This document shows, in pieces, positions 1-48,829 of a stretch of 48,829 bases of DNA (position 1 is its first letter; every line of letters starts with the position of its first letter). Made by a program: the position numbers and the translations under genes. The stretch is from NCBI GenBank assembly GCA_035873375.1, contig JAYWMQ010000025.1, positions 1 to 48,829 of the forward strand. The letters are read 5' to 3'. The DNA comes from Nitrospirota bacterium. GTDB lineage: Bacteria; Nitrospirota; Thermodesulfovibrionia; Thermodesulfovibrionales; JdFR-85. The notes below the pieces were generated by a model. It was not told where the DNA came from, made no database searches, and saw only the letters and a list, made by a program, of their open reading frames with translations.

Positions 1-344
1 GTGCTCATGCAAATCCAGCGCAGAGGAGACTCTGGGTCGCCCCGCATTTGCTCGTCAATGAGTTCTTCCAAGGCTGTTACCAGTTGCGGGTCGGTCACCG
101 TGATGGGCTTGCGTCCAGCTCCAGGTTGCCGGATGCGCCCTTCTCCTGGCGTAGAACCTTCTTGAATTTCACAAATACCCTTGGCTATCGCTTTGCGTGA
201 AAGTCCACACGCACGACTTACGAGTGACACTCCCCCATATCCCAAAGCTTTGGCTTCGCTTGCTGCCATGATCCGTCGCGTTCGTTCGTCCAATAGCGGC
301 CATACTGAATCAAATTTTTCTCTCATCTTGACTAATGTGCTCAT
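1..344 (-). CDS. ISAzo13-type transposase, 5' part (cut by window edge)
   Basis: An open frame starts at ATG (344-342) and runs without a stop out of the left edge, about 114 codons. The translated text includes RTRRIMAASEAKALGYGG, SRACGLSRKAI, GEGRIRQPGAGRKP and RGDPESPLRW. This arrangement (N-terminal helix-turn-helix, an RxxGxGRKP stretch, then GDPESPLRW) is characteristic of ISAzo13-family transposases as I know them. It encodes only the N-terminal DNA-binding part; the catalytic domain lies outside. Whether the element is intact cannot be seen. It lies just beyond the distal end of the polysaccharide gene cluster, where insertion would be tolerated. Base composition is richer in G+C than the adjoining O-antigen ligase gene. 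Confidence 0.75.
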   Translation of the reverse strand, partial: MSTLVKMREKFDSVWPLLDERTRRIMAASEAKALGYGGVSLVSRACGLSRKAIAKGICEIQEGSTPGEGRIRQPGAGRKPITVTDPQLVTALEELIDEQMRGDPESPLRWICMS

Positions 345-556
345 CAAATAAAGCTTAGCATATTTTATTCAATATTGCTACCTTTATTTATTTACGCCGC
401 CTAAAGGTTATTTCCTTACACTTTCTGAGTCAAGTGGTCAATTTCTTCTACTATATAAATAAGTGCTTGAGGAAATTAAGGGTTATCCACAAGATTAATA
501 AGACTTAATAAAAGTCCTTCGTGTTCACTGTAGCTAAATCAAATCCTTATAACAAT
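345..556. other. A+T-rich intergenic stretch between transposase and polysaccharide cluster
   Basis: There is no open frame of note. It should contain the terminal inverted repeat of the insertion element, but only one end is present, so the repeat cannot be defined from this window. A single TTATCCACA word lies at 483-491. No clear terminator follows the O-antigen ligase stop at 557. Confidence 0.4.
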
Positions 557-1933
557 TCAACATTCGTGTCCATTAGTAGTTAAATCCTTTTTTTGGCCAA
601 ATGTACTTACACGTGTCTCTATCACAGAAATCGTATCTTTTTTCTCTGCTAAACTAATCTGGTTAGCCTTTACCACCAAACCAAAAAGAATCCAGAAATA
701 GCCCATGGCATTAAAATAAGACCACTTATCCCCTGTTAAATTACCTACAAGATTTGCTACAATCATGGCAACAAAACCCAATCCAAGACCTTTCATCTGG
801 AGATCATCTGATTGTCGGAATAGGGACCAACCCTTCTTCATTGCTGTATAAAATACTATAAGGAAAATACCTAAACCTATAAAACCCTGCTCAACAAGCA
901 CCTTAAGATAACCATTATGAACACTCTTACGAATCCCCTTTGCTGATCTAATGCCTAAATATTGGGTATTATCAAAGCCAATTCCTGTTAAAGGGTTAAG
1001 AGCAACAGACCTTAAAGCTTGTGACCACATTTCAATACGACTCTGCGATGATTGATCCAAACCTTCATCTGTTCTGGTCATTTCAATTCTTTCGACAACC
1101 GATTGAGGAAGGAGAACAGTCCAACTGAACATCAAAAGTATTAGAAAAACTAAAAGGAGTCTCTTCTTAAATACTCCTAAAAATATAAGACCTACAACTG
1201 CAGAAAGATATCCTCCTCTTGAAAACAGATATAACAAGCAATGAAAATTAAATACTACCACAATCAAAAAAAGCATCCTTCTTACTTTCACATTATCACA
1301 TAAGAAGAAACCTATTAAAAACACGGTAATTTGTGCATAGAACGCAGCAATTTCATTTGGTCCCAGATAAGTGAAGGTAGAACCAACAGCTCTCTTATCC
1401 TCAGAAAAGTGTTCGTACGTAAACCACTTAGTGTTTTGATAGAAGTTAACATCCATCAGAATAAGAGCTATAACCATTATCCAAATTAATATCATTATTT
1501 GTTTCTTATTTTCAACAATGTTTAATGTTACAAAATATAAAAGTGGTAACATAATAAAATTTTTCCATGCTACAAACTGTTCATCATTAACAGATATTGG
1601 ATAAGGTAATCCAAACTTGAAACTACCAACCCAAAGAGCAGAGTAGGATGTAAAAATTAGCAACATTATTGCTCTATTAACAAACTTATCATCCAGGGAA
1701 TTTTCTTTTTTACTTATGATAATAATGCTTAAAAAAGCCAGCATAAATATATCCATAATATCTTTACCAAAAGGAAAAACCTGAAGTTTATCCATAAGGT
1801 TCTGTAATGGAATCAATAATGTTACAAGATAAAGACCAATCTCTGTCTTGTAAAAAATAGTTAAAATAAAACAGACAACACAAATAATATATGCAAAAAG
1901 TGGTATATATTTAGTAAGTCCTAATCCCAGCAT
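557..1933 (-). CDS. O-antigen ligase / Wzy-like polymerase family membrane protein
   Basis: A very hydrophobic protein with about ten to twelve predicted membrane segments. Two motifs fit the PF04932 (Wzy_C/WaaL) family: SRGGYLSAVVG in the middle and the periplasmic loop motif VHNGYLKVLVEQGFIG towards the C-terminus. Family members polymerise or ligate undecaprenyl-linked glycans on the periplasmic side of the inner membrane. A longer frame starts at 2038 but overlaps the preceding gene by 77 nt. I chose the ATG at 1933 because it gives about 458 residues, follows an AGGA stretch and leaves a 28-nt gap. It is the last gene of the minus-strand cluster. Whether it is the polymerase or a ligase cannot be told from sequence alone. 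Its A+T-rich composition suggests exchange of this end of the locus. Confidence 0.8.
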   Translation of the reverse strand: MLGLGLTKYIPLFAYIICVVCFILTIFYKTEIGLYLVTLLIPLQNLMDKLQVFPFGKDIMDIFMLAFLSIIIISKKENSLDDKFVNRAIMLLIFTSYSALWVGSFKFGLPYPISVNDEQFVAWKNFIMLPLLYFVTLNIVENKKQIMILIWIMVIALILMDVNFYQNTKWFTYEHFSEDKRAVGSTFTYLGPNEIAAFYAQITVFLIGFFLCDNVKVRRMLFLIVVVFNFHCLLYLFSRGGYLSAVVGLIFLGVFKKRLLLVFLILLMFSWTVLLPQSVVERIEMTRTDEGLDQSSQSRIEMWSQALRSVALNPLTGIGFDNTQYLGIRSAKGIRKSVHNGYLKVLVEQGFIGLGIFLIVFYTAMKKGWSLFRQSDDLQMKGLGLGFVAMIVANLVGNLTGDKWSYFNAMGYFWILFGLVVKANQISLAEKKDTISVIETRVSTFGQKKDLTTNGHEC

Positions 1934-1961
1934 TTTATAGTTTATCCTAATCCCATTCCAA

Positions 1962-3326
1962 TCATTTTTCTTTGTTATTGATTCTGGATATAACAAACCT
2001 GAACTTTCCAGATGGCTCACAAGGGATACTGTCCACATACTTTATACTCAAAACAAATGATTGGCCAAAAACTTCCCTACTCCTTTTAATTAATTCATTT
2101 CTACTATCTGCATTGAACTTTTCATTATTCCGAATCTTTATTGTTATTTTATTAATATCCTCTTGTATTACCTGAGCCTGCATTATTCCTTGGATATCAC
2201 ATAATAGAGGTATAGCCATAGGCCCGGCAATTATCCTGCCCTCTGGTGTTTTAATGTAATCAGTAGTTCTTCCTTCAATGGGTCCCATTAAAGGCAAGCC
2301 CCTTCCACAACTACACTTTCTTTTAAGTAATCGCCCCATATCACCTATCTTGTAACGGATAAATGGCATGGCATAGTTTAGAATATCTGTAACTACAATT
2401 TCCCCAACATCTCCATCCTTAACAGGTCGACCCGTCTCAGGCGCTAATATTTCAACAAAAACACTTTCGGCATTAATATGAAGACCATTGTGTATTTCAC
2501 ATTCTCCGGCAATAGGTCCCAATTCTCGACAGCCATATCGTTCAAACACCTTACAATTGAAAACACGTTCAATAAGTTGTTTATTATCATTTGAGAGTGC
2601 TTCTGCTGATGTAATTATGCCTTGAGGATGCAAGTTTGTGATACCAGACTCAGAAAGATATTTTGCAAATAGAGACAGTGCACTTGCATAAGCTATTATT
2701 GTTCTTGGTTCATATGCCCTCAGTCGACTGGCAAATTGAACCATTTTTTTTTCAGTTAAAGAATAGGCGTCTAAGTGAATACCTTCACGTAGAACATTAT
2801 TTTTTATCTTACTTTTAAAATCATCAGATAAATTCCTGCTCTCCCCCCATATAATGGCCGTTTTCTCACCAATATCCCATGAACTCCACCGATTACTCCT
2901 TATACGAAAAGCTTCTCTTAACTCTTGTCTTTGTTTGTCATAATAAAAAGAAAGAGGAGTGCCAGTTGAACCACCAGTTCTATCTGCAATTAAATCTGAG
3001 GTGCTGAGACTATGCGAGACAATATCCTTAAGATTATTTTGTATATCAGATTTGGTTAATACAGGTATTTGAATAAAATCCCTATATGTGTTAACTTCGT
3101 CAGGATCGAGTCCTAAATCCTTAAAACGTTGGTGATAGAACCGAGTATGACTATAGGCGTGTTTGATAATTTTTTGTAACCCCTTCCATTGAAGCTCTTC
3201 AATGCTTCCGGAAGAAAAATACTGTGTTTTCTCATAATAATCAAGGTACTCTTGCAATCTGCTTCTGTTTTTTTTAAGATACAGTGGAAATAAACATTTT
3301 CTCACTATGATAGAGTAAACGTCCAT
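1962..3326 (-). CDS. CapK/PaaK-like adenylate-forming enzyme
   Basis: A 454-residue protein of the phenylacetate-CoA ligase-like/CapK branch of adenylate-forming enzymes. The N-terminal region has the typical HAYSHTRFYHQRF stretch, followed by the phosphate-binding loop DRTGGSTGTPLSFYYD, then YGCRELGPIAGEC (A5-like) and GDVGEIVVTDI with RYKIGDMG. A cysteine pair CSCGRG lies near residues 345-350. Known relatives in capsule clusters (CapK) are presumed to activate an acid for transfer to a sugar, but most are uncharacterised. It sits between the flippase and the O-antigen ligase genes with short spacing, consistent with a tailoring role in the same glycan. The substrate cannot be inferred. Confidence 0.75.
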   Translation of the reverse strand: MDVYSIIVRKCLFPLYLKKNRSRLQEYLDYYEKTQYFSSGSIEELQWKGLQKIIKHAYSHTRFYHQRFKDLGLDPDEVNTYRDFIQIPVLTKSDIQNNLKDIVSHSLSTSDLIADRTGGSTGTPLSFYYDKQRQELREAFRIRSNRWSSWDIGEKTAIIWGESRNLSDDFKSKIKNNVLREGIHLDAYSLTEKKMVQFASRLRAYEPRTIIAYASALSLFAKYLSESGITNLHPQGIITSAEALSNDNKQLIERVFNCKVFERYGCRELGPIAGECEIHNGLHINAESVFVEILAPETGRPVKDGDVGEIVVTDILNYAMPFIRYKIGDMGRLLKRKCSCGRGLPLMGPIEGRTTDYIKTPEGRIIAGPMAIPLLCDIQGIMQAQVIQEDINKITIKIRNNEKFNADSRNELIKRSREVFGQSFVLSIKYVDSIPCEPSGKFRFVISRINNKEK

Positions 3327-3342
3327 GACATCTCTTTAGTGG

Positions 3343-4806
3343 TTACTTTAAAAACACCTTTTTAATACTAATTCTCAGTTTTTTATTAATAGACCAAACT
3401 ACAAACAGATACAACAAGGCTCCTACAATAATTTTCAGAACAAGATTGAATATATTTACATCAATATCCATTTCTGACAACACTAAATACATACCAATGC
3501 CTGCAAGCAAATAATGGAACAATGCAAGAAAATCAGTGTCTACTTTCAAGTAATTAAATGCCACCTTGACAGTCAAAACAAGAGCTATGATATAAGTAAT
3601 AAGAGTTGCGATTGCAGCTCCTTGAAGACCCCACCGGGGTATCATGTAAACATTCATGGCAATGTTAAGGAACATTGAAAAAGCAATTATACGATTATAA
3701 AGGTTAATCCTCTTTTTTATATAAAAACCGGTTGCATAAAGGGGTATTACCCCCCAAATAGCCGCTCCGGCGACCAAAAATGGAATAACCGATGCGGCCT
3801 CCATAAATTTTTTTGACGCTAATATCTGAATCACTTCGCGCGAAATAGCTGATAAACCAAAAACAACGGGGATACTGATTAAAAAAAGGATATTTAAAGA
3901 CTTTGACACAAATTCTGATGTCTTCTCTTCTCCTTCTGTCCGGTATATCTTCATATACATAGGGGTTAGGGCCAGCCAGATTGAGGAAAAAATGCCGGTA
4001 CTTATTGACATGCATAAGTTACCGGAAACACTATATACCCCAACCTCACTTGTTCCCAGGAAGTAATCAATGAGATACCTGTCAGAATATTTTATAAGTA
4101 ATGCTGCTGCTTCAATGCCTATAAAGGGATATCCATAATGCAGGCATTCTTTTAGAAACTTAGATGAGAATGAAGTAATCTTGATTTCTTTAAACCATTC
4201 CATAAATAGAGGACTCAATATCAGTAAAACAACATTCGTCAATAAGGTACCAATCAGAAAACCCTGTACAGTTCTGGAAATAAAATAAAAATATAGGAGC
4301 CCGGTGGCTATGCGACCATAGCTTCTGATAATGCCTATCCAAACAAAAAGTGCTGACTTTTGCTCAATACGCAAGAAATTCTTAATCCTGACTATCATAG
4401 CTTCGGTAACTACCAAGACTGCAATTATAGCAATAAAATCAACAAGGCTTTTATTTGGAAGATATTTTAGTAATTCACCACCCGCCACAAAAAAAATTAC
4501 TGCTATAGACAATGCTATGAATAAAGATCCCCAGAACAGGGTACTGTAGTATGTTTCTGTTCTGTTTCCTCTTTTGTTTAACTTAAATTCATCGAAATAA
4601 AAAACTGCTGAATTTTGCAAGCCAAACTTAGCAGGCACAAGTACAAGAAAGATTGTTAATGTTACCAAACTCAGCATACCATACTCACTTTTAGACATGA
4701 TTCTTGTTAGAATCGGTAATGAAATAAAACTCGACAGAGATATAACCATCGTGCCGATATAATAAACTGATGACTGTTTGACTAATTGACGTATAGATTG
4801 AGTCAT
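3343..4806 (-). CDS. Wzx-like oligosaccharide flippase (polysaccharide transporter family)
   Basis: About 487 residues with some twelve to fourteen hydrophobic segments across the whole length. The N-terminal pattern SSVYYIGTMVISLSSFISLP, followed by RIMSKSEYGMLSLV, is typical of the PST/MATE-like polysaccharide flippases (PF01943/PF13440). Such proteins move undecaprenyl-diphosphate-linked repeat units across the inner membrane. The frame can be extended to a TTG at 4842, but the ATG at 4806 (MTQSIRQLVKQ) matches the usual family N-terminus and is preferred. Together with the O-antigen ligase-like gene it points to a Wzx/Wzy-type assembly route, with the Wzz- and Wza-like genes further upstream in the same cluster. 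Confidence 0.85.
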   Translation of the reverse strand: MTQSIRQLVKQSSVYYIGTMVISLSSFISLPILTRIMSKSEYGMLSLVTLTIFLVLVPAKFGLQNSAVFYFDEFKLNKRGNRTETYYSTLFWGSLFIALSIAVIFFVAGGELLKYLPNKSLVDFIAIIAVLVVTEAMIVRIKNFLRIEQKSALFVWIGIIRSYGRIATGLLYFYFISRTVQGFLIGTLLTNVVLLILSPLFMEWFKEIKITSFSSKFLKECLHYGYPFIGIEAAALLIKYSDRYLIDYFLGTSEVGVYSVSGNLCMSISTGIFSSIWLALTPMYMKIYRTEGEEKTSEFVSKSLNILFLISIPVVFGLSAISREVIQILASKKFMEAASVIPFLVAGAAIWGVIPLYATGFYIKKRINLYNRIIAFSMFLNIAMNVYMIPRWGLQGAAIATLITYIIALVLTVKVAFNYLKVDTDFLALFHYLLAGIGMYLVLSEMDIDVNIFNLVLKIIVGALLYLFVVWSINKKLRISIKKVFLK

Positions 4807-4855
4807 ATATTTTTCAGCATTACTCTCAAATTGCAAAATCAATAAAATGAACTAC

Positions 4856-4912
4856 CCTGCTGCAAGCAAGCGGGGTATCAACTTCTCTATTTGGTGCATT
4901 ACTCGCAGCAGG
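4856..4912. repeat. Imperfect inverted repeat in intergenic gap
   Basis: CCTGCTGC at 4856-4863 is complementary to GCAGCAGG at 4905-4912, with additional G/C-rich words in between. It lies between the flippase and methyltransferase genes in a gap of about 200 nt. There is no T-tract on either side, so terminator function is doubtful. It could be a degenerate dispersed palindrome. Confidence 0.35.
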
Positions 4913-5006
4913 CAACAGGGAAATAGACTCTAAAAGAGATTAAAAATCTCATATTAGAGTTGCCATCAAAGAATATGTGTTTGAACTTAAGCTCTAATAG
5001 AAAAAA

Positions 5007-5813
5007 CTATCCTTTCCTCAAGATTGCTGAAATATGTGATGTAAAAAATTCACGAATAAATGGCATTTTCACTAAAGGCAACAGTCCCTTAACCGGGGTT
5101 AAAGACATTTTTTCAACTATAAATCCTGACTGTTTCACATAATGTTTAAATCTCCTTATTGTCATCTTATTTAAACCACCGTCCACATCCTCAAACCTAT
5201 TAGCATCATCACTTCTATAAAATTTTCTCACGGTCATAATTGTTTGCTCCGAAAATAAAACATGTGCCCAAGGATATTTAATCATCATAAACATATGAAC
5301 CCCATAAGGATGTAACCATGGAGGGCCAAAAGTAATAAAAAACTTACCATGCTTTTTTAGCACATAAAAGACATCATTCAATATCTTCTCTGGATATATA
5401 AAGTGCTCAAATGAATTCTGACTGAAGGCTACATCAATAGAGGCTTCTCCAAGCTTCGATATTGGTGGAAAAATAAATTCAACCTTATCATAAATCCCCA
5501 GATCTTTAGCACGATTTTCTGCATCTTCAAAAACCGGCCTGATTTCCGTCCCGATAGCATGTTTCCCTCCCTCTAAAGCTACCCCGAGGACCTGACTTCC
5601 ATCACCACATCCAATGTCCAAAACCACTTTATCTTTTATTGACTGGACAAAACAATCACCAAAGTAATTCTTAAGTAACCCTAAAGGATTTGAAACTGAA
5701 ACTAAAGTATCATCTATACCTGATATTTTCCTGCCTGGCGGTGGATAGCAATAAAATCGGAGAAATAGTTTTTGAAATAAGTTTAATTGGGGAAAATTAT
5801 TATTACTTTTCAT
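5007..5813 (-). CDS. Class I SAM-dependent methyltransferase
   Basis: A 268-residue protein with a Rossmann methyltransferase core. Motif I VVLDIGCGDGSQ lies near residues 63-74, an acidic residue in GTEIRPVFED follows as motif II, and SIDVAFSQNSFEHF resembles motif III/IV of the Methyltransf_11 type. The C-terminal third (KMTIRRFKHYVKQSGF) is the usual substrate-side extension. Position inside the polysaccharide cluster suggests methylation of a sugar or of a glycan terminus, but the acceptor is unknown. A gap of about 50 nt separates it from the upstream sulfatase-like gene. Confidence 0.8.
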   Translation of the reverse strand: MKSNNNFPQLNLFQKLFLRFYCYPPPGRKISGIDDTLVSVSNPLGLLKNYFGDCFVQSIKDKVVLDIGCGDGSQVLGVALEGGKHAIGTEIRPVFEDAENRAKDLGIYDKVEFIFPPISKLGEASIDVAFSQNSFEHFIYPEKILNDVFYVLKKHGKFFITFGPPWLHPYGVHMFMMIKYPWAHVLFSEQTIMTVRKFYRSDDANRFEDVDGGLNKMTIRRFKHYVKQSGFIVEKMSLTPVKGLLPLVKMPFIREFFTSHISAILRKG

Positions 5814-5863
5814 TTAATTCACACAATGCAATTCACTGCCCTATTATTATATATAGCAGCAAA

Positions 5864-7264
5864 CTACATATACCCCAGGGATTTCAGATTTTTAGCTATT
5901 TCCTCATCTACGCTATAAGAACTGTCTTCCTCTACGACACTGGTTAATTTTCTATATTCGAAAAGTTTATTTTTTAAATCTTCCAGGGTACGGTTACTCA
6001 ACGATGATTTATTTAGTAAAATTTCTTTTCCATCCGATATGTCATAAAACTCCTCATTTCCATCCGAGCTACTGATATATTTATATTTATCGTTCTGTAT
6101 CATTATCATCCTGCTCTTAATCATTTCCAGGTTAATCCTGTTATCGCTATGCTCAAATCTTTTAGCAATAAAAAAAGGAACACGACCCTCCCATTCAGCA
6201 AAAACATGTTCGTGATGCTTCTTTTGATTCTCTTTGAATTTCAACAAATTAATACCTGAAACATTTGTTAATTCATCCTTTGAAACTCCGGCTATTCCCA
6301 TTATAGTTGGAAATATATCAACAAGCTGTGTATACCCATCTACTTCAGTATGACAATCTATTCCTTCAGGGTATTTAATGATAAGGGGAACATGGAGAAC
6401 TTCTTTATGCAGGCTTGCCACGTGTGACCAGTGTCCATACTCTCCGAAGTGTTCACCATGGTCTGAGGTAATGACAATCATCGTGTTGTCATAAATATTA
6501 TTATTCCTGAGCCTGGATACTATTTCACCAATAACACTGTCAGTATATGCAATCTCCCCGTCATACAGATCCTTTATATACGACACTTCGTTATCATTCA
6601 GATTGATGTCTTCCACATAGCAAATCAGAGGATTGTGGGCTATTTTTTTTACCTTGTCTTTATTGATATTTTTATATTTTCTTAAAAATTGTTTTCTAAA
6701 TGGAATAGGCGGAGAAAGTGGATTATGCGGTTCGATATAATGAAGAAAACTGTAAAAAGGTTTATCTTTCTCAGTCCTGTTAATCCAGTCTAAAAATAAA
6801 AGGTTAGTCCTCTTTGCACCCATATCCTCATAGCTCAAAAAACTCCTTATCTTTCTGAATCCACCATTGATTATCTTTTCAAGCGCCGTTCTTGACTGAA
6901 CACCTTTCCAGACCTCCACAAACAGATCATGTCCCTTATTAAACCCAACAAGTTCGCCAACCTGACTATTGTTTACAAAACCTGCTGTCTGGTATCCGTT
7001 TTCTTTTAAAATTGTGGCAACGGTTGGTATTTCGTCTGCAAGGCGTTTTTCTCCGTAAACACCGTGCTCTGACACATATAGACCTGTAAGCATTGATGCA
7101 TGTCCCGGCGGAGTCCATACTCCGGTTGAATAATTCTGCCTGTAAATCGTTCCTTCAGCAGCTAACCTGTCGATATTTGGCGTTGTGGGCCTGTGGTAGC
7201 CGTAACACGAGAGGTGGTCAGCCCTCAAGGTATCAATGGATATTAATATAATATTGGGTTTCAC
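5864..7264 (-). CDS. Sulfatase-like alkaline-phosphatase-superfamily enzyme with a Thr at the nucleophile position
   Basis: A 466-residue member of the sulfatase fold (PF00884): metal-binding ISIDTLRADHLSCYGY at residues 9-23, and TSDHGEHFGEYGHWSH for the second metal site. At the position where arylsulfatases carry Cys/Ser-x-Pro-x-Arg, this protein has WTPPGHASMLTG (Thr51). It therefore lacks the Cys or Ser that is converted to formylglycine. Thr nucleophiles are known in phosphoglycerol and phosphoethanolamine transferases of this superfamily, so transfer or cleavage of a phosphoester on the polysaccharide is as likely as sulfate hydrolysis. No signal peptide or membrane anchor is visible, so a cytoplasmic location is implied. 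It is separated from the upstream gene by a repeat-bearing gap. Confidence 0.8.
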   Translation of the reverse strand: MKPNIILISIDTLRADHLSCYGYHRPTTPNIDRLAAEGTIYRQNYSTGVWTPPGHASMLTGLYVSEHGVYGEKRLADEIPTVATILKENGYQTAGFVNNSQVGELVGFNKGHDLFVEVWKGVQSRTALEKIINGGFRKIRSFLSYEDMGAKRTNLLFLDWINRTEKDKPFYSFLHYIEPHNPLSPPIPFRKQFLRKYKNINKDKVKKIAHNPLICYVEDINLNDNEVSYIKDLYDGEIAYTDSVIGEIVSRLRNNNIYDNTMIVITSDHGEHFGEYGHWSHVASLHKEVLHVPLIIKYPEGIDCHTEVDGYTQLVDIFPTIMGIAGVSKDELTNVSGINLLKFKENQKKHHEHVFAEWEGRVPFFIAKRFEHSDNRINLEMIKSRMIMIQNDKYKYISSSDGNEEFYDISDGKEILLNKSSLSNRTLEDLKNKLFEYRKLTSVVEEDSSYSVDEEIAKNLKSLGYM

Positions 7265-7278
7265 TTACAATAACTTCT

Positions 7279-7302
7279 TTAGCCGCAGATTCGCACAGAT
7301 TT
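7279..7302. repeat. Dispersed CCGCAGATTCGCACAGAT-type repeat fragment
   Basis: The stretch AGCCGCAGATTCGCACAGAT resembles a repeat word also seen in degenerate form at 36584-36650 in this window. It lies immediately upstream of the sulfatase-like gene start. Confidence 0.4.
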
Positions 7303-7373
7303 AATAATTTTCTAAACACAGAGGCAGTGAGAATAGACAATACCTTTTCAGCCGTTAAAGACACTAACTTTTT

Positions 7374-7473
7374 TTAACCACAGAGACACTGAAACACTGA
7401 AACACTGAGTTTAAAAAGATAAAAAAACTTCAGTTTATGTTACTTCTCCGAGTCTCAGTGTCTCAGTGGTTAA
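7374..7473. repeat. Palindromic repeat with TTAACCACAGAGACACTGA arms
   Basis: The left arm at 7374-7393 (TTAACCACAGAGACACTGAA) and the right arm at 7454-7473 (reverse complement TTAACCACTGAGACACTGAG) are nearly perfect inverted copies. The left arm is extended by two more AACACTGA words in tandem. The spacer is about 60 nt and A+T-rich. It fills the 237-nt gap between the deacetylase-glycosyltransferase fusion and the sulfatase-like gene, and coincides with the point where base composition shifts to higher A+T. Confidence 0.75.
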
Positions 7474-7501
7474 ATCAGGTCTTCTTTTCTTCATGCCGAC
7501 C

Positions 7502-9757
7502 TCAGTTCCCTTTGAAAACTTCTTCATAAAATCTCTCATGTTCCTTTATCATTTTTTCAAGAGAAAATGTGCTTGCAGCACGTTCTCTTGCCTTAACGCC
7601 CATTCGGACTCTCCTCTCAGGATTGTTGTAGAGTTCCAGTATAGCCTGTGAAAGGCGGTCGGAGTCATCGGGAGGTATGATAATACCTGTTTCGTTATGT
7701 ATGACAGCCTCAGCATTCCCACCAACGTCAGAGGCAATAACCGGTCTTCCTGCAGACATAGCCTCCAGAATGGCGTTAGAAAAACCCTCATTCTTGTTAG
7801 GCACAAGGCAAAAGACGTCCATCAGCGGCAGGAATCTTTCCACGTCCTCAACAAACCCCATGAACTTCACGATGTTCTTAAGAGGCCCATTACTGCAATA
7901 AGATTCAAAATAGTCTTTTGTCGGTCCAAAGCCCAGCACTAACACCTTCAGGCTTTTAATTGAAGGCAGAACCTTTTCTATTCCTTCAAAGAAAACGTGA
8001 TATGCTTTTTCCGGCCTGAAAATCGCAGAAGTTCCAACAACAAAATCACTCTCAGAATATCTTAACTTTTCTCTTATTCGTTGAACCCTGTCGACACTGT
8101 TATGGCTGAATCTCTTTATATCAACACCGTTATAAATTGTCTGTGTTTTATGCTCAGGAACTCCTTCGTTTTCATAAACCTTCCTGCCTACTGTATTGCA
8201 TACCATAATAAAACGGTCGATAAACCGGTTCATAAGCTTGTTTAAGAATATTTGCCTGGGCTTCTTAAGATCACCGGTATCCCTTCTGCTGGATATGATT
8301 TTCTGTGCTCCGGCAAGCTTCGCGACAACAACACCGAACGTGTCTGACTTGAAATGAAACGTCTGGACTATATCTATCTTGTTTTCTCTTATAAACCTCC
8401 CTAACCTGATCCCCTGTACAAGTGCCCTATGCGAATAAATTCTGCTCAGGTTAAGGTCCTTGACCGGAACCCCCTGCTTCCGGATCTCTTCATGAATTGT
8501 TCCTGGTGCACCTTCAAAAAATGATATCGCTGTGTTGAACCTCTCTTTATCGAGCAGCGTTGCAAGCCTGACAAGGTGCCTTTCAGTGCCTGCACCAGCC
8601 TTGAGTTGATCTATTATGTAGAGGACTTTTATCTTCTTTTTTTCTTCTTGCCGGCATCTCATTTTTCTGATCCTTCTATTGTGTATGAAATCCAGAAATC
8701 CTGTCATCTGGACGGAAAATACGGCTTCAGAAAAGAAACTCAAAAGTGTTGTCTTAATCTGATTGGTCACACAAGCCCTCTTGAGCAGAAACAGATCGTC
8801 CCCGGCCCTGTTTATTCCGTCTTTCAGCACACAGGCACACTTAAACCCGACATCCTCAACAATGTCTCTGATTTTCCCATTGATATCCTTATCAGAACCA
8901 TAGGGATAGGCAAATGTACTTATCTCTTTGTCGAGCCGCTCTTCCATCAACTTCTTTGAGAGCAGGATCTCTTCTCTTGCTTCCTCTATGGGTATTCGAG
9001 ACAAGGATGGATGGGTATGAGTGTGCGCACCAAAAGATATGCCCTCCTTGTTCATCTCTATAATCTCCTCCCATGACAACATTTTATTCTTTAAGTCATA
9101 ATCGGCAGCATCAACATTTAAATGTCTGAAGATAAATTCCAGAAATTTCTTCCTGTTTATGGTGCTAAGGTTCTTACTGTATTCATTGACTTCCTTAATG
9201 GCCTTCTCCTTTAAAATAGCTGTCCTCAGCGGATACTTCATGAAATTCCATTCCGATAGATCAAGTTCTCTTTTCGCGGTATTTCTAATGGCATGTGCAA
9301 CGGCATCGACAAAAGGGGGAAGGTTGCCGTTTGAAGAGCCGATCGATCCAGTGGCAAGAAATACAGTGATCGGCACTCCAAACTCTTTTACAACCGGGAA
9401 TACAGCATGATAAACACTCTTATACCCATCATCAAAGGTAATCACGACCGTTTTTCTCGGTACTTTTTTGCAGGATTCCAGCAAGTTCGCCGCATCTTCA
9501 AGTGAAATCAGGTTGTAATTATTTTTAACCAGGTATCTAACATGCCTTCTGAATATTTTCTCCGGAACCTCCAGGTTCAGATATCCCTTGTCGGCTATAT
9601 CGTGATAGGCAAGAATTTTAATTCCGGCAGATCCTTTATTCAAAATCTCACAGAGTCTTGTTACACCAGAGTAATGCAGGAATATGCATATAACCAAACG
9701 AACAAAAGATTTGAGATCCGATACAACTTTTTTCAAATAAATAATAAGTATTTTCAT
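7502..9757 (-). CDS. Fused polysaccharide deacetylase (NodB-like) and GT4 glycosyltransferase
   Basis: About 751 residues from the ATG at 9757; a GTG at 9784 directly after the upstream stop is the alternative start. The N-terminal half (about residues 45-345) is a NodB-homology deacetylase with TFDDGY (about 107-112), the metal-site motif GAHTHTHPS (about 243-251) and TFAYPYGSD. A basic linker (RRIRKMRCRQEEKKK) follows. The C-terminal half (from about 376) is a GT-B glycosyltransferase of family 4 type, with GTERH near its start and the donor-site motif NEGFSNAILEAMSAGRPVIA. The pair would remove an acetyl group from an amino sugar and add a sugar in the same pathway. A hydrophobic segment (SFVRLVICIFLHYS) near the N-terminus may tether it to the membrane. 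These activities are usually on separate proteins. The frame is continuous, with no sign of a sequencing fusion. Confidence 0.88.
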   Translation of the reverse strand: MKILIIYLKKVVSDLKSFVRLVICIFLHYSGVTRLCEILNKGSAGIKILAYHDIADKGYLNLEVPEKIFRRHVRYLVKNNYNLISLEDAANLLESCKKVPRKTVVITFDDGYKSVYHAVFPVVKEFGVPITVFLATGSIGSSNGNLPPFVDAVAHAIRNTAKRELDLSEWNFMKYPLRTAILKEKAIKEVNEYSKNLSTINRKKFLEFIFRHLNVDAADYDLKNKMLSWEEIIEMNKEGISFGAHTHTHPSLSRIPIEEAREEILLSKKLMEERLDKEISTFAYPYGSDKDINGKIRDIVEDVGFKCACVLKDGINRAGDDLFLLKRACVTNQIKTTLLSFFSEAVFSVQMTGFLDFIHNRRIRKMRCRQEEKKKIKVLYIIDQLKAGAGTERHLVRLATLLDKERFNTAISFFEGAPGTIHEEIRKQGVPVKDLNLSRIYSHRALVQGIRLGRFIRENKIDIVQTFHFKSDTFGVVVAKLAGAQKIISSRRDTGDLKKPRQIFLNKLMNRFIDRFIMVCNTVGRKVYENEGVPEHKTQTIYNGVDIKRFSHNSVDRVQRIREKLRYSESDFVVGTSAIFRPEKAYHVFFEGIEKVLPSIKSLKVLVLGFGPTKDYFESYCSNGPLKNIVKFMGFVEDVERFLPLMDVFCLVPNKNEGFSNAILEAMSAGRPVIASDVGGNAEAVIHNETGIIIPPDDSDRLSQAILELYNNPERRVRMGVKARERAASTFSLEKMIKEHERFYEEVFKGN

Positions 9758-9784
9758 CCTGGTGGTCTGAACAGAACTCTGCAC

Positions 9785-10921
9785 TTATATTAGATTAGAG
9801 ACTTTTTCTCCTGTCCTCTTCAAATAGTAACGTAGCTTATTCGGGAAGGCAGGATAGAATGTCGGCATTACACAGTTGCTGCAGATCATTATTTTGTCTC
9901 TGCGTTGCAGTCTGATAAACTCCCGGTGTTTGAAGTTACCCCAGACCTCATCAAGCCTTTTACCCTGGCAGAGGTTGCCGATAACATACTTTGGATAAAA
10001 GGGACACGGAGTGACGTCACCGTTCGGATTTATCGTAACGAGGGTGCTGCAGCCCAGGCAACGCCTGAAACCGTATTCACCACATGTGAAGGCCTCGTCA
10101 GGAGCAAAGTCAATACCCTGGAAGTTAATGTACGGGTCTGCGGCATTAATCGATTTCAGCCTGCTGATGATTTCATGAAAACGTCGGGTCTGTTGCAGGC
10201 TGAAGAGGTGGGACTTATCTTCACTTGTAACAAAATAGGGGTCTGGTCTTATCTCGTTAATTACCGAGGAGTCGATGTTATGCTGGGAAAACTCCGTTAC
10301 AAGTCTTGGATAGACTGCATCCACCGGATAGTCTTTCAAAAAATCTACTATTGATTCAAAAGACTCATAATTGATGTTGGAGAGGGTTGAACAGATAATT
10401 ATCTTCGGGTTTTCAGAGCCTTTCCTCGCATCAACCACAGATTCTATTGCCTTCTTTATTTTCTGAAAAGTCCCGCTGACCCCTCTGACCTTATCGCTTT
10501 CCAGATCAATGGCATCGAGAGAAAAGTAGATCGTATCGAGGCCGGCATTGACAAGGCCCTCTGCGGTCTCCCTGTCCATCAGGATACTGTTTGTCGGGAA
10601 ATATGTTCTAATGTCGTTTTCGGTACAGAATCTTATCATCTTGAAGATTATGTCTTTTCTCAACAGGGCATCACCGCCGAATATTTCCACTGTTTTGATT
10701 CCATAATCCCGCAATCTTTCAAGGACAATATTCCACTCTCTCCAATCCAGCTCTAAACCCTTTTCTGCATTGCGTTTCCAGATATTACATGTCTTGCACC
10801 TACTCGTGCACCTGTAAGTCAGAAACAACATGGAATCAAGTCCCCTGACTCTGAATGAACTTATCTCGCGGTTGATGTCATTTGTTAAATCTTTTGCAAT
10901 ACCGTGGAACTGTTCGATCAT
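9785..10921 (-). CDS. Radical SAM/SPASM domain enzyme
   Basis: From the ATG at 10921 it has 378 residues; that start follows an AGGGGTG stretch and is preferred to the in-frame GTG at 10930. The radical SAM cluster motif CTSRCKTC (C38, C42, C45) opens the barrel, and FGGDALLR occupies the usual GGEP-like position. The C-terminal part carries SPASM-type cysteines in CGEYGFRRCLGC, TPCPFYP and MICSNCVMP, expected to bind auxiliary iron-sulfur clusters. In polysaccharide clusters such enzymes may act on sugars or lipid carriers, but the substrate is unknown. It ends immediately next to the deacetylase-glycosyltransferase gene, indicating co-transcription. Confidence 0.85.
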   Translation of the reverse strand: MIEQFHGIAKDLTNDINREISSFRVRGLDSMLFLTYRCTSRCKTCNIWKRNAEKGLELDWREWNIVLERLRDYGIKTVEIFGGDALLRKDIIFKMIRFCTENDIRTYFPTNSILMDRETAEGLVNAGLDTIYFSLDAIDLESDKVRGVSGTFQKIKKAIESVVDARKGSENPKIIICSTLSNINYESFESIVDFLKDYPVDAVYPRLVTEFSQHNIDSSVINEIRPDPYFVTSEDKSHLFSLQQTRRFHEIISRLKSINAADPYINFQGIDFAPDEAFTCGEYGFRRCLGCSTLVTINPNGDVTPCPFYPKYVIGNLCQGKRLDEVWGNFKHREFIRLQRRDKIMICSNCVMPTFYPAFPNKLRYYLKRTGEKVSNLI

Positions 10922-10975
10922 TGTAAGCACCCCTGTAATCCTTGTGTGGGTGTATGAATCATTCCTGCAGCAAAC

Positions 10976-11848
10976 CTAACCAATTATCTTTGGGATCGGT
11001 ACACTCCCACTTTTAAGTTTGGCCAAATAGTCTCGAATCAACCCGGCTTCCAGCCGATTGTGCAATTCGCGAAAATGCTTTACAGTCGTTGCGCTATCCA
11101 GATACAACCTTCCTTTTTCAGTCTGTTTATGGCCTTCGACCGTCCCGTCTTCAACCTCTTGCAGACTCTTTATCATAAGCTGTGTCCCCAGTTTCATCAT
11201 TTTTATAAAGATAGTGATTTCGTTATCGTCTTCATCCAGCTCCGGTCGTCCCTGGTGAATTATATCCCCATCATCAATTCCAGGATTAACATAATGAATT
11301 GTAACACCAACATATTCAGGCTCATTATTATATAAAGGCCAGAAATAACATGAGCAACCTCTGTAATAAGGCGCAAGTCCGCTATGCAGATTGAGTGTGC
11401 CAAGGGGAGGCACGGATAGAAGGTTCTTCTTGAGTATTGAACAGCCACATACAGCTATTACATCCGGAGATAGCTCTTTTAATAATGATACATTTTCAGA
11501 AGAAGAAACATCCCTGATTTTTGTATAGTACACAGGACATTCGCTGTATGTATCTATAATCTTACCCTTTTCATAAAAACTCTCCATAAAAAGATCAGAA
11601 ACCCTACTTAAATATTTTTTATAATACAACGTATCTGAACAACGGCTTGCTATAGCAATTGGGGTTAACTTGTTTTTAAGTATCATCCTGGAGAACATTG
11701 AAAACTTTTCAGACAGTGGTTTTTCTCGATATTGGGGCTCAATAAAAATACCAACTACATTGAACTTATCAAGAATATGACTTGCGAAATACTTGTCCTG
11801 AATGTCAGGACTTATAATAATCGCCACTTTTAATCGTTCTCCGGTCAT
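10976..11848 (-). CDS. Formyltransferase-family protein (sugar N-formyltransferase likely)
   Basis: A 290-residue protein. The catalytic segment of the 10-formyl-tetrahydrofolate formyltransferase fold is clear: TLNLHSGLAPYYRG contains N153 and H155, and PGIDDGDIIHQ contains the third catalytic residue D192, as in the N-H-D triad of Fmt/ArnA/PurN enzymes. The N-terminal half is less conserved but begins with a Rossmann-like strand. In glycan clusters such enzymes N-formylate amino sugars on nucleotide-linked precursors. That role fits here, because the neighbouring deacetylase domain and GNAT-like protein also act on amino groups. The exact sugar is unknown. Confidence 0.8.
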   Translation of the reverse strand: MTGERLKVAIIISPDIQDKYFASHILDKFNVVGIFIEPQYREKPLSEKFSMFSRMILKNKLTPIAIASRCSDTLYYKKYLSRVSDLFMESFYEKGKIIDTYSECPVYYTKIRDVSSSENVSLLKELSPDVIAVCGCSILKKNLLSVPPLGTLNLHSGLAPYYRGCSCYFWPLYNNEPEYVGVTIHYVNPGIDDGDIIHQGRPELDEDDNEITIFIKMMKLGTQLMIKSLQEVEDGTVEGHKQTEKGRLYLDSATTVKHFRELHNRLEAGLIRDYLAKLKSGSVPIPKIIG

Positions 11849-11913
11849 TCTTCCATTTCCCGTTTGACATCAAAATGCATCGGTTTCCTGATATAGTCAA
11901 TGCACTTTGAAAA

Positions 11914-11944
11914 TCATTTCATGCAGGTATGTCTCCTGAAATGA
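11914..11944 (-). other. Small hairpin after the GNAT-like gene
   Basis: TCATTTCA at 11914-11921 pairs with TGAAATGA at 11937-11944, and AGG/CCT can extend the stem inside the loop. It lies directly after the stop of the upstream gene on the minus strand. No T-tract follows, so it is more likely an RNA-processing or spacing hairpin than a strong terminator. Confidence 0.35.
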
Positions 11945-11947
11945 CGT

Positions 11948-13063
11948 TTAGGTTCCTGTAACAGTTACCTTGTCCCTGATTCTCTTGAAAAACCTGACCG
12001 GCTTGTCTTCCAGAAAATGCAGAAACCTTGAATATACTGAATTATTAAAAACTATAAGGTTCTTATATGCCCTCACGTTGTTCGTCCATTTCTTTTTGTA
12101 CTCATCATGTATGCCACACATGTCGTATTCATGAACACCATTAACAAATAACGATCGTATTATTTCATGGTCAAGGAAACTCCCTGGTGAAAAATTTTTA
12201 TATTCACTGTTGAACTCCGAAAGCAAAGCTATATCACATCCCTTGTACTTCAGATGGTACTCATATGCAATCGGTTCTTTGCCTTTATAAACGCACCAGA
12301 TTGAAAGCCATCCCTTGTTTCGGGCCTCCTCCGAAAGCAGCCTGAAAAATCTGTTTCTATCGGGGCAGTTAATAAACGCCTTCCCTTCCCTGTATTTCCA
12401 TCCCTTCTCAGTAACAGATACGATATCATCAAATCCTTTCATGTCATTATATTCTCCGACATCAACATCACCGAGCCTCTTGATCCTGTTGCACACGTTC
12501 CTTATCGTCTTTCTATACTTACTCGAAAGACCTTTAATATACTCATCCCACTCACTCTTTATCTCGATATAGGGAGAACTCAGTCCTGGATTTACAATAT
12601 ATCTTTTTCCTGTCTGTTCAAGAACTTTCACCATTAAACTGTTTATGGTCTCGTCATGTATCATGTTCTTGAAAAATATTACATCCCACTCCTTACTATC
12701 ATTTAGCAGAAAGGAAAAAAAAGTTCCCGCCAGGTATTCATGATTTTTTTTTAATATAAATCCGCATCCAGGAGAATCATCGTTTGAGAGGAACTCGACA
12801 CCTCTTACCGGAATCCCTCTAAAACTGCTTTGACACCTCATCAGCGGAGCGATCCCTTGAATGCCGTCTCTGTCAACGGCTGCAATAATGAAAAGTCTCT
12901 TTCCCTCACCAAAGGCCTGCCACCACGAAGCAAACCATTCATGTGTCAGGAACACCCTGTCGTTTCCTGACTGTTCCAGCAAACTATTCCAGTCATGGCG
13001 CAGCTCAAGAAACTCATTAAAAGTCGTTACTGTTTTTAATTCAACATCTTGGTCATGGTTCAT
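11948..13063 (-). CDS. GNAT/FemAB-like acyltransferase (CelD/BcsL type)
   Basis: A 371-residue protein with the pattern of PF13480 (Acetyltransf_6): FLTHEWFASWWQAFG near residues 38-52, then SSPYIEIKSEWDEYIKGLSSKYRKTIRN, a central LSIWCVYKGKEPIAYEYHL, and the C-terminal SEFNSEYKNFSPGSFLDHEI. XrtA/PEP-CTERM loci usually contain a FemAB-related protein of this kind (the family named TIGR03019); whether this one belongs exactly there would need a profile search. The likely role is acylation, or aminoacyl transfer, to an amino group of the exopolysaccharide. It starts 9 nt after the DUF362 gene stop, so the two are probably coupled. Confidence 0.75.
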   Translation of the reverse strand: MNHDQDVELKTVTTFNEFLELRHDWNSLLEQSGNDRVFLTHEWFASWWQAFGEGKRLFIIAAVDRDGIQGIAPLMRCQSSFRGIPVRGVEFLSNDDSPGCGFILKKNHEYLAGTFFSFLLNDSKEWDVIFFKNMIHDETINSLMVKVLEQTGKRYIVNPGLSSPYIEIKSEWDEYIKGLSSKYRKTIRNVCNRIKRLGDVDVGEYNDMKGFDDIVSVTEKGWKYREGKAFINCPDRNRFFRLLSEEARNKGWLSIWCVYKGKEPIAYEYHLKYKGCDIALLSEFNSEYKNFSPGSFLDHEIIRSLFVNGVHEYDMCGIHDEYKKKWTNNVRAYKNLIVFNNSVYSRFLHFLEDKPVRFFKRIRDKVTVTGT

Positions 13064-13072
13064 GGGATTACT

Positions 13073-14122
13073 TCAAATGTCCACCAGATCGATTTTTTTC
13101 ATGTCATCATTGCCAAGACTATACTCCATAGCGGCCTTATGGATGAAGGCCGGTTCAGGATCAAGAGGCTTTAAAGAATGACTCTTCCTCAGGGACTCGA
13201 TCATCTGCCATCCAATGGAGTCAATAGCCACGGGATCAACTCCAAAGAGGAGCTGATTGGTTACATCTACGGTTTCCTGGTCCCGTCCGTTGAACCATTT
13301 ATATTCTGTAAAAATCGCATCCGCAAGGATCAGCCTCGTTTTCTTAACTATGAGGTCATGGGCATTAAGCATTGCAATAGAATCCTGGATCGTTGGATGA
13401 AGTCTGTCAGGAGAAGAAATCGAACCGAAATGATTCTTCATGCTTATACTTACGCCTGAGTAACCGTCGAGTGCCTTAAGTACCGGCATGTTAATCAGAT
13501 AGTCACATCCGTAAGCACCTTCACCGGCAAGGACCTTGCAGAACTTGTTACCCACAAATGGAATCGGAGCCTTGAACCAGGTTGTCCAGGAATAACCTCC
13601 GAGTTCATTGCATGTGCCGACCTTTATGCCTGTCCCCCTGTTCTTTTTAAAGCCGGCATACGCAAAGGCATTATCAGTGAGATCATATATTATAATGTTG
13701 GAAGGGGGAACTCCCCGGGCGATCAGTCCTTCCGTTACTGCCGAAACGACCTTTGCCTTTGTATATATCCCCGTCACCTGGCAATTCACCTTGATCGCGA
13801 CCTTTTTATCCGGATTGGGGATAATCTCTTCCCATGCTTCTTTTACGGTCAGCCTGTTTGTGAATTTTTTTATTCCCTCCATAACCATTTCACGCACTGC
13901 CGCACCGTCAAGATTCACATTATCTTTTCCACCGCTGCGGTCTGTGGCATCCGGGTTTGTGATACGGACGACCCTGCTTCGTTGCGGCGGATCAAACTTC
14001 CTGGCCCCGCACGAATAAATAAGGGATGTCAGACTCAATGCCAAAGGGGCAAGAAAAGCATCGGCCAGAAAATGTCTCCGGGTAAGGCCGGCCTTCTCAG
14101 CTTTGTATCTGCCGCTTGTCAT
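13073..14122 (-). CDS. Tat-exported DUF362 domain protein
   Basis: A 349-residue protein. The N-terminus carries a twin-arginine signal (LTRRHFLADAFLAPLALSL) followed by a hydrophobic stretch ending in IYSCGA, a possible but poor lipobox. The remainder matches the DUF362 (PF04015) pattern: KKVAIKVNCQ, GVPPSNIIIYD, INMPVLKALDGYSGVSISMKN and an FGVDPVAIDSIGW motif near the C-terminus. The family has no established function; Tat export suggests a folded, possibly cofactor-containing protein outside the inner membrane. No CxxCxxC ferredoxin motif is present in this member. It is the first gene after the antiterminator, separated by a gap with a hairpin. Confidence 0.8.
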   Translation of the reverse strand: MTSGRYKAEKAGLTRRHFLADAFLAPLALSLTSLIYSCGARKFDPPQRSRVVRITNPDATDRSGGKDNVNLDGAAVREMVMEGIKKFTNRLTVKEAWEEIIPNPDKKVAIKVNCQVTGIYTKAKVVSAVTEGLIARGVPPSNIIIYDLTDNAFAYAGFKKNRGTGIKVGTCNELGGYSWTTWFKAPIPFVGNKFCKVLAGEGAYGCDYLINMPVLKALDGYSGVSISMKNHFGSISSPDRLHPTIQDSIAMLNAHDLIVKKTRLILADAIFTEYKWFNGRDQETVDVTNQLLFGVDPVAIDSIGWQMIESLRKSHSLKPLDPEPAFIHKAAMEYSLGNDDMKKIDLVDI

Positions 14123-14218
14123 GGGCTGGATTCAGGCACAAAAGGCTGTCTTCAGGCAATGCTCCGCCTTCTCAGTTACATAACCTGTAATTGAGAAGTA
14201 GAAATTAAAATAGTAAGC

Positions 14219-14257
14219 TGCGGGTTTCAGGTGCTAATCTTGTAAAAACAAACCGCA
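14219..14257 (-). terminator. Possible attenuator hairpin after the antiterminator gene
   Basis: On the minus strand TGCGGTTT (complement of 14250-14257) can pair with AAACCCGCA (complement of 14219-14227) with one bulged base and a loop of about 22 nt. A moderately T-rich tract follows in the direction of transcription. It lies between the NusG/UpxY-like gene and the DUF362 gene, the place where a specialised elongation factor could act. Function is inferred only. Confidence 0.4.
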
Positions 14258-14266
14258 ACTCATGTC

Positions 14267-14776
14267 TTATGCTGCTTCAAGCTCATCGGCGTATATTTTT
14301 ACGCCCACACTTCTGCCTAAAAGATCTATATTAACATGAAACACATACTGGTCTTCCTTATTCCTGAGAACCCCCTCTGCTCCTTCAAGTGGGCCCCTTC
14401 TCACTCTCACCCTGGTTCCCTCCTTCAGGAAAGGATGGACATCAAACTCTTTTCCGCTTTGTATCAACAACTTCAGGGAATTTATTTCCTCAGGTGACAC
14501 CGGGGCCGGATAGCCCGGGTTCAATGAGATAAAGCTTACAACACCCTTTGTCTTCAGCACATTTAAAAACGCCTCCTGGTTGGCACAAATATGGACAAAG
14601 AGATAGCCTGGAAAAAGAGGAAAGTCAACAAATTTCCTCCTGTCCTTCCACTGTCTCAGCCTCTTGACTGAAGGCAGATACGACTCCACTCCCTTTTTCA
14701 AAAGCTCGTTATGGACAGCAAATTCATGTCTTGACTTCACATACAGGGCATACCAGTTAAGGCTCCCGGATTTCAT
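14267..14776 (-). CDS. NusG-family antiterminator (UpxY/RfaH-like)
   Basis: A 169-residue protein with an N-terminal NGN domain (WYALYVKSRHEFAVHNELLKKG, then FPGYLFVHI) and a C-terminal KOW motif (EGTRVRVRRGPLEGAEGVL). Size and position fit specialised NusG paralogues such as UpxY and RfaH, which let RNA polymerase read long polysaccharide operons. It lies directly upstream of the assembly genes on the same strand, between the export/regulatory block and the glycan-synthesis block. It is not the housekeeping NusG: no secE or ribosomal-protein neighbours are seen. No ops-like recognition element could be identified with confidence. Confidence 0.85.
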   Translation of the reverse strand: MKSGSLNWYALYVKSRHEFAVHNELLKKGVESYLPSVKRLRQWKDRRKFVDFPLFPGYLFVHICANQEAFLNVLKTKGVVSFISLNPGYPAPVSPEEINSLKLLIQSGKEFDVHPFLKEGTRVRVRRGPLEGAEGVLRNKEDQYVFHVNIDLLGRSVGVKIYADELEAA

Positions 14777-14865
14777 TTATTATCCTTTCTGATAAGTTAA
14801 CTATCCATTTGCCCAAACTAATAAATAACGGCAACCTACCCGGTCTTGTGCCAGGGATCAAATCC

Positions 14866-15828
14866 TTAACCCATTTTTGCCCATTCGTCCTTTCTACTTA
14901 CTTGCTTTTTTCCAGGGCCGAGCCTCTCCTGAAGTTCAGTTGTAACCTTTTTTAAGGTCTCGATATCCTTAACAATATTTTCGATCTTGCTGCTGAGGGA
15001 ATCGCTGTCCTGCCAGAACCTGTTTTCAGTCTCAAGCTCCCCGATAACCTCCTTAACAAGGTCCGGACTGATCTCCCTCGTCTCTTCAACAAAGGCTGCC
15101 AACATAAGGAAGTCACAGACTATATTGATAAGTCTCGGAATGCCTTTACTGAAGTTATAAACCGAGTCAACAGTCCCGTTTTTAAATATAACCGCATCCC
15201 TGTTGCCTGCAACTTCAAGCCTGTGAAATATGTACTCCTCTGTTTCGGCCCTCGTTATGGGATAAATATGACAACTGATGCTGATCCTCTGTCGAAGCTG
15301 ACGTAATTCAGAACGGGCGAGAACCTTTTTCAATTCAGGCTGTCCGACCAGGACTATCTGTAATAGCTTTGCATCGTCTGTTTCAAGATTAGACAACATT
15401 CTGACCTCTTCAAGCAGTTCAGGGGTCAGATTCTGAGCCTCATCAATCACAAGTATCGGGTTGTGTTTCTTGGCATACTGTTCGATCAGGAAATCATTCA
15501 GTTCTCTAAGCAGGGATATCTTGTCCTTGCCGTTTACATCCAGGCCAAAATCCTCGTTTATCAATGAGATGAGCTGCTCAGAAGATACCCTTGTGTTGAA
15601 TATTTTCGACAGTACAATATTGCTGTCCAATCCCTTTATCAGGTTCCTTATCAAGGTCGTCTTGCCGGAGCCGACCTCCCCTGTAAGGAGCATGAATCCC
15701 ACCTTCTCTGTAATGCCGTACTTGAGATATGTCAATGCCTTCCTGTGAGACCTGCTCGGAAAGAGAAAGTCAGGGCTTGGCACCAGTTCAAATGGTTTTA
15801 CTCTTAGATTATAAAATCCTTCGTACAT
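14866..15828 (-). CDS. ExeA/GspA-like AAA ATPase of XrtA-type exopolysaccharide loci
   Basis: A 320-residue protein starting MYEGFYNLRVKPFELVPSPD, the family's typical opening. Walker A TGEVGSGKTTL lies at about residues 49-59 and Walker B ILVIDEAQ at 125-132. A sensor region (LVGQPELKKVL, then LRQRIS) follows, and a predicted coiled coil closes the C-terminus. Proteins of this kind are conserved in XrtA/PEP-CTERM loci (family TIGR03015, recalled from the Haft descriptions). Unlike ExeA/GspA, it has no peptidoglycan-binding domain. The role is thought to be energy-dependent assembly or export. It lies 44 nt downstream of the beta-barrel gene. Confidence 0.85.
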   Translation of the reverse strand: MYEGFYNLRVKPFELVPSPDFLFPSRSHRKALTYLKYGITEKVGFMLLTGEVGSGKTTLIRNLIKGLDSNIVLSKIFNTRVSSEQLISLINEDFGLDVNGKDKISLLRELNDFLIEQYAKKHNPILVIDEAQNLTPELLEEVRMLSNLETDDAKLLQIVLVGQPELKKVLARSELRQLRQRISISCHIYPITRAETEEYIFHRLEVAGNRDAVIFKNGTVDSVYNFSKGIPRLINIVCDFLMLAAFVEETREISPDLVKEVIGELETENRFWQDSDSLSSKIENIVKDIETLKKVTTELQERLGPGKKQVSRKDEWAKMG

Positions 15829-15872
15829 CCCTCTCCTTTAATTTCAAGCACCAGCGCTCCATATACTTTTAC

Positions 15873-17102
15873 TTAGATAGCAAGTCTGAGCTGCAACCAT
15901 GCTATATTGTTTCTGTAATCATTGGCATTTATATCCGAATCACTCAGATTGTGTGTATAACCAAGAGTTGCTGTAAGCATCCTTAAACTGTAATTAAAGG
16001 AAAGACCGAGACTGTACCTGTCTACTACTTCTTCCTCAGGCAGAAACTCATAGTTTATGTATCTTCCTGTCAGTCTTGCTGTTATTCTGGATGTAACCGG
16101 GGTGCTGGAGCCGAGGGTTACACCTTTTGACCTGTCTTCCCTCTCAGCTGTATTATATTTATCTATATTCCTGAAAGCGCTCAGGGTTATTGTACTCTTT
16201 CCACTGTAGCTGATGGCTCCGGTTGAAGCCTTTCTCTTATAAGCACCCACATTGACAGAGTCTGAAAAAGCCTCGGAATAACCTGCACTGAATATAAGGC
16301 TCTCCGTTAATAAATAATCAGCTTTAATATTCCATACAGTTGAATCAATTTCAGTGCCTGTTTTATACTCAAACCACGTCTGTCCTGCCCCGGCATTAAG
16401 AGACAGTTTTGGACTTAATTTATAGTCAATATTGAGACCGGCATCCTGCCTGTCATACTCTTCTGTCCTGGCAGGTCTGTGTGATAAATAGGTATACGTC
16501 AATGATGCCGTCATCTTTGACGTTAGCTCCTTTATAAGACTTAAAGCAGCTGAATTATTCTCTGCATCATCCCCTTCCTCTTCCTCATACCAGATATTTT
16601 CATAAGTGTAACCAACCCTTGCCAGGAATGTCCCGCTCAGGGGATATTCAAGATAGGGATTAACAATGAAGCGGTTCGAATCGGTCGTATTTGTCAGGAT
16701 ATTGTCCAGAGCTACCTGTCTTCGTTCATCAATTGGCACCCTCGTATATACATCAGAGACTCTTATAAAAAAAATATCTCTGTAAGGTGAAAAGGTAGAC
16801 TCGATCCTTCCAAGTTGTCTTATATCATTTCTGTCAGAGTTATCCTTATAAAAATCAAAACTGAGTCTGTAGTCGAGTGAAAGGTCTATTCCCCTATCAA
16901 CATAAGTCAGAGCAATTGCAGGGCTAATGCTTGTTAAGAAATCACCCTCCTCATCATATGCTGTGAGAAAAAGATTGTCATTGTACTCCTCCCTGAGAGC
17001 GATACTCGGTGTAAAGCTCAGCTCTGCCCGTGACAGGGAGACCATACTTACAAAAAAAAACGGTACCATAGAGAGTATGAGCAATATTTTGGTCTTTTTC
17101 AT
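15873..17102 (-). CDS. Outer-membrane beta-barrel protein of the exopolysaccharide locus
   Basis: A 409-residue protein with a signal peptide (MKKTKILLILSMVPFFFVSM, likely cleaved after SRA). The mature part starts ELSFTPSIALREEYNDNLFL and is made of alternating amphipathic strands rich in Tyr, Ser and Asp, ending in WLQLRLAI with a C-terminal hydrophobic residue. This agrees with the XrtA-associated outer-membrane family (TIGR03016, which opens with a similar Y-x-DN-hydrophobic motif) and with an exopolysaccharide secretion barrel. It lies 3 nt downstream of the tyrosine kinase gene, so the two are probably translationally coupled. Confidence 0.8.
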   Translation of the reverse strand: MKKTKILLILSMVPFFFVSMVSLSRAELSFTPSIALREEYNDNLFLTAYDEEGDFLTSISPAIALTYVDRGIDLSLDYRLSFDFYKDNSDRNDIRQLGRIESTFSPYRDIFFIRVSDVYTRVPIDERRQVALDNILTNTTDSNRFIVNPYLEYPLSGTFLARVGYTYENIWYEEEEGDDAENNSAALSLIKELTSKMTASLTYTYLSHRPARTEEYDRQDAGLNIDYKLSPKLSLNAGAGQTWFEYKTGTEIDSTVWNIKADYLLTESLIFSAGYSEAFSDSVNVGAYKRKASTGAISYSGKSTITLSAFRNIDKYNTAEREDRSKGVTLGSSTPVTSRITARLTGRYINYEFLPEEEVVDRYSLGLSFNYSLRMLTATLGYTHNLSDSDINANDYRNNIAWLQLRLAI

Positions 17103-17105
17103 CCC

Positions 17106-17918
17106 TCACCTGTTTTGATAATAATGAGAATAATGGTAGTGGCCACTCAGAAGAACAGTTTCAGCAGCATTATATACCACTCCAAGGACGTTGGTATCCT
17201 TTAACATTGCAACTGCATCCTTCATATTATCCTCGGGAGTGACTCCTTCTCTTACCACAAATATCACTCCATCGAGAATGGCCCCGAGTGAAAGTACCTC
17301 AGCAAAGGGAAGCACCGGAGGGGCATCAAAAATAACATACCGGTCTGGATAGCGGTGCTTGAGCTCTATCACAACCTCTCTCATCCTGTTTGATGAGAGT
17401 AACTCCCCGGGGTTGGAGACCTTACGACCGGCCGGAAGAAAGACAAGTCCGCCAATGCCGGTCTTTATAAGTGCGCTACCAATACCTACACCGTCTACAA
17501 GGCAATCAGTGAGACCAATTTCCGAATGAATTCCAAGGTAATCATTTAATGATGGCTGCCTCAGGTCTGCATCAACCAAGAGGACCGTATGGTCATATTC
17601 CTGAGCAAGTGTAATGGCAAGGTTCAGGGACGTTACACTCTTGCCCTCTCCTCCTATGGCACTTGTCACCATAAGCATATTCCTGAAATCATCCATTTTT
17701 GTAAGTTTTACAACCATGGACTTTAATTTCCTGTATTCTTCAGATATTAATGAATCCGGATCAACAATAGTGACCAGATTAGGGTTCTCTATTCTTGCCT
17801 GTCTTACAACCCTGGGAACCTTGGACCCAGGCGGGCTTATCCTCCTTGATTTCTCACCATTCTTCTCTCCATCTCTCATTTTTGCAGCTTTCTCAAGAAT
17901 CTCTTCTATCCTGCTCAT
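17106..17918 (-). CDS. Bacterial tyrosine autokinase, CpsD/CapB family (XrtA-associated)
   Basis: A 270-residue cytoplasmic ATPase of the BY-kinase type. Walker A SAIGGEGKSV lies at residues 86-95, Walker A' VLLVDADLRQP at 112-122, and Walker B YVIFDAPP in the second half. The C-terminus has the Tyr-rich tail GHYHYSHYYQNR, the expected autophosphorylation cluster. The N-terminal MSRIEEILEKAAKM is typical of the XrtA-associated branch (TIGR03018). It works with the Wzz-like protein encoded just upstream to control chain length and export. The two are separate proteins, as in Gram-positive CpsC/CpsD, rather than fused as in Wzc. Confidence 0.9.
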   Translation of the reverse strand: MSRIEEILEKAAKMRDGEKNGEKSRRISPPGSKVPRVVRQARIENPNLVTIVDPDSLISEEYRKLKSMVVKLTKMDDFRNMLMVTSAIGGEGKSVTSLNLAITLAQEYDHTVLLVDADLRQPSLNDYLGIHSEIGLTDCLVDGVGIGSALIKTGIGGLVFLPAGRKVSNPGELLSSNRMREVVIELKHRYPDRYVIFDAPPVLPFAEVLSLGAILDGVIFVVREGVTPEDNMKDAVAMLKDTNVLGVVYNAAETVLLSGHYHYSHYYQNR

Positions 17919-17966
17919 CCGGGGTCTCCTTTCATAATCATTCAGCCGCTATCATTAACCTGTTTT

Positions 17967-19574
17967 CTAAAACAACCTGCCTTGTAATTGCGCTATTACA
18001 TTCATCAGACTAATCTTTATATCTGCAAATGCTGTCTCTATGTATGTCAGGCCCAGCAGCTCGTGGATAAAGGCAGCACATATGATGAGGAAATAAAAAC
18101 CCGCAATTGTGTATATAAACCAGTCTCTTTTCCGCTCTTTTTTCTGTTCGGCTTCATTAAAAATCCTGGGGATTACGGCAAGGACTTCCAGCTCAAGGTT
18201 TTTGATTGTCTGGACCTCTTTCACTGAAGAATCAAGAGTATCCTGGAGAAAAACTGCACCAAATCCTCCTGCAAAACCAAAAAAGATACCTGCAAGAATC
18301 AAAGCCTTCCGGTTAGGGCTTACAGGCATGGTTGGCAGGGTAGCCGGCTCAACAATCCTGAATGTCGTTGCCTTATTTGCTATTTCCATCTGCTTTGAAA
18401 CCTCAGACTGTCCAAGTCTCATCAAGAGTTGTTCGTATATCTTTCTATAGGAATCCCGTTCTTTTTCAAGGTCAGCCAGCTTCTTCTTGCCTTCTGGAAC
18501 ATATCTGAGTTCTTTTTCTTTCTGCTTAATCATAACACCCAGCATCTTCTCTTTTGCATCAAGTGCGTTTATCTCGGACTCTATCCTGTTGAGATCCTGT
18601 TTAAGGTCCTGATATATCGGGTTAATCGTGCTTATAGCTGAATCTCCTGAATTCACTTCTCCCTGGAGTCCATTGTCCGTTGGTTGGAGGGACTGCTGTT
18701 TTTTAAGTGCCTCTATCTCCGCCTTCAGCTTTACCACCTCTGGATAATTTTCCGTATAGCTTACAAGGAGCTGATTAAGCCTGTTCTCCATAGACGCTAT
18801 CAGGATATTATTGTTGCCTTTCATGTTATTAATAACAGCAACAGAATAAGGCTCCTCGCCTTTAATTTGTCCCTTGATACTCTTCCTCTTTGCAATCAGT
18901 TCATTCCTTCTGAGTTTTATCTTGCCTATATCGCTCCCATACTCCTTTATTTCATTAATTAGGGAGCGCTCGTCTATTGCTACATAGATGCCCTGATCCT
19001 GTCTGAACTTGATTATTGCATCCTCAGCCCTATCCAGTTTCCCTTTAAAGAATGCTACCTGTTCCTTAAGGAATCTGCTGGCACCATAGGCCTCTTCCCT
19101 CTTTGCAGTTACGTTTTCATTGACATAGGTTCTCACAAGACTGTTAACGTAATCCATTGCAAGCCTCGGGTCCTTGTCCTGAAACGTCACAATAAAGAGA
19201 TTGTTTTTCTTAACTTTTACGTTTGTCCTTTTCTGAAAGTCAACTATCATTGCCTCCAACTCTTTATTGTCCGCTGCAAGTGTGTCAAGGTCCAGCTCGC
19301 GAAGTACACTCAGAATCAAACTCCTGCTGAGTATGGTATCCCTGAGCACCCTGATCCTTTCCGTCATTGACGGAGTAATGGCAACGCCTTTAATCAGATC
19401 GTTAATGACATTACGTTCAATAATAATAGAGCTTTTTGCTTCATATTTTCTGGGTATGAAATATCCCCCCCAGACAATGACGGACATGGTGAAGAGAGAT
19501 ACCACAATGAAAAGATATCTCCTCTTAATGATCATTTTCAGGTATTTCTGAATCTCTGCATATGGTAATGCCAT
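17967..19574 (-). CDS. Wzz-type polysaccharide chain-length determinant (XrtA-associated)
   Basis: About 535 residues from the ATG at 19574, which is preceded by AAGGGT; an in-frame GTG at 19589 is less likely. The N-terminus (KMIIKRRYLFIVVSLFTMSV) contains the first membrane segment and opens a Wzz domain. A long helical, coiled-coil periplasmic region follows, and the GNVR-type region near residues 395-435 ends in PTMPVSPNRKALILAGIFFG, which leads into the second membrane segment. A further hydrophobic segment (WFIYTIAGFYFLIICAAFI) lies near the C-terminus. It is a polysaccharide co-polymerase partnering the downstream tyrosine kinase. The best family fit is TIGR03007. Confidence 0.88.
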   Translation of the reverse strand: MALPYAEIQKYLKMIIKRRYLFIVVSLFTMSVIVWGGYFIPRKYEAKSSIIIERNVINDLIKGVAITPSMTERIRVLRDTILSRSLILSVLRELDLDTLAADNKELEAMIVDFQKRTNVKVKKNNLFIVTFQDKDPRLAMDYVNSLVRTYVNENVTAKREEAYGASRFLKEQVAFFKGKLDRAEDAIIKFRQDQGIYVAIDERSLINEIKEYGSDIGKIKLRRNELIAKRKSIKGQIKGEEPYSVAVINNMKGNNNILIASMENRLNQLLVSYTENYPEVVKLKAEIEALKKQQSLQPTDNGLQGEVNSGDSAISTINPIYQDLKQDLNRIESEINALDAKEKMLGVMIKQKEKELRYVPEGKKKLADLEKERDSYRKIYEQLLMRLGQSEVSKQMEIANKATTFRIVEPATLPTMPVSPNRKALILAGIFFGFAGGFGAVFLQDTLDSSVKEVQTIKNLELEVLAVIPRIFNEAEQKKERKRDWFIYTIAGFYFLIICAAFIHELLGLTYIETAFADIKISLMNVIAQLQGRLF

Positions 19575-19661
19575 CTTTTTACCCTTCACCCCATAATATC
19601 AAGCAACAAATAAAGACCCGTCTCTGTTGCAGGCTTTTACAGACTGAAATCGTAACCCGGG

Positions 19662-20462
19662 TCAAAATATACCTTCCTTGACAATCACAAAGTCACCAGG
19701 CTCTAACGCAATGTTCTCCTTAAGATCTCCCTCTTTCATAAGGTCCTTCGTCTTTACAACAATAGTCTCCATCTGCCCATCTTTCTTCCTCAGGACGAGA
19801 ACATCGTTTTCCTTGGCAAATTTTGTAAATCCTCCTGCCTCCAGGAGTGCATCAAGTATTCTGATATTTTCACGGTAAAAGACATATCTGGGCTCATTTA
19901 CTGCTCCTGTTATATAAATCTTGTTAAGTTCATTATCGGGCATATAGATTATGTCCTCTGCCTTCAGCATTACATCTTTGGAAAGATCGCCCTTTATAAA
20001 GAGGTTGTAGAAGTTAACATCCAGTTTCTTGCCTTCCCTGACAACATAAGCACGCTCAAGGTCTGCATTCTTAAAACTTCCAAGCCTGCAGAGAAAGCGG
20101 AGCAGACTCGTCCTGCCGGGAAGATTGTGTACACCTGAGGGGACGCCGCCGCCAAAAACATATACTTTATTGTTTGTAATTCCTGTAACTGTAACCGTTA
20201 CAATAGGTTTTTTCATAATCTTCTTTAATTCCTCGGTCAGTTTTCCGGCAAGCTCTCTCGGTTTATACCCTGAAGCATCTACATCACCTACTGCCGGAAG
20301 CGTTATCTTGCCATCAGGCCTGACAATAGTATCTGCGCTGAGTTCAGGCTCCCCCCACACAGATATCTGAAGCGTGTCTCCATCACCGATCAGATAATCA
20401 TTGGCAAAGGCCACCGGCAGAAAGGCCAAAGAAAATATCAAACAGAACAAGACCTTTTTCAT
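19662..20462 (-). CDS. Wza-like polysaccharide export protein (non-lipidated)
   Basis: About 266 residues from the ATG at 20462, which follows GGAGGAAAGATAAAG; the longer frame from 20486 would overlap PrsT. A Sec signal peptide (MKKVLFCLIFSLAFLPVAFA) precedes the Poly_export domain (DYLIGDGDTLQISVWGEPEL, then VRPDGKITLPAVGDV). Two SLBB-like segments follow (VYVFGGGVPSGVHNLPG and IYITGAVNEPRYVFY). Unlike E. coli Wza there is no lipobox cysteine after the signal peptide and the protein is shorter. The outer-membrane pore is therefore probably supplied by the separate beta-barrel in this locus. The family is that called pepcterm_export. Confidence 0.88.
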   Translation of the reverse strand: MKKVLFCLIFSLAFLPVAFANDYLIGDGDTLQISVWGEPELSADTIVRPDGKITLPAVGDVDASGYKPRELAGKLTEELKKIMKKPIVTVTVTGITNNKVYVFGGGVPSGVHNLPGRTSLLRFLCRLGSFKNADLERAYVVREGKKLDVNFYNLFIKGDLSKDVMLKAEDIIYMPDNELNKIYITGAVNEPRYVFYRENIRILDALLEAGGFTKFAKENDVLVLRKKDGQMETIVVKTKDLMKEGDLKENIALEPGDFVIVKEGIF

Positions 20463-20464
20463 CT

Positions 20465-23224
20465 TTATCTTTCCTCCCCTTTCCATTTCTCAAGAAGACT
20501 CCTGGCCCTCGCTTCATCGGCAAATTTTCCCGTTGCAATAGCCTTTTCAAGGGTTTTTCTGGCAGCTCCGGGGTTACCACTTTCTCTGTATGCAAGTGCA
20601 AGGTGATAACGGATAGTGGGATTAGCTGGAAGGAGTAAAACAGCCTTTTCAAGCATCTTCACGGCCTCATCCGCCTTGTCATTCTGTAGGAAAACATAGC
20701 CAAGGGTATCCATGACACTACCATTGAAGGGGGCAATGCTGTATGCCCTGAGTGCAAGCTTGAGTGCCTCTTCCCTGCTCCCGTATCCCTCTGCATAAAG
20801 GTATGCAAGGTTATTCAGTGCAGGAACATAATTTTCCGCCACTTCAAGAACCTGAAGGTATTTTTTGACAGAATCCTCTTTTCTCCCCATAAGGTCATAG
20901 AGATTCCCCACAGCAAAAACCGCCTGCACATACTGAGGATTATCCTTTACGATATCTTCATAAACATCAATAGCACGCTCATTTTCACCCTTCCTTGTAT
21001 AAAGGGAGGCTTGCATCATCCTGGCCTTGACATTGCTACTATCAACGCTCAGTCCTTCTTTTAGTGTTTCCAGGGCCTTATCCAGCTCTTTCTTATTCAT
21101 ATAAACAACGGCAAGCACTGTATAGCCATCGGCAGAACGGGGTTTCTGTTTTATCAGCTTGTTGGCAACCTCCATTGCCTTATCGGTCTCCCCCTTAAGC
21201 AGATAGACCCTCACAACATCTGCCATCAAATCGGAATTCCCGGGAGTTTCCCTTTGTCTGTCCTCTATTTTTCTCAGCGCATCCTTATAGTCCCGATTTG
21301 CTATATAGGCATTAATTATCAATGGAAAAGCCTTTTCAGGAGAAATGGCTTCCATATCCTCGAACACCCTCAAAGCATCTTCAAACCTCTTTTCAGACAA
21401 ATATATACGTCCCTTCAGCACCCGTACAGGGATATTGTCCGGAATCGTCTGTATGGCTTCGTCAAGCACTCTGAGGGCCTTCCTTGCATCCTTTTTCTGA
21501 ACGTAATAGTTTGCAAGGGCTATAAACCCTTCCGGCGTTTTAGTCTCCATGGCCTTTTTATAATAGCCAAGCGCCTCTCTGTCCCTGCCGGTCATTTCCA
21601 GCAGTGCAGCCATTTTCATATTAGCCTTGAGATTGCCCGGGTCCCTGCTTAAGACACCCTTATACTCATCTGTAGCCTTCCTGTAATTACCCCTCACTGC
21701 ATAGTAAGCGGCAATGTTAAAGTAAGGGGCAAAATAGTCAGGGTCAACACCTTTTGCCTTATAGAAATATTCAAGGGCATCATTGAACTTCTGTCCTGCC
21801 ATAAGGGCTACAGCTATATAGTTGTACAGCACCGCATCTGTTTTCATGTTACTTAACCCCTCCTTCAGGGTCTTTACCGCCTTGTCATACTCCTTTTGCT
21901 TCAAATAATAAGCAGCAAGAACAAGCCTCGTATTCAATACATCCGGAGCAATCTGCACAGAGGTCTCCAGTTCCGTCTCTGCTTCTTTAAACCTTCCCTT
22001 ACTGATGTTAAAAAGGCCTTTCTTAATGTAAACATCCACGAGTTTCGGATCAATATCCACGGCCCTGTCAAACTCTTTCATCCCCGCTTCATACATTCCC
22101 TTTGCCATATAGGCGCTGCCCAACACGTTATGGGCCATTGCCATATTGTCATCCATCTGTAATATCCTCTTGCTCTCGGCAATAGAATCATCAATCCTGC
22201 CCTGTTTCAGAAGTATCATCGCTATCATGAGCCGCGGTTGAACAAAAGAGGGGGCAAGGTCAACGGTCTTTTGAAACCAGCTCAGGGACATCTCCATATC
22301 TCCCTTACTGTAGTAGCTCAGCCCCATAAAGTAGTACGTCCTCATGTCGGGCTGTATACTAGCAGCCTTCTGCAAGGCGGTTATGGCTTCCTTAAAATCC
22401 TTCTGATAAAAAGAGACAATCCCCTTAAGCCGGTAACCCTCCGGCCGGTCAGGAAACTTTTTGAGGATTTTATTTGCCATCCCCTCAGCTTCCTTCAGTT
22501 CCCCGTTGGCAACATGTAATAACCCGGCCCTGAAAAAGGCGTTAACATCCTTTGGGGTTATCTCTATTATCTTCTGATAAGCCTTTAATGCCTCGTCCCT
22601 GTTATTTAAGGATGTCTCCAGGCTCGCCAGCATGTAGTATGCCTTTGTATTCCTGGCATCCCTCTCCATAGTCTCATACAGGAGTGCCCTTGCATCGCTG
22701 TCGTCACCATTATTCATGTATACCCCGGCGAGGGCAAGTCTGGCAGGGATTCTCTCAGGATCAAGGGTTAAGGCCTTCTGAAAAGAATTCCTTGCTTCCT
22801 TTGTCCGGCCCTTAATTAAAAAAAGCTGACCCAGCACCTCATATGCCTCAGGGACATCCGGTTTTTTGTGGAGATAAACCTCCACCTCCTTTATTCCATC
22901 ATCCGCCCTCTCCGTATAAAGATATATCTTTGCAAGTTCCAGATGAATGTCCGTATAATCCGGCTTCTGCCTGAGGACCTTCAGAAATTCCTTCTCCGCC
23001 CTGTCAAACTTACCGGTTAAAAGATAGGCCCTTGCGAGGTAAAACCTTGCTTCAAAAAAATTCTTGTCTTTCTCAAGTACATTTTTTAAGAGAACAATAG
23101 CCCCTCGGGGATTTCCGTCCTTTATATATGCAATCCCCTCTTTAAGCAACTCCTCCCTTGGCTTATCAGCACAGCCCGCAATAAAAAAAACAATCATAAA
23201 AACCAAAAAGATTTTTTTAAACAA
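20465..23224 (-). CDS. prsT: PrsT, giant TPR lipoprotein of XrtA/PEP-CTERM systems
   Basis: A 919-residue protein with a lipoprotein signal (MFKKIFLVFMIVFFIAGCAD; lipidated Cys18) followed by roughly two dozen tetratricopeptide repeats running to the C-terminus. Repeats have the usual A-x3-Y/F and P-hydrophobic patterns, e.g. AYEVLGQLFLIKGRTKEA and AYYMLASLETSLNNRDEA. Length, lipidation and neighbours match the XrtA/PEP-CTERM TPR lipoprotein family (TIGR02917). It is thought to scaffold the envelope-spanning secretion or sorting machinery from the periplasm. Its start overlaps the end of the receiver-like gene by 8 nt, and its stop lies just before the Wza-like gene, so translation is probably coupled through all three. 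Confidence 0.9.
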   Translation of the reverse strand: MFKKIFLVFMIVFFIAGCADKPREELLKEGIAYIKDGNPRGAIVLLKNVLEKDKNFFEARFYLARAYLLTGKFDRAEKEFLKVLRQKPDYTDIHLELAKIYLYTERADDGIKEVEVYLHKKPDVPEAYEVLGQLFLIKGRTKEARNSFQKALTLDPERIPARLALAGVYMNNGDDSDARALLYETMERDARNTKAYYMLASLETSLNNRDEALKAYQKIIEITPKDVNAFFRAGLLHVANGELKEAEGMANKILKKFPDRPEGYRLKGIVSFYQKDFKEAITALQKAASIQPDMRTYYFMGLSYYSKGDMEMSLSWFQKTVDLAPSFVQPRLMIAMILLKQGRIDDSIAESKRILQMDDNMAMAHNVLGSAYMAKGMYEAGMKEFDRAVDIDPKLVDVYIKKGLFNISKGRFKEAETELETSVQIAPDVLNTRLVLAAYYLKQKEYDKAVKTLKEGLSNMKTDAVLYNYIAVALMAGQKFNDALEYFYKAKGVDPDYFAPYFNIAAYYAVRGNYRKATDEYKGVLSRDPGNLKANMKMAALLEMTGRDREALGYYKKAMETKTPEGFIALANYYVQKKDARKALRVLDEAIQTIPDNIPVRVLKGRIYLSEKRFEDALRVFEDMEAISPEKAFPLIINAYIANRDYKDALRKIEDRQRETPGNSDLMADVVRVYLLKGETDKAMEVANKLIKQKPRSADGYTVLAVVYMNKKELDKALETLKEGLSVDSSNVKARMMQASLYTRKGENERAIDVYEDIVKDNPQYVQAVFAVGNLYDLMGRKEDSVKKYLQVLEVAENYVPALNNLAYLYAEGYGSREEALKLALRAYSIAPFNGSVMDTLGYVFLQNDKADEAVKMLEKAVLLLPANPTIRYHLALAYRESGNPGAARKTLEKAIATGKFADEARARSLLEKWKGEER

Positions 23225-23603
23225 TAGCGTACCCTCCCTGGATATTCAGCTCACCCCCCATTACCTGTTTTACCAAAGACATGAATTTCCGGTAATCAAG
23301 CGGCTTTATCATACAATAAGAGTTATCAAAGTTTTCGAGTATGCTGATCAGGTCGCTGTTAATATGATCGGAAAGGATAATCGTAGGTATATCTCTCTTC
23401 TTTATATCCTCGAAAAGAAAAGCACCATAAGGATAACTCGTTATTATCAGTCCGAATTCGTTATTGTTCAGTCTGACTGCAATATCACATGAATTAACAA
23501 TCGTTTCAACCCCGTATCCCTCGAATTCAAGAATCGCATAACATACACGTGTGAACCCTGACTCATCAATTATCAGTATTGTTTTATCACATTCTGCAGG
23601 CAT
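23217..23603 (-). CDS. Receiver-like protein lacking the phosphoacceptor Asp
   Basis: About 128 residues from the ATG at 23603; a TTG at 23621 is possible. The fold pattern is that of a response-regulator receiver: TILIIDESGFTR opens with the acidic residue of strand 1, PTIILSDH carries the switch Ser, and CMIKPLDY carries the conserved Lys-Pro. At the end of strand 3, where the phosphorylated Asp should follow a hydrophobic run, this protein has LIITSYPYG, so Ser56 replaces the Asp. No output domain is present. It may act as a phosphorylation-independent adaptor. It overlaps prsT by 8 nt and so is made with the export machinery rather than with the kinase. Confidence 0.7.
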   Translation of the reverse strand: MPAECDKTILIIDESGFTRVCYAILEFEGYGVETIVNSCDIAVRLNNNEFGLIITSYPYGAFLFEDIKKRDIPTIILSDHINSDLISILENFDNSYCMIKPLDYRKFMSLVKQVMGGELNIQGGYAIV

Positions 23604-23738
23604 GACACATAATGACAGCAAATTTGATGCCTGAACAAAAGATTCGCCATATTAACGACAGAGCGTGCTAAAACCCTCAAACTGTCCCGTTAAAATTGTT
23701 GCATCTGTATCCGATAGAAACAATATTACTATAGCCAT

Positions 23739-23785
23739 AAGGATTGGTAGAGGTGTAGCATTATGACACACCTCTACCAATCCTT
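23739..23785 (-). terminator. Perfect 18-bp hairpin between the regulator and export genes
   Basis: AAGGATTGGTAGAGGTGT at 23739-23756 is the exact reverse complement of 23768-23785, with an 11-nt loop. It lies 46 nt after the stop of the sigma54 response regulator. Neither side has a clean T-run, so it is not a classical intrinsic terminator on the minus strand. It may separate the regulator transcript from the export operon, stabilise an mRNA end, or be a protein-binding site. Confidence 0.6.
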
Positions 23786-23831
23786 TAAAATTAAAGAATT
23801 TTAATAATAATACTGTCTCCAATGGATACAC

Positions 23832-25175
23832 TTATTCAATATTCCAGTCCTTGAGCCTTTTGTAAAGCGCCTTCCTCGAGATCCCGAGCAGCCTTGCAGC
23901 CTTTGACTTATTACCATTGCATACCCGAAGTGCATTCTTTACAGCCTCAGACTCCAATTCACTGAGGGTCTTTAATGAATGAAGGGGCTCCTCCCTTTTT
24001 TTCAGGGATACAAACTCCTCAGGGAGTTCCCGTGAGGTAATAGTATCCCCCTTTGAAAGCACCACAGCCCTCTCCATAACATTCCTCAGTTGCCTGACAT
24101 TTCCCGGCCAGTGGTAGTCATGAAATATTCTCATCACCTCATCTGATACAGTAAGCACTTTTTTCTCTCTTATACAGAACTCGTTGACATATTCCGATAC
24201 AAGTAAAGGAATGTCATCCTGCCTCTCTCTGAGAAGGGGCACATTAATCTGAATAACGTTCAGCCTGTATAAAAGGTCCTTCCTGAAATTACCTCCCTTC
24301 GACTCCTTTTCAAGATCGCGATTTGTAGATGACACAAGCCTGAAATGGACCTTAATCTTCCTGTTGCTTCCAAGTCTCTCTATCTCTCTCTCCTGAAGGA
24401 CCCTGAGCAGCTTTGCCTGAACCGAAAGATCAAGTTCACCTATCTCGTCAAGGAAGAGGGTACCACCGGAGGCCTCCTCAAACCTGCCTATCCTTCTTGA
24501 AACAGCTCCTGTAAAAGCCCCCTTTTCATATCCAAAGAGTTCAGACTCAAGTAACTCACGCGGTATGGCAGCACAATTCACTGCAACAAAGGGCCGATCC
24601 CTCCGGTCACTGCCGAAATGTAATGCCCGGGCAATTAATTCCTTTCCAGTTCCGGTCTCACCACAAATAATAACACTGCTCTCCGAATCCTTTATTGTCT
24701 CAATTGTATTGAATATCTTGAGCATCAGGGGTGTTTTCCCGATAATCCGTGGAAGGGTTGTTTCTTCTGCAAGTCTCTTTCTGAGCGCGTCAATCTCTCT
24801 TTTAAGTCGCCTCTGTTCGACTGCCCTCGCAAGGATACTCTTGAGTTTCAGATAGTCAGGGGGCTTGATAAAGTAGTAAAAAGCGCCATGTGTAATTGCA
24901 TGTACAGCAGAATCAACGGTCCCGTATGCAGTCAGGAAGATAACGGGAATGTCGGGGTGGTTTTCAGTAACGTGTTCAAAAAGCTGCATCCCGTCCCTGC
25001 CCGGCATTCTCAGATCCGTAATCACTACATCTACGTCTTCCTGATGGAGCGCTTTCAGGGCCATGTCAACGTCTATGGACTCTACAACATTATAATCAGC
25101 TTCCAGAAGTATTGCAGACAGCACCTTGATGGCGTTTGGCTCGTCGTCTACAATCAATACTGTTCCATTGCCCAT
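23832..25175 (-). CDS. prsR: Sigma54-dependent response regulator (NtrC family, PrsR-like)
   Basis: A 447-residue protein with three domains. The receiver (about 1-125) has the DDE pocket, phosphoacceptor D54 in [11 protein letters not shown]82 and K104. The AAA+ domain has Walker A GETGTGKE at 172-179 and the sigma54-contact loop GAFTGA at 219-224. The C-terminal Fis-type helix-turn-helix is [20 protein letters not shown]. The XrtA/PEP-CTERM regulator PrsR has this architecture. It is encoded 11 nt after the histidine kinase and points towards the export genes, so the likely role is activation of exopolysaccharide or sorting promoters. I found no convincing -24/-12 sigma54 promoter upstream of the export block, so the target promoters may lie elsewhere. 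Confidence 0.88.
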
Positions 25176-25186
25176 TCATACCTCTC

Positions 25187-26182
25187 CTAACTACTTACGC
25201 GAAGATACAATCTTACAGTAGTTCCAGCACCCTTTCTGCTCTTTATCTCCAGAGAACCGCCATAATACTGAAGGATCTCACGGGTAATAAACAATCCAAA
25301 CCCCCTGCCCTTATTTTCAGGGGAAATATCGTTAATGCCACTGTCAGCCATCCCCGGTCCGGTATCAGAGACCTCGATCAATACAAAATCATTACCGGAG
25401 ACATTTTGAGTCCTCGTCCTCACTGAAAGCTGCCCTCCTGAGCCCATCGCCTCGATCGCATTGTTTATAACGTTCAGCACCGCCTGTTCAAGCTGAAATG
25501 AGTCTATTGCCGCCAGCGGTATATCCCCATACTTATAGTCGGTACTTATGTCATTCGTATGCGTCTGGAGTGACGTATAAATCTCTATTTTTTTTAACAA
25601 CATGGTTACATCCGACTCAGACAAACCGGCAACAGATATGGATGTACTGAGAAATTTTGAGATAAAATTATCAAGCCGCGTTATCTCCTCCTCCATTATC
25701 CTCGTAAACTCTATAAGGGTCTGTTCGTTCGAATATTTCTCTCTGAGATAGACAACAGAGCCCTTTATGGCATTCAACGGGTTTCTGACTCCGTGTGCAA
25801 GGGTGGAGGCTATTTTACCAATATCAATAAGCCGCTGGGAATCTTGCAATTTCCTGGCCATTGAACAGGCCGAGTAAGGACTGATCTCTACCCTGAGCTC
25901 TTCAATTTTTCCGCTGTCAACTCTTACCGGATCGATTCTTACATCAGCTTTAACCCGGTCATGCAGGCAATTAAAGGAATATCCTTTAAGGTTCAGGGGG
26001 GTTTTATCTGCCAGTGCCACGGACAGGGCATCCCTGTCGTCAGCTAATATCCTTGGAAGCACTTCATAATATTTCATGCCAAGTACTGCAGAGGAAGGTA
26101 TCCCCGTAACCTCTGTAATCTCGTTTCCCCAGGAATTGATGCATAACATGTCATCGGTACAAAAACTATAGGATTGCTTCAC
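25187..26182 (-). CDS. PAS-domain sensor histidine kinase (NtrB-like)
   Basis: A 331-residue protein without membrane segments. The N-terminal 110 residues look like a PAS domain (NEITEVTGIPSSAVLGMKYYEVLP). The dimerisation domain carries the phosphorylated H130 in STLAHGVRNPLNAIKG, and the ATPase domain shows an N-box (NVINNAIEAMG), G1 (VSDTGPGM) and G2 (GRGFGLFITREI). The paired regulator is encoded next to it. The XrtA-locus kinase PrsK is usually much longer, with N-terminal membrane helices and a GAF domain; this one is short and cytoplasmic, so a different signal, perhaps intracellular, is implied. It is transcribed divergently from glmS. Confidence 0.85.
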   Translation of the reverse strand: MKQSYSFCTDDMLCINSWGNEITEVTGIPSSAVLGMKYYEVLPRILADDRDALSVALADKTPLNLKGYSFNCLHDRVKADVRIDPVRVDSGKIEELRVEISPYSACSMARKLQDSQRLIDIGKIASTLAHGVRNPLNAIKGSVVYLREKYSNEQTLIEFTRIMEEEITRLDNFISKFLSTSISVAGLSESDVTMLLKKIEIYTSLQTHTNDISTDYKYGDIPLAAIDSFQLEQAVLNVINNAIEAMGSGGQLSVRTRTQNVSGNDFVLIEVSDTGPGMADSGINDISPENKGRGFGLFITREILQYYGGSLEIKSRKGAGTTVRLYLRVSS

Positions 26183-26257
26183 AATACCCCCCTCTACTGA
26201 AGAAGAGATGTGACAAGTGAGAATCTTTAGTCAAACCTGCCGTTGCCAGCCACAGTT

Positions 26258-26291
26258 GTTAAGTATTTTTAATCTGTTAAGTATTTTTAAT
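26258..26291. repeat. Tandem direct repeat, 16-nt unit with 18-nt period
   Basis: GTTAAGTATTTTTAAT occurs at 26258-26273 and again at 26276-26291, separated by two bases. It lies in the divergent promoter region between the histidine kinase gene and glmS. The spacing of under two helical turns would suit a tandem protein-binding site. Confidence 0.55.
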
Positions 26292-26317
26292 TATAACGGA
26301 TATATAAAAAAAACTCC

Positions 26318-26384
26318 GGAGATTTTTCTATACAGAAATAACCCCAGAGACATGTTCCTATTAAGATTATAATGAAAAATCTCC
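26318..26384. promoter_or_regulatory. Spaced inverted repeat in the divergent kinase-glmS region
   Basis: GGAGATTTTTC at 26318-26328 and GAAAAATCTCC at 26374-26384 are perfect 11-bp inverted copies separated by 45 nt. They sit between divergently transcribed genes and could be an operator pair or a stem in the glmS leader. I saw no match to the conserved core of the glmS ribozyme, and no confident -35/-10 pair. Confidence 0.45.
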
Positions 26385-26476
26385 TGAAATATCAAGAAAA
26401 ATAGGCATATTTCTTGCTTTTTAAAATTGCATTTAAATGAAGGTTATACAATTTTACAGGTGAACAAGGAGGCAAC

Positions 26477-28306
26477 ATGTGCGGAATAGTCGGATATATT
26501 GGGAGGAGGAACTCTCTGCCGATTTTGGTTGACGGATTGAAGAGACTTGAGTACAGGGGGTATGATTCTGCGGGAATTGCCTTTCAGAATGGCAAGGGGA
26601 TAGAGATATATAAAACAAAAGGCAAGATTAAGGACCTGCAGAAGATCCTGCCGCATCCTACACCGGACGCAATGGTAGGACTGGGACACACAAGATGGGC
26701 CACACATGGAGTCCCTTCTTCCAGGAACGCCCATCCGCACAGTGCAGACGGGATAGCAGTAGTCCACAACGGGATAATCGAGAATTACAGGAACCTGAGA
26801 TCGCATCTCATTGCAGAGGGTCATACATTCTCTTCCGATACCGACACTGAGGTTATTCCACAGATGATTTCAAGCTATCTGCGGAAGAAACTGCCTATAA
26901 GGGATGCCATAAAAGAAACGGTTGCACACTTACGGGGTACCTTTGCAATAGGTATAATGAACGAGGCACATCCTAAAACCCTTTTTTCCATCAGAAAAGG
27001 AAGCCCTCTTGTAATAGGCATTGGCGATGGGGAATTTTTCTTTGCCTCTGATGTTTCCGCACTCCTTCCATACACAAAAAGGTTTATCTTCATGGAAGAC
27101 GGACAGATATGTACGATTGGAGAGGAAGGGATAGAGCTTCGGTATCTTGACTCTCAGGAAACCACACCTGTTGAGGAGCAGGCAGTAGAGATTGACTGGA
27201 CTCCGTCCATGGCTGAAAAAGAAGGTTATAATCACTTCATGCTCAAGGAAATCCATGAACAGCCAAGGGCGATGATGGATACCATCAGGGAGTGGACAGA
27301 AGACCCCGAGAGGATCCTTGACGAATTTGGTCTCACTGTAAAACGGACAATCGGGCTCAAAAAGCTACAGGTCGTTGCCTGCGGCACATCCTACCACGCA
27401 GCCCTCGTAGGCAAATACATGATAGAGGACATTGCACGCATCCCTGTTGATGTTGAAATAGCCTCTGAGTTCAGATATAAAAGCCCCATAATTGAACATG
27501 ACTCCCTCTTTATCTCGATCACTCAATCCGGAGAGACCGCAGATACACTTGCGGCTCAGAGGGAAGCAAAGAAGAGGGGGGCCAGGACGCTGACTATCTG
27601 CAACGTGGTAGGGAGCACATCATCCAGAGAGGCAGACTCCGTCTTATACACAAGGACCGGCCCAGAGATAGGTGTGGCCTCTACAAAGGCATTCACTGCA
27701 CAGATAGGGGCACTCTGCCTTCTTTCCATTGCACTGGGAATCAGGACCGGAAGGCTGACTCCCGGAGAGGCTGGCACACTGAGGTCTCAACTCCTGAAGA
27801 TACCGGCATTTATGGAAAAGACACTGAAGATGAATTCAGGAATCGAAGAGCTTGCCAGGACACTCATATACTCAAAGACGTTCCTTTACCTCGGCAGGGG
27901 CATAAACTATCCGATAGCCCTTGAGGGAGCCCTGAAACTGAAGGAAATATCATACATACCTGCTACGGGATATCCTGCCGGAGAGATGAAACATGGTCCC
28001 ATAGCCCTGATAGAAGAAGGACTACCGGTTGTTGTGGTAGCACCTGTGGATAACCTCTTTGAAAAAACCCTCTCCAACATAGAGGAGGTTAAGGCACGTG
28101 GTGGAAGGGTGATAGCAGTAACTGATGAGCCTGAATCACTTCGTGACAAGGTGGATGACCTGATTGTGGTGCCCTCTGCACACACTTCACTATCGCCCCT
28201 TGTCAATGTTATCCCCCTGCAACTCCTTGCATATTACATCGGCATGTTGAGGGGCTGTGATGTCGACCAGCCAAGAAACCTGGCAAAGAGTGTAACAGTT
28301 GAATAG
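26477..28306 (+). CDS. glmS: Glutamine-fructose-6-phosphate aminotransferase
   Basis: A 609-residue protein with the complete family layout. The N-terminal glutaminase domain starts MCGIVGYIGRR with nucleophile Cys2 after Met removal, and has LGHTRWATHG and HNGIIENY. Two SIS domains follow, with CGTSYHA, SQSGETADT and LGRGINYPIALEGALKLKE. The C-terminus is QPRNLAKSVTVE, as expected. It makes glucosamine-6-phosphate for peptidoglycan, lipopolysaccharide and the amino sugars of the adjacent polysaccharide pathway. The start is supported by AAGGAGGCAAC. It is divergent from the exopolysaccharide regulators, so shared control is possible. Confidence 0.97.
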   Translation: MCGIVGYIGRRNSLPILVDGLKRLEYRGYDSAGIAFQNGKGIEIYKTKGKIKDLQKILPHPTPDAMVGLGHTRWATHGVPSSRNAHPHSADGIAVVHNGIIENYRNLRSHLIAEGHTFSSDTDTEVIPQMISSYLRKKLPIRDAIKETVAHLRGTFAIGIMNEAHPKTLFSIRKGSPLVIGIGDGEFFFASDVSALLPYTKRFIFMEDGQICTIGEEGIELRYLDSQETTPVEEQAVEIDWTPSMAEKEGYNHFMLKEIHEQPRAMMDTIREWTEDPERILDEFGLTVKRTIGLKKLQVVACGTSYHAALVGKYMIEDIARIPVDVEIASEFRYKSPIIEHDSLFISITQSGETADTLAAQREAKKRGARTLTICNVVGSTSSREADSVLYTRTGPEIGVASTKAFTAQIGALCLLSIALGIRTGRLTPGEAGTLRSQLLKIPAFMEKTLKMNSGIEELARTLIYSKTFLYLGRGINYPIALEGALKLKEISYIPATGYPAGEMKHGPIALIEEGLPVVVVAPVDNLFEKTLSNIEEVKARGGRVIAVTDEPESLRDKVDDLIVVPSAHTSLSPLVNVIPLQLLAYYIGMLRGCDVDQPRNLAKSVTVE

Positions 28307-28336
28307 ATTAAAAAGAGACGGTATAGAATAAGGATA

Positions 28337-28412
28337 TGGTAGGCGGAACAGGGATCGAACCTGTGACCTCAGCCTTGTAAGGGCTGCGCTCTCCCAATTG
28401 AGCTATCCGCCC
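28337..28412 (-). tRNA. tRNA-Val (anticodon TAC)
   Basis: Read on the minus strand, this 76-nt cloverleaf starts GGGCGGATAGCTCAATTGGG, has the anticodon loop CTTACAA (anticodon TAC, valine) and the T-arm GGTTCGATCC, and ends with encoded CCA. The acceptor stem pairs GGGCGGA with TCCGCCT, with one G-T pair at the end. It is convergent with glmS, which ends 30 nt away. Confidence 0.95.
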
Positions 28413-28425
28413 ATGTATCATTATT

Positions 28426-28542
28426 TAAAGACGTAAAATTTAAAGACATAAAACGCAAAGCGTTATGGACAAAGCAGAAAAAACTCCGTGTTACGCACTG
28501 TGCCCTTATGAGCCTTATCTTTAACGTTTTGCGCTCCCTAAC
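28426..28542. repeat. Degenerate palindromic repeat of the GCGCATGGCG family (copy A)
   Basis: The left part contains AAAACGCAAAGCGTTATGGA. The right part read on the other strand gives GCGCAAAACGTTAAAGATAA, resembling the arms of copies B to D. It fills most of the 226-nt gap between the tRNA and polA. Pairing is imperfect. Confidence 0.5.
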
Positions 28543-28638
28543 TCTCTTCTTTCAGCCTCGCGATATAGTTGATTCCATATCTCAAGTGGTTATATTCTAA
28601 AATAAAACAGTATTTTTGTCAAATTCCCGGGAACGGCT

Positions 28639-31290
28639 TCAACTATGGGCTTCAGCCCAGTTTTTGCCATATCCGATATCGACCCTGATGGGCACCAAAA
28701 TGACAGCGGCATTCTCCATCTCATGTTTGACAAGGTCTTTTACAGGCTGAAGCTCGTCTTCCCTTACCTCAATGACGAGTTCGTCATGGACCTGAAGGAG
28801 CATCCTGCTCTGAAGCCTTTCGGCTTTAAGCCTTTTGCTTATATTTATCATGGCCTTCTTTATGATATCGGCAGCCGTACCCTGTATGGGGGTATTCATG
28901 GCAAGCCTCTCTCCAAACGCACGCTTCTGGGCATTTGAGCTCCTCAGTTCAGGTATCTCCCGCTTTCTTCCAAAGAGGGTCCTCACATATCCAACCCTCT
29001 TTGCCTCCTCGATTATCTGCTTCACATAACGCCTGACACCGGGATGCTTCTCAAAATACTGCTCAATATAGACCCTGGCATCCTCCCTTGAGGAGCCTAT
29101 GGCCCCTGAAAGGCCAAAGGCAGACATACCATAGACGACACCGAAGTTTACCGTCTTGGCCACCCTCCGCATCTCCGGGGTCACCTGCTCCCTGGAAACG
29201 CCAAACAGTTCCGCCGCAGTCCTTGTATGAATATCTATCTCTTTCCTGAAGGCATCAATTAGCCCTTCATCCCTGCTCAGGTGTGCAAGTATCCTCAGCT
29301 CGATCTGGGAATAGTCGGCAGAGAGCAGGAAAAAACCCTTCTCGGCAATAAATGCCTGTCTTATCCTTATTCCCCACTCCCCCCTGATGGGGATATTCTG
29401 CAGATTAGGGTCACTGCTGCTGAGCCTGCCGGTGGCGGTTACGGTCTGGTTGAAAGATGTATGAATACGGCCTGTCTCCGGACTGACCAGTTTTGGAAGG
29501 GCGTCAACGTAGGTGTTTTTCAGCTTGCTGAGCGTCCTCCAGTTCAGTATTTCACCGGGCAGCTCATGCATGAGGGCAAGTTCCTCAAGAACACCAACCT
29601 CGGTGGAATATCCTGTCTTTGTCTTTTTCCCGGGCTTCAGGCCGAGGGATTCAAACAATACTGCGCCCAGTTGCCGGGGTGAGTTGATATTGAACTCCTC
29701 ACCGGCCAAAAAATATATCCTTGTCTTCAGGGCTGTCAACTCACGTTCAAGCTCTCCGGAAAGGTCGTTCAGAAGTTCAGTATCCACTTTTATACCCGCC
29801 TCCTCCATATCAGCAAGAACCCTTATCAGGGGCATCTCGATTTCAGAATAAAGACCCTCAAGCCCCTCCCCTTTCAGTTTCCCAAACAATATCCCCTCCA
29901 ACTCCATGACAACGGCGGCATTGGAAGCTGAAAACTCGGTTGCCTCTTCAATACTCACCGCTGCAAGGGAAGAGCGCTTTCCGGCAACCTCTTTAAATGT
30001 CTTGATTCTCAGGGAGAGGTACTCAAGGCTGACCTCTTCAAGGTTGTGATTCTGTTTGTTCGGATTAAGGAGGTATGAGGCAACCATGGTATCATAAAGC
30101 TCACCCTTCAGATCAATGCCTGATTTTCTGAGTACGAGGAGTTTAGTCTTTAAATCATGGCCGATCTTCCTTATTGATTCGTTCTCAAAAAGCGGCCTGA
30201 ATGCGTCAATGACTGTCCCGGCATCCAGCTGTCCGGGGGCTTCAGGGTAGTGATGGGCAATGGGCACATAATAGCCCCGGCCCTTCCCGGATGAAAAAGA
30301 GATGCCGATAACCTCTGCACTGACGGGGTGGGTGCCCGAAAATTCCACATTGAAGGCAAAGGAGTCCTCCATGGCATTTAGCAGGGCCTTGAGACGCCCT
30401 GATTCCAACACTGTCTCATAGCTGCCGGAGACATTCTGAGGAGGTATTAATTTAAGAAAAGTCCCGAATTCAAGCTCGCTGAAGAGATTGAGCAACTCCT
30501 GCCAGTCAGGCTCCCGGCGTATACACTCACTCACATCAAAATCAAGGGGCACATCCCTGTCAACTGTTGTCAGGGCATAGCTCCTGAGTATGGAATCCCT
30601 GTTCTCTGTGATGAGCTTTCTCAGCCTCTCCCGCTTTATCAGTTCAGGTTTGTCAAGAATATCATTAAGGGTGTGGTCCTTAAGAATCTCGCAGGCAGTC
30701 TTCTCACCGATACCCTTTACACCCGGGATATTGTCTGCCGTGTCACCTGTGAGGGCCATAACTTCCGGGATCCTCTCCGGGGGGATACCAAACCTCTCTA
30801 TAACATCCGCCCTGCCGATGACCCGGTCCTTTACCGGATCATATATCCGGATGTGCCCGTCAACGACCTGGAGCATATCCTTGTCACCGGAGACAATATA
30901 GGCATCAACCCCCTCAGTGGCAGACTTGACCGACAGGGTGGCAAGCACGTCATCCGCCTCATACCCCGGCACCTCGTATATCTTTATCCTGAAGGCCTGA
31001 ACAATCTTCTTTATGTAAGGCATCTGCATAATCAGCTCATCAGGGGCCGGAGGCCTCTGGGCCTTGTACTCTTCATATACCCGGTGTCTCTCTGTGGGAA
31101 GGGGTGAATCAAAGGAGACCACAATAGCGTCCGGCTCCTTTTCTCTCAGTATCTTGAGAAGCGTGTTGATAAAGCCATAGATGGCGTTGGTGGGAAACCC
31201 CTTGGAGTTGCTCAACCCCTTAATTGCGTGGTATGCGCGGTAGACATAGGAATTTCCGTCAATGAGATAGATGTTTGCGGGTTTTTTCAT
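28639..31290 (-). CDS. polA: DNA polymerase I with degenerate proofreading site
   Basis: An 883-residue protein. The 5'-3' exonuclease spans about residues 1-280 (IYLIDGNSYVYRAYHA, YEADDVLA, SGDKDMLQ, TGDTADNIPGVKGIGEKTA). The polymerase domain is intact: LSADYSQIELRILAHLS (motif A), RRVAKTVNFGVVYGMSAFG (motif B) and LQVHDELVIEV (motif C). The 3'-5' exonuclease fold is present (about 290-470), but three of its four metal-binding acids are changed relative to E. coli: FAFNVE has N314 for D355, GHDLKTK has K383 for D424, and FSASN has N457 for D501. Proofreading is therefore probably lost, as in Taq or Bacillus polymerases. It starts 27 nt after topA. Confidence 0.97.
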   Translation of the reverse strand: MKKPANIYLIDGNSYVYRAYHAIKGLSNSKGFPTNAIYGFINTLLKILREKEPDAIVVSFDSPLPTERHRVYEEYKAQRPPAPDELIMQMPYIKKIVQAFRIKIYEVPGYEADDVLATLSVKSATEGVDAYIVSGDKDMLQVVDGHIRIYDPVKDRVIGRADVIERFGIPPERIPEVMALTGDTADNIPGVKGIGEKTACEILKDHTLNDILDKPELIKRERLRKLITENRDSILRSYALTTVDRDVPLDFDVSECIRREPDWQELLNLFSELEFGTFLKLIPPQNVSGSYETVLESGRLKALLNAMEDSFAFNVEFSGTHPVSAEVIGISFSSGKGRGYYVPIAHHYPEAPGQLDAGTVIDAFRPLFENESIRKIGHDLKTKLLVLRKSGIDLKGELYDTMVASYLLNPNKQNHNLEEVSLEYLSLRIKTFKEVAGKRSSLAAVSIEEATEFSASNAAVVMELEGILFGKLKGEGLEGLYSEIEMPLIRVLADMEEAGIKVDTELLNDLSGELERELTALKTRIYFLAGEEFNINSPRQLGAVLFESLGLKPGKKTKTGYSTEVGVLEELALMHELPGEILNWRTLSKLKNTYVDALPKLVSPETGRIHTSFNQTVTATGRLSSSDPNLQNIPIRGEWGIRIRQAFIAEKGFFLLSADYSQIELRILAHLSRDEGLIDAFRKEIDIHTRTAAELFGVSREQVTPEMRRVAKTVNFGVVYGMSAFGLSGAIGSSREDARVYIEQYFEKHPGVRRYVKQIIEEAKRVGYVRTLFGRKREIPELRSSNAQKRAFGERLAMNTPIQGTAADIIKKAMINISKRLKAERLQSRMLLQVHDELVIEVREDELQPVKDLVKHEMENAAVILVPIRVDIGYGKNWAEAHS

Positions 31291-31317
31291 AATACCTATT
31301 TAAATCTCCATCACTCT

Positions 31318-33630
31318 TTATCCCTCTTTCCCCGCCTCTTCTGTTTCCAGGACTTTTTTATACTCACATTCCTTGTTCGGACAGGTAATGGTAACCTGTC
31401 CTGTCCTGTCCCTCTTTTCCACCAGATATTTTGAGTCACACTCCGGACACTTCTCAGCTATCGGCTTGTTCCAGGATGCGAATTTGCACTCAGGCCAGTT
31501 ACTGCAACTCCAGAAGACCTTGCCCTTTTTACTCTTCCTCTCGATTATCTCCCCGCCGTCAAGGGGACAGCTCACGCCTGTGCCAAGGGGTTTTGTGCCC
31601 TTGCATTCAGGATAACGTGTACAGGCAAGGAACCTGCCGTAGCGGCTCTGCTTTATCACCATTGGAGAACTGCATTGAGGACACTTCTCCGTGGTCTCCT
31701 CTACAGGCTTCAGATTGCCGTTTTCCTCTTCAAGGGGTTTTGTGTTCTTGCACTCCGGATAACCGGTACAGGCAAGGAAACGCCCGTGCCTGCCCCACCT
31801 CTTGACCATTGGCAGCCCGCATGACTCACACAGGATATCCGTTGGTTCATCCTCGGGTCTTATTCTTTCCTGTGAATCCATTGCCTCGCTGAGGTCCTTG
31901 CTGAAAGGGTCGTAAAACTCCCTGACCACCCTGACCCACTTCAGCTTGCCCTCTTCCACCCTGTCCAGCTCGTCCTCCATCTTAACTGTAAAGCCTATAT
32001 CTATGAGCTCGGGAAACCTCTCAACAAGGAGATCGTTTACAAGCATACCCAACTCTGTGGGCCTCAACTTGCCCTCTTCCCTCTTTACGTACTTCCTTTC
32101 CTGAATAGTCGAGAGGATGGCAGCATATGTACTCGGCCTTCCGATGCCCTTCTCTTCAAGGGCCTTGACAAGTGAGGCCTCGGTAAACCTTGGGGGTGGC
32201 TGCGTAAAGTGTTGTGATGCGCTTATATCCTTCAGTGAAAGGGTCTCTCCCTCCTTCAGGCGGGGCAGCAGACCCTCTTCTCCGGTATCCTCGTCCGTAG
32301 TAGTGTCAACACTCTCTGTATAAACAGCCATAAACCCTTTAAACCTTATCACATCACCCGACACCCTGAACTCTGCGCCGTTTCCTTCAGGAGTAATGAT
32401 AAAAGTGGTCTGTTCAATCTCTGCCGGGGCCATCTGGCTTGCCACAAACCGCTGCCATATCAGCCTGTACAGGGAATACTGGTCCCTTGAAAGGAAGGCC
32501 TTGATGGACTCCGGAGGCCTGTTCATATACGTCGGCCTTACCGCCTCATGTGCGTCCTGTGCCTGACCTTTCTTCTTATATGCCGGAGGTGTCTTGGGAA
32601 GATACTCCTTGCCGTATTTTTCTTCTATAAAAACCCGTGCAGCCTCCTGGGCCTCTGTGGATATCCTGACCGAATCAGTCCTCATGTACGTAATCAGGCC
32701 AACCGAGCCTTCTTCACCAAGCTCAATCCCTTCGTAAAGCTGCTGTGCAACAACCATGGTCTTCTTTGGCGTAAATCTGAGCTTTCTGGAGGCCTCCTGC
32801 TGAAGGGTACTGGTAATAAAGGGTGGAGAGGGCTTACGTTTCCTGAGTTTTTTCTCTATCTTCTCAAGCACATAGGTCTTTGTCTTCAGTTCTTCGACGA
32901 GGGCCTCTGCCGTTGTCTTGTCTTTGATAAGGAATTCATTCTTCTCACGGTTTATTACATGCTTCTCTTTATATTTAAAGAGTCTTGCCTTGAACTCGGG
33001 AGGCACGGAACCCTCAAAGAGACCCCCTATGTTCCAGTATTCAGTGGGCTTGAAAGCCTCTATATCCCGTTCCCTCTCCACGATGATCCTTACGGCAACA
33101 GACTGCACACGGCCCGCACTCAGTCCCCTCCGCACCTTTCTCCACAGGAGAGGACTCAATCCGTAGCCCACAAGCCTGTCCAGAATCCTTCTTGCCTGCT
33201 GGGCATCCACCTTGTTCATATCAACCTTGCCAGCGTTTTTGACGGCATCACGCACTGCCTTTTCTGTAATCTCGTTAAAGGTAATCCTGTATATCTCCTT
33301 ACCGTCGGCCTTGCCGGATTTACCTCCTCCGGCCTTCTTTAACTCTTCAACTATATGCCAGGCTATTGCCTCACCCTCCCTGTCCGGGTCAGGCGCAAGA
33401 TAGACAACATCCGCCTCCCTGGCAGCCTTTCTCAATTCCTTGATAATCTTCTCCTTCCCGGGAATAACAACATAGCTGGGAGAAAAATCCTTCTCCACAT
33501 CAACGCCGAGCTCTTTGGCAGGAAGGTCCCTGACATGACCGACTGATGCCTTTACGGAAAAACCCTTGCCCAGGATCTTGTTTATCGTCTTGGCCTTTGC
33601 AGGTGACTCTACTATTACAAGTGATTTCAT
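31318..33630 (-). CDS. topA: DNA topoisomerase I (type IA)
   Basis: About 770 residues from the ATG at 33630, preceded by AGAGGT; a TTG two codons earlier is less likely. The TOPRIM domain opens with MKSLVIVESPAKAKTI and has APDPDREGEAIAWHI. The catalytic tyrosine lies in ITYMRTDSVRIS. The C-terminal quarter holds four zinc-ribbon repeats with four cysteines each, beginning CESCGLPMVKRWG, CPQCSSPMV, CPLDGGEI (first Cys pair incomplete) and CPECDSKYLV. It relaxes negative supercoils. Position between the small DUF494-like gene and polA matches the common dprA-topA gene order. Confidence 0.97.
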   Translation of the reverse strand: MKSLVIVESPAKAKTINKILGKGFSVKASVGHVRDLPAKELGVDVEKDFSPSYVVIPGKEKIIKELRKAAREADVVYLAPDPDREGEAIAWHIVEELKKAGGGKSGKADGKEIYRITFNEITEKAVRDAVKNAGKVDMNKVDAQQARRILDRLVGYGLSPLLWRKVRRGLSAGRVQSVAVRIIVERERDIEAFKPTEYWNIGGLFEGSVPPEFKARLFKYKEKHVINREKNEFLIKDKTTAEALVEELKTKTYVLEKIEKKLRKRKPSPPFITSTLQQEASRKLRFTPKKTMVVAQQLYEGIELGEEGSVGLITYMRTDSVRISTEAQEAARVFIEEKYGKEYLPKTPPAYKKKGQAQDAHEAVRPTYMNRPPESIKAFLSRDQYSLYRLIWQRFVASQMAPAEIEQTTFIITPEGNGAEFRVSGDVIRFKGFMAVYTESVDTTTDEDTGEEGLLPRLKEGETLSLKDISASQHFTQPPPRFTEASLVKALEEKGIGRPSTYAAILSTIQERKYVKREEGKLRPTELGMLVNDLLVERFPELIDIGFTVKMEDELDRVEEGKLKWVRVVREFYDPFSKDLSEAMDSQERIRPEDEPTDILCESCGLPMVKRWGRHGRFLACTGYPECKNTKPLEEENGNLKPVEETTEKCPQCSSPMVIKQSRYGRFLACTRYPECKGTKPLGTGVSCPLDGGEIIERKSKKGKVFWSCSNWPECKFASWNKPIAEKCPECDSKYLVEKRDRTGQVTITCPNKECEYKKVLETEEAGKEG

Positions 33631-33682
33631 TCTCAATACCTCTTTAATTTAAAGTAAACATCTGTTGCAAATGTTCCGGTAA

Positions 33683-33967
33683 TCAGTGCCATATAACGCT
33701 TTTACCATTACCATAAACAAGGGCATAAATCTCTTCTGTCTCAAGCCCGCTATTCTTCATAAAGAGATATACCACCACTGACTTTATGGTATCCAGATCC
33801 TCGTCCCCTATCAAACGGCTCTTCTCAAGAATCCGCAGCTCATCATTTACCTTGAAGAGATTAATGTCCGACATCTCAAGTTTCACGATAATATCATCAA
33901 ATTCATTCTCTTCTTCAAGCGAATCACCGTTTATTACCTTCACAATCTCCATAAACTTTCTATACAC
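33683..33967 (-). CDS. Small DUF494/Smg-like protein
   Basis: A 94-residue protein starting at GTG (33967) with a perfect AGGAGG eight bases upstream; an internal ATG at 33952 lacks such a site. The C-terminal half, LIGDEDLDTIKSVVVYLFMK followed by EEIYALVYGN, resembles the end of Smg/DUF494 proteins, whose gene lies between dprA and topA in many bacteria. Gene order and the helical, acidic composition support that call, but the protein is shorter than the usual ~150 residues. The molecular role of Smg is not established. It is followed by topA after 52 nt. Confidence 0.6.
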   Translation of the reverse strand: MYRKFMEIVKVINGDSLEEENEFDDIIVKLEMSDINLFKVNDELRILEKSRLIGDEDLDTIKSVVVYLFMKNSGLETEEIYALVYGNGKSVIWH

Positions 33968-33990
33968 TCCTGAAACCTCCTAATAGTTCT

Positions 33991-34070
33991 TTAAAGACGA
34001 AAAGCGCATGGCGCATGGCGTTAAAATCCCGTATCCTGCACGCTTTGCTCTATGCTCTATGCGTCTTAGT
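33991..34070. repeat. Palindromic repeat of the GCGCATGGCG family (copy B)
   Basis: The left arm contains AAGCGCATGGCGCATGGCG at 34002-34020. The right arm, read on the opposite strand, is AAGACGCATAGAGCATAGAG. Both outer ends share AAGACG. It lies in the 138-nt gap between dprA and the small DUF494-like gene and would form a long imperfect hairpin in either transcript. Confidence 0.7.
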
Positions 34071-34098
34071 CCTCTCCATTGCTCCATCACTCCAGGTT
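34070..34098. repeat. TGGAGTGATGGAG-type repeat fragment
   Basis: Read on the minus strand this is CTGGAGTGATGGAGCAATGG, the same tandem word family as 36417-36460 and 43484-43633. It abuts palindrome copy B. Confidence 0.5.
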
Positions 34099-34105
34099 TC
34101 ATCCC

Positions 34106-35197
34106 CTACATCTCAAGATAAAACTTTTTACCTCCTGACTGCTTAACAATCCCTTTGAGCTCAAGGGTTGTAAGAATTCCAAGCACCCTGTAGGAGGGCA
34201 AACCACTCTGTCTTGTCAGTTCATCAATATGTAACGGCTCCAGAGACAATTTCTCTGTAATACTCTTCTCCTCTTCAGTTAAGGTGACTGCGCACCTTTT
34301 TCTCTCCCTTATAAAACCCTTAAGCTGCGGAGCCAGTTCCTCTATTATATCAGCTGCCTTTTCCACGAGACGCGCCCCCTGCCTGATAAGGGCATTGGTC
34401 CCCGAAGACCTCGTTGAGGTTATCATTCCGGGGACGGCAAAGACCTCACGACCCTGCTCAAGTGCGTAACGGGCTGTTATAAGTGTGCCGCTGTCACCTG
34501 TGGCCTCAACAACAAGGACACCAAGGGAGAGACCGCTTATCAGACGGTTCCTCCGCGGAAAGTTCTCCCGCTCCGGTTTGGTACCCAGGGGGTACTCACT
34601 GATAACAGATCCATTTGCCTCTATCATCTTCATCAGCCCGGCGTTCTCAGGAGGATAAGGGACATCCAGTCCTGAACCAAGAACGGCAATGCTCCTGCCA
34701 CCCTTTCTCAGGGCCGCCTTATGTGCCACTGTATCAATTCCCCGTGCCATGCCGCTTACTACCGTCATACCCAGCCTGCCAAGTTCTCCTGCAATCATAT
34801 CCGTTACCCTTACTCCATAATCCGTCGGCCTCCTGGGACCAACGACTGCAATGGAAAACCTGTCCTCTTCTTTTATATCACCCATTGCATAAAAAATCAA
34901 AGGGCTGTCACTTATCTCCTTCAGAAAACAGGGGTAGGAGGGGTCACTGTACCTGATAATTTTCACACCCAGGGCCTCGCACTTTTTAAGAATCCCCTCG
35001 ATTCTTCCCCAATCCTTAAAAGACTTTATGGCCAACGCCCTGCGCTCTCCCACACCCTCTACAGACTTAAGTCCTCTCGGAGTTGCCTTAAAAACCGCCT
35101 CAGGTAACCCAAAGGTATTCAGGAGATTCCTCATCCTTGCAGGCCCTATATCCTTTATTGAGGAGAGGGCAATCCAGTAGATTAAGTCATTTGTCAT
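34106..35197 (-). CDS. dprA: DNA processing protein DprA
   Basis: About 363 residues from the ATG at 35197, whose last two bases and following A form the TGA stop of argG (ATGA overlap). An upstream start at 35218 lies within argG coding sequence. The N-terminal helical region ([18 protein letters not shown]) is followed by the Rossmann-like core with [51 protein letters not shown] and [12 protein letters not shown], and a winged-helix C-terminal domain ([18 protein letters not shown]). It loads RecA on incoming single-stranded DNA in transformation. The motif usually written VGxR-x-xT is VGPRRPT here. Confidence 0.95.
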
Positions 35198-36390
35198 CTT
35201 CCATTGGTCATTTTCCATTTTCTCTGCTTCAGTCTCAATGCATTAAGTTTTATAAAACCCTCGGCATCCTTCTGATTATAGACCTCTTCAGCCTCAAAGG
35301 TTGCAAGCTCGGTGCTGTATAAACTCTTTGGAGAAGTTCTTCCAACTACACTGCAGTTGCCCTTGTATAATTTAAGCCTCACCCTTCCTGTCACATCCGC
35401 CTGAATCCTGTCCATCATCTCCTGGAGCATCTCCCTCTCAGGAGAGAACCAGTAACCATAGTAGACACATTCAGCATATTTCGGTATCAGTGAATCCCTG
35501 AGGTGCAAAACCTCCCTGTCAAGAGTAATGGACTCCATGGCCCTGTGGGCAACATGGAGGACCGTGCCTCCGGGTGTCTCGTACACACCCCTTGACTTAA
35601 TCCCGACATACCTGTTCTCTACAAGATCCACCCTGCCTATTCCATGCTCACCGGCAATCGCGTTCAGCCTTGAAAGAAGCTCAAAGGGGCTGAGTTTTTC
35701 ACCGTCAATGGCCACGGGGTTGCCCTTTTCATAATCTATCTCAATGTAAACCGGTTTATCAGGAGCCTTCTCCGGTGAAACCATCATTGTATACATATCA
35801 TCCGGTGGTTCCGCCCACGGGTCTTCAAGCACTCCGCCCTCATAACTTATATGGAAGATATTCATGTCCATACTGTATGGTTTTTCCTTTGTAACCGGCA
35901 CATCTATACCCTTTGCCCGGGCATAATCAATGAGAGATTCTCTCGAGTTAAAAGGCCACTGCCTCCAGGGCGCTATCACCTGTATGTCGGGCTTCATTGC
36001 ATAATAGGTAAGCTCGAACCTCACTTGGTCATTACCCTTACCCGTAGCACCGTGGGCAACCGCATCCGCCCCTTCCTTCTCAACAATCTCAATCTGCCTC
36101 TTTGCAATAAGGGGCCTGGCAATGGAAGTGCCCAGCAGATAAACTCCTTCATAAACGGCATTTGCCCTGAGCATGGGAAAAATATAGTCCCTGACAAATT
36201 CCTCTCTCAGGTCTTCAATATAGGCACGCAGTGCGCCTGTACTGAGGGCCTTGTCCCTGACAGCCTCAAGGTCTTCTTCCTGGCCAAGGTCTGCACAGTA
36301 CGCAATGACCTCTGCATTGTATGTATCCTTAAGCCATTCAATTGCAACCGAGGTATCAAGACCTCCTGAATAAGCAAGAACTATCTTCAT
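35194..36390 (-). CDS. argG: Argininosuccinate synthase
   Basis: A 398-residue protein with the ATP pyrophosphatase loop [15 protein letters not shown] at residues 6-20, the [14 protein letters not shown] signature and the [15 protein letters not shown] region. It condenses citrulline and aspartate in arginine synthesis; argH is also in this window, on the same strand 11 kb away. The extreme C-terminus ([12 protein letters not shown]) lies on a low-complexity DNA stretch of AATGGAAAATGACC type that also supplies the dprA start, so the last ten residues may be derived from a repeat. Start ATG at 36390 is preceded by GGAGGATAG. Confidence 0.97.
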
Positions 36391-36416
36391 CTATCCTCCC
36401 TTGAAAATCAAAAAAA

Positions 36417-36460
36417 CTCTGGAGTAATGGAGTGTTGGAGTGATGGAATTCAATTCTCCA
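36417..36460. repeat. TGGAGTGATGG tandem repeat with short inverted end
   Basis: CTGGAGTAATGGAGTGTTGG followed by AGTGATGG gives three related 8- to 9-base words. TGGAATT and the following AATTCTCCA form a short inverted end. It lies upstream of argG in the long intergenic gap. Confidence 0.55.
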
Positions 36461-36583
36461 ATTTCCCGTCAGTGTCTCCACGGTATATACCTTCCTGCGT
36501 TAAAAACGCTTACCTGGCGATTTATACACTAAAAAATAGTAATGATATCTGTCAAGTAAGCCGCCAGAGGCAATATCAATTCA

Positions 36584-36650
36584 TCCGCAGATTTCAGGGA
36601 AAGATTATATACAGACTTTAATCCTCAGATTACGCAGATGACTCAGATTT
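36584..36650. repeat. CCGCAGATT-type dispersed repeat, degenerate
   Basis: It contains CCGCAGATTT and, further on, TTACGCAGATGACTCAGATT, both related to the fragment at 7279-7302. Confidence 0.4.
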
Positions 36651-36723
36651 TAAAAGCGATGGTGTGTGTGAAGGGCATATCCCCGGCCTGGATATTTTAT
36701 AGTATTATACGTACAGAGGATAG

Positions 36724-36870
36724 AGGCGCATAGCGCAAGGAGCATAGCGCAGAGAGCATGGCGCAAAAGACAAGGCGCATGGCGTATGGTGGGACATGGA
36801 GCTATTACCTTAACGCTTTATCCTTAACGCTATGCGCTATGCTCCATGCGCCTTATCCTTTGCGCCTTTG
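36724..36870. repeat. Palindromic repeat of the GCGCATGGCG family (copy C)
   Basis: The left arm (36724-36790) is a run of words such as GGCGCATAGCGCA, GAGCATAGCGCA, GAGCATGGCGCA and AGGCGCATGGCGT. The right arm (36809-36869) carries their complements, including TTATCCTTAACGCTATGCGC and CTCCATGCGCCTT. The centre is about 20 nt. It is the longest copy in the window and ends 20 nt before the oxidoreductase start, inside the region expected to be its leader. Confidence 0.8.
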
Positions 36871-36890
36871 AGAAACTGAAGGGGGGGAAA

Positions 36891-38108
36891 ATGATGAAAT
36901 ACGTCATAACAGGAAACGGTGTTGCAGGCACAACTGCGGCAGCCTTTATCAGAAAGATCGACAATGACGGCATGATAACCATTATTAGTGATGAGACATA
37001 TCCCTTTTACAGCAGAATAAGGCTCATAGACTTTCTGTCCGGGGATGTTGATGAAAAAAGTATTATTTTAAAAAAGGACACCTGGTATGAAGAAAACAAA
37101 ATCAACCTTATCCTGAATACGGCTGTAACAGATATGGATATTGCAAAAAAGGAACTAACCATATCACATGATAAAAAACTGAAATATGACAAGCTCCTGA
37201 TGGCAACAGGTGGAATACCCTTTGTTCCCGCCATTGCCGGTGCCGATAAAAAAGGGGTCTTTACCCTCAGGACCCTGAAAGATGCAATTGCAATAAGGGA
37301 GTATGCAGGGATGGGTAATAAGCGTCTCCTCATAATCGGAGGTGGCGTGCTCGGTCTTGAGGCAGGGAACGCCCTGAGAAAGTCCGGCATCTCTGTTGCA
37401 GTTGTCGAGTTTTTCGCAAGGCTTCTTCCAAGACAGATGGACCCTGACGGTGCCGATATACTCAGGACACAGATGGAGCAGATGGGATTCAGATTCTATC
37501 TCGGCACAAAAACAGAAGAGATATTTGGTGCAGACAAGGTTGAAGGAGTATTACTTGAAGATGGAAGAAGAGTTGCCTGCGACATGATAATCATATCTGC
37601 AGGCGTCAGGCCAAATGCAACCCTTGCTCAAAAGGCCGGGCTGAAGATTGAAAAAGGCCTGATTGTTAACGACAGGATGAAAACGGAACTGCCGGATATT
37701 TACGCAGCAGGAGATTTGATACAACACAGGGGGGTCTTTTACGGAATATGGCCTGCTGCAGAAAAACAGGGTGAAGTTGCAGGGATAAACATGGCAGGAG
37801 GAAACGCTGTTTATAAAGGCACGACAATATCCAATTTCCTGAAGATTGCAGGGGTGGGTCTTGTTGCAGCCGGCAACATTGACGCCGAAGGGAATCACGA
37901 ATCAATAGTAATAAAAGATCCCGGCAAATTTATCTATAAAAAACTCGTCATCAGGGAAAACAGAATAATCGGCACAATTCTTTACGGAGATATAAAGGAT
38001 ATGCGAAGGATTGTCAAGGCAATCGAAAACAGGACGGATATAAGCGCAATAAGGAATGAGCTTGAGAAGTGGAATTTAGAGGGACTTACGCAGAGCAGCA
38101 AAGACTAA
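36891..38108 (+). CDS. FAD-dependent NAD(P)H oxidoreductase (NirB N-terminal/rubredoxin-reductase type)
   Basis: About 405 residues from the ATG at 36891 (ATGATGAAA), preceded by a GGGGGGG ribosome site; the frame continues upstream only through a repeat. The FAD-binding motif ITGNGVAGTTAAAFIR opens the protein. LLATGG-like text appears as LLMATGGIPFVP, the NAD(P)-binding motif is LLIIGGGVLGLEAGNALRKSG (split here over residues about 144-164), and the second FAD motif is DIYAAGDLIQ. The architecture is that of the small oxidoreductases related to the NirB N-terminus and to rubredoxin reductase. No Cys pair or extra cluster domain is seen, so the electron acceptor is unknown. Palindromic repeats lie on both sides. 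Confidence 0.85.
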   Translation: MMKYVITGNGVAGTTAAAFIRKIDNDGMITIISDETYPFYSRIRLIDFLSGDVDEKSIILKKDTWYEENKINLILNTAVTDMDIAKKELTISHDKKLKYDKLLMATGGIPFVPAIAGADKKGVFTLRTLKDAIAIREYAGMGNKRLLIIGGGVLGLEAGNALRKSGISVAVVEFFARLLPRQMDPDGADILRTQMEQMGFRFYLGTKTEEIFGADKVEGVLLEDGRRVACDMIIISAGVRPNATLAQKAGLKIEKGLIVNDRMKTELPDIYAAGDLIQHRGVFYGIWPAAEKQGEVAGINMAGGNAVYKGTTISNFLKIAGVGLVAAGNIDAEGNHESIVIKDPGKFIYKKLVIRENRIIGTILYGDIKDMRRIVKAIENRTDISAIRNELEKWNLEGLTQSSKD

Positions 38109-38219
38109 GGCGCATGGCGTAAAAGATAAAAGCAAAGGCGCATGGCGCAGAAGGCATAAGCTCATTTACGTCTTATCCTTAACGCTATGCTCTATGCGCT
38201 CTGCTCCATGCGCCTTTAA
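38107..38219. repeat. Palindromic repeat of the GCGCATGGCG family (copy D)
   Basis: The left arm contains AAGGCGCATGGCGTAAAAGA and AAAGGCGCATGGCGCAGAAGG. The right arm contains CTTATCCTTAACGCTATGCT and CTATGCGCTCTGCTCCATGC. It begins at the stop codon of the oxidoreductase gene and ends just before the tpiA promoter-like sequence. It is clearly the same family as copy C. Confidence 0.8.
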
Positions 38220-38230
38220 CTTTAAAAAAT

Positions 38231-38260
38231 TTGACTTTGTCTCCCTCTTTGGGGTTTAAT
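38231..38260 (+). promoter_or_regulatory. Candidate sigma70-type promoter of tpiA
   Basis: TTGACT at 38231-38236 and TTTAAT at 38255-38260 are separated by 18 nt and each differs from consensus by one base. The tpiA ATG begins 7 nt after the -10 box, so a transcript from it would have essentially no leader. Confidence 0.5.
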
Positions 38261-38267
38261 TAATATC

Positions 38268-39008
38268 ATGCGTTTACCTGTGATGGCTGCAAACTGGAAG
38301 ATGAACAAGACTACGAAGGAGACCGAGGGGTTTATTAATGGTTTCCTCCCGCTTGTAAAGGATGTGCAGGATGTGGAGATAGTTATTGCCCCGCCTTTTA
38401 CCTCGCTGCCGGTTGCTGCAAAACTCCTCGGAGAGAGTAACATTAAACTCGCAGGACAGAATGTCTTTTATGAGGTGTCAGGGGCTTATACGGGGGAAAT
38501 ATCCCCTCTTATGCTTAAGGATGTGGAGTGCTCATATGTGATTATCGGCCACTCAGAGAGGCGCCAGTATTTTGGTGAGACTGACGAGACTGTGAACAGG
38601 AAGATCAGGGCAGCCATAAGCGCAGGGCTTGCAGTAATATTCTGCATTGGAGAAACACTTGAGGAAAGAGAGTCCGGGGATACATTTAATATACTGAAGA
38701 GGCAGATAACAGAGGGATTAAGCGGAATTACCGCCAACGGGCTTGTTCTGGCATATGAGCCTGTATGGGCCATCGGCACCGGCAGGACCGCATCACCTGA
38801 GCAGGCACAGGAGGCGCACCGGTTTATCAGGTCGGAACTCGAAAACCTCTATGGTGATACTGCCGGCACAATAAGAATTCTCTATGGTGGAAGTGTAAAA
38901 CCGGATAATGTATCCTCCCTGATGTCAAAGGAGGATGTGGACGGCGCCCTTGTTGGAGGGGCGAGTCTGAAACCGGACAGTTTTGCAGGAATAGTCAAGT
39001 ACATTTAG
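38268..39008 (+). CDS. tpiA: Triosephosphate isomerase
   Basis: A 246-residue TIM barrel with ANWKMNKT (substrate Asn and Lys near residues 9-12), GHSERRQYFGE (catalytic His), AYEPVWAIGTG (catalytic Glu, the signature sequence) and LYGGSVKPDN (phosphate binding). It interconverts dihydroxyacetone phosphate and glyceraldehyde 3-phosphate. The start at 38268 has no convincing Shine-Dalgarno sequence, only GGGG 13 nt upstream. It is followed by secG after 15 nt, the common tpiA-secG arrangement. Confidence 0.97.
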   Translation: MRLPVMAANWKMNKTTKETEGFINGFLPLVKDVQDVEIVIAPPFTSLPVAAKLLGESNIKLAGQNVFYEVSGAYTGEISPLMLKDVECSYVIIGHSERRQYFGETDETVNRKIRAAISAGLAVIFCIGETLEERESGDTFNILKRQITEGLSGITANGLVLAYEPVWAIGTGRTASPEQAQEAHRFIRSELENLYGDTAGTIRILYGGSVKPDNVSSLMSKEDVDGALVGGASLKPDSFAGIVKYI

Positions 39009-39023
39009 CGGAGATAAACAATT

Positions 39024-39395
39024 ATGATAATAACAATACTTACATTTATTCACGTAACCATATGTCTGTTACTGATAGGCATAGTCCTGATTCAGGGTGG
39101 AAAGGGAGCCGAGCTTGGTTCAGCCTTCGGAGGCGGATCGAGTCAGACGATATTCGGCGGCAGGGGTGCGGCTACATTCATGAACAAGCTCACCACAGGG
39201 ATTGCCATAGCCTTTATGGTTACGTCCCTTATACTTACAGTGGTTTCTGTAAAACAGGGCTCTGTTGTCAAATCCACCATTATGCCTGAAGAGAGGGCCA
39301 TACCCTCCTCTCCTGCAGGTGTGACTCCTGGGTCAGAGGGGGCAAACCCGGCTATACCTGAACAGGTCCCGACAGATAAACCGGCAAGGAAATAA
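39024..39395 (+). CDS. secG: Preprotein translocase subunit SecG
   Basis: A 123-residue protein with two membrane helices (about residues 2-22 and 54-76) joined by the family loop QGGKGAELGSAFGGGSSQTIFGGRGA. The C-terminal tail of about 45 residues is Pro-rich and longer than in many SecG proteins. It is an accessory subunit of the SecYEG channel in the inner membrane. It lies 15 nt after tpiA and is preceded by a GGAG ribosome site. Confidence 0.93.
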   Translation: MIITILTFIHVTICLLLIGIVLIQGGKGAELGSAFGGGSSQTIFGGRGAATFMNKLTTGIAIAFMVTSLILTVVSVKQGSVVKSTIMPEERAIPSSPAGVTPGSEGANPAIPEQVPTDKPARK

Positions 39396-39404
39396 ACTCT
39401 CCCC

Positions 39405-39432
39405 GCAGATATGTTCTTTAGTAAACATCTGC
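39405..39432 (+). terminator. Weak hairpin after secG
   Basis: GCAGATATGTT at 39405-39415 pairs with AACATCTGC at 39424-39432 with one bulge and a loop of 8 nt, 10 nt after the secG stop. No T-tract follows, so termination would be weak or factor-dependent. Confidence 0.4.
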
Positions 39433-39478
39433 ATAAACCCTGATTCAAGCAAAAATCGTCATACTATCAAGAGTGTCC

Positions 39479-39506
39479 TTGACTTTAAGCTTTATAAAGG
39501 TATAAA
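39479..39506 (+). promoter_or_regulatory. Candidate sigma70-type promoter of the radical SAM gene
   Basis: TTGACT at 39479-39484 and TATAAA at 39501-39506 are separated by 16 nt. The expected transcription start is near 39513, giving a leader of about 65 nt before the gene at 39578. Confidence 0.55.
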
Positions 39507-39577
39507 ATATTGTTATGAATCTGGCACATACACTTGTTTCTTACTAAAAACCCCATGTCAAAACCAAAAAAATCCAC

Positions 39578-40609
39578 ATGCTAAAAAAACCCCTTAGAAT
39601 GGCGAATGCCGCAATCCAGTTTAACCTCTTTAAAAAGAGAAATCTTATCAAGGTAGGGCACAGGATAACCCACAAATGCAATTACAAGTGCTCTTACTGT
39701 TCGCTATGGAAGGACAATCTCAGGGAACTGGATACCATACAGGCATTGAATCTTGTGGATCAGGTTGCTGATATGGGTTGTGTAGTCTATGCCATAAGCG
39801 GGGGAGAACCCCTTATAAGAAAAGACCTTCCCGATATTCTCAAACGGATAAAGAAGAGAGGCATGATAGCAAAAATAGTTACAAACGGCTCTCTTGTAGC
39901 AAAAAGAATCGATGAAATATGTAACAACGTGGACGTAATGAACTTCTCTTTCGATACAGTAAATGCAGATGTCCCTGAAGATATTGGCATTATAAAAGTC
40001 CTTAACGATTCTGTAACCGAAGGCATTAAGGTAGCGGTCAAAAAGATCCCCCACGTCGGGCTTAACGTGGTACTTACCAAGCTGTCTGCAAAAGAGCTTG
40101 ATAAAATTGTAGCAACGGGTTACGAACTTGGGATTAAATCTTTCACCTTCTTTCCCCTCATCACTCATTTCAACTATAAAAACCTGGATGAACTTGAAAA
40201 AAGATATGATAATATCTATGGAGGCATAGATAACTATAGAAACGCTGTCTTAAAAATAAGGGAACTTCGGGATAAAGGTTATCCTGTAACAATGAGCAAC
40301 ATGATGCTTGATGCCATGTACACATTCAAGATACCAAAGATGAAGTGCATCTCAGGATACCTTAGCTGTGGTATATCGCCTGACGGTAAGCTGGGAACAT
40401 GTTATGAATTTTTTAAAGAGAGTACGGGATCGTTTCATGATAAAAACTTTAAAGAACTTTGGGAAGAGCTTGGAAATAATCTAAGTGTAGTGGATAATTG
40501 CAAGGGGTGCCTCCTGCACTGCTACTTTGAGCCTAATGCAATATTTTCAGCATCTCCCGGAGCCATCTTCTCGTACGGCAAAAGATATATCAGGGCTCTT
40601 TTGCGGTAA
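39578..40609 (+). CDS. Radical SAM/SPASM domain enzyme
   Basis: A 343-residue protein with the cluster motif CNYKCSYC (about residues 33-40) and SGGEPLIRKDL, the usual SAM-binding GGE motif. The C-terminal part has SPASM-type cysteines in MKCISGYLSCGISPDG, TCYEFF and CKGCLLHC. An in-frame Met at residue 8 is another possible start. It shares its general plan with the radical SAM protein of the polysaccharide cluster. The reaction is unknown; neighbours (a B12-binding radical SAM enzyme and a corrinoid-type methyltransferase) hint at lipid or cofactor modification, but no pathway can be named. Confidence 0.82.
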   Translation: MLKKPLRMANAAIQFNLFKKRNLIKVGHRITHKCNYKCSYCSLWKDNLRELDTIQALNLVDQVADMGCVVYAISGGEPLIRKDLPDILKRIKKRGMIAKIVTNGSLVAKRIDEICNNVDVMNFSFDTVNADVPEDIGIIKVLNDSVTEGIKVAVKKIPHVGLNVVLTKLSAKELDKIVATGYELGIKSFTFFPLITHFNYKNLDELEKRYDNIYGGIDNYRNAVLKIRELRDKGYPVTMSNMMLDAMYTFKIPKMKCISGYLSCGISPDGKLGTCYEFFKESTGSFHDKNFKELWEELGNNLSVVDNCKGCLLHCYFEPNAIFSASPGAIFSYGKRYIRALLR

Positions 40610-40660
40610 AATGACCATAATTCAGATCTCCTATCACCTGTTAATAACAGATGATACCTT

Positions 40661-42073
40661 ATGAAAGTTCTACTTATCCATCCCCCAATTAGCATGACAA
40701 AGAACACCCCGCCTATATTTAATTCGCTGCCACTGGGGCTGGGATACATTGCATCAGTGCTTGAGCAGAATAATATTGATGTCAGGATCATTGATGGCTA
40801 CATTGAAGGTCTGAATCGCGAGAAACTCAGCAATGAACTTGACGCTTACTCACCTGACCTGGTAGGAATCAGCGTTGTAACACCGAGGGCAAAACAGGGA
40901 CTGGAGATTGCAAGGATAATCAAGGAGAAATCACCGGAAACATACGTGGTGCTTGGCGGGCCACACATCACTGCTCTTGGCCCCGAGGTCATCACACGCG
41001 ACGAAGTGGACATAACAGTCATTGGAGAAGGCGAATACACCATGTTGGATATAGTCAGTACCCTTGGAGGCAATCGGGACTTAAGTGGTGTCAAAGGGAT
41101 TCTCTTTAAGAAAAACGGTAACGTGATCAACACGGGGGTCAGGCCGATAGTTAAGGATCTGGACCAGATACCTTACCCTGCCTTTCATTTACTGCCGATC
41201 GGAAAATACACTCCCTATCCCTCAAATACAAGAGGCAGGCCAGGCAATTTCGTCAATATAATTACAAGCAGGGGCTGTCCACATGCCTGCACATATTGTG
41301 ATGTCAAGCTCACATTTGGCCAGAGCTTCCGGGTCCACAGCCCGGAGTATGTGATAGAGGAAATTCAACATCTGTATGATAAATACAAGGTCAGGAATTT
41401 CTCCTTCCGCGACAGTATATTCAACCTGAACAAGGAACGAATAAAACAGATCTGCAGGCTGATTATCAAACGGGGTCTTGACATCTCCTGGGAATGTAAC
41501 GGCAGGGTGAACTACGTGGATGAAGAACTCCTGAGAGCAATGAAAGAAGCAGGCTGCTGGCAGATTCAGTACGGAGTGGAATCCGGCAATCAGGAGATAC
41601 TGAACAAGGCCTCCAGAAACACAACTATTGATCAGATAAAGGAAGCCTTCAAGCTGACAAAAGAGGTTGGCCTTGAGGTCCACGGATACTTTATGGTTGG
41701 ACTGCCGGGAGAGACAAAGGAGACCCTTAAAGACACGATTAAGCTGGCAAAGGAGATAAGCCCGGACCTCGTAGGATTCACAATCGCCATCCCGTTCCCC
41801 GGAACGGAATTCTTTGAATGGGCCAAAGAACATAACTACCTGAGGACCGATGACTGGAACAGTTTTGTTTATAATACCGCAATTGTAGAGACTCCCCAGC
41901 TAAGTATCAATGACCTGCTGGATGCCCAGAAAAAGGCGCTCAGAAGCTATTACCTGAGACCAAGCCAGATATTAAAACATGCACTGAAGATGAGGTCATT
42001 CAATGATCTGAAGACCAATATTGGGTATGCAAAGGTGCTGCTCTTCAGTTTCAAGGATATATACAGGGGATAA
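40661..42073 (+). CDS. B12-binding domain radical SAM protein
   Basis: A 470-residue protein. The N-terminal 140 residues form a cobalamin-binding domain of the MKVLLIHPP type (PLGLGYIASVLEQ, VVLGGPHITALGPEVI, VIGEGEYTMLDI), without the DxHxxG base-off motif. The radical SAM motif CPHACTYCD lies near residues 206-214, with YGVESGNQEIL and GYFMVGLPGET further on. Such proteins methylate or rearrange unactivated carbons in lipids, hopanoids or natural products. The C-terminal 60 residues resemble the DUF4070-like tails of this class. It starts 51 nt after the SPASM gene, so the two are probably co-transcribed. Confidence 0.85.
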   Translation: MKVLLIHPPISMTKNTPPIFNSLPLGLGYIASVLEQNNIDVRIIDGYIEGLNREKLSNELDAYSPDLVGISVVTPRAKQGLEIARIIKEKSPETYVVLGGPHITALGPEVITRDEVDITVIGEGEYTMLDIVSTLGGNRDLSGVKGILFKKNGNVINTGVRPIVKDLDQIPYPAFHLLPIGKYTPYPSNTRGRPGNFVNIITSRGCPHACTYCDVKLTFGQSFRVHSPEYVIEEIQHLYDKYKVRNFSFRDSIFNLNKERIKQICRLIIKRGLDISWECNGRVNYVDEELLRAMKEAGCWQIQYGVESGNQEILNKASRNTTIDQIKEAFKLTKEVGLEVHGYFMVGLPGETKETLKDTIKLAKEISPDLVGFTIAIPFPGTEFFEWAKEHNYLRTDDWNSFVYNTAIVETPQLSINDLLDAQKKALRSYYLRPSQILKHALKMRSFNDLKTNIGYAKVLLFSFKDIYRG

Positions 42074-42149
42074 CCCTGGATTTCCTGCCTTCTCACTATT
42101 TTCCTTGATATTTTCTTTCATACGCAATCGATTTGTGATAATATGGTAG

Positions 42150-42185
42150 TATAATTTATCTGCCTTGGCCGATGGGCTCCAAGGC
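42150..42185 (+). promoter_or_regulatory. TATAAT box and leader hairpin before the methyltransferase gene
   Basis: A perfect TATAAT lies at 42150-42155 without a good -35 partner. Starting seven bases later, GCCTTGG (42162-42168) pairs with CCAAGGC (42179-42185) around a 10-nt loop, so the hairpin would be at the very 5' end of the transcript. A TAAGGAGG ribosome site follows before the ATG at 42215. Confidence 0.45.
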
Positions 42186-42214
42186 CTGTTCATATCATAA
42201 TTAAGGAGGTCATC

Positions 42215-43006
42215 ATGATTGTAATAGCCGAAAATCTGAACACGAGAAACCAGGCTTACATGAAGGCAGTAACGGAGTTTGACCCCGAGACAATCAAACG
42301 CCTGAGTGGTGAACTTGTAAACACAGGGGCTGATGTTATCAACATTCAGTGCTCACTGGACGGCTCCGGAGATGAGGAGATGCTTCCGAGGGTTGTTGAG
42401 GTCATAGTTCAATCACATGATCCGGTTATAAGTCTTGATACAAGAAATACCGAGGCACTCAAAAGGTCTGTTTCCCTGTGTACGAAACCGCCGATTATCA
42501 ACTATCTCTCTCTTGAAGAGCAAAACGCTGAAAAAATCCTCTCACTCTGCCGTAACAACCAGTGCTGGTTGATAATCAGGGCATTGAAGGGCATAATCCC
42601 TACCTCCCTTGAGGGTAAAATGCAGGTACTTGAAGAACTGATCGAGATGGCCAATGCAGCGGACATACCGAATGTACGGCTTTTTGCAGACCCGTCCGTG
42701 GTACATATAGGCAGGGGAATGGGACAGGACCACATCGCAAGCTCCCATGAATGCATTCTTGCCCTTAAAGAGATGGTTGACCCGCCCATAAATACCATAG
42801 CCTGGATATCCAATGTCTCGGTGGGACTCAATAAAAACCTGAAATCAACAGTAGATTCAACTTTTATGACTTACATGGCAGGTGCCGGACTGGATGCCGC
42901 CATAGTTGATGTTCTTGACACGGAGATCATGAAAACCATCTACCTGATAAGATCGTTCAGAGATGAGATAATCTTTTCAGAGGCTGACCTGGAGGGTGTG
43001 GGATGA
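42215..43006 (+). CDS. Methyltetrahydrofolate:corrinoid methyltransferase homologue (AcsE-like)
   Basis: A 263-residue pterin-binding (DHPS-type) barrel. The folate-contact residues known from Moorella AcsE (D75, N96, D160, N199) have counterparts here: D75 in ISLDTRN, N96 in PPIINYL, D159 in LFADPSV and N200 in WISNVSVG. Length and the motif AGAGLDAAIVD also match. AcsE moves the methyl group of methyl-tetrahydrofolate to the corrinoid iron-sulfur protein in the Wood-Ljungdahl pathway. No CODH/ACS genes are in this window, so the acceptor could be that protein or another corrinoid. It overlaps the next gene by 4 nt (ATGA). Confidence 0.85.
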   Translation: MIVIAENLNTRNQAYMKAVTEFDPETIKRLSGELVNTGADVINIQCSLDGSGDEEMLPRVVEVIVQSHDPVISLDTRNTEALKRSVSLCTKPPIINYLSLEEQNAEKILSLCRNNQCWLIIRALKGIIPTSLEGKMQVLEELIEMANAADIPNVRLFADPSVVHIGRGMGQDHIASSHECILALKEMVDPPINTIAWISNVSVGLNKNLKSTVDSTFMTYMAGAGLDAAIVDVLDTEIMKTIYLIRSFRDEIIFSEADLEGVG

Positions 43007-43488
43007 TTACCGGTAAAGAAGACCTGATAGAGGCAATTGTTGAGGCCTACGCAATGGAGAAGGGAACAAGGGATTTTTATGATTTTGCAGCTTCAAAGGC
43101 CAAGGTTGATTATGCAAAAGAGACTTTCACAAAACTCCGTGACTGGGAAGAGACCCATATGAACTACCTTGAGTTTTTACACCGGTCCCTTCAGGGAGAT
43201 ATTGAGACCCTGAGCTACGAAGAGTTCAGGAAAAAGGTTCCCGCTACGCATATTGAGTCGGGAATTCCTGTAAAAAACGCCGAAGAGCTGTTTGAGGAAA
43301 AGGAATTTATTGACGATACTGAAGCCATTATATTGGCACTTGAGATTGAGGGGAAGGCATTTAATTTTTACAGAAAACTGTCTGATTCAGCAGAGGATTC
43401 CAATGCAAAGGTAATCTTCAGGGAAATGATGTCCCAGGAAGAGAAACACATCGACTCCCTCATGAGCTTGAAGAGGACTACGGGGTGA
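43003..43488 (+). CDS. Ferritin-like di-iron protein (rubrerythrin-type, no rubredoxin domain)
   Basis: A 161-residue, four-helix protein with paired iron-ligand motifs: E19 in AMEKGTRDFY, E49-x-x-H52 in WEETH, E116 in EIEGKAFNFY and E146-x-x-H149 in EEKH. The symmetrical helix pairs with xFY endings are typical of the rubrerythrin/DUF2202-like ferritin superfamily. There is no CxxC rubredoxin domain. Relatives reduce peroxide or store iron. It begins inside the last codons of the methyltransferase gene (ATGA overlap), which implies coupled translation and suggests it protects, or supplies electrons to, an oxygen-sensitive corrinoid enzyme; that role is inference. Confidence 0.82.
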   Translation: MITGKEDLIEAIVEAYAMEKGTRDFYDFAASKAKVDYAKETFTKLRDWEETHMNYLEFLHRSLQGDIETLSYEEFRKKVPATHIESGIPVKNAEELFEEKEFIDDTEAIILALEIEGKAFNFYRKLSDSAEDSNAKVIFREMMSQEEKHIDSLMSLKRTTG

Positions 43489-43633
43489 GGAGAGAAGATT
43501 GGAGTGGTGGAGTGGTGGAGTGGTGGAGTAAGGATTATGGAGTGATAGGAAGCTTTATAGGGTTATCTTGTCAGTTAACTCCTAAACTCCTCAACTTTTT
43601 TTATCCTTAACTCCTCAACTCTAAAAAACAGGA
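43484..43633. repeat. Palindromic element with (GGAGTGGT)n arm
   Basis: The left arm holds GGAGTGGT three times in tandem plus GGAGT at 43501-43529, then TATGGAGTGATAGG. The right arm carries complementary-type words TAACTCCTAAACTCCTCAAC and TTAACTCCTCAACTC. It occupies the 155-nt gap between the ferritin-like gene and the fumarase genes, and its left edge overlaps the ferritin-like stop codon. Confidence 0.7.
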
Positions 43634-43643
43634 GGCAAAAGGG

Positions 43644-44489
43644 TTGTTAAAACTAAAACACGGGATTGCTGAACTTTACAGAAAAGTGGCAACCTCCCTG
43701 CCATCGGATATCGAAAATGAACTCAAACAGGCACATGAAATAGAAGATGAAGGGATTGCCAAAGAGGCAATGAAGGTAGTCCTTGAAAATATTGCACTTG
43801 CAAGAAAGACATCACGACCCATTTGTCAGGATACCGGAGTGCCGACATTCTTTGTCAGAATCCCGCAACAACTGAGCCAGAAGGAATTGAGGGAGATCAT
43901 CGTTGTTGCCACAAGGGAGGCCACTGAAAAGGTGCCCCTCAGGCCAAATGCCGTGGATATCCTCACAGATAAAAATTCAGGGGACAATACCGGAAAAAAC
44001 ATCCCGGTGATATACTTTGAAGAGACCGGGGAGCATGTCCTCACGATTGATCTCATGCTCAAAGGCTCGGGATGTGAAAATGCAGGACAGATCTACAAGC
44101 TGCCGGCAGAAGAGATAAACGCCCAGAGAGACCTTGACGGAGTCAGAAAGTGTATAATTGATACTGTTTTCAAGGCACAGGGAAGGGGTTGTCCCCCTTA
44201 TACCCTTGGCGTCGGGATTGGGGCAACAAAAGACCAGGTCTCTGTGCTTGCAAAGAGGCAACTGCTCAGACGGATTGATGAAAGAGACGGAGATGAAGAA
44301 ATCCACGCCCTGCAGGTAAGGCTCCTTGATGAACTGAATCAGCTTGGCATAGGGCCCCTCGGATTTGGCGGCAAGACCACGGTAATCGGGGTAAATATAG
44401 ACTACAACCACCGCCACCCGGCCTCCTACTTTGTGGATGTCTCGGTCTGCTGCTGGGCTAACAGGCGGGGAAGACTGGTTTGGGGATAG
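43644..44489 (+). CDS. Fumarate hydratase class I, alpha subunit (FumA/TtdA N-terminal type)
   Basis: A 281-residue protein starting at TTG (43644), eight bases after a GGAGG site; no in-frame ATG is suitable. The Fe-S ligand motif RPICQDTGVPTFFV (C61), a second Cys in GSGCENA, and GVGIGATKDQVS with GFGGKTTVIGVN match the alpha chain of two-subunit class I fumarases. The closing HRHPASYFVDVSVCCWANRR is also characteristic. It carries the [4Fe-4S] cluster that binds the substrate; the second subunit is encoded 27 nt downstream. L-tartrate dehydratase is a related alternative, but fumarase is more likely in an anaerobe with a partial TCA cycle. Confidence 0.9.
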   Translation: MLKLKHGIAELYRKVATSLPSDIENELKQAHEIEDEGIAKEAMKVVLENIALARKTSRPICQDTGVPTFFVRIPQQLSQKELREIIVVATREATEKVPLRPNAVDILTDKNSGDNTGKNIPVIYFEETGEHVLTIDLMLKGSGCENAGQIYKLPAEEINAQRDLDGVRKCIIDTVFKAQGRGCPPYTLGVGIGATKDQVSVLAKRQLLRRIDERDGDEEIHALQVRLLDELNQLGIGPLGFGGKTTVIGVNIDYNHRHPASYFVDVSVCCWANRRGRLVWG

Positions 44490-44516
44490 AGAATATTTAT
44501 ACCTTGGAGGCACTCA

Positions 44517-45104
44517 GTGGATCTCAAACGATTAACTACCCCACTCTCTGAAGAAGATACCGGTTCATTGAGAGTGGGAGACTTTGTGATGCTGAATGGA
44601 ATGCTTGTAACAGGCAGGGACAGGGTCCATAAATTTCTGTTCAGCGAAAAACTTGACAGTAAATCCATCCCCTTTGAACTCAAAGGTGCTGTACTCTATC
44701 ACTGCGGGCCAATAATCAAGAAAGAAGAGCAGGGATACAGGCTTATAGCCGGCGGGCCGACAACAAGTCAAAGGGTGGAGATGTATGAGTGGTGGGTGAT
44801 AAAAGAGTATGGACTGAAGGGAATTATAGGGAAAGGCGGCATGGGAGAAAAGACCCTCCAAGCACTGAGAGAAGAGGGGTGTGTTTATCTCCATACCATA
44901 AGCGGCGCTGCAGTTTATCTTGCTGACAGGATAAAGAGGGTTGTGGATGGCTGGAAGATTGAGGAGTTCGGGGAGCCGGAGGCCATGTGGCTCATAGAGG
45001 TTGAGGATTTCCCTGCAATAGTCACGATGGATGCCCATGGAAACAGTCTGCACAAGACCATTACTGAAAACTCTATGAAAGTATATAAGGAGCTGATTTT
45101 ATAA
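44517..45104 (+). CDS. Fumarate hydratase class I, beta subunit
   Basis: A 195-residue protein starting at GTG (44517) six bases after TTGGAGG. Motifs VGDFVMLNGMLVTGRDRVHK, LYHCGPIIKK, AGGPTTSQRVEMYE and IIGKGGMGEKTLQAL fit the FumA C-terminal/TtdB domain. It combines with the alpha subunit to form the active site. As in many anaerobes, the two domains that are one protein in E. coli FumA are separate genes here. Confidence 0.9.
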   Translation: MDLKRLTTPLSEEDTGSLRVGDFVMLNGMLVTGRDRVHKFLFSEKLDSKSIPFELKGAVLYHCGPIIKKEEQGYRLIAGGPTTSQRVEMYEWWVIKEYGLKGIIGKGGMGEKTLQALREEGCVYLHTISGAAVYLADRIKRVVDGWKIEEFGEPEAMWLIEVEDFPAIVTMDAHGNSLHKTITENSMKVYKELIL

Positions 45105-45157
45105 GAACAAGCTAATCTGCGGATAGAGGATATTAGTTTCTATATCTTTTTAAAACT

Positions 45158-46084
45158 ATGATATTTATTGCTGGAGCAACAGGTTTTGTAGGCAGACACC
45201 TTACAAGGAGTTTAAGCTCCGGAGAGTATAGGGTAAGGTGCCTTGTGAGGTCTGATAAAGGGGCCGGAGCATGCACGTCCCCTGGCTTTGAGACTACTAA
45301 AGGTGACATTACCGACAGGGAGAGTTTGAAGGGAAAACTTGAAGGGGTCAGGCTTGTCACTCATCTTGTCGGGATTATCAGGGAGCAGGGAAAGAGCACT
45401 TTTGACAGGGTCCATATTGAAGGGACAAAAAACCTTGTTGATGAAGCAAAATCCTCTGATGTCGAGCACTTCTTCTTTCAGTCAGCCCTTGGTGCAGACC
45501 TCCGCTCTCCGTTTAAATACCTTCGGACAAAGGCCGAAGCTGAAGAGATAGTAAAAGACTCCGGAATCCCCTATACCATATTCCGGCCCTCGTTAATAAT
45601 AGGCCCTGGTGATGGATTTACAGAAAACATAAAGGAGCTGCTAAGACTTGGGCCTGTTGTGCCTGTGCCAGGGGATGGAAAGGCAAGGTTTCAGCCGATA
45701 TTCATTGATGACTGGGTCAGATGTTTCTTAAAGATTCTTGATGGTCAGGACTTTATAAACCGGGTTCTTGAGTTTGGAGGCCCTGAGCATCTGAGTTACA
45801 ACGAGATATTGAAACTCATAATGAAGGAGATGGGGATAAACAAACCCATTGTACATATCCCCCCCACTATCACAAAGGCCGGACTCCCCTTTCTTCAGGT
45901 CTTCAGAACACTTGGCAGGACAGTTGGAATAAAAATGCCGGATGTAAGTGCTGAGCAGATCGACCTTCTTCAGCTCGACAATATTACTGAGCTGGATTCT
46001 GTAGAACACGAGTTTGGTTTCAGGCCTGTGGGGTTTGAAGAGGCTGTAAAGAAGACACTTACGGATCAACCAGACAAGACCTGA
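45158..46084 (+). CDS. NAD(P)-binding atypical SDR (NDUFA9/epimerase-like)
   Basis: A 308-residue protein with an N-terminal Rossmann motif IFIAGATGFVGRHLTRSL and the atypical SDR features LVHLVGIIRE-like text (THLVGIIREQG), FQSALGADLRSPFKYLRTKAEAE and FRPSLIIGPGDGFTENI. The Tyr-x3-Lys pair is YLRTK. It resembles the NDUFA9-like SDRs found in bacteria as NAD(P)H-binding or quinone-related proteins. The function here is unknown. Its 3' end overlaps the convergent ruvC gene by 26 bp. Confidence 0.82.
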   Translation: MIFIAGATGFVGRHLTRSLSSGEYRVRCLVRSDKGAGACTSPGFETTKGDITDRESLKGKLEGVRLVTHLVGIIREQGKSTFDRVHIEGTKNLVDEAKSSDVEHFFFQSALGADLRSPFKYLRTKAEAEEIVKDSGIPYTIFRPSLIIGPGDGFTENIKELLRLGPVVPVPGDGKARFQPIFIDDWVRCFLKILDGQDFINRVLEFGGPEHLSYNEILKLIMKEMGINKPIVHIPPTITKAGLPFLQVFRTLGRTVGIKMPDVSAEQIDLLQLDNITELDSVEHEFGFRPVGFEEAVKKTLTDQPDKT

Positions 46085-46553
46085 AGTTCATTGTATTTAG
46101 ATGACAGATAGCCAGGGCCAGGGCATCAGCACCATCAGGAGAGGGCTCTTCGTCAAGGGAGAGGATAGTCTTTACCATCTTCTGGACCTGCCTTTTTTCA
46201 GCCCTGCCATATCCTACAACCGCTTTTTTTATCTCATTTGGACTATATTCCTGTAAAACAACCCCCTCTTCAGCCACAGCAAGCAAAATGACACCCCTTG
46301 CATGGCCAAGGTGAAGCGCTGCTTTTACTCCCTTTGCAAAAAAGACCTTCTCTATAACTGCCTGCTCCGGGTCATACAGCTTCATGATATCCCTGATGTC
46401 TTCATGCAGTTGCTTCAACCTTATATGCAGAGGCTCTTTTTTGGGGAGGGCTATTACTCCTGAACTTACATGCAAAAGGTTCTTGCGATCATCCTGCTCT
46501 ACAACTCCGTATCCGCAAAGAATACTTCCGGGGTCTATCCCTACAATCCTGAT
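46059..46553 (-). CDS. ruvC: Holliday junction resolvase RuvC, apparent ATC start
   Basis: Reading from ATC at 46553-46551 gives 165 residues beginning (M)RIVGIDPGSILCGYGVVE, in which the Asp is exactly residue 7, the catalytic Asp of RuvC. The other acids are in AVIEKVFFAKGVKAALHLGH (second) and SPDGADALALAICH (third and fourth). An in-frame TGA lies two codons upstream (46559-46557), and the only ATG/GTG/TTG candidate upstream of the core, TTG at 46475, would remove Asp7 and 26 residues. GAGGTG lies just upstream of the ATC (46559-46564 region). So either a rare ATC start is used, or there is a base change or a sequence error at this codon. It cleaves Holliday junctions with RuvAB, which are not in this window. 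Confidence 0.85.
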   Translation of the reverse strand: MRIVGIDPGSILCGYGVVEQDDRKNLLHVSSGVIALPKKEPLHIRLKQLHEDIRDIMKLYDPEQAVIEKVFFAKGVKAALHLGHARGVILLAVAEEGVVLQEYSPNEIKKAVVGYGRAEKRQVQKMVKTILSLDEEPSPDGADALALAICHLNTMNFRSCLVDP

Positions 46554-46593
46554 ATCTCACCTCGCATTCAGAAGTTACAATACTTACTCAGCG

Positions 46594-47178
46594 CTATCGC
46601 TTTCTGGGCACCTCAAAGAGTATCTCATCAACCATCTGACAGAGTATATGACCCAGGGTTATATGCACTTCCTGAACCCTCGGGGTATCAGTTGAGGCAA
46701 CCACAAAAGCATACGCGGACCTGGAAGCCATCCTGGTACCCTTTCCCCCGGTAAATGATATTGCAACCAGCTTCTTTTTCTTTGCTACATCAAGGGCCTT
46801 GTGGATGTTTTTAGATGCCCCGCTCGTACTGATGGCAATAACAATATCTCCCTCTTCAGACAGACTCCTCAACTGACGGGCAAATACTTCAGAATAATCA
46901 TAGTCATTGGCAATAGCCGTCAATACGGCAACGTCGGTATTCAGGGCAATAGCGGGCAGACCGGGTCTTTCTCTCTTAAAGCGGTTTATAAATTCCGCAG
47001 CAATATGTGAGGCATCAGTGGCAGAGCCCCCGTTGCCAAAGAGGATGAGCTTTTTCCCGTCATTGAAAGCATCGGCAATGACTTTAGAGACCTGGATTAT
47101 ATTATCGATATTCTCTTCAAAAAACTGCTTCTTTACCTCAAGGCTGTCCCGGACAGCCTTTAAAATTGATTCTTTCAT
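46594..47178 (-). CDS. gmhA: Sedoheptulose-7-phosphate isomerase-type SIS protein (GmhA/DiaA family)
   Basis: A 194-residue SIS-domain protein starting at ATG 47178, with AAGGAG upstream; a TTG one codon earlier is possible. LILFGNGGSATDASHIAAEF, VLTAIANDYDYSEVFARQL, ISTSGASKNIHKAL and the closing VQEVHITLGHILCQMVDE match GmhA, which makes D-glycero-D-manno-heptose 7-phosphate for lipopolysaccharide. DiaA, a DnaA regulator, is a close paralogue that cannot be fully excluded. Its ATG overlaps the stop of the upstream lipoprotein gene (TGATG), so translation is coupled. Confidence 0.88.
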   Translation of the reverse strand: MKESILKAVRDSLEVKKQFFEENIDNIIQVSKVIADAFNDGKKLILFGNGGSATDASHIAAEFINRFKRERPGLPAIALNTDVAVLTAIANDYDYSEVFARQLRSLSEEGDIVIAISTSGASKNIHKALDVAKKKKLVAISFTGGKGTRMASRSAYAFVVASTDTPRVQEVHITLGHILCQMVDEILFEVPRKR

Positions 47179-47432
47179 CAAGTATTACTCCTTAACAGAT
47201 AAATGTCGACTCGCCTCTGTCCCATAGACTCTGTCAAAATAAATGACGCCACCCCCTGTAGGTTAGTACTATCAGCGGTCCATGCCTGCTTTTTTTCGGT
47301 AGTGCTCTTTGAAAGTTTTGTTTTCGATTGATAATCATTCAGGGTTGGTGGACCTTTCTTGCCACATGCAAGGACAATTAAAGAAAAGGCCACCAGTAAA
47401 GCTAATCCTGCTATTCTTACCATAAATCTCAT
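47178..47432 (-). CDS. Small LptM/YifL-like lipoprotein
   Basis: An 84-residue lipoprotein precursor: hydrophobic signal and lipobox in LALLVAFSLIVLACGKKGPP, with the lipidated Cys23. The CGxKGP motif right after the Cys is the hallmark of the LptM/YifL family, whose E. coli member assists LptD maturation. The tail is hydrophilic and unconserved by eye. The family gene is often found next to argH, as here (20 nt gap). It overlaps gmhA by one base. A second ATG at 47423 is possible, but the first gives the more usual signal. Confidence 0.75.
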   Translation of the reverse strand: MRFMVRIAGLALLVAFSLIVLACGKKGPPTLNDYQSKTKLSKSTTEKKQAWTADSTNLQGVASFILTESMGQRRVDIYLLRSNT

Positions 47433-47451
47433 TTCAGGTTAAATTATACCA

Positions 47452-48822
47452 CTATAACGATTTCCTTAGCCGGTCAATCTGCCTTCTTACCTCGTCCGGA
47501 GATGTGCCTCCCCTTGAATTTCTTCTCTTCACAGCCTTTTCAATGGTAAGAAGTTCAAAAATGTCCGCACCTATCAAAGGTGAAAACCCTTTGAACTCAT
47601 CAAGCGTCAATTCATGAAGTTCCGAGTCTCTTTCAATGGCATATCTGACAACCCTTCCGGTAACCTCATGGGCATCACGGAAGGGCAGACCCTTTCCAAC
47701 CAGGTACTCGGCAAGGTCAGTGGCAAGCGAATAACCCGCGGCAGCTGTATCCTTCATCCTCTTTTTATTAAACCTGACCCTTGGCAACATCTCGACAAGT
47801 ATGGTCAGAACGCTGTTAAGGGTATCAACAGTATCAAATACCGGAAGTTTGTCCTCCTGCATATCCCTGTTATATGCAAGGGGGAGGGCCTTCATGGTTG
47901 TTAAAAGACCTATGAGTGCACCATAAACGCGGCCGACTTTCCCCCTTATCAATTCCGCCACATCCGGGTTCTTCTTCTGCGGCATTATACTTGAACCCGT
48001 TGTAAAGGCATCAGGAAGCTCAATAAAGGAAAACTCCTCTGTTGACCAGAGGACAAGCTCTTCTGCCATCCTGCTGAGATGAAGCATCAGGATTGAGCCA
48101 ATGGACAGAAACTCAAGGGCAAAATCCCTGTCTGAAACCGCATCCATACTGTTGCCGGCAATCCTCTTAAACTTCAGAAGCCTTGCAACATAGGCCCTGT
48201 CTATCGGCAGGGTGGTACCGGCAAGGGCACATGCGCCAAGGGGAAGTGTGTTGATCCTCTTGAGGGCATCCTGAAGCCTTTCCCTGTCACGCTGAAACAT
48301 CTCGACATATGCAAGAATATGATGCCCGAGGGTTACGGGCTGAGCCCTCTGAAGGTGAGTATATCCCGGCATTATCGTATCTGCATGCCTTTTGGCAAGC
48401 CTCAAAAGAACCCTCTGAAGCTTTTTTATTGTCCTTATAAACCCCTCCACTTCAGCCCTGAGATAAAGCCTCAGGTCAAGGGCAACCTGGTCATTGCGGG
48501 AGCGTGCTGTGTGGAGCTTGCCGCCTGAAGGCCCGATCTTCTTTATGAGTGCAGCCTCTATATTCATGTGTATATCCTCAAGATCCTGCCTAAAACGAAA
48601 CTTGCCTGCTTCTATTTCAGAGGCTATCTCCTGAAGACCCTTGATAATCTTATCAGCATCATCACCAGAAATGATTCCCTGACGGGCGAGCATCCGTGCA
48701 TGTGCAATACTGCCCTGAATGTCGTAAGGCCAGAGCCTCCAGTCAAAGGATATGGACTCAGTAAATGCCTCGACACTACCGGCAGTCTTCTCTTTAAACC
48801 TTCCAGCCCAGGGTTTCTTCAT
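47452..48822 (-). CDS. argH: Argininosuccinate lyase
   Basis: A 456-residue protein of the fumarase/aspartase superfamily, complete in the window. KPWAGRFKEKT opens the protein, HTARSRNDQVALDLRLYLR and MPGYTHLQRAQPVTLGHH carry active-site residues, and the flexible signature loop GSSIMPQKKNPDVAEL lies in the second half. It releases arginine and fumarate from argininosuccinate. It is the first gene of the argH-lipoprotein-gmhA-ruvC run on the minus strand. Confidence 0.97.
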   Translation of the reverse strand: MKKPWAGRFKEKTAGSVEAFTESISFDWRLWPYDIQGSIAHARMLARQGIISGDDADKIIKGLQEIASEIEAGKFRFRQDLEDIHMNIEAALIKKIGPSGGKLHTARSRNDQVALDLRLYLRAEVEGFIRTIKKLQRVLLRLAKRHADTIMPGYTHLQRAQPVTLGHHILAYVEMFQRDRERLQDALKRINTLPLGACALAGTTLPIDRAYVARLLKFKRIAGNSMDAVSDRDFALEFLSIGSILMLHLSRMAEELVLWSTEEFSFIELPDAFTTGSSIMPQKKNPDVAELIRGKVGRVYGALIGLLTTMKALPLAYNRDMQEDKLPVFDTVDTLNSVLTILVEMLPRVRFNKKRMKDTAAAGYSLATDLAEYLVGKGLPFRDAHEVTGRVVRYAIERDSELHELTLDEFKGFSPLIGADIFELLTIEKAVKRRNSRGGTSPDEVRRQIDRLRKSL

Positions 48823-48829
48823 TCCGCTA

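Follow-up and report, generated by a model that had tools for sequence, protein, structure and literature searches.

Probable initiation at AUC of a Nitrospirota ruvC gene that lacks a canonical start codon

How is translation of ruvC initiated when its reading frame offers no canonical start codon ahead of the catalytic aspartate? The question is raised by the minus strand of the window (the whole stretch of Nitrospirota DNA analysed here, 48,829 nucleotides; features in Table 1). An earlier note on this DNA had described a ruvC frame without a canonical start before the aspartate, had placed that residue at position 7 if ATC starts, and had pointed to GAGGTG directly upstream of ATC. These descriptions hold. 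No in-frame ATG, GTG or TTG lies between the TGA at 46559-46557 and the catalytic Asp codon, the first in-frame canonical codon being TTG 46475; counted from ATC, the aspartate aligns with Asp7 of the E. coli RuvC chain 1hjr; and GAGGTG was located at 46563-46558, leaving a gap of 4 nt. The minus strand around the start reads GAATGC-GAGGTG-AGAT-ATC-AGG-ATT-GTA-GGG-ATA-GAC-CCC, the assembled sequence within 46540-46575 on this strand includes GAGGTGAGATATCAGG, and the RuvC N-terminus predicted from ATC is MR followed by IVGIDPGSILCGYGVVEQDDR. In-frame starts further upstream were rejected, as the stops at 46559-46557 and beyond block every candidate.

Table 1. Features at the 5′ end of ruvC and in its surroundings (positions in the window).
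Feature	Position	Strand	Remarks
Upstream gene, SIS-domain, GmhA-like phosphoheptose isomerase	46594..47178	minus	below NCBI family cut-offs; stop 40 nt before ATC
ATG, out of frame	46567-46565	minus	opens 8-codon ORF to TAG 46543-46541; SD -0.7, not usable
GAGGTG, putative Shine-Dalgarno for ATC	46563-46558	minus	4 nt upstream of ATC; contains the probable former GTG start
GTG, probable ancestral start	46560-46558	minus	out of frame: 7 nt, not 9 nt, before the ATC position
TGA stop, ruvC frame	46559-46557	minus	two codons before ATC; GAT at 46556 between
ruvC, Holliday junction resolvase RuvC	46059..46553	minus	read from ATC: 164 codons and TAA (46061-46059); identified by family profiles
ATC, proposed initiation codon	46553-46551	minus	a mostly hydrophobic internal codon in most family relatives
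GAC, catalytic Asp	46535-46533	minus	residue 7 counted from ATC; aligned with residue 7 of 1hjr
TTG, first in-frame canonical codon	46475-46473	minus	past ATC, 26 codons inside the protein

Read from ATC, the product scores above the cut-offs of NF000711 (173 bits, cut-off 163), TIGR00228 (142 bits, cut-off 100.65) and PF02075 (E=7e-49; 165.9 versus a cut-off of 22.2). The catalytic acidic residues align with 1hjr: Asp7, the Glu of VIEK and the acidic pair of the C-terminal PDGADA (the DGAD motif). Comparison with genomes G005 and G001 gave a dN of 0.11-0.13 with saturated dS, and on this evidence the frame is under purifying selection. Contig C52 carries intact copies of both partner genes, ruvA and ruvB (201.7 and 478.8 bits), neither interrupted by a stop. 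The sequence suggests that ruvC is an intact gene, and nothing in it suggests decay. At its 3′ end ruvC converges with an NAD-dependent epimerase-like gene (45158-46084, plus strand), the two 3′ ends overlapping by ~26 nt.

The GAGGTG motif before ATC pairs with the anti-Shine-Dalgarno (anti-SD) sequence at -10.2 kcal/mol; no 16S gene from which to read the genome's own anti-SD was found in the assembly. A Shine-Dalgarno (SD) as strong as this occurs at 1.6% of random positions, at 2.3% of sites lying 7 nt after GTGAG and at 2.6% of 7027 internal ATH codons, versus 17% of gene starts. The AUH codon of ruvC is thus preceded by a strong and well-spaced SD (4 nt), and no canonical in-frame start exists at the homologous N-terminus. 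The competing codons fare less well. The SD of TTG 46475 is weak (-3.1). GTG 46560 has none in the window, while an SD precedes the start in each of the two same-genus relatives (-6.0 and -8.9); since an SD is missing from the starts of only ~11% of genes that have a similar upstream gap, GTG 46560 is a poor start as the sequence stands. Judged by these features, ATC appears to be the best start that the present sequence offers.

Aligning ruvC from relatives at this codon, as the earlier note had proposed, set the window apart as the only sequence without a canonical start; the codon itself proved to be mostly hydrophobic in relatives (GTC, CTC, ATC), an ordinary internal codon with the start lying 9 nt upstream. 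Among 13 family relatives, nine, including both same-genus genomes, have the ruvC start three codons before the ATC position, and the others start at -5, -1 or 0 codons relative to it. Examples of the -3 group are GTG AGC TCT GTC (G005), ATG ACG CCT CTC (G001) and ATG AGA AGA ATC (G010), for which the counterpart in the window is GTG AGA T ATC. When the 12 nt before ATC were slid against the same block of the relatives, the optimum for genomes starting at -3 fell at an offset of exactly 2 (9/12 matches for G005, 8/12 for G010 and 7/12 for five others), with 2-6/12 matches at offset 0. The gmhA-ruvC spacer is short, and its MAFFT alignment did not by itself place this 2-nt gap. The N-terminal residues removed by loss of the old start are not conserved in relatives.

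The simplest history is probably that GTG 46560 lost its frame through a deletion of 2 nt; ATC would then not be a mutated ATG but, more probably, an internal Ile codon of long standing that the deletion exposed. Substitution of ATG by ATC is less parsimonious, because in the relatives the codon here is internal and hydrophobic, and their upstream start block matches at the 2-nt offset. The suggestion in the earlier note of a local mutation at the start codon calls for revision: a canonical start is missing here, but the sliding test points to a 2-nt deletion and not to a change in the ATC codon itself.

To place this 5′ end in context, ruvC was surveyed across 121 genomes of the same order, the window included. 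A canonical in-frame start upstream of the aspartate was absent only in the window and present in 120/120 others. That the use of ATC as a start is not conserved in relatives lowers the claim, yet conservation would not seem to define starts of this kind; the AUA of citZ in S. aureus is likewise lineage-specific. Canonical starts at the ATC position are common: the nearest one for ruvC falls exactly on that codon in 43/121 genomes. A non-canonical ruvC start was not found in the literature.

The gmhA-ruvC synteny recurs in relatives. In ~27/121 genomes ruvC has its nearest canonical in-frame start at a TTG within the 3′ end of gmhA (in the codons for EEILFE), often after GGAG; use of this start would make ruvC overlap gmhA by ~25 nt. 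Examples within the order are L016, L019, L046, L053, L054, L057, L141 and L143. The TTG within gmhA is also in the ruvC frame in the window, but was rejected as a start there since a TAA intervenes before ATC.

Could the missing start instead reflect an artefact or a variant that is not fixed, with a consensus from which two bases are missing or in which the start codon contains an error, and with GTG 46560 or an ATG as the real start? An indel error would be expected to produce just such a 2-nt offset from the family-wide start position. In addition, in the closest relative (G003, 94% nucleotide identity; L040, G003:C286:1) the contig breaks off within the gmhA-ruvC spacer, ~24 nt ahead of the ruvC start codon; this may be coincidental or may reflect strain variation at the site, and could hint at such variation in samples of this type. 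G002, G003 and G004 have no ruvC start in their sequence, and a scan of genome contigs for a second assembly of the species gave only the contig of G005 as a close relative.

Several observations nevertheless weigh against an artefact or variant. A scan covered 20 stretches (398 kb) of the same genome with 296 coding-potential gene calls (~300 kb). Among these calls ruvC had the strongest coding signal before the first canonical start, the one higher value coming from an ORF truncated where a stretch ends, and neither a further frame break nor a second lost start was seen in the ~300 kb of coding sequence. Comparison of the window genes with same-genus relatives revealed no indel-type faults in the window. 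The frame breaks flagged in this comparison were traced to G004, in which polA is split and the other flagged ORFs of which run into spacers. As the faults trace to G004 and the window genes are intact, the window assembly is not generally faulty. The polA of G004 (loci L066, L076 and L107) is split by two frame breaks, probably errors in that genome, while polA of the window (28639-31290, minus strand) is intact. Furthermore, the absence of an SD before GTG 46560, in contrast to both same-genus relatives, argues against two bases merely missing from the assembly with GTG as the working start. Indel errors are rare in metagenome-assembled genomes built from short reads, and the missing 16S gene suggests that this assembly is of that type. 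The assembly error that the earlier note had allowed for is thus disfavoured, by the absence of a similar fault in ~300 kb of coding sequence and by the GTG without an SD, and we regard an artefact or non-fixed variant as unlikely, although it is the foremost of the alternatives.

Entry into the ruvC frame by another route, either through a +1 frameshift after initiation at GTG 46560 or through reinitiation after termination of the 8-codon ATG ORF (46567-46541), is improbable: the two short ORFs are indeed present, each overlapping ATC, but neither the GTG nor the ATG has an SD, no recognised slippery motif is present, and the arrangement is seen in no relative. Least probable is that ruvC has been newly inactivated in this strain or is made as a truncated protein from TTG 46475, since, despite the lack of a canonical start, the remaining frame is intact and under purifying selection, and a product started at this TTG, which has a weak SD, would lack the first 26 residues, among them catalytic Asp7, and would miss the initial 25 of the 148 positions in the Pfam profile.

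A real AUC start, in which an intact ruvC lost its canonical start through a 2-nt deletion and is initiated at AUC, is in our judgement the likely explanation. Loss of the two bases from the segment that joins the former start, GTG 46560, to the conserved core would have left GTG out of frame. The ribosome would then bind GAGGTG, with the old start codon included in the binding site, and initiation with fMet-tRNA would take place at the AUC 4 nt downstream of GAGGTG, giving fMet-Arg-Ile-Val-Gly-Ile-Asp..., the usual RuvC N-terminus. Initiation at ATC, as the earlier note had proposed, remains the best reading in view of the SD at 4 nt, the native N-terminus, purifying selection and the ATA of infC; what changes is that ATC does not appear to be a mutated ATG. 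We infer that the organism does carry the deletion and initiates ruvC at AUC, with expression that is low and IF3-sensitive. The stronger proposal, that the deletion is fixed, that the old GTG became the SD of the AUC start and that RuvC is under low, IF3-sensitive translation like infC, is offered tentatively.

Gene finders usually take only ATG, GTG and TTG as starts, and so this ruvC would probably be annotated as truncated without the catalytic Asp7, or missed. If real, it would be a rare natural near-cognate start produced by an indel and not by codon substitution, in which the old start codon is reused as a ribosome-binding site; it would represent natural, indel-driven start-codon capture in a single-copy housekeeping repair gene.

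The same genome offers a precedent. Its infC (L203, G000:C37) reads AGGAGGTG-TAGTT-ATA-GCA-CAG, and the start at ATA behind AGGAGGTG indicates that near-cognate initiation is used here. ATA behind (A)GGAGGTG occupies the corresponding site in most of the 24 genomes compared from this Nitrospirota order (relatives L192-L216), 15 of which have no canonical in-frame infC start at all. Elsewhere infC starts at ATT in E. coli and at ATC in Streptomyces, and such starts are repressed by IF3 (PMC5472188); an AUA start of infC has otherwise been reported for S. aureus, in which infC, ccpN and citZ (AUA) and cvfC1 (AUU) are initiated behind extended SDs at ~10-30% of AUG levels (PMC13009471). A switch to a near-cognate start is very rare, with 1 AUU in 61,358 reconstructed AUG starts (PMC5622118). 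AUC starts are an established kind, new examples of which arise very rarely. Given that ATA already serves as the infC start in this genome, the idea that a DNA-repair enzyme is expressed in an IF3-sensitive manner is testable.

How closely does ruvC resemble these systems? Like ruvC, the near-cognate infC starts combine an AUH codon with a strong SD that has a GGTG core 4-5 nt upstream and with no canonical start in place. However, the infC start is conserved across the order and is autoregulated where studied, whereas that of ruvC was observed in a single genome and would not be expected to feed back on IF3. The S. aureus starts of citZ (AUA, NCTC 8325 lineage), cvfC1 (AUU) and ccpN (AUA) share with ruvC a non-canonical codon and an extended SD (PMC13009471), and citZ shares its restriction to one lineage. 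They differ in having been demonstrated by ribosome profiling and reporters, while the ruvC start is proposed from sequence, and only for ruvC is an indel the likely cause. A further housekeeping gene shares with ruvC a near-cognate start deduced from homology, although the gene and the codon differ. The frame-shifted lambda cI (PMC6397469) resembles ruvC in that a 5′ indel displaces the canonical start and a nearby non-canonical codon takes over, but this rescue involved a phage gene, an ACA codon and a laboratory circuit.
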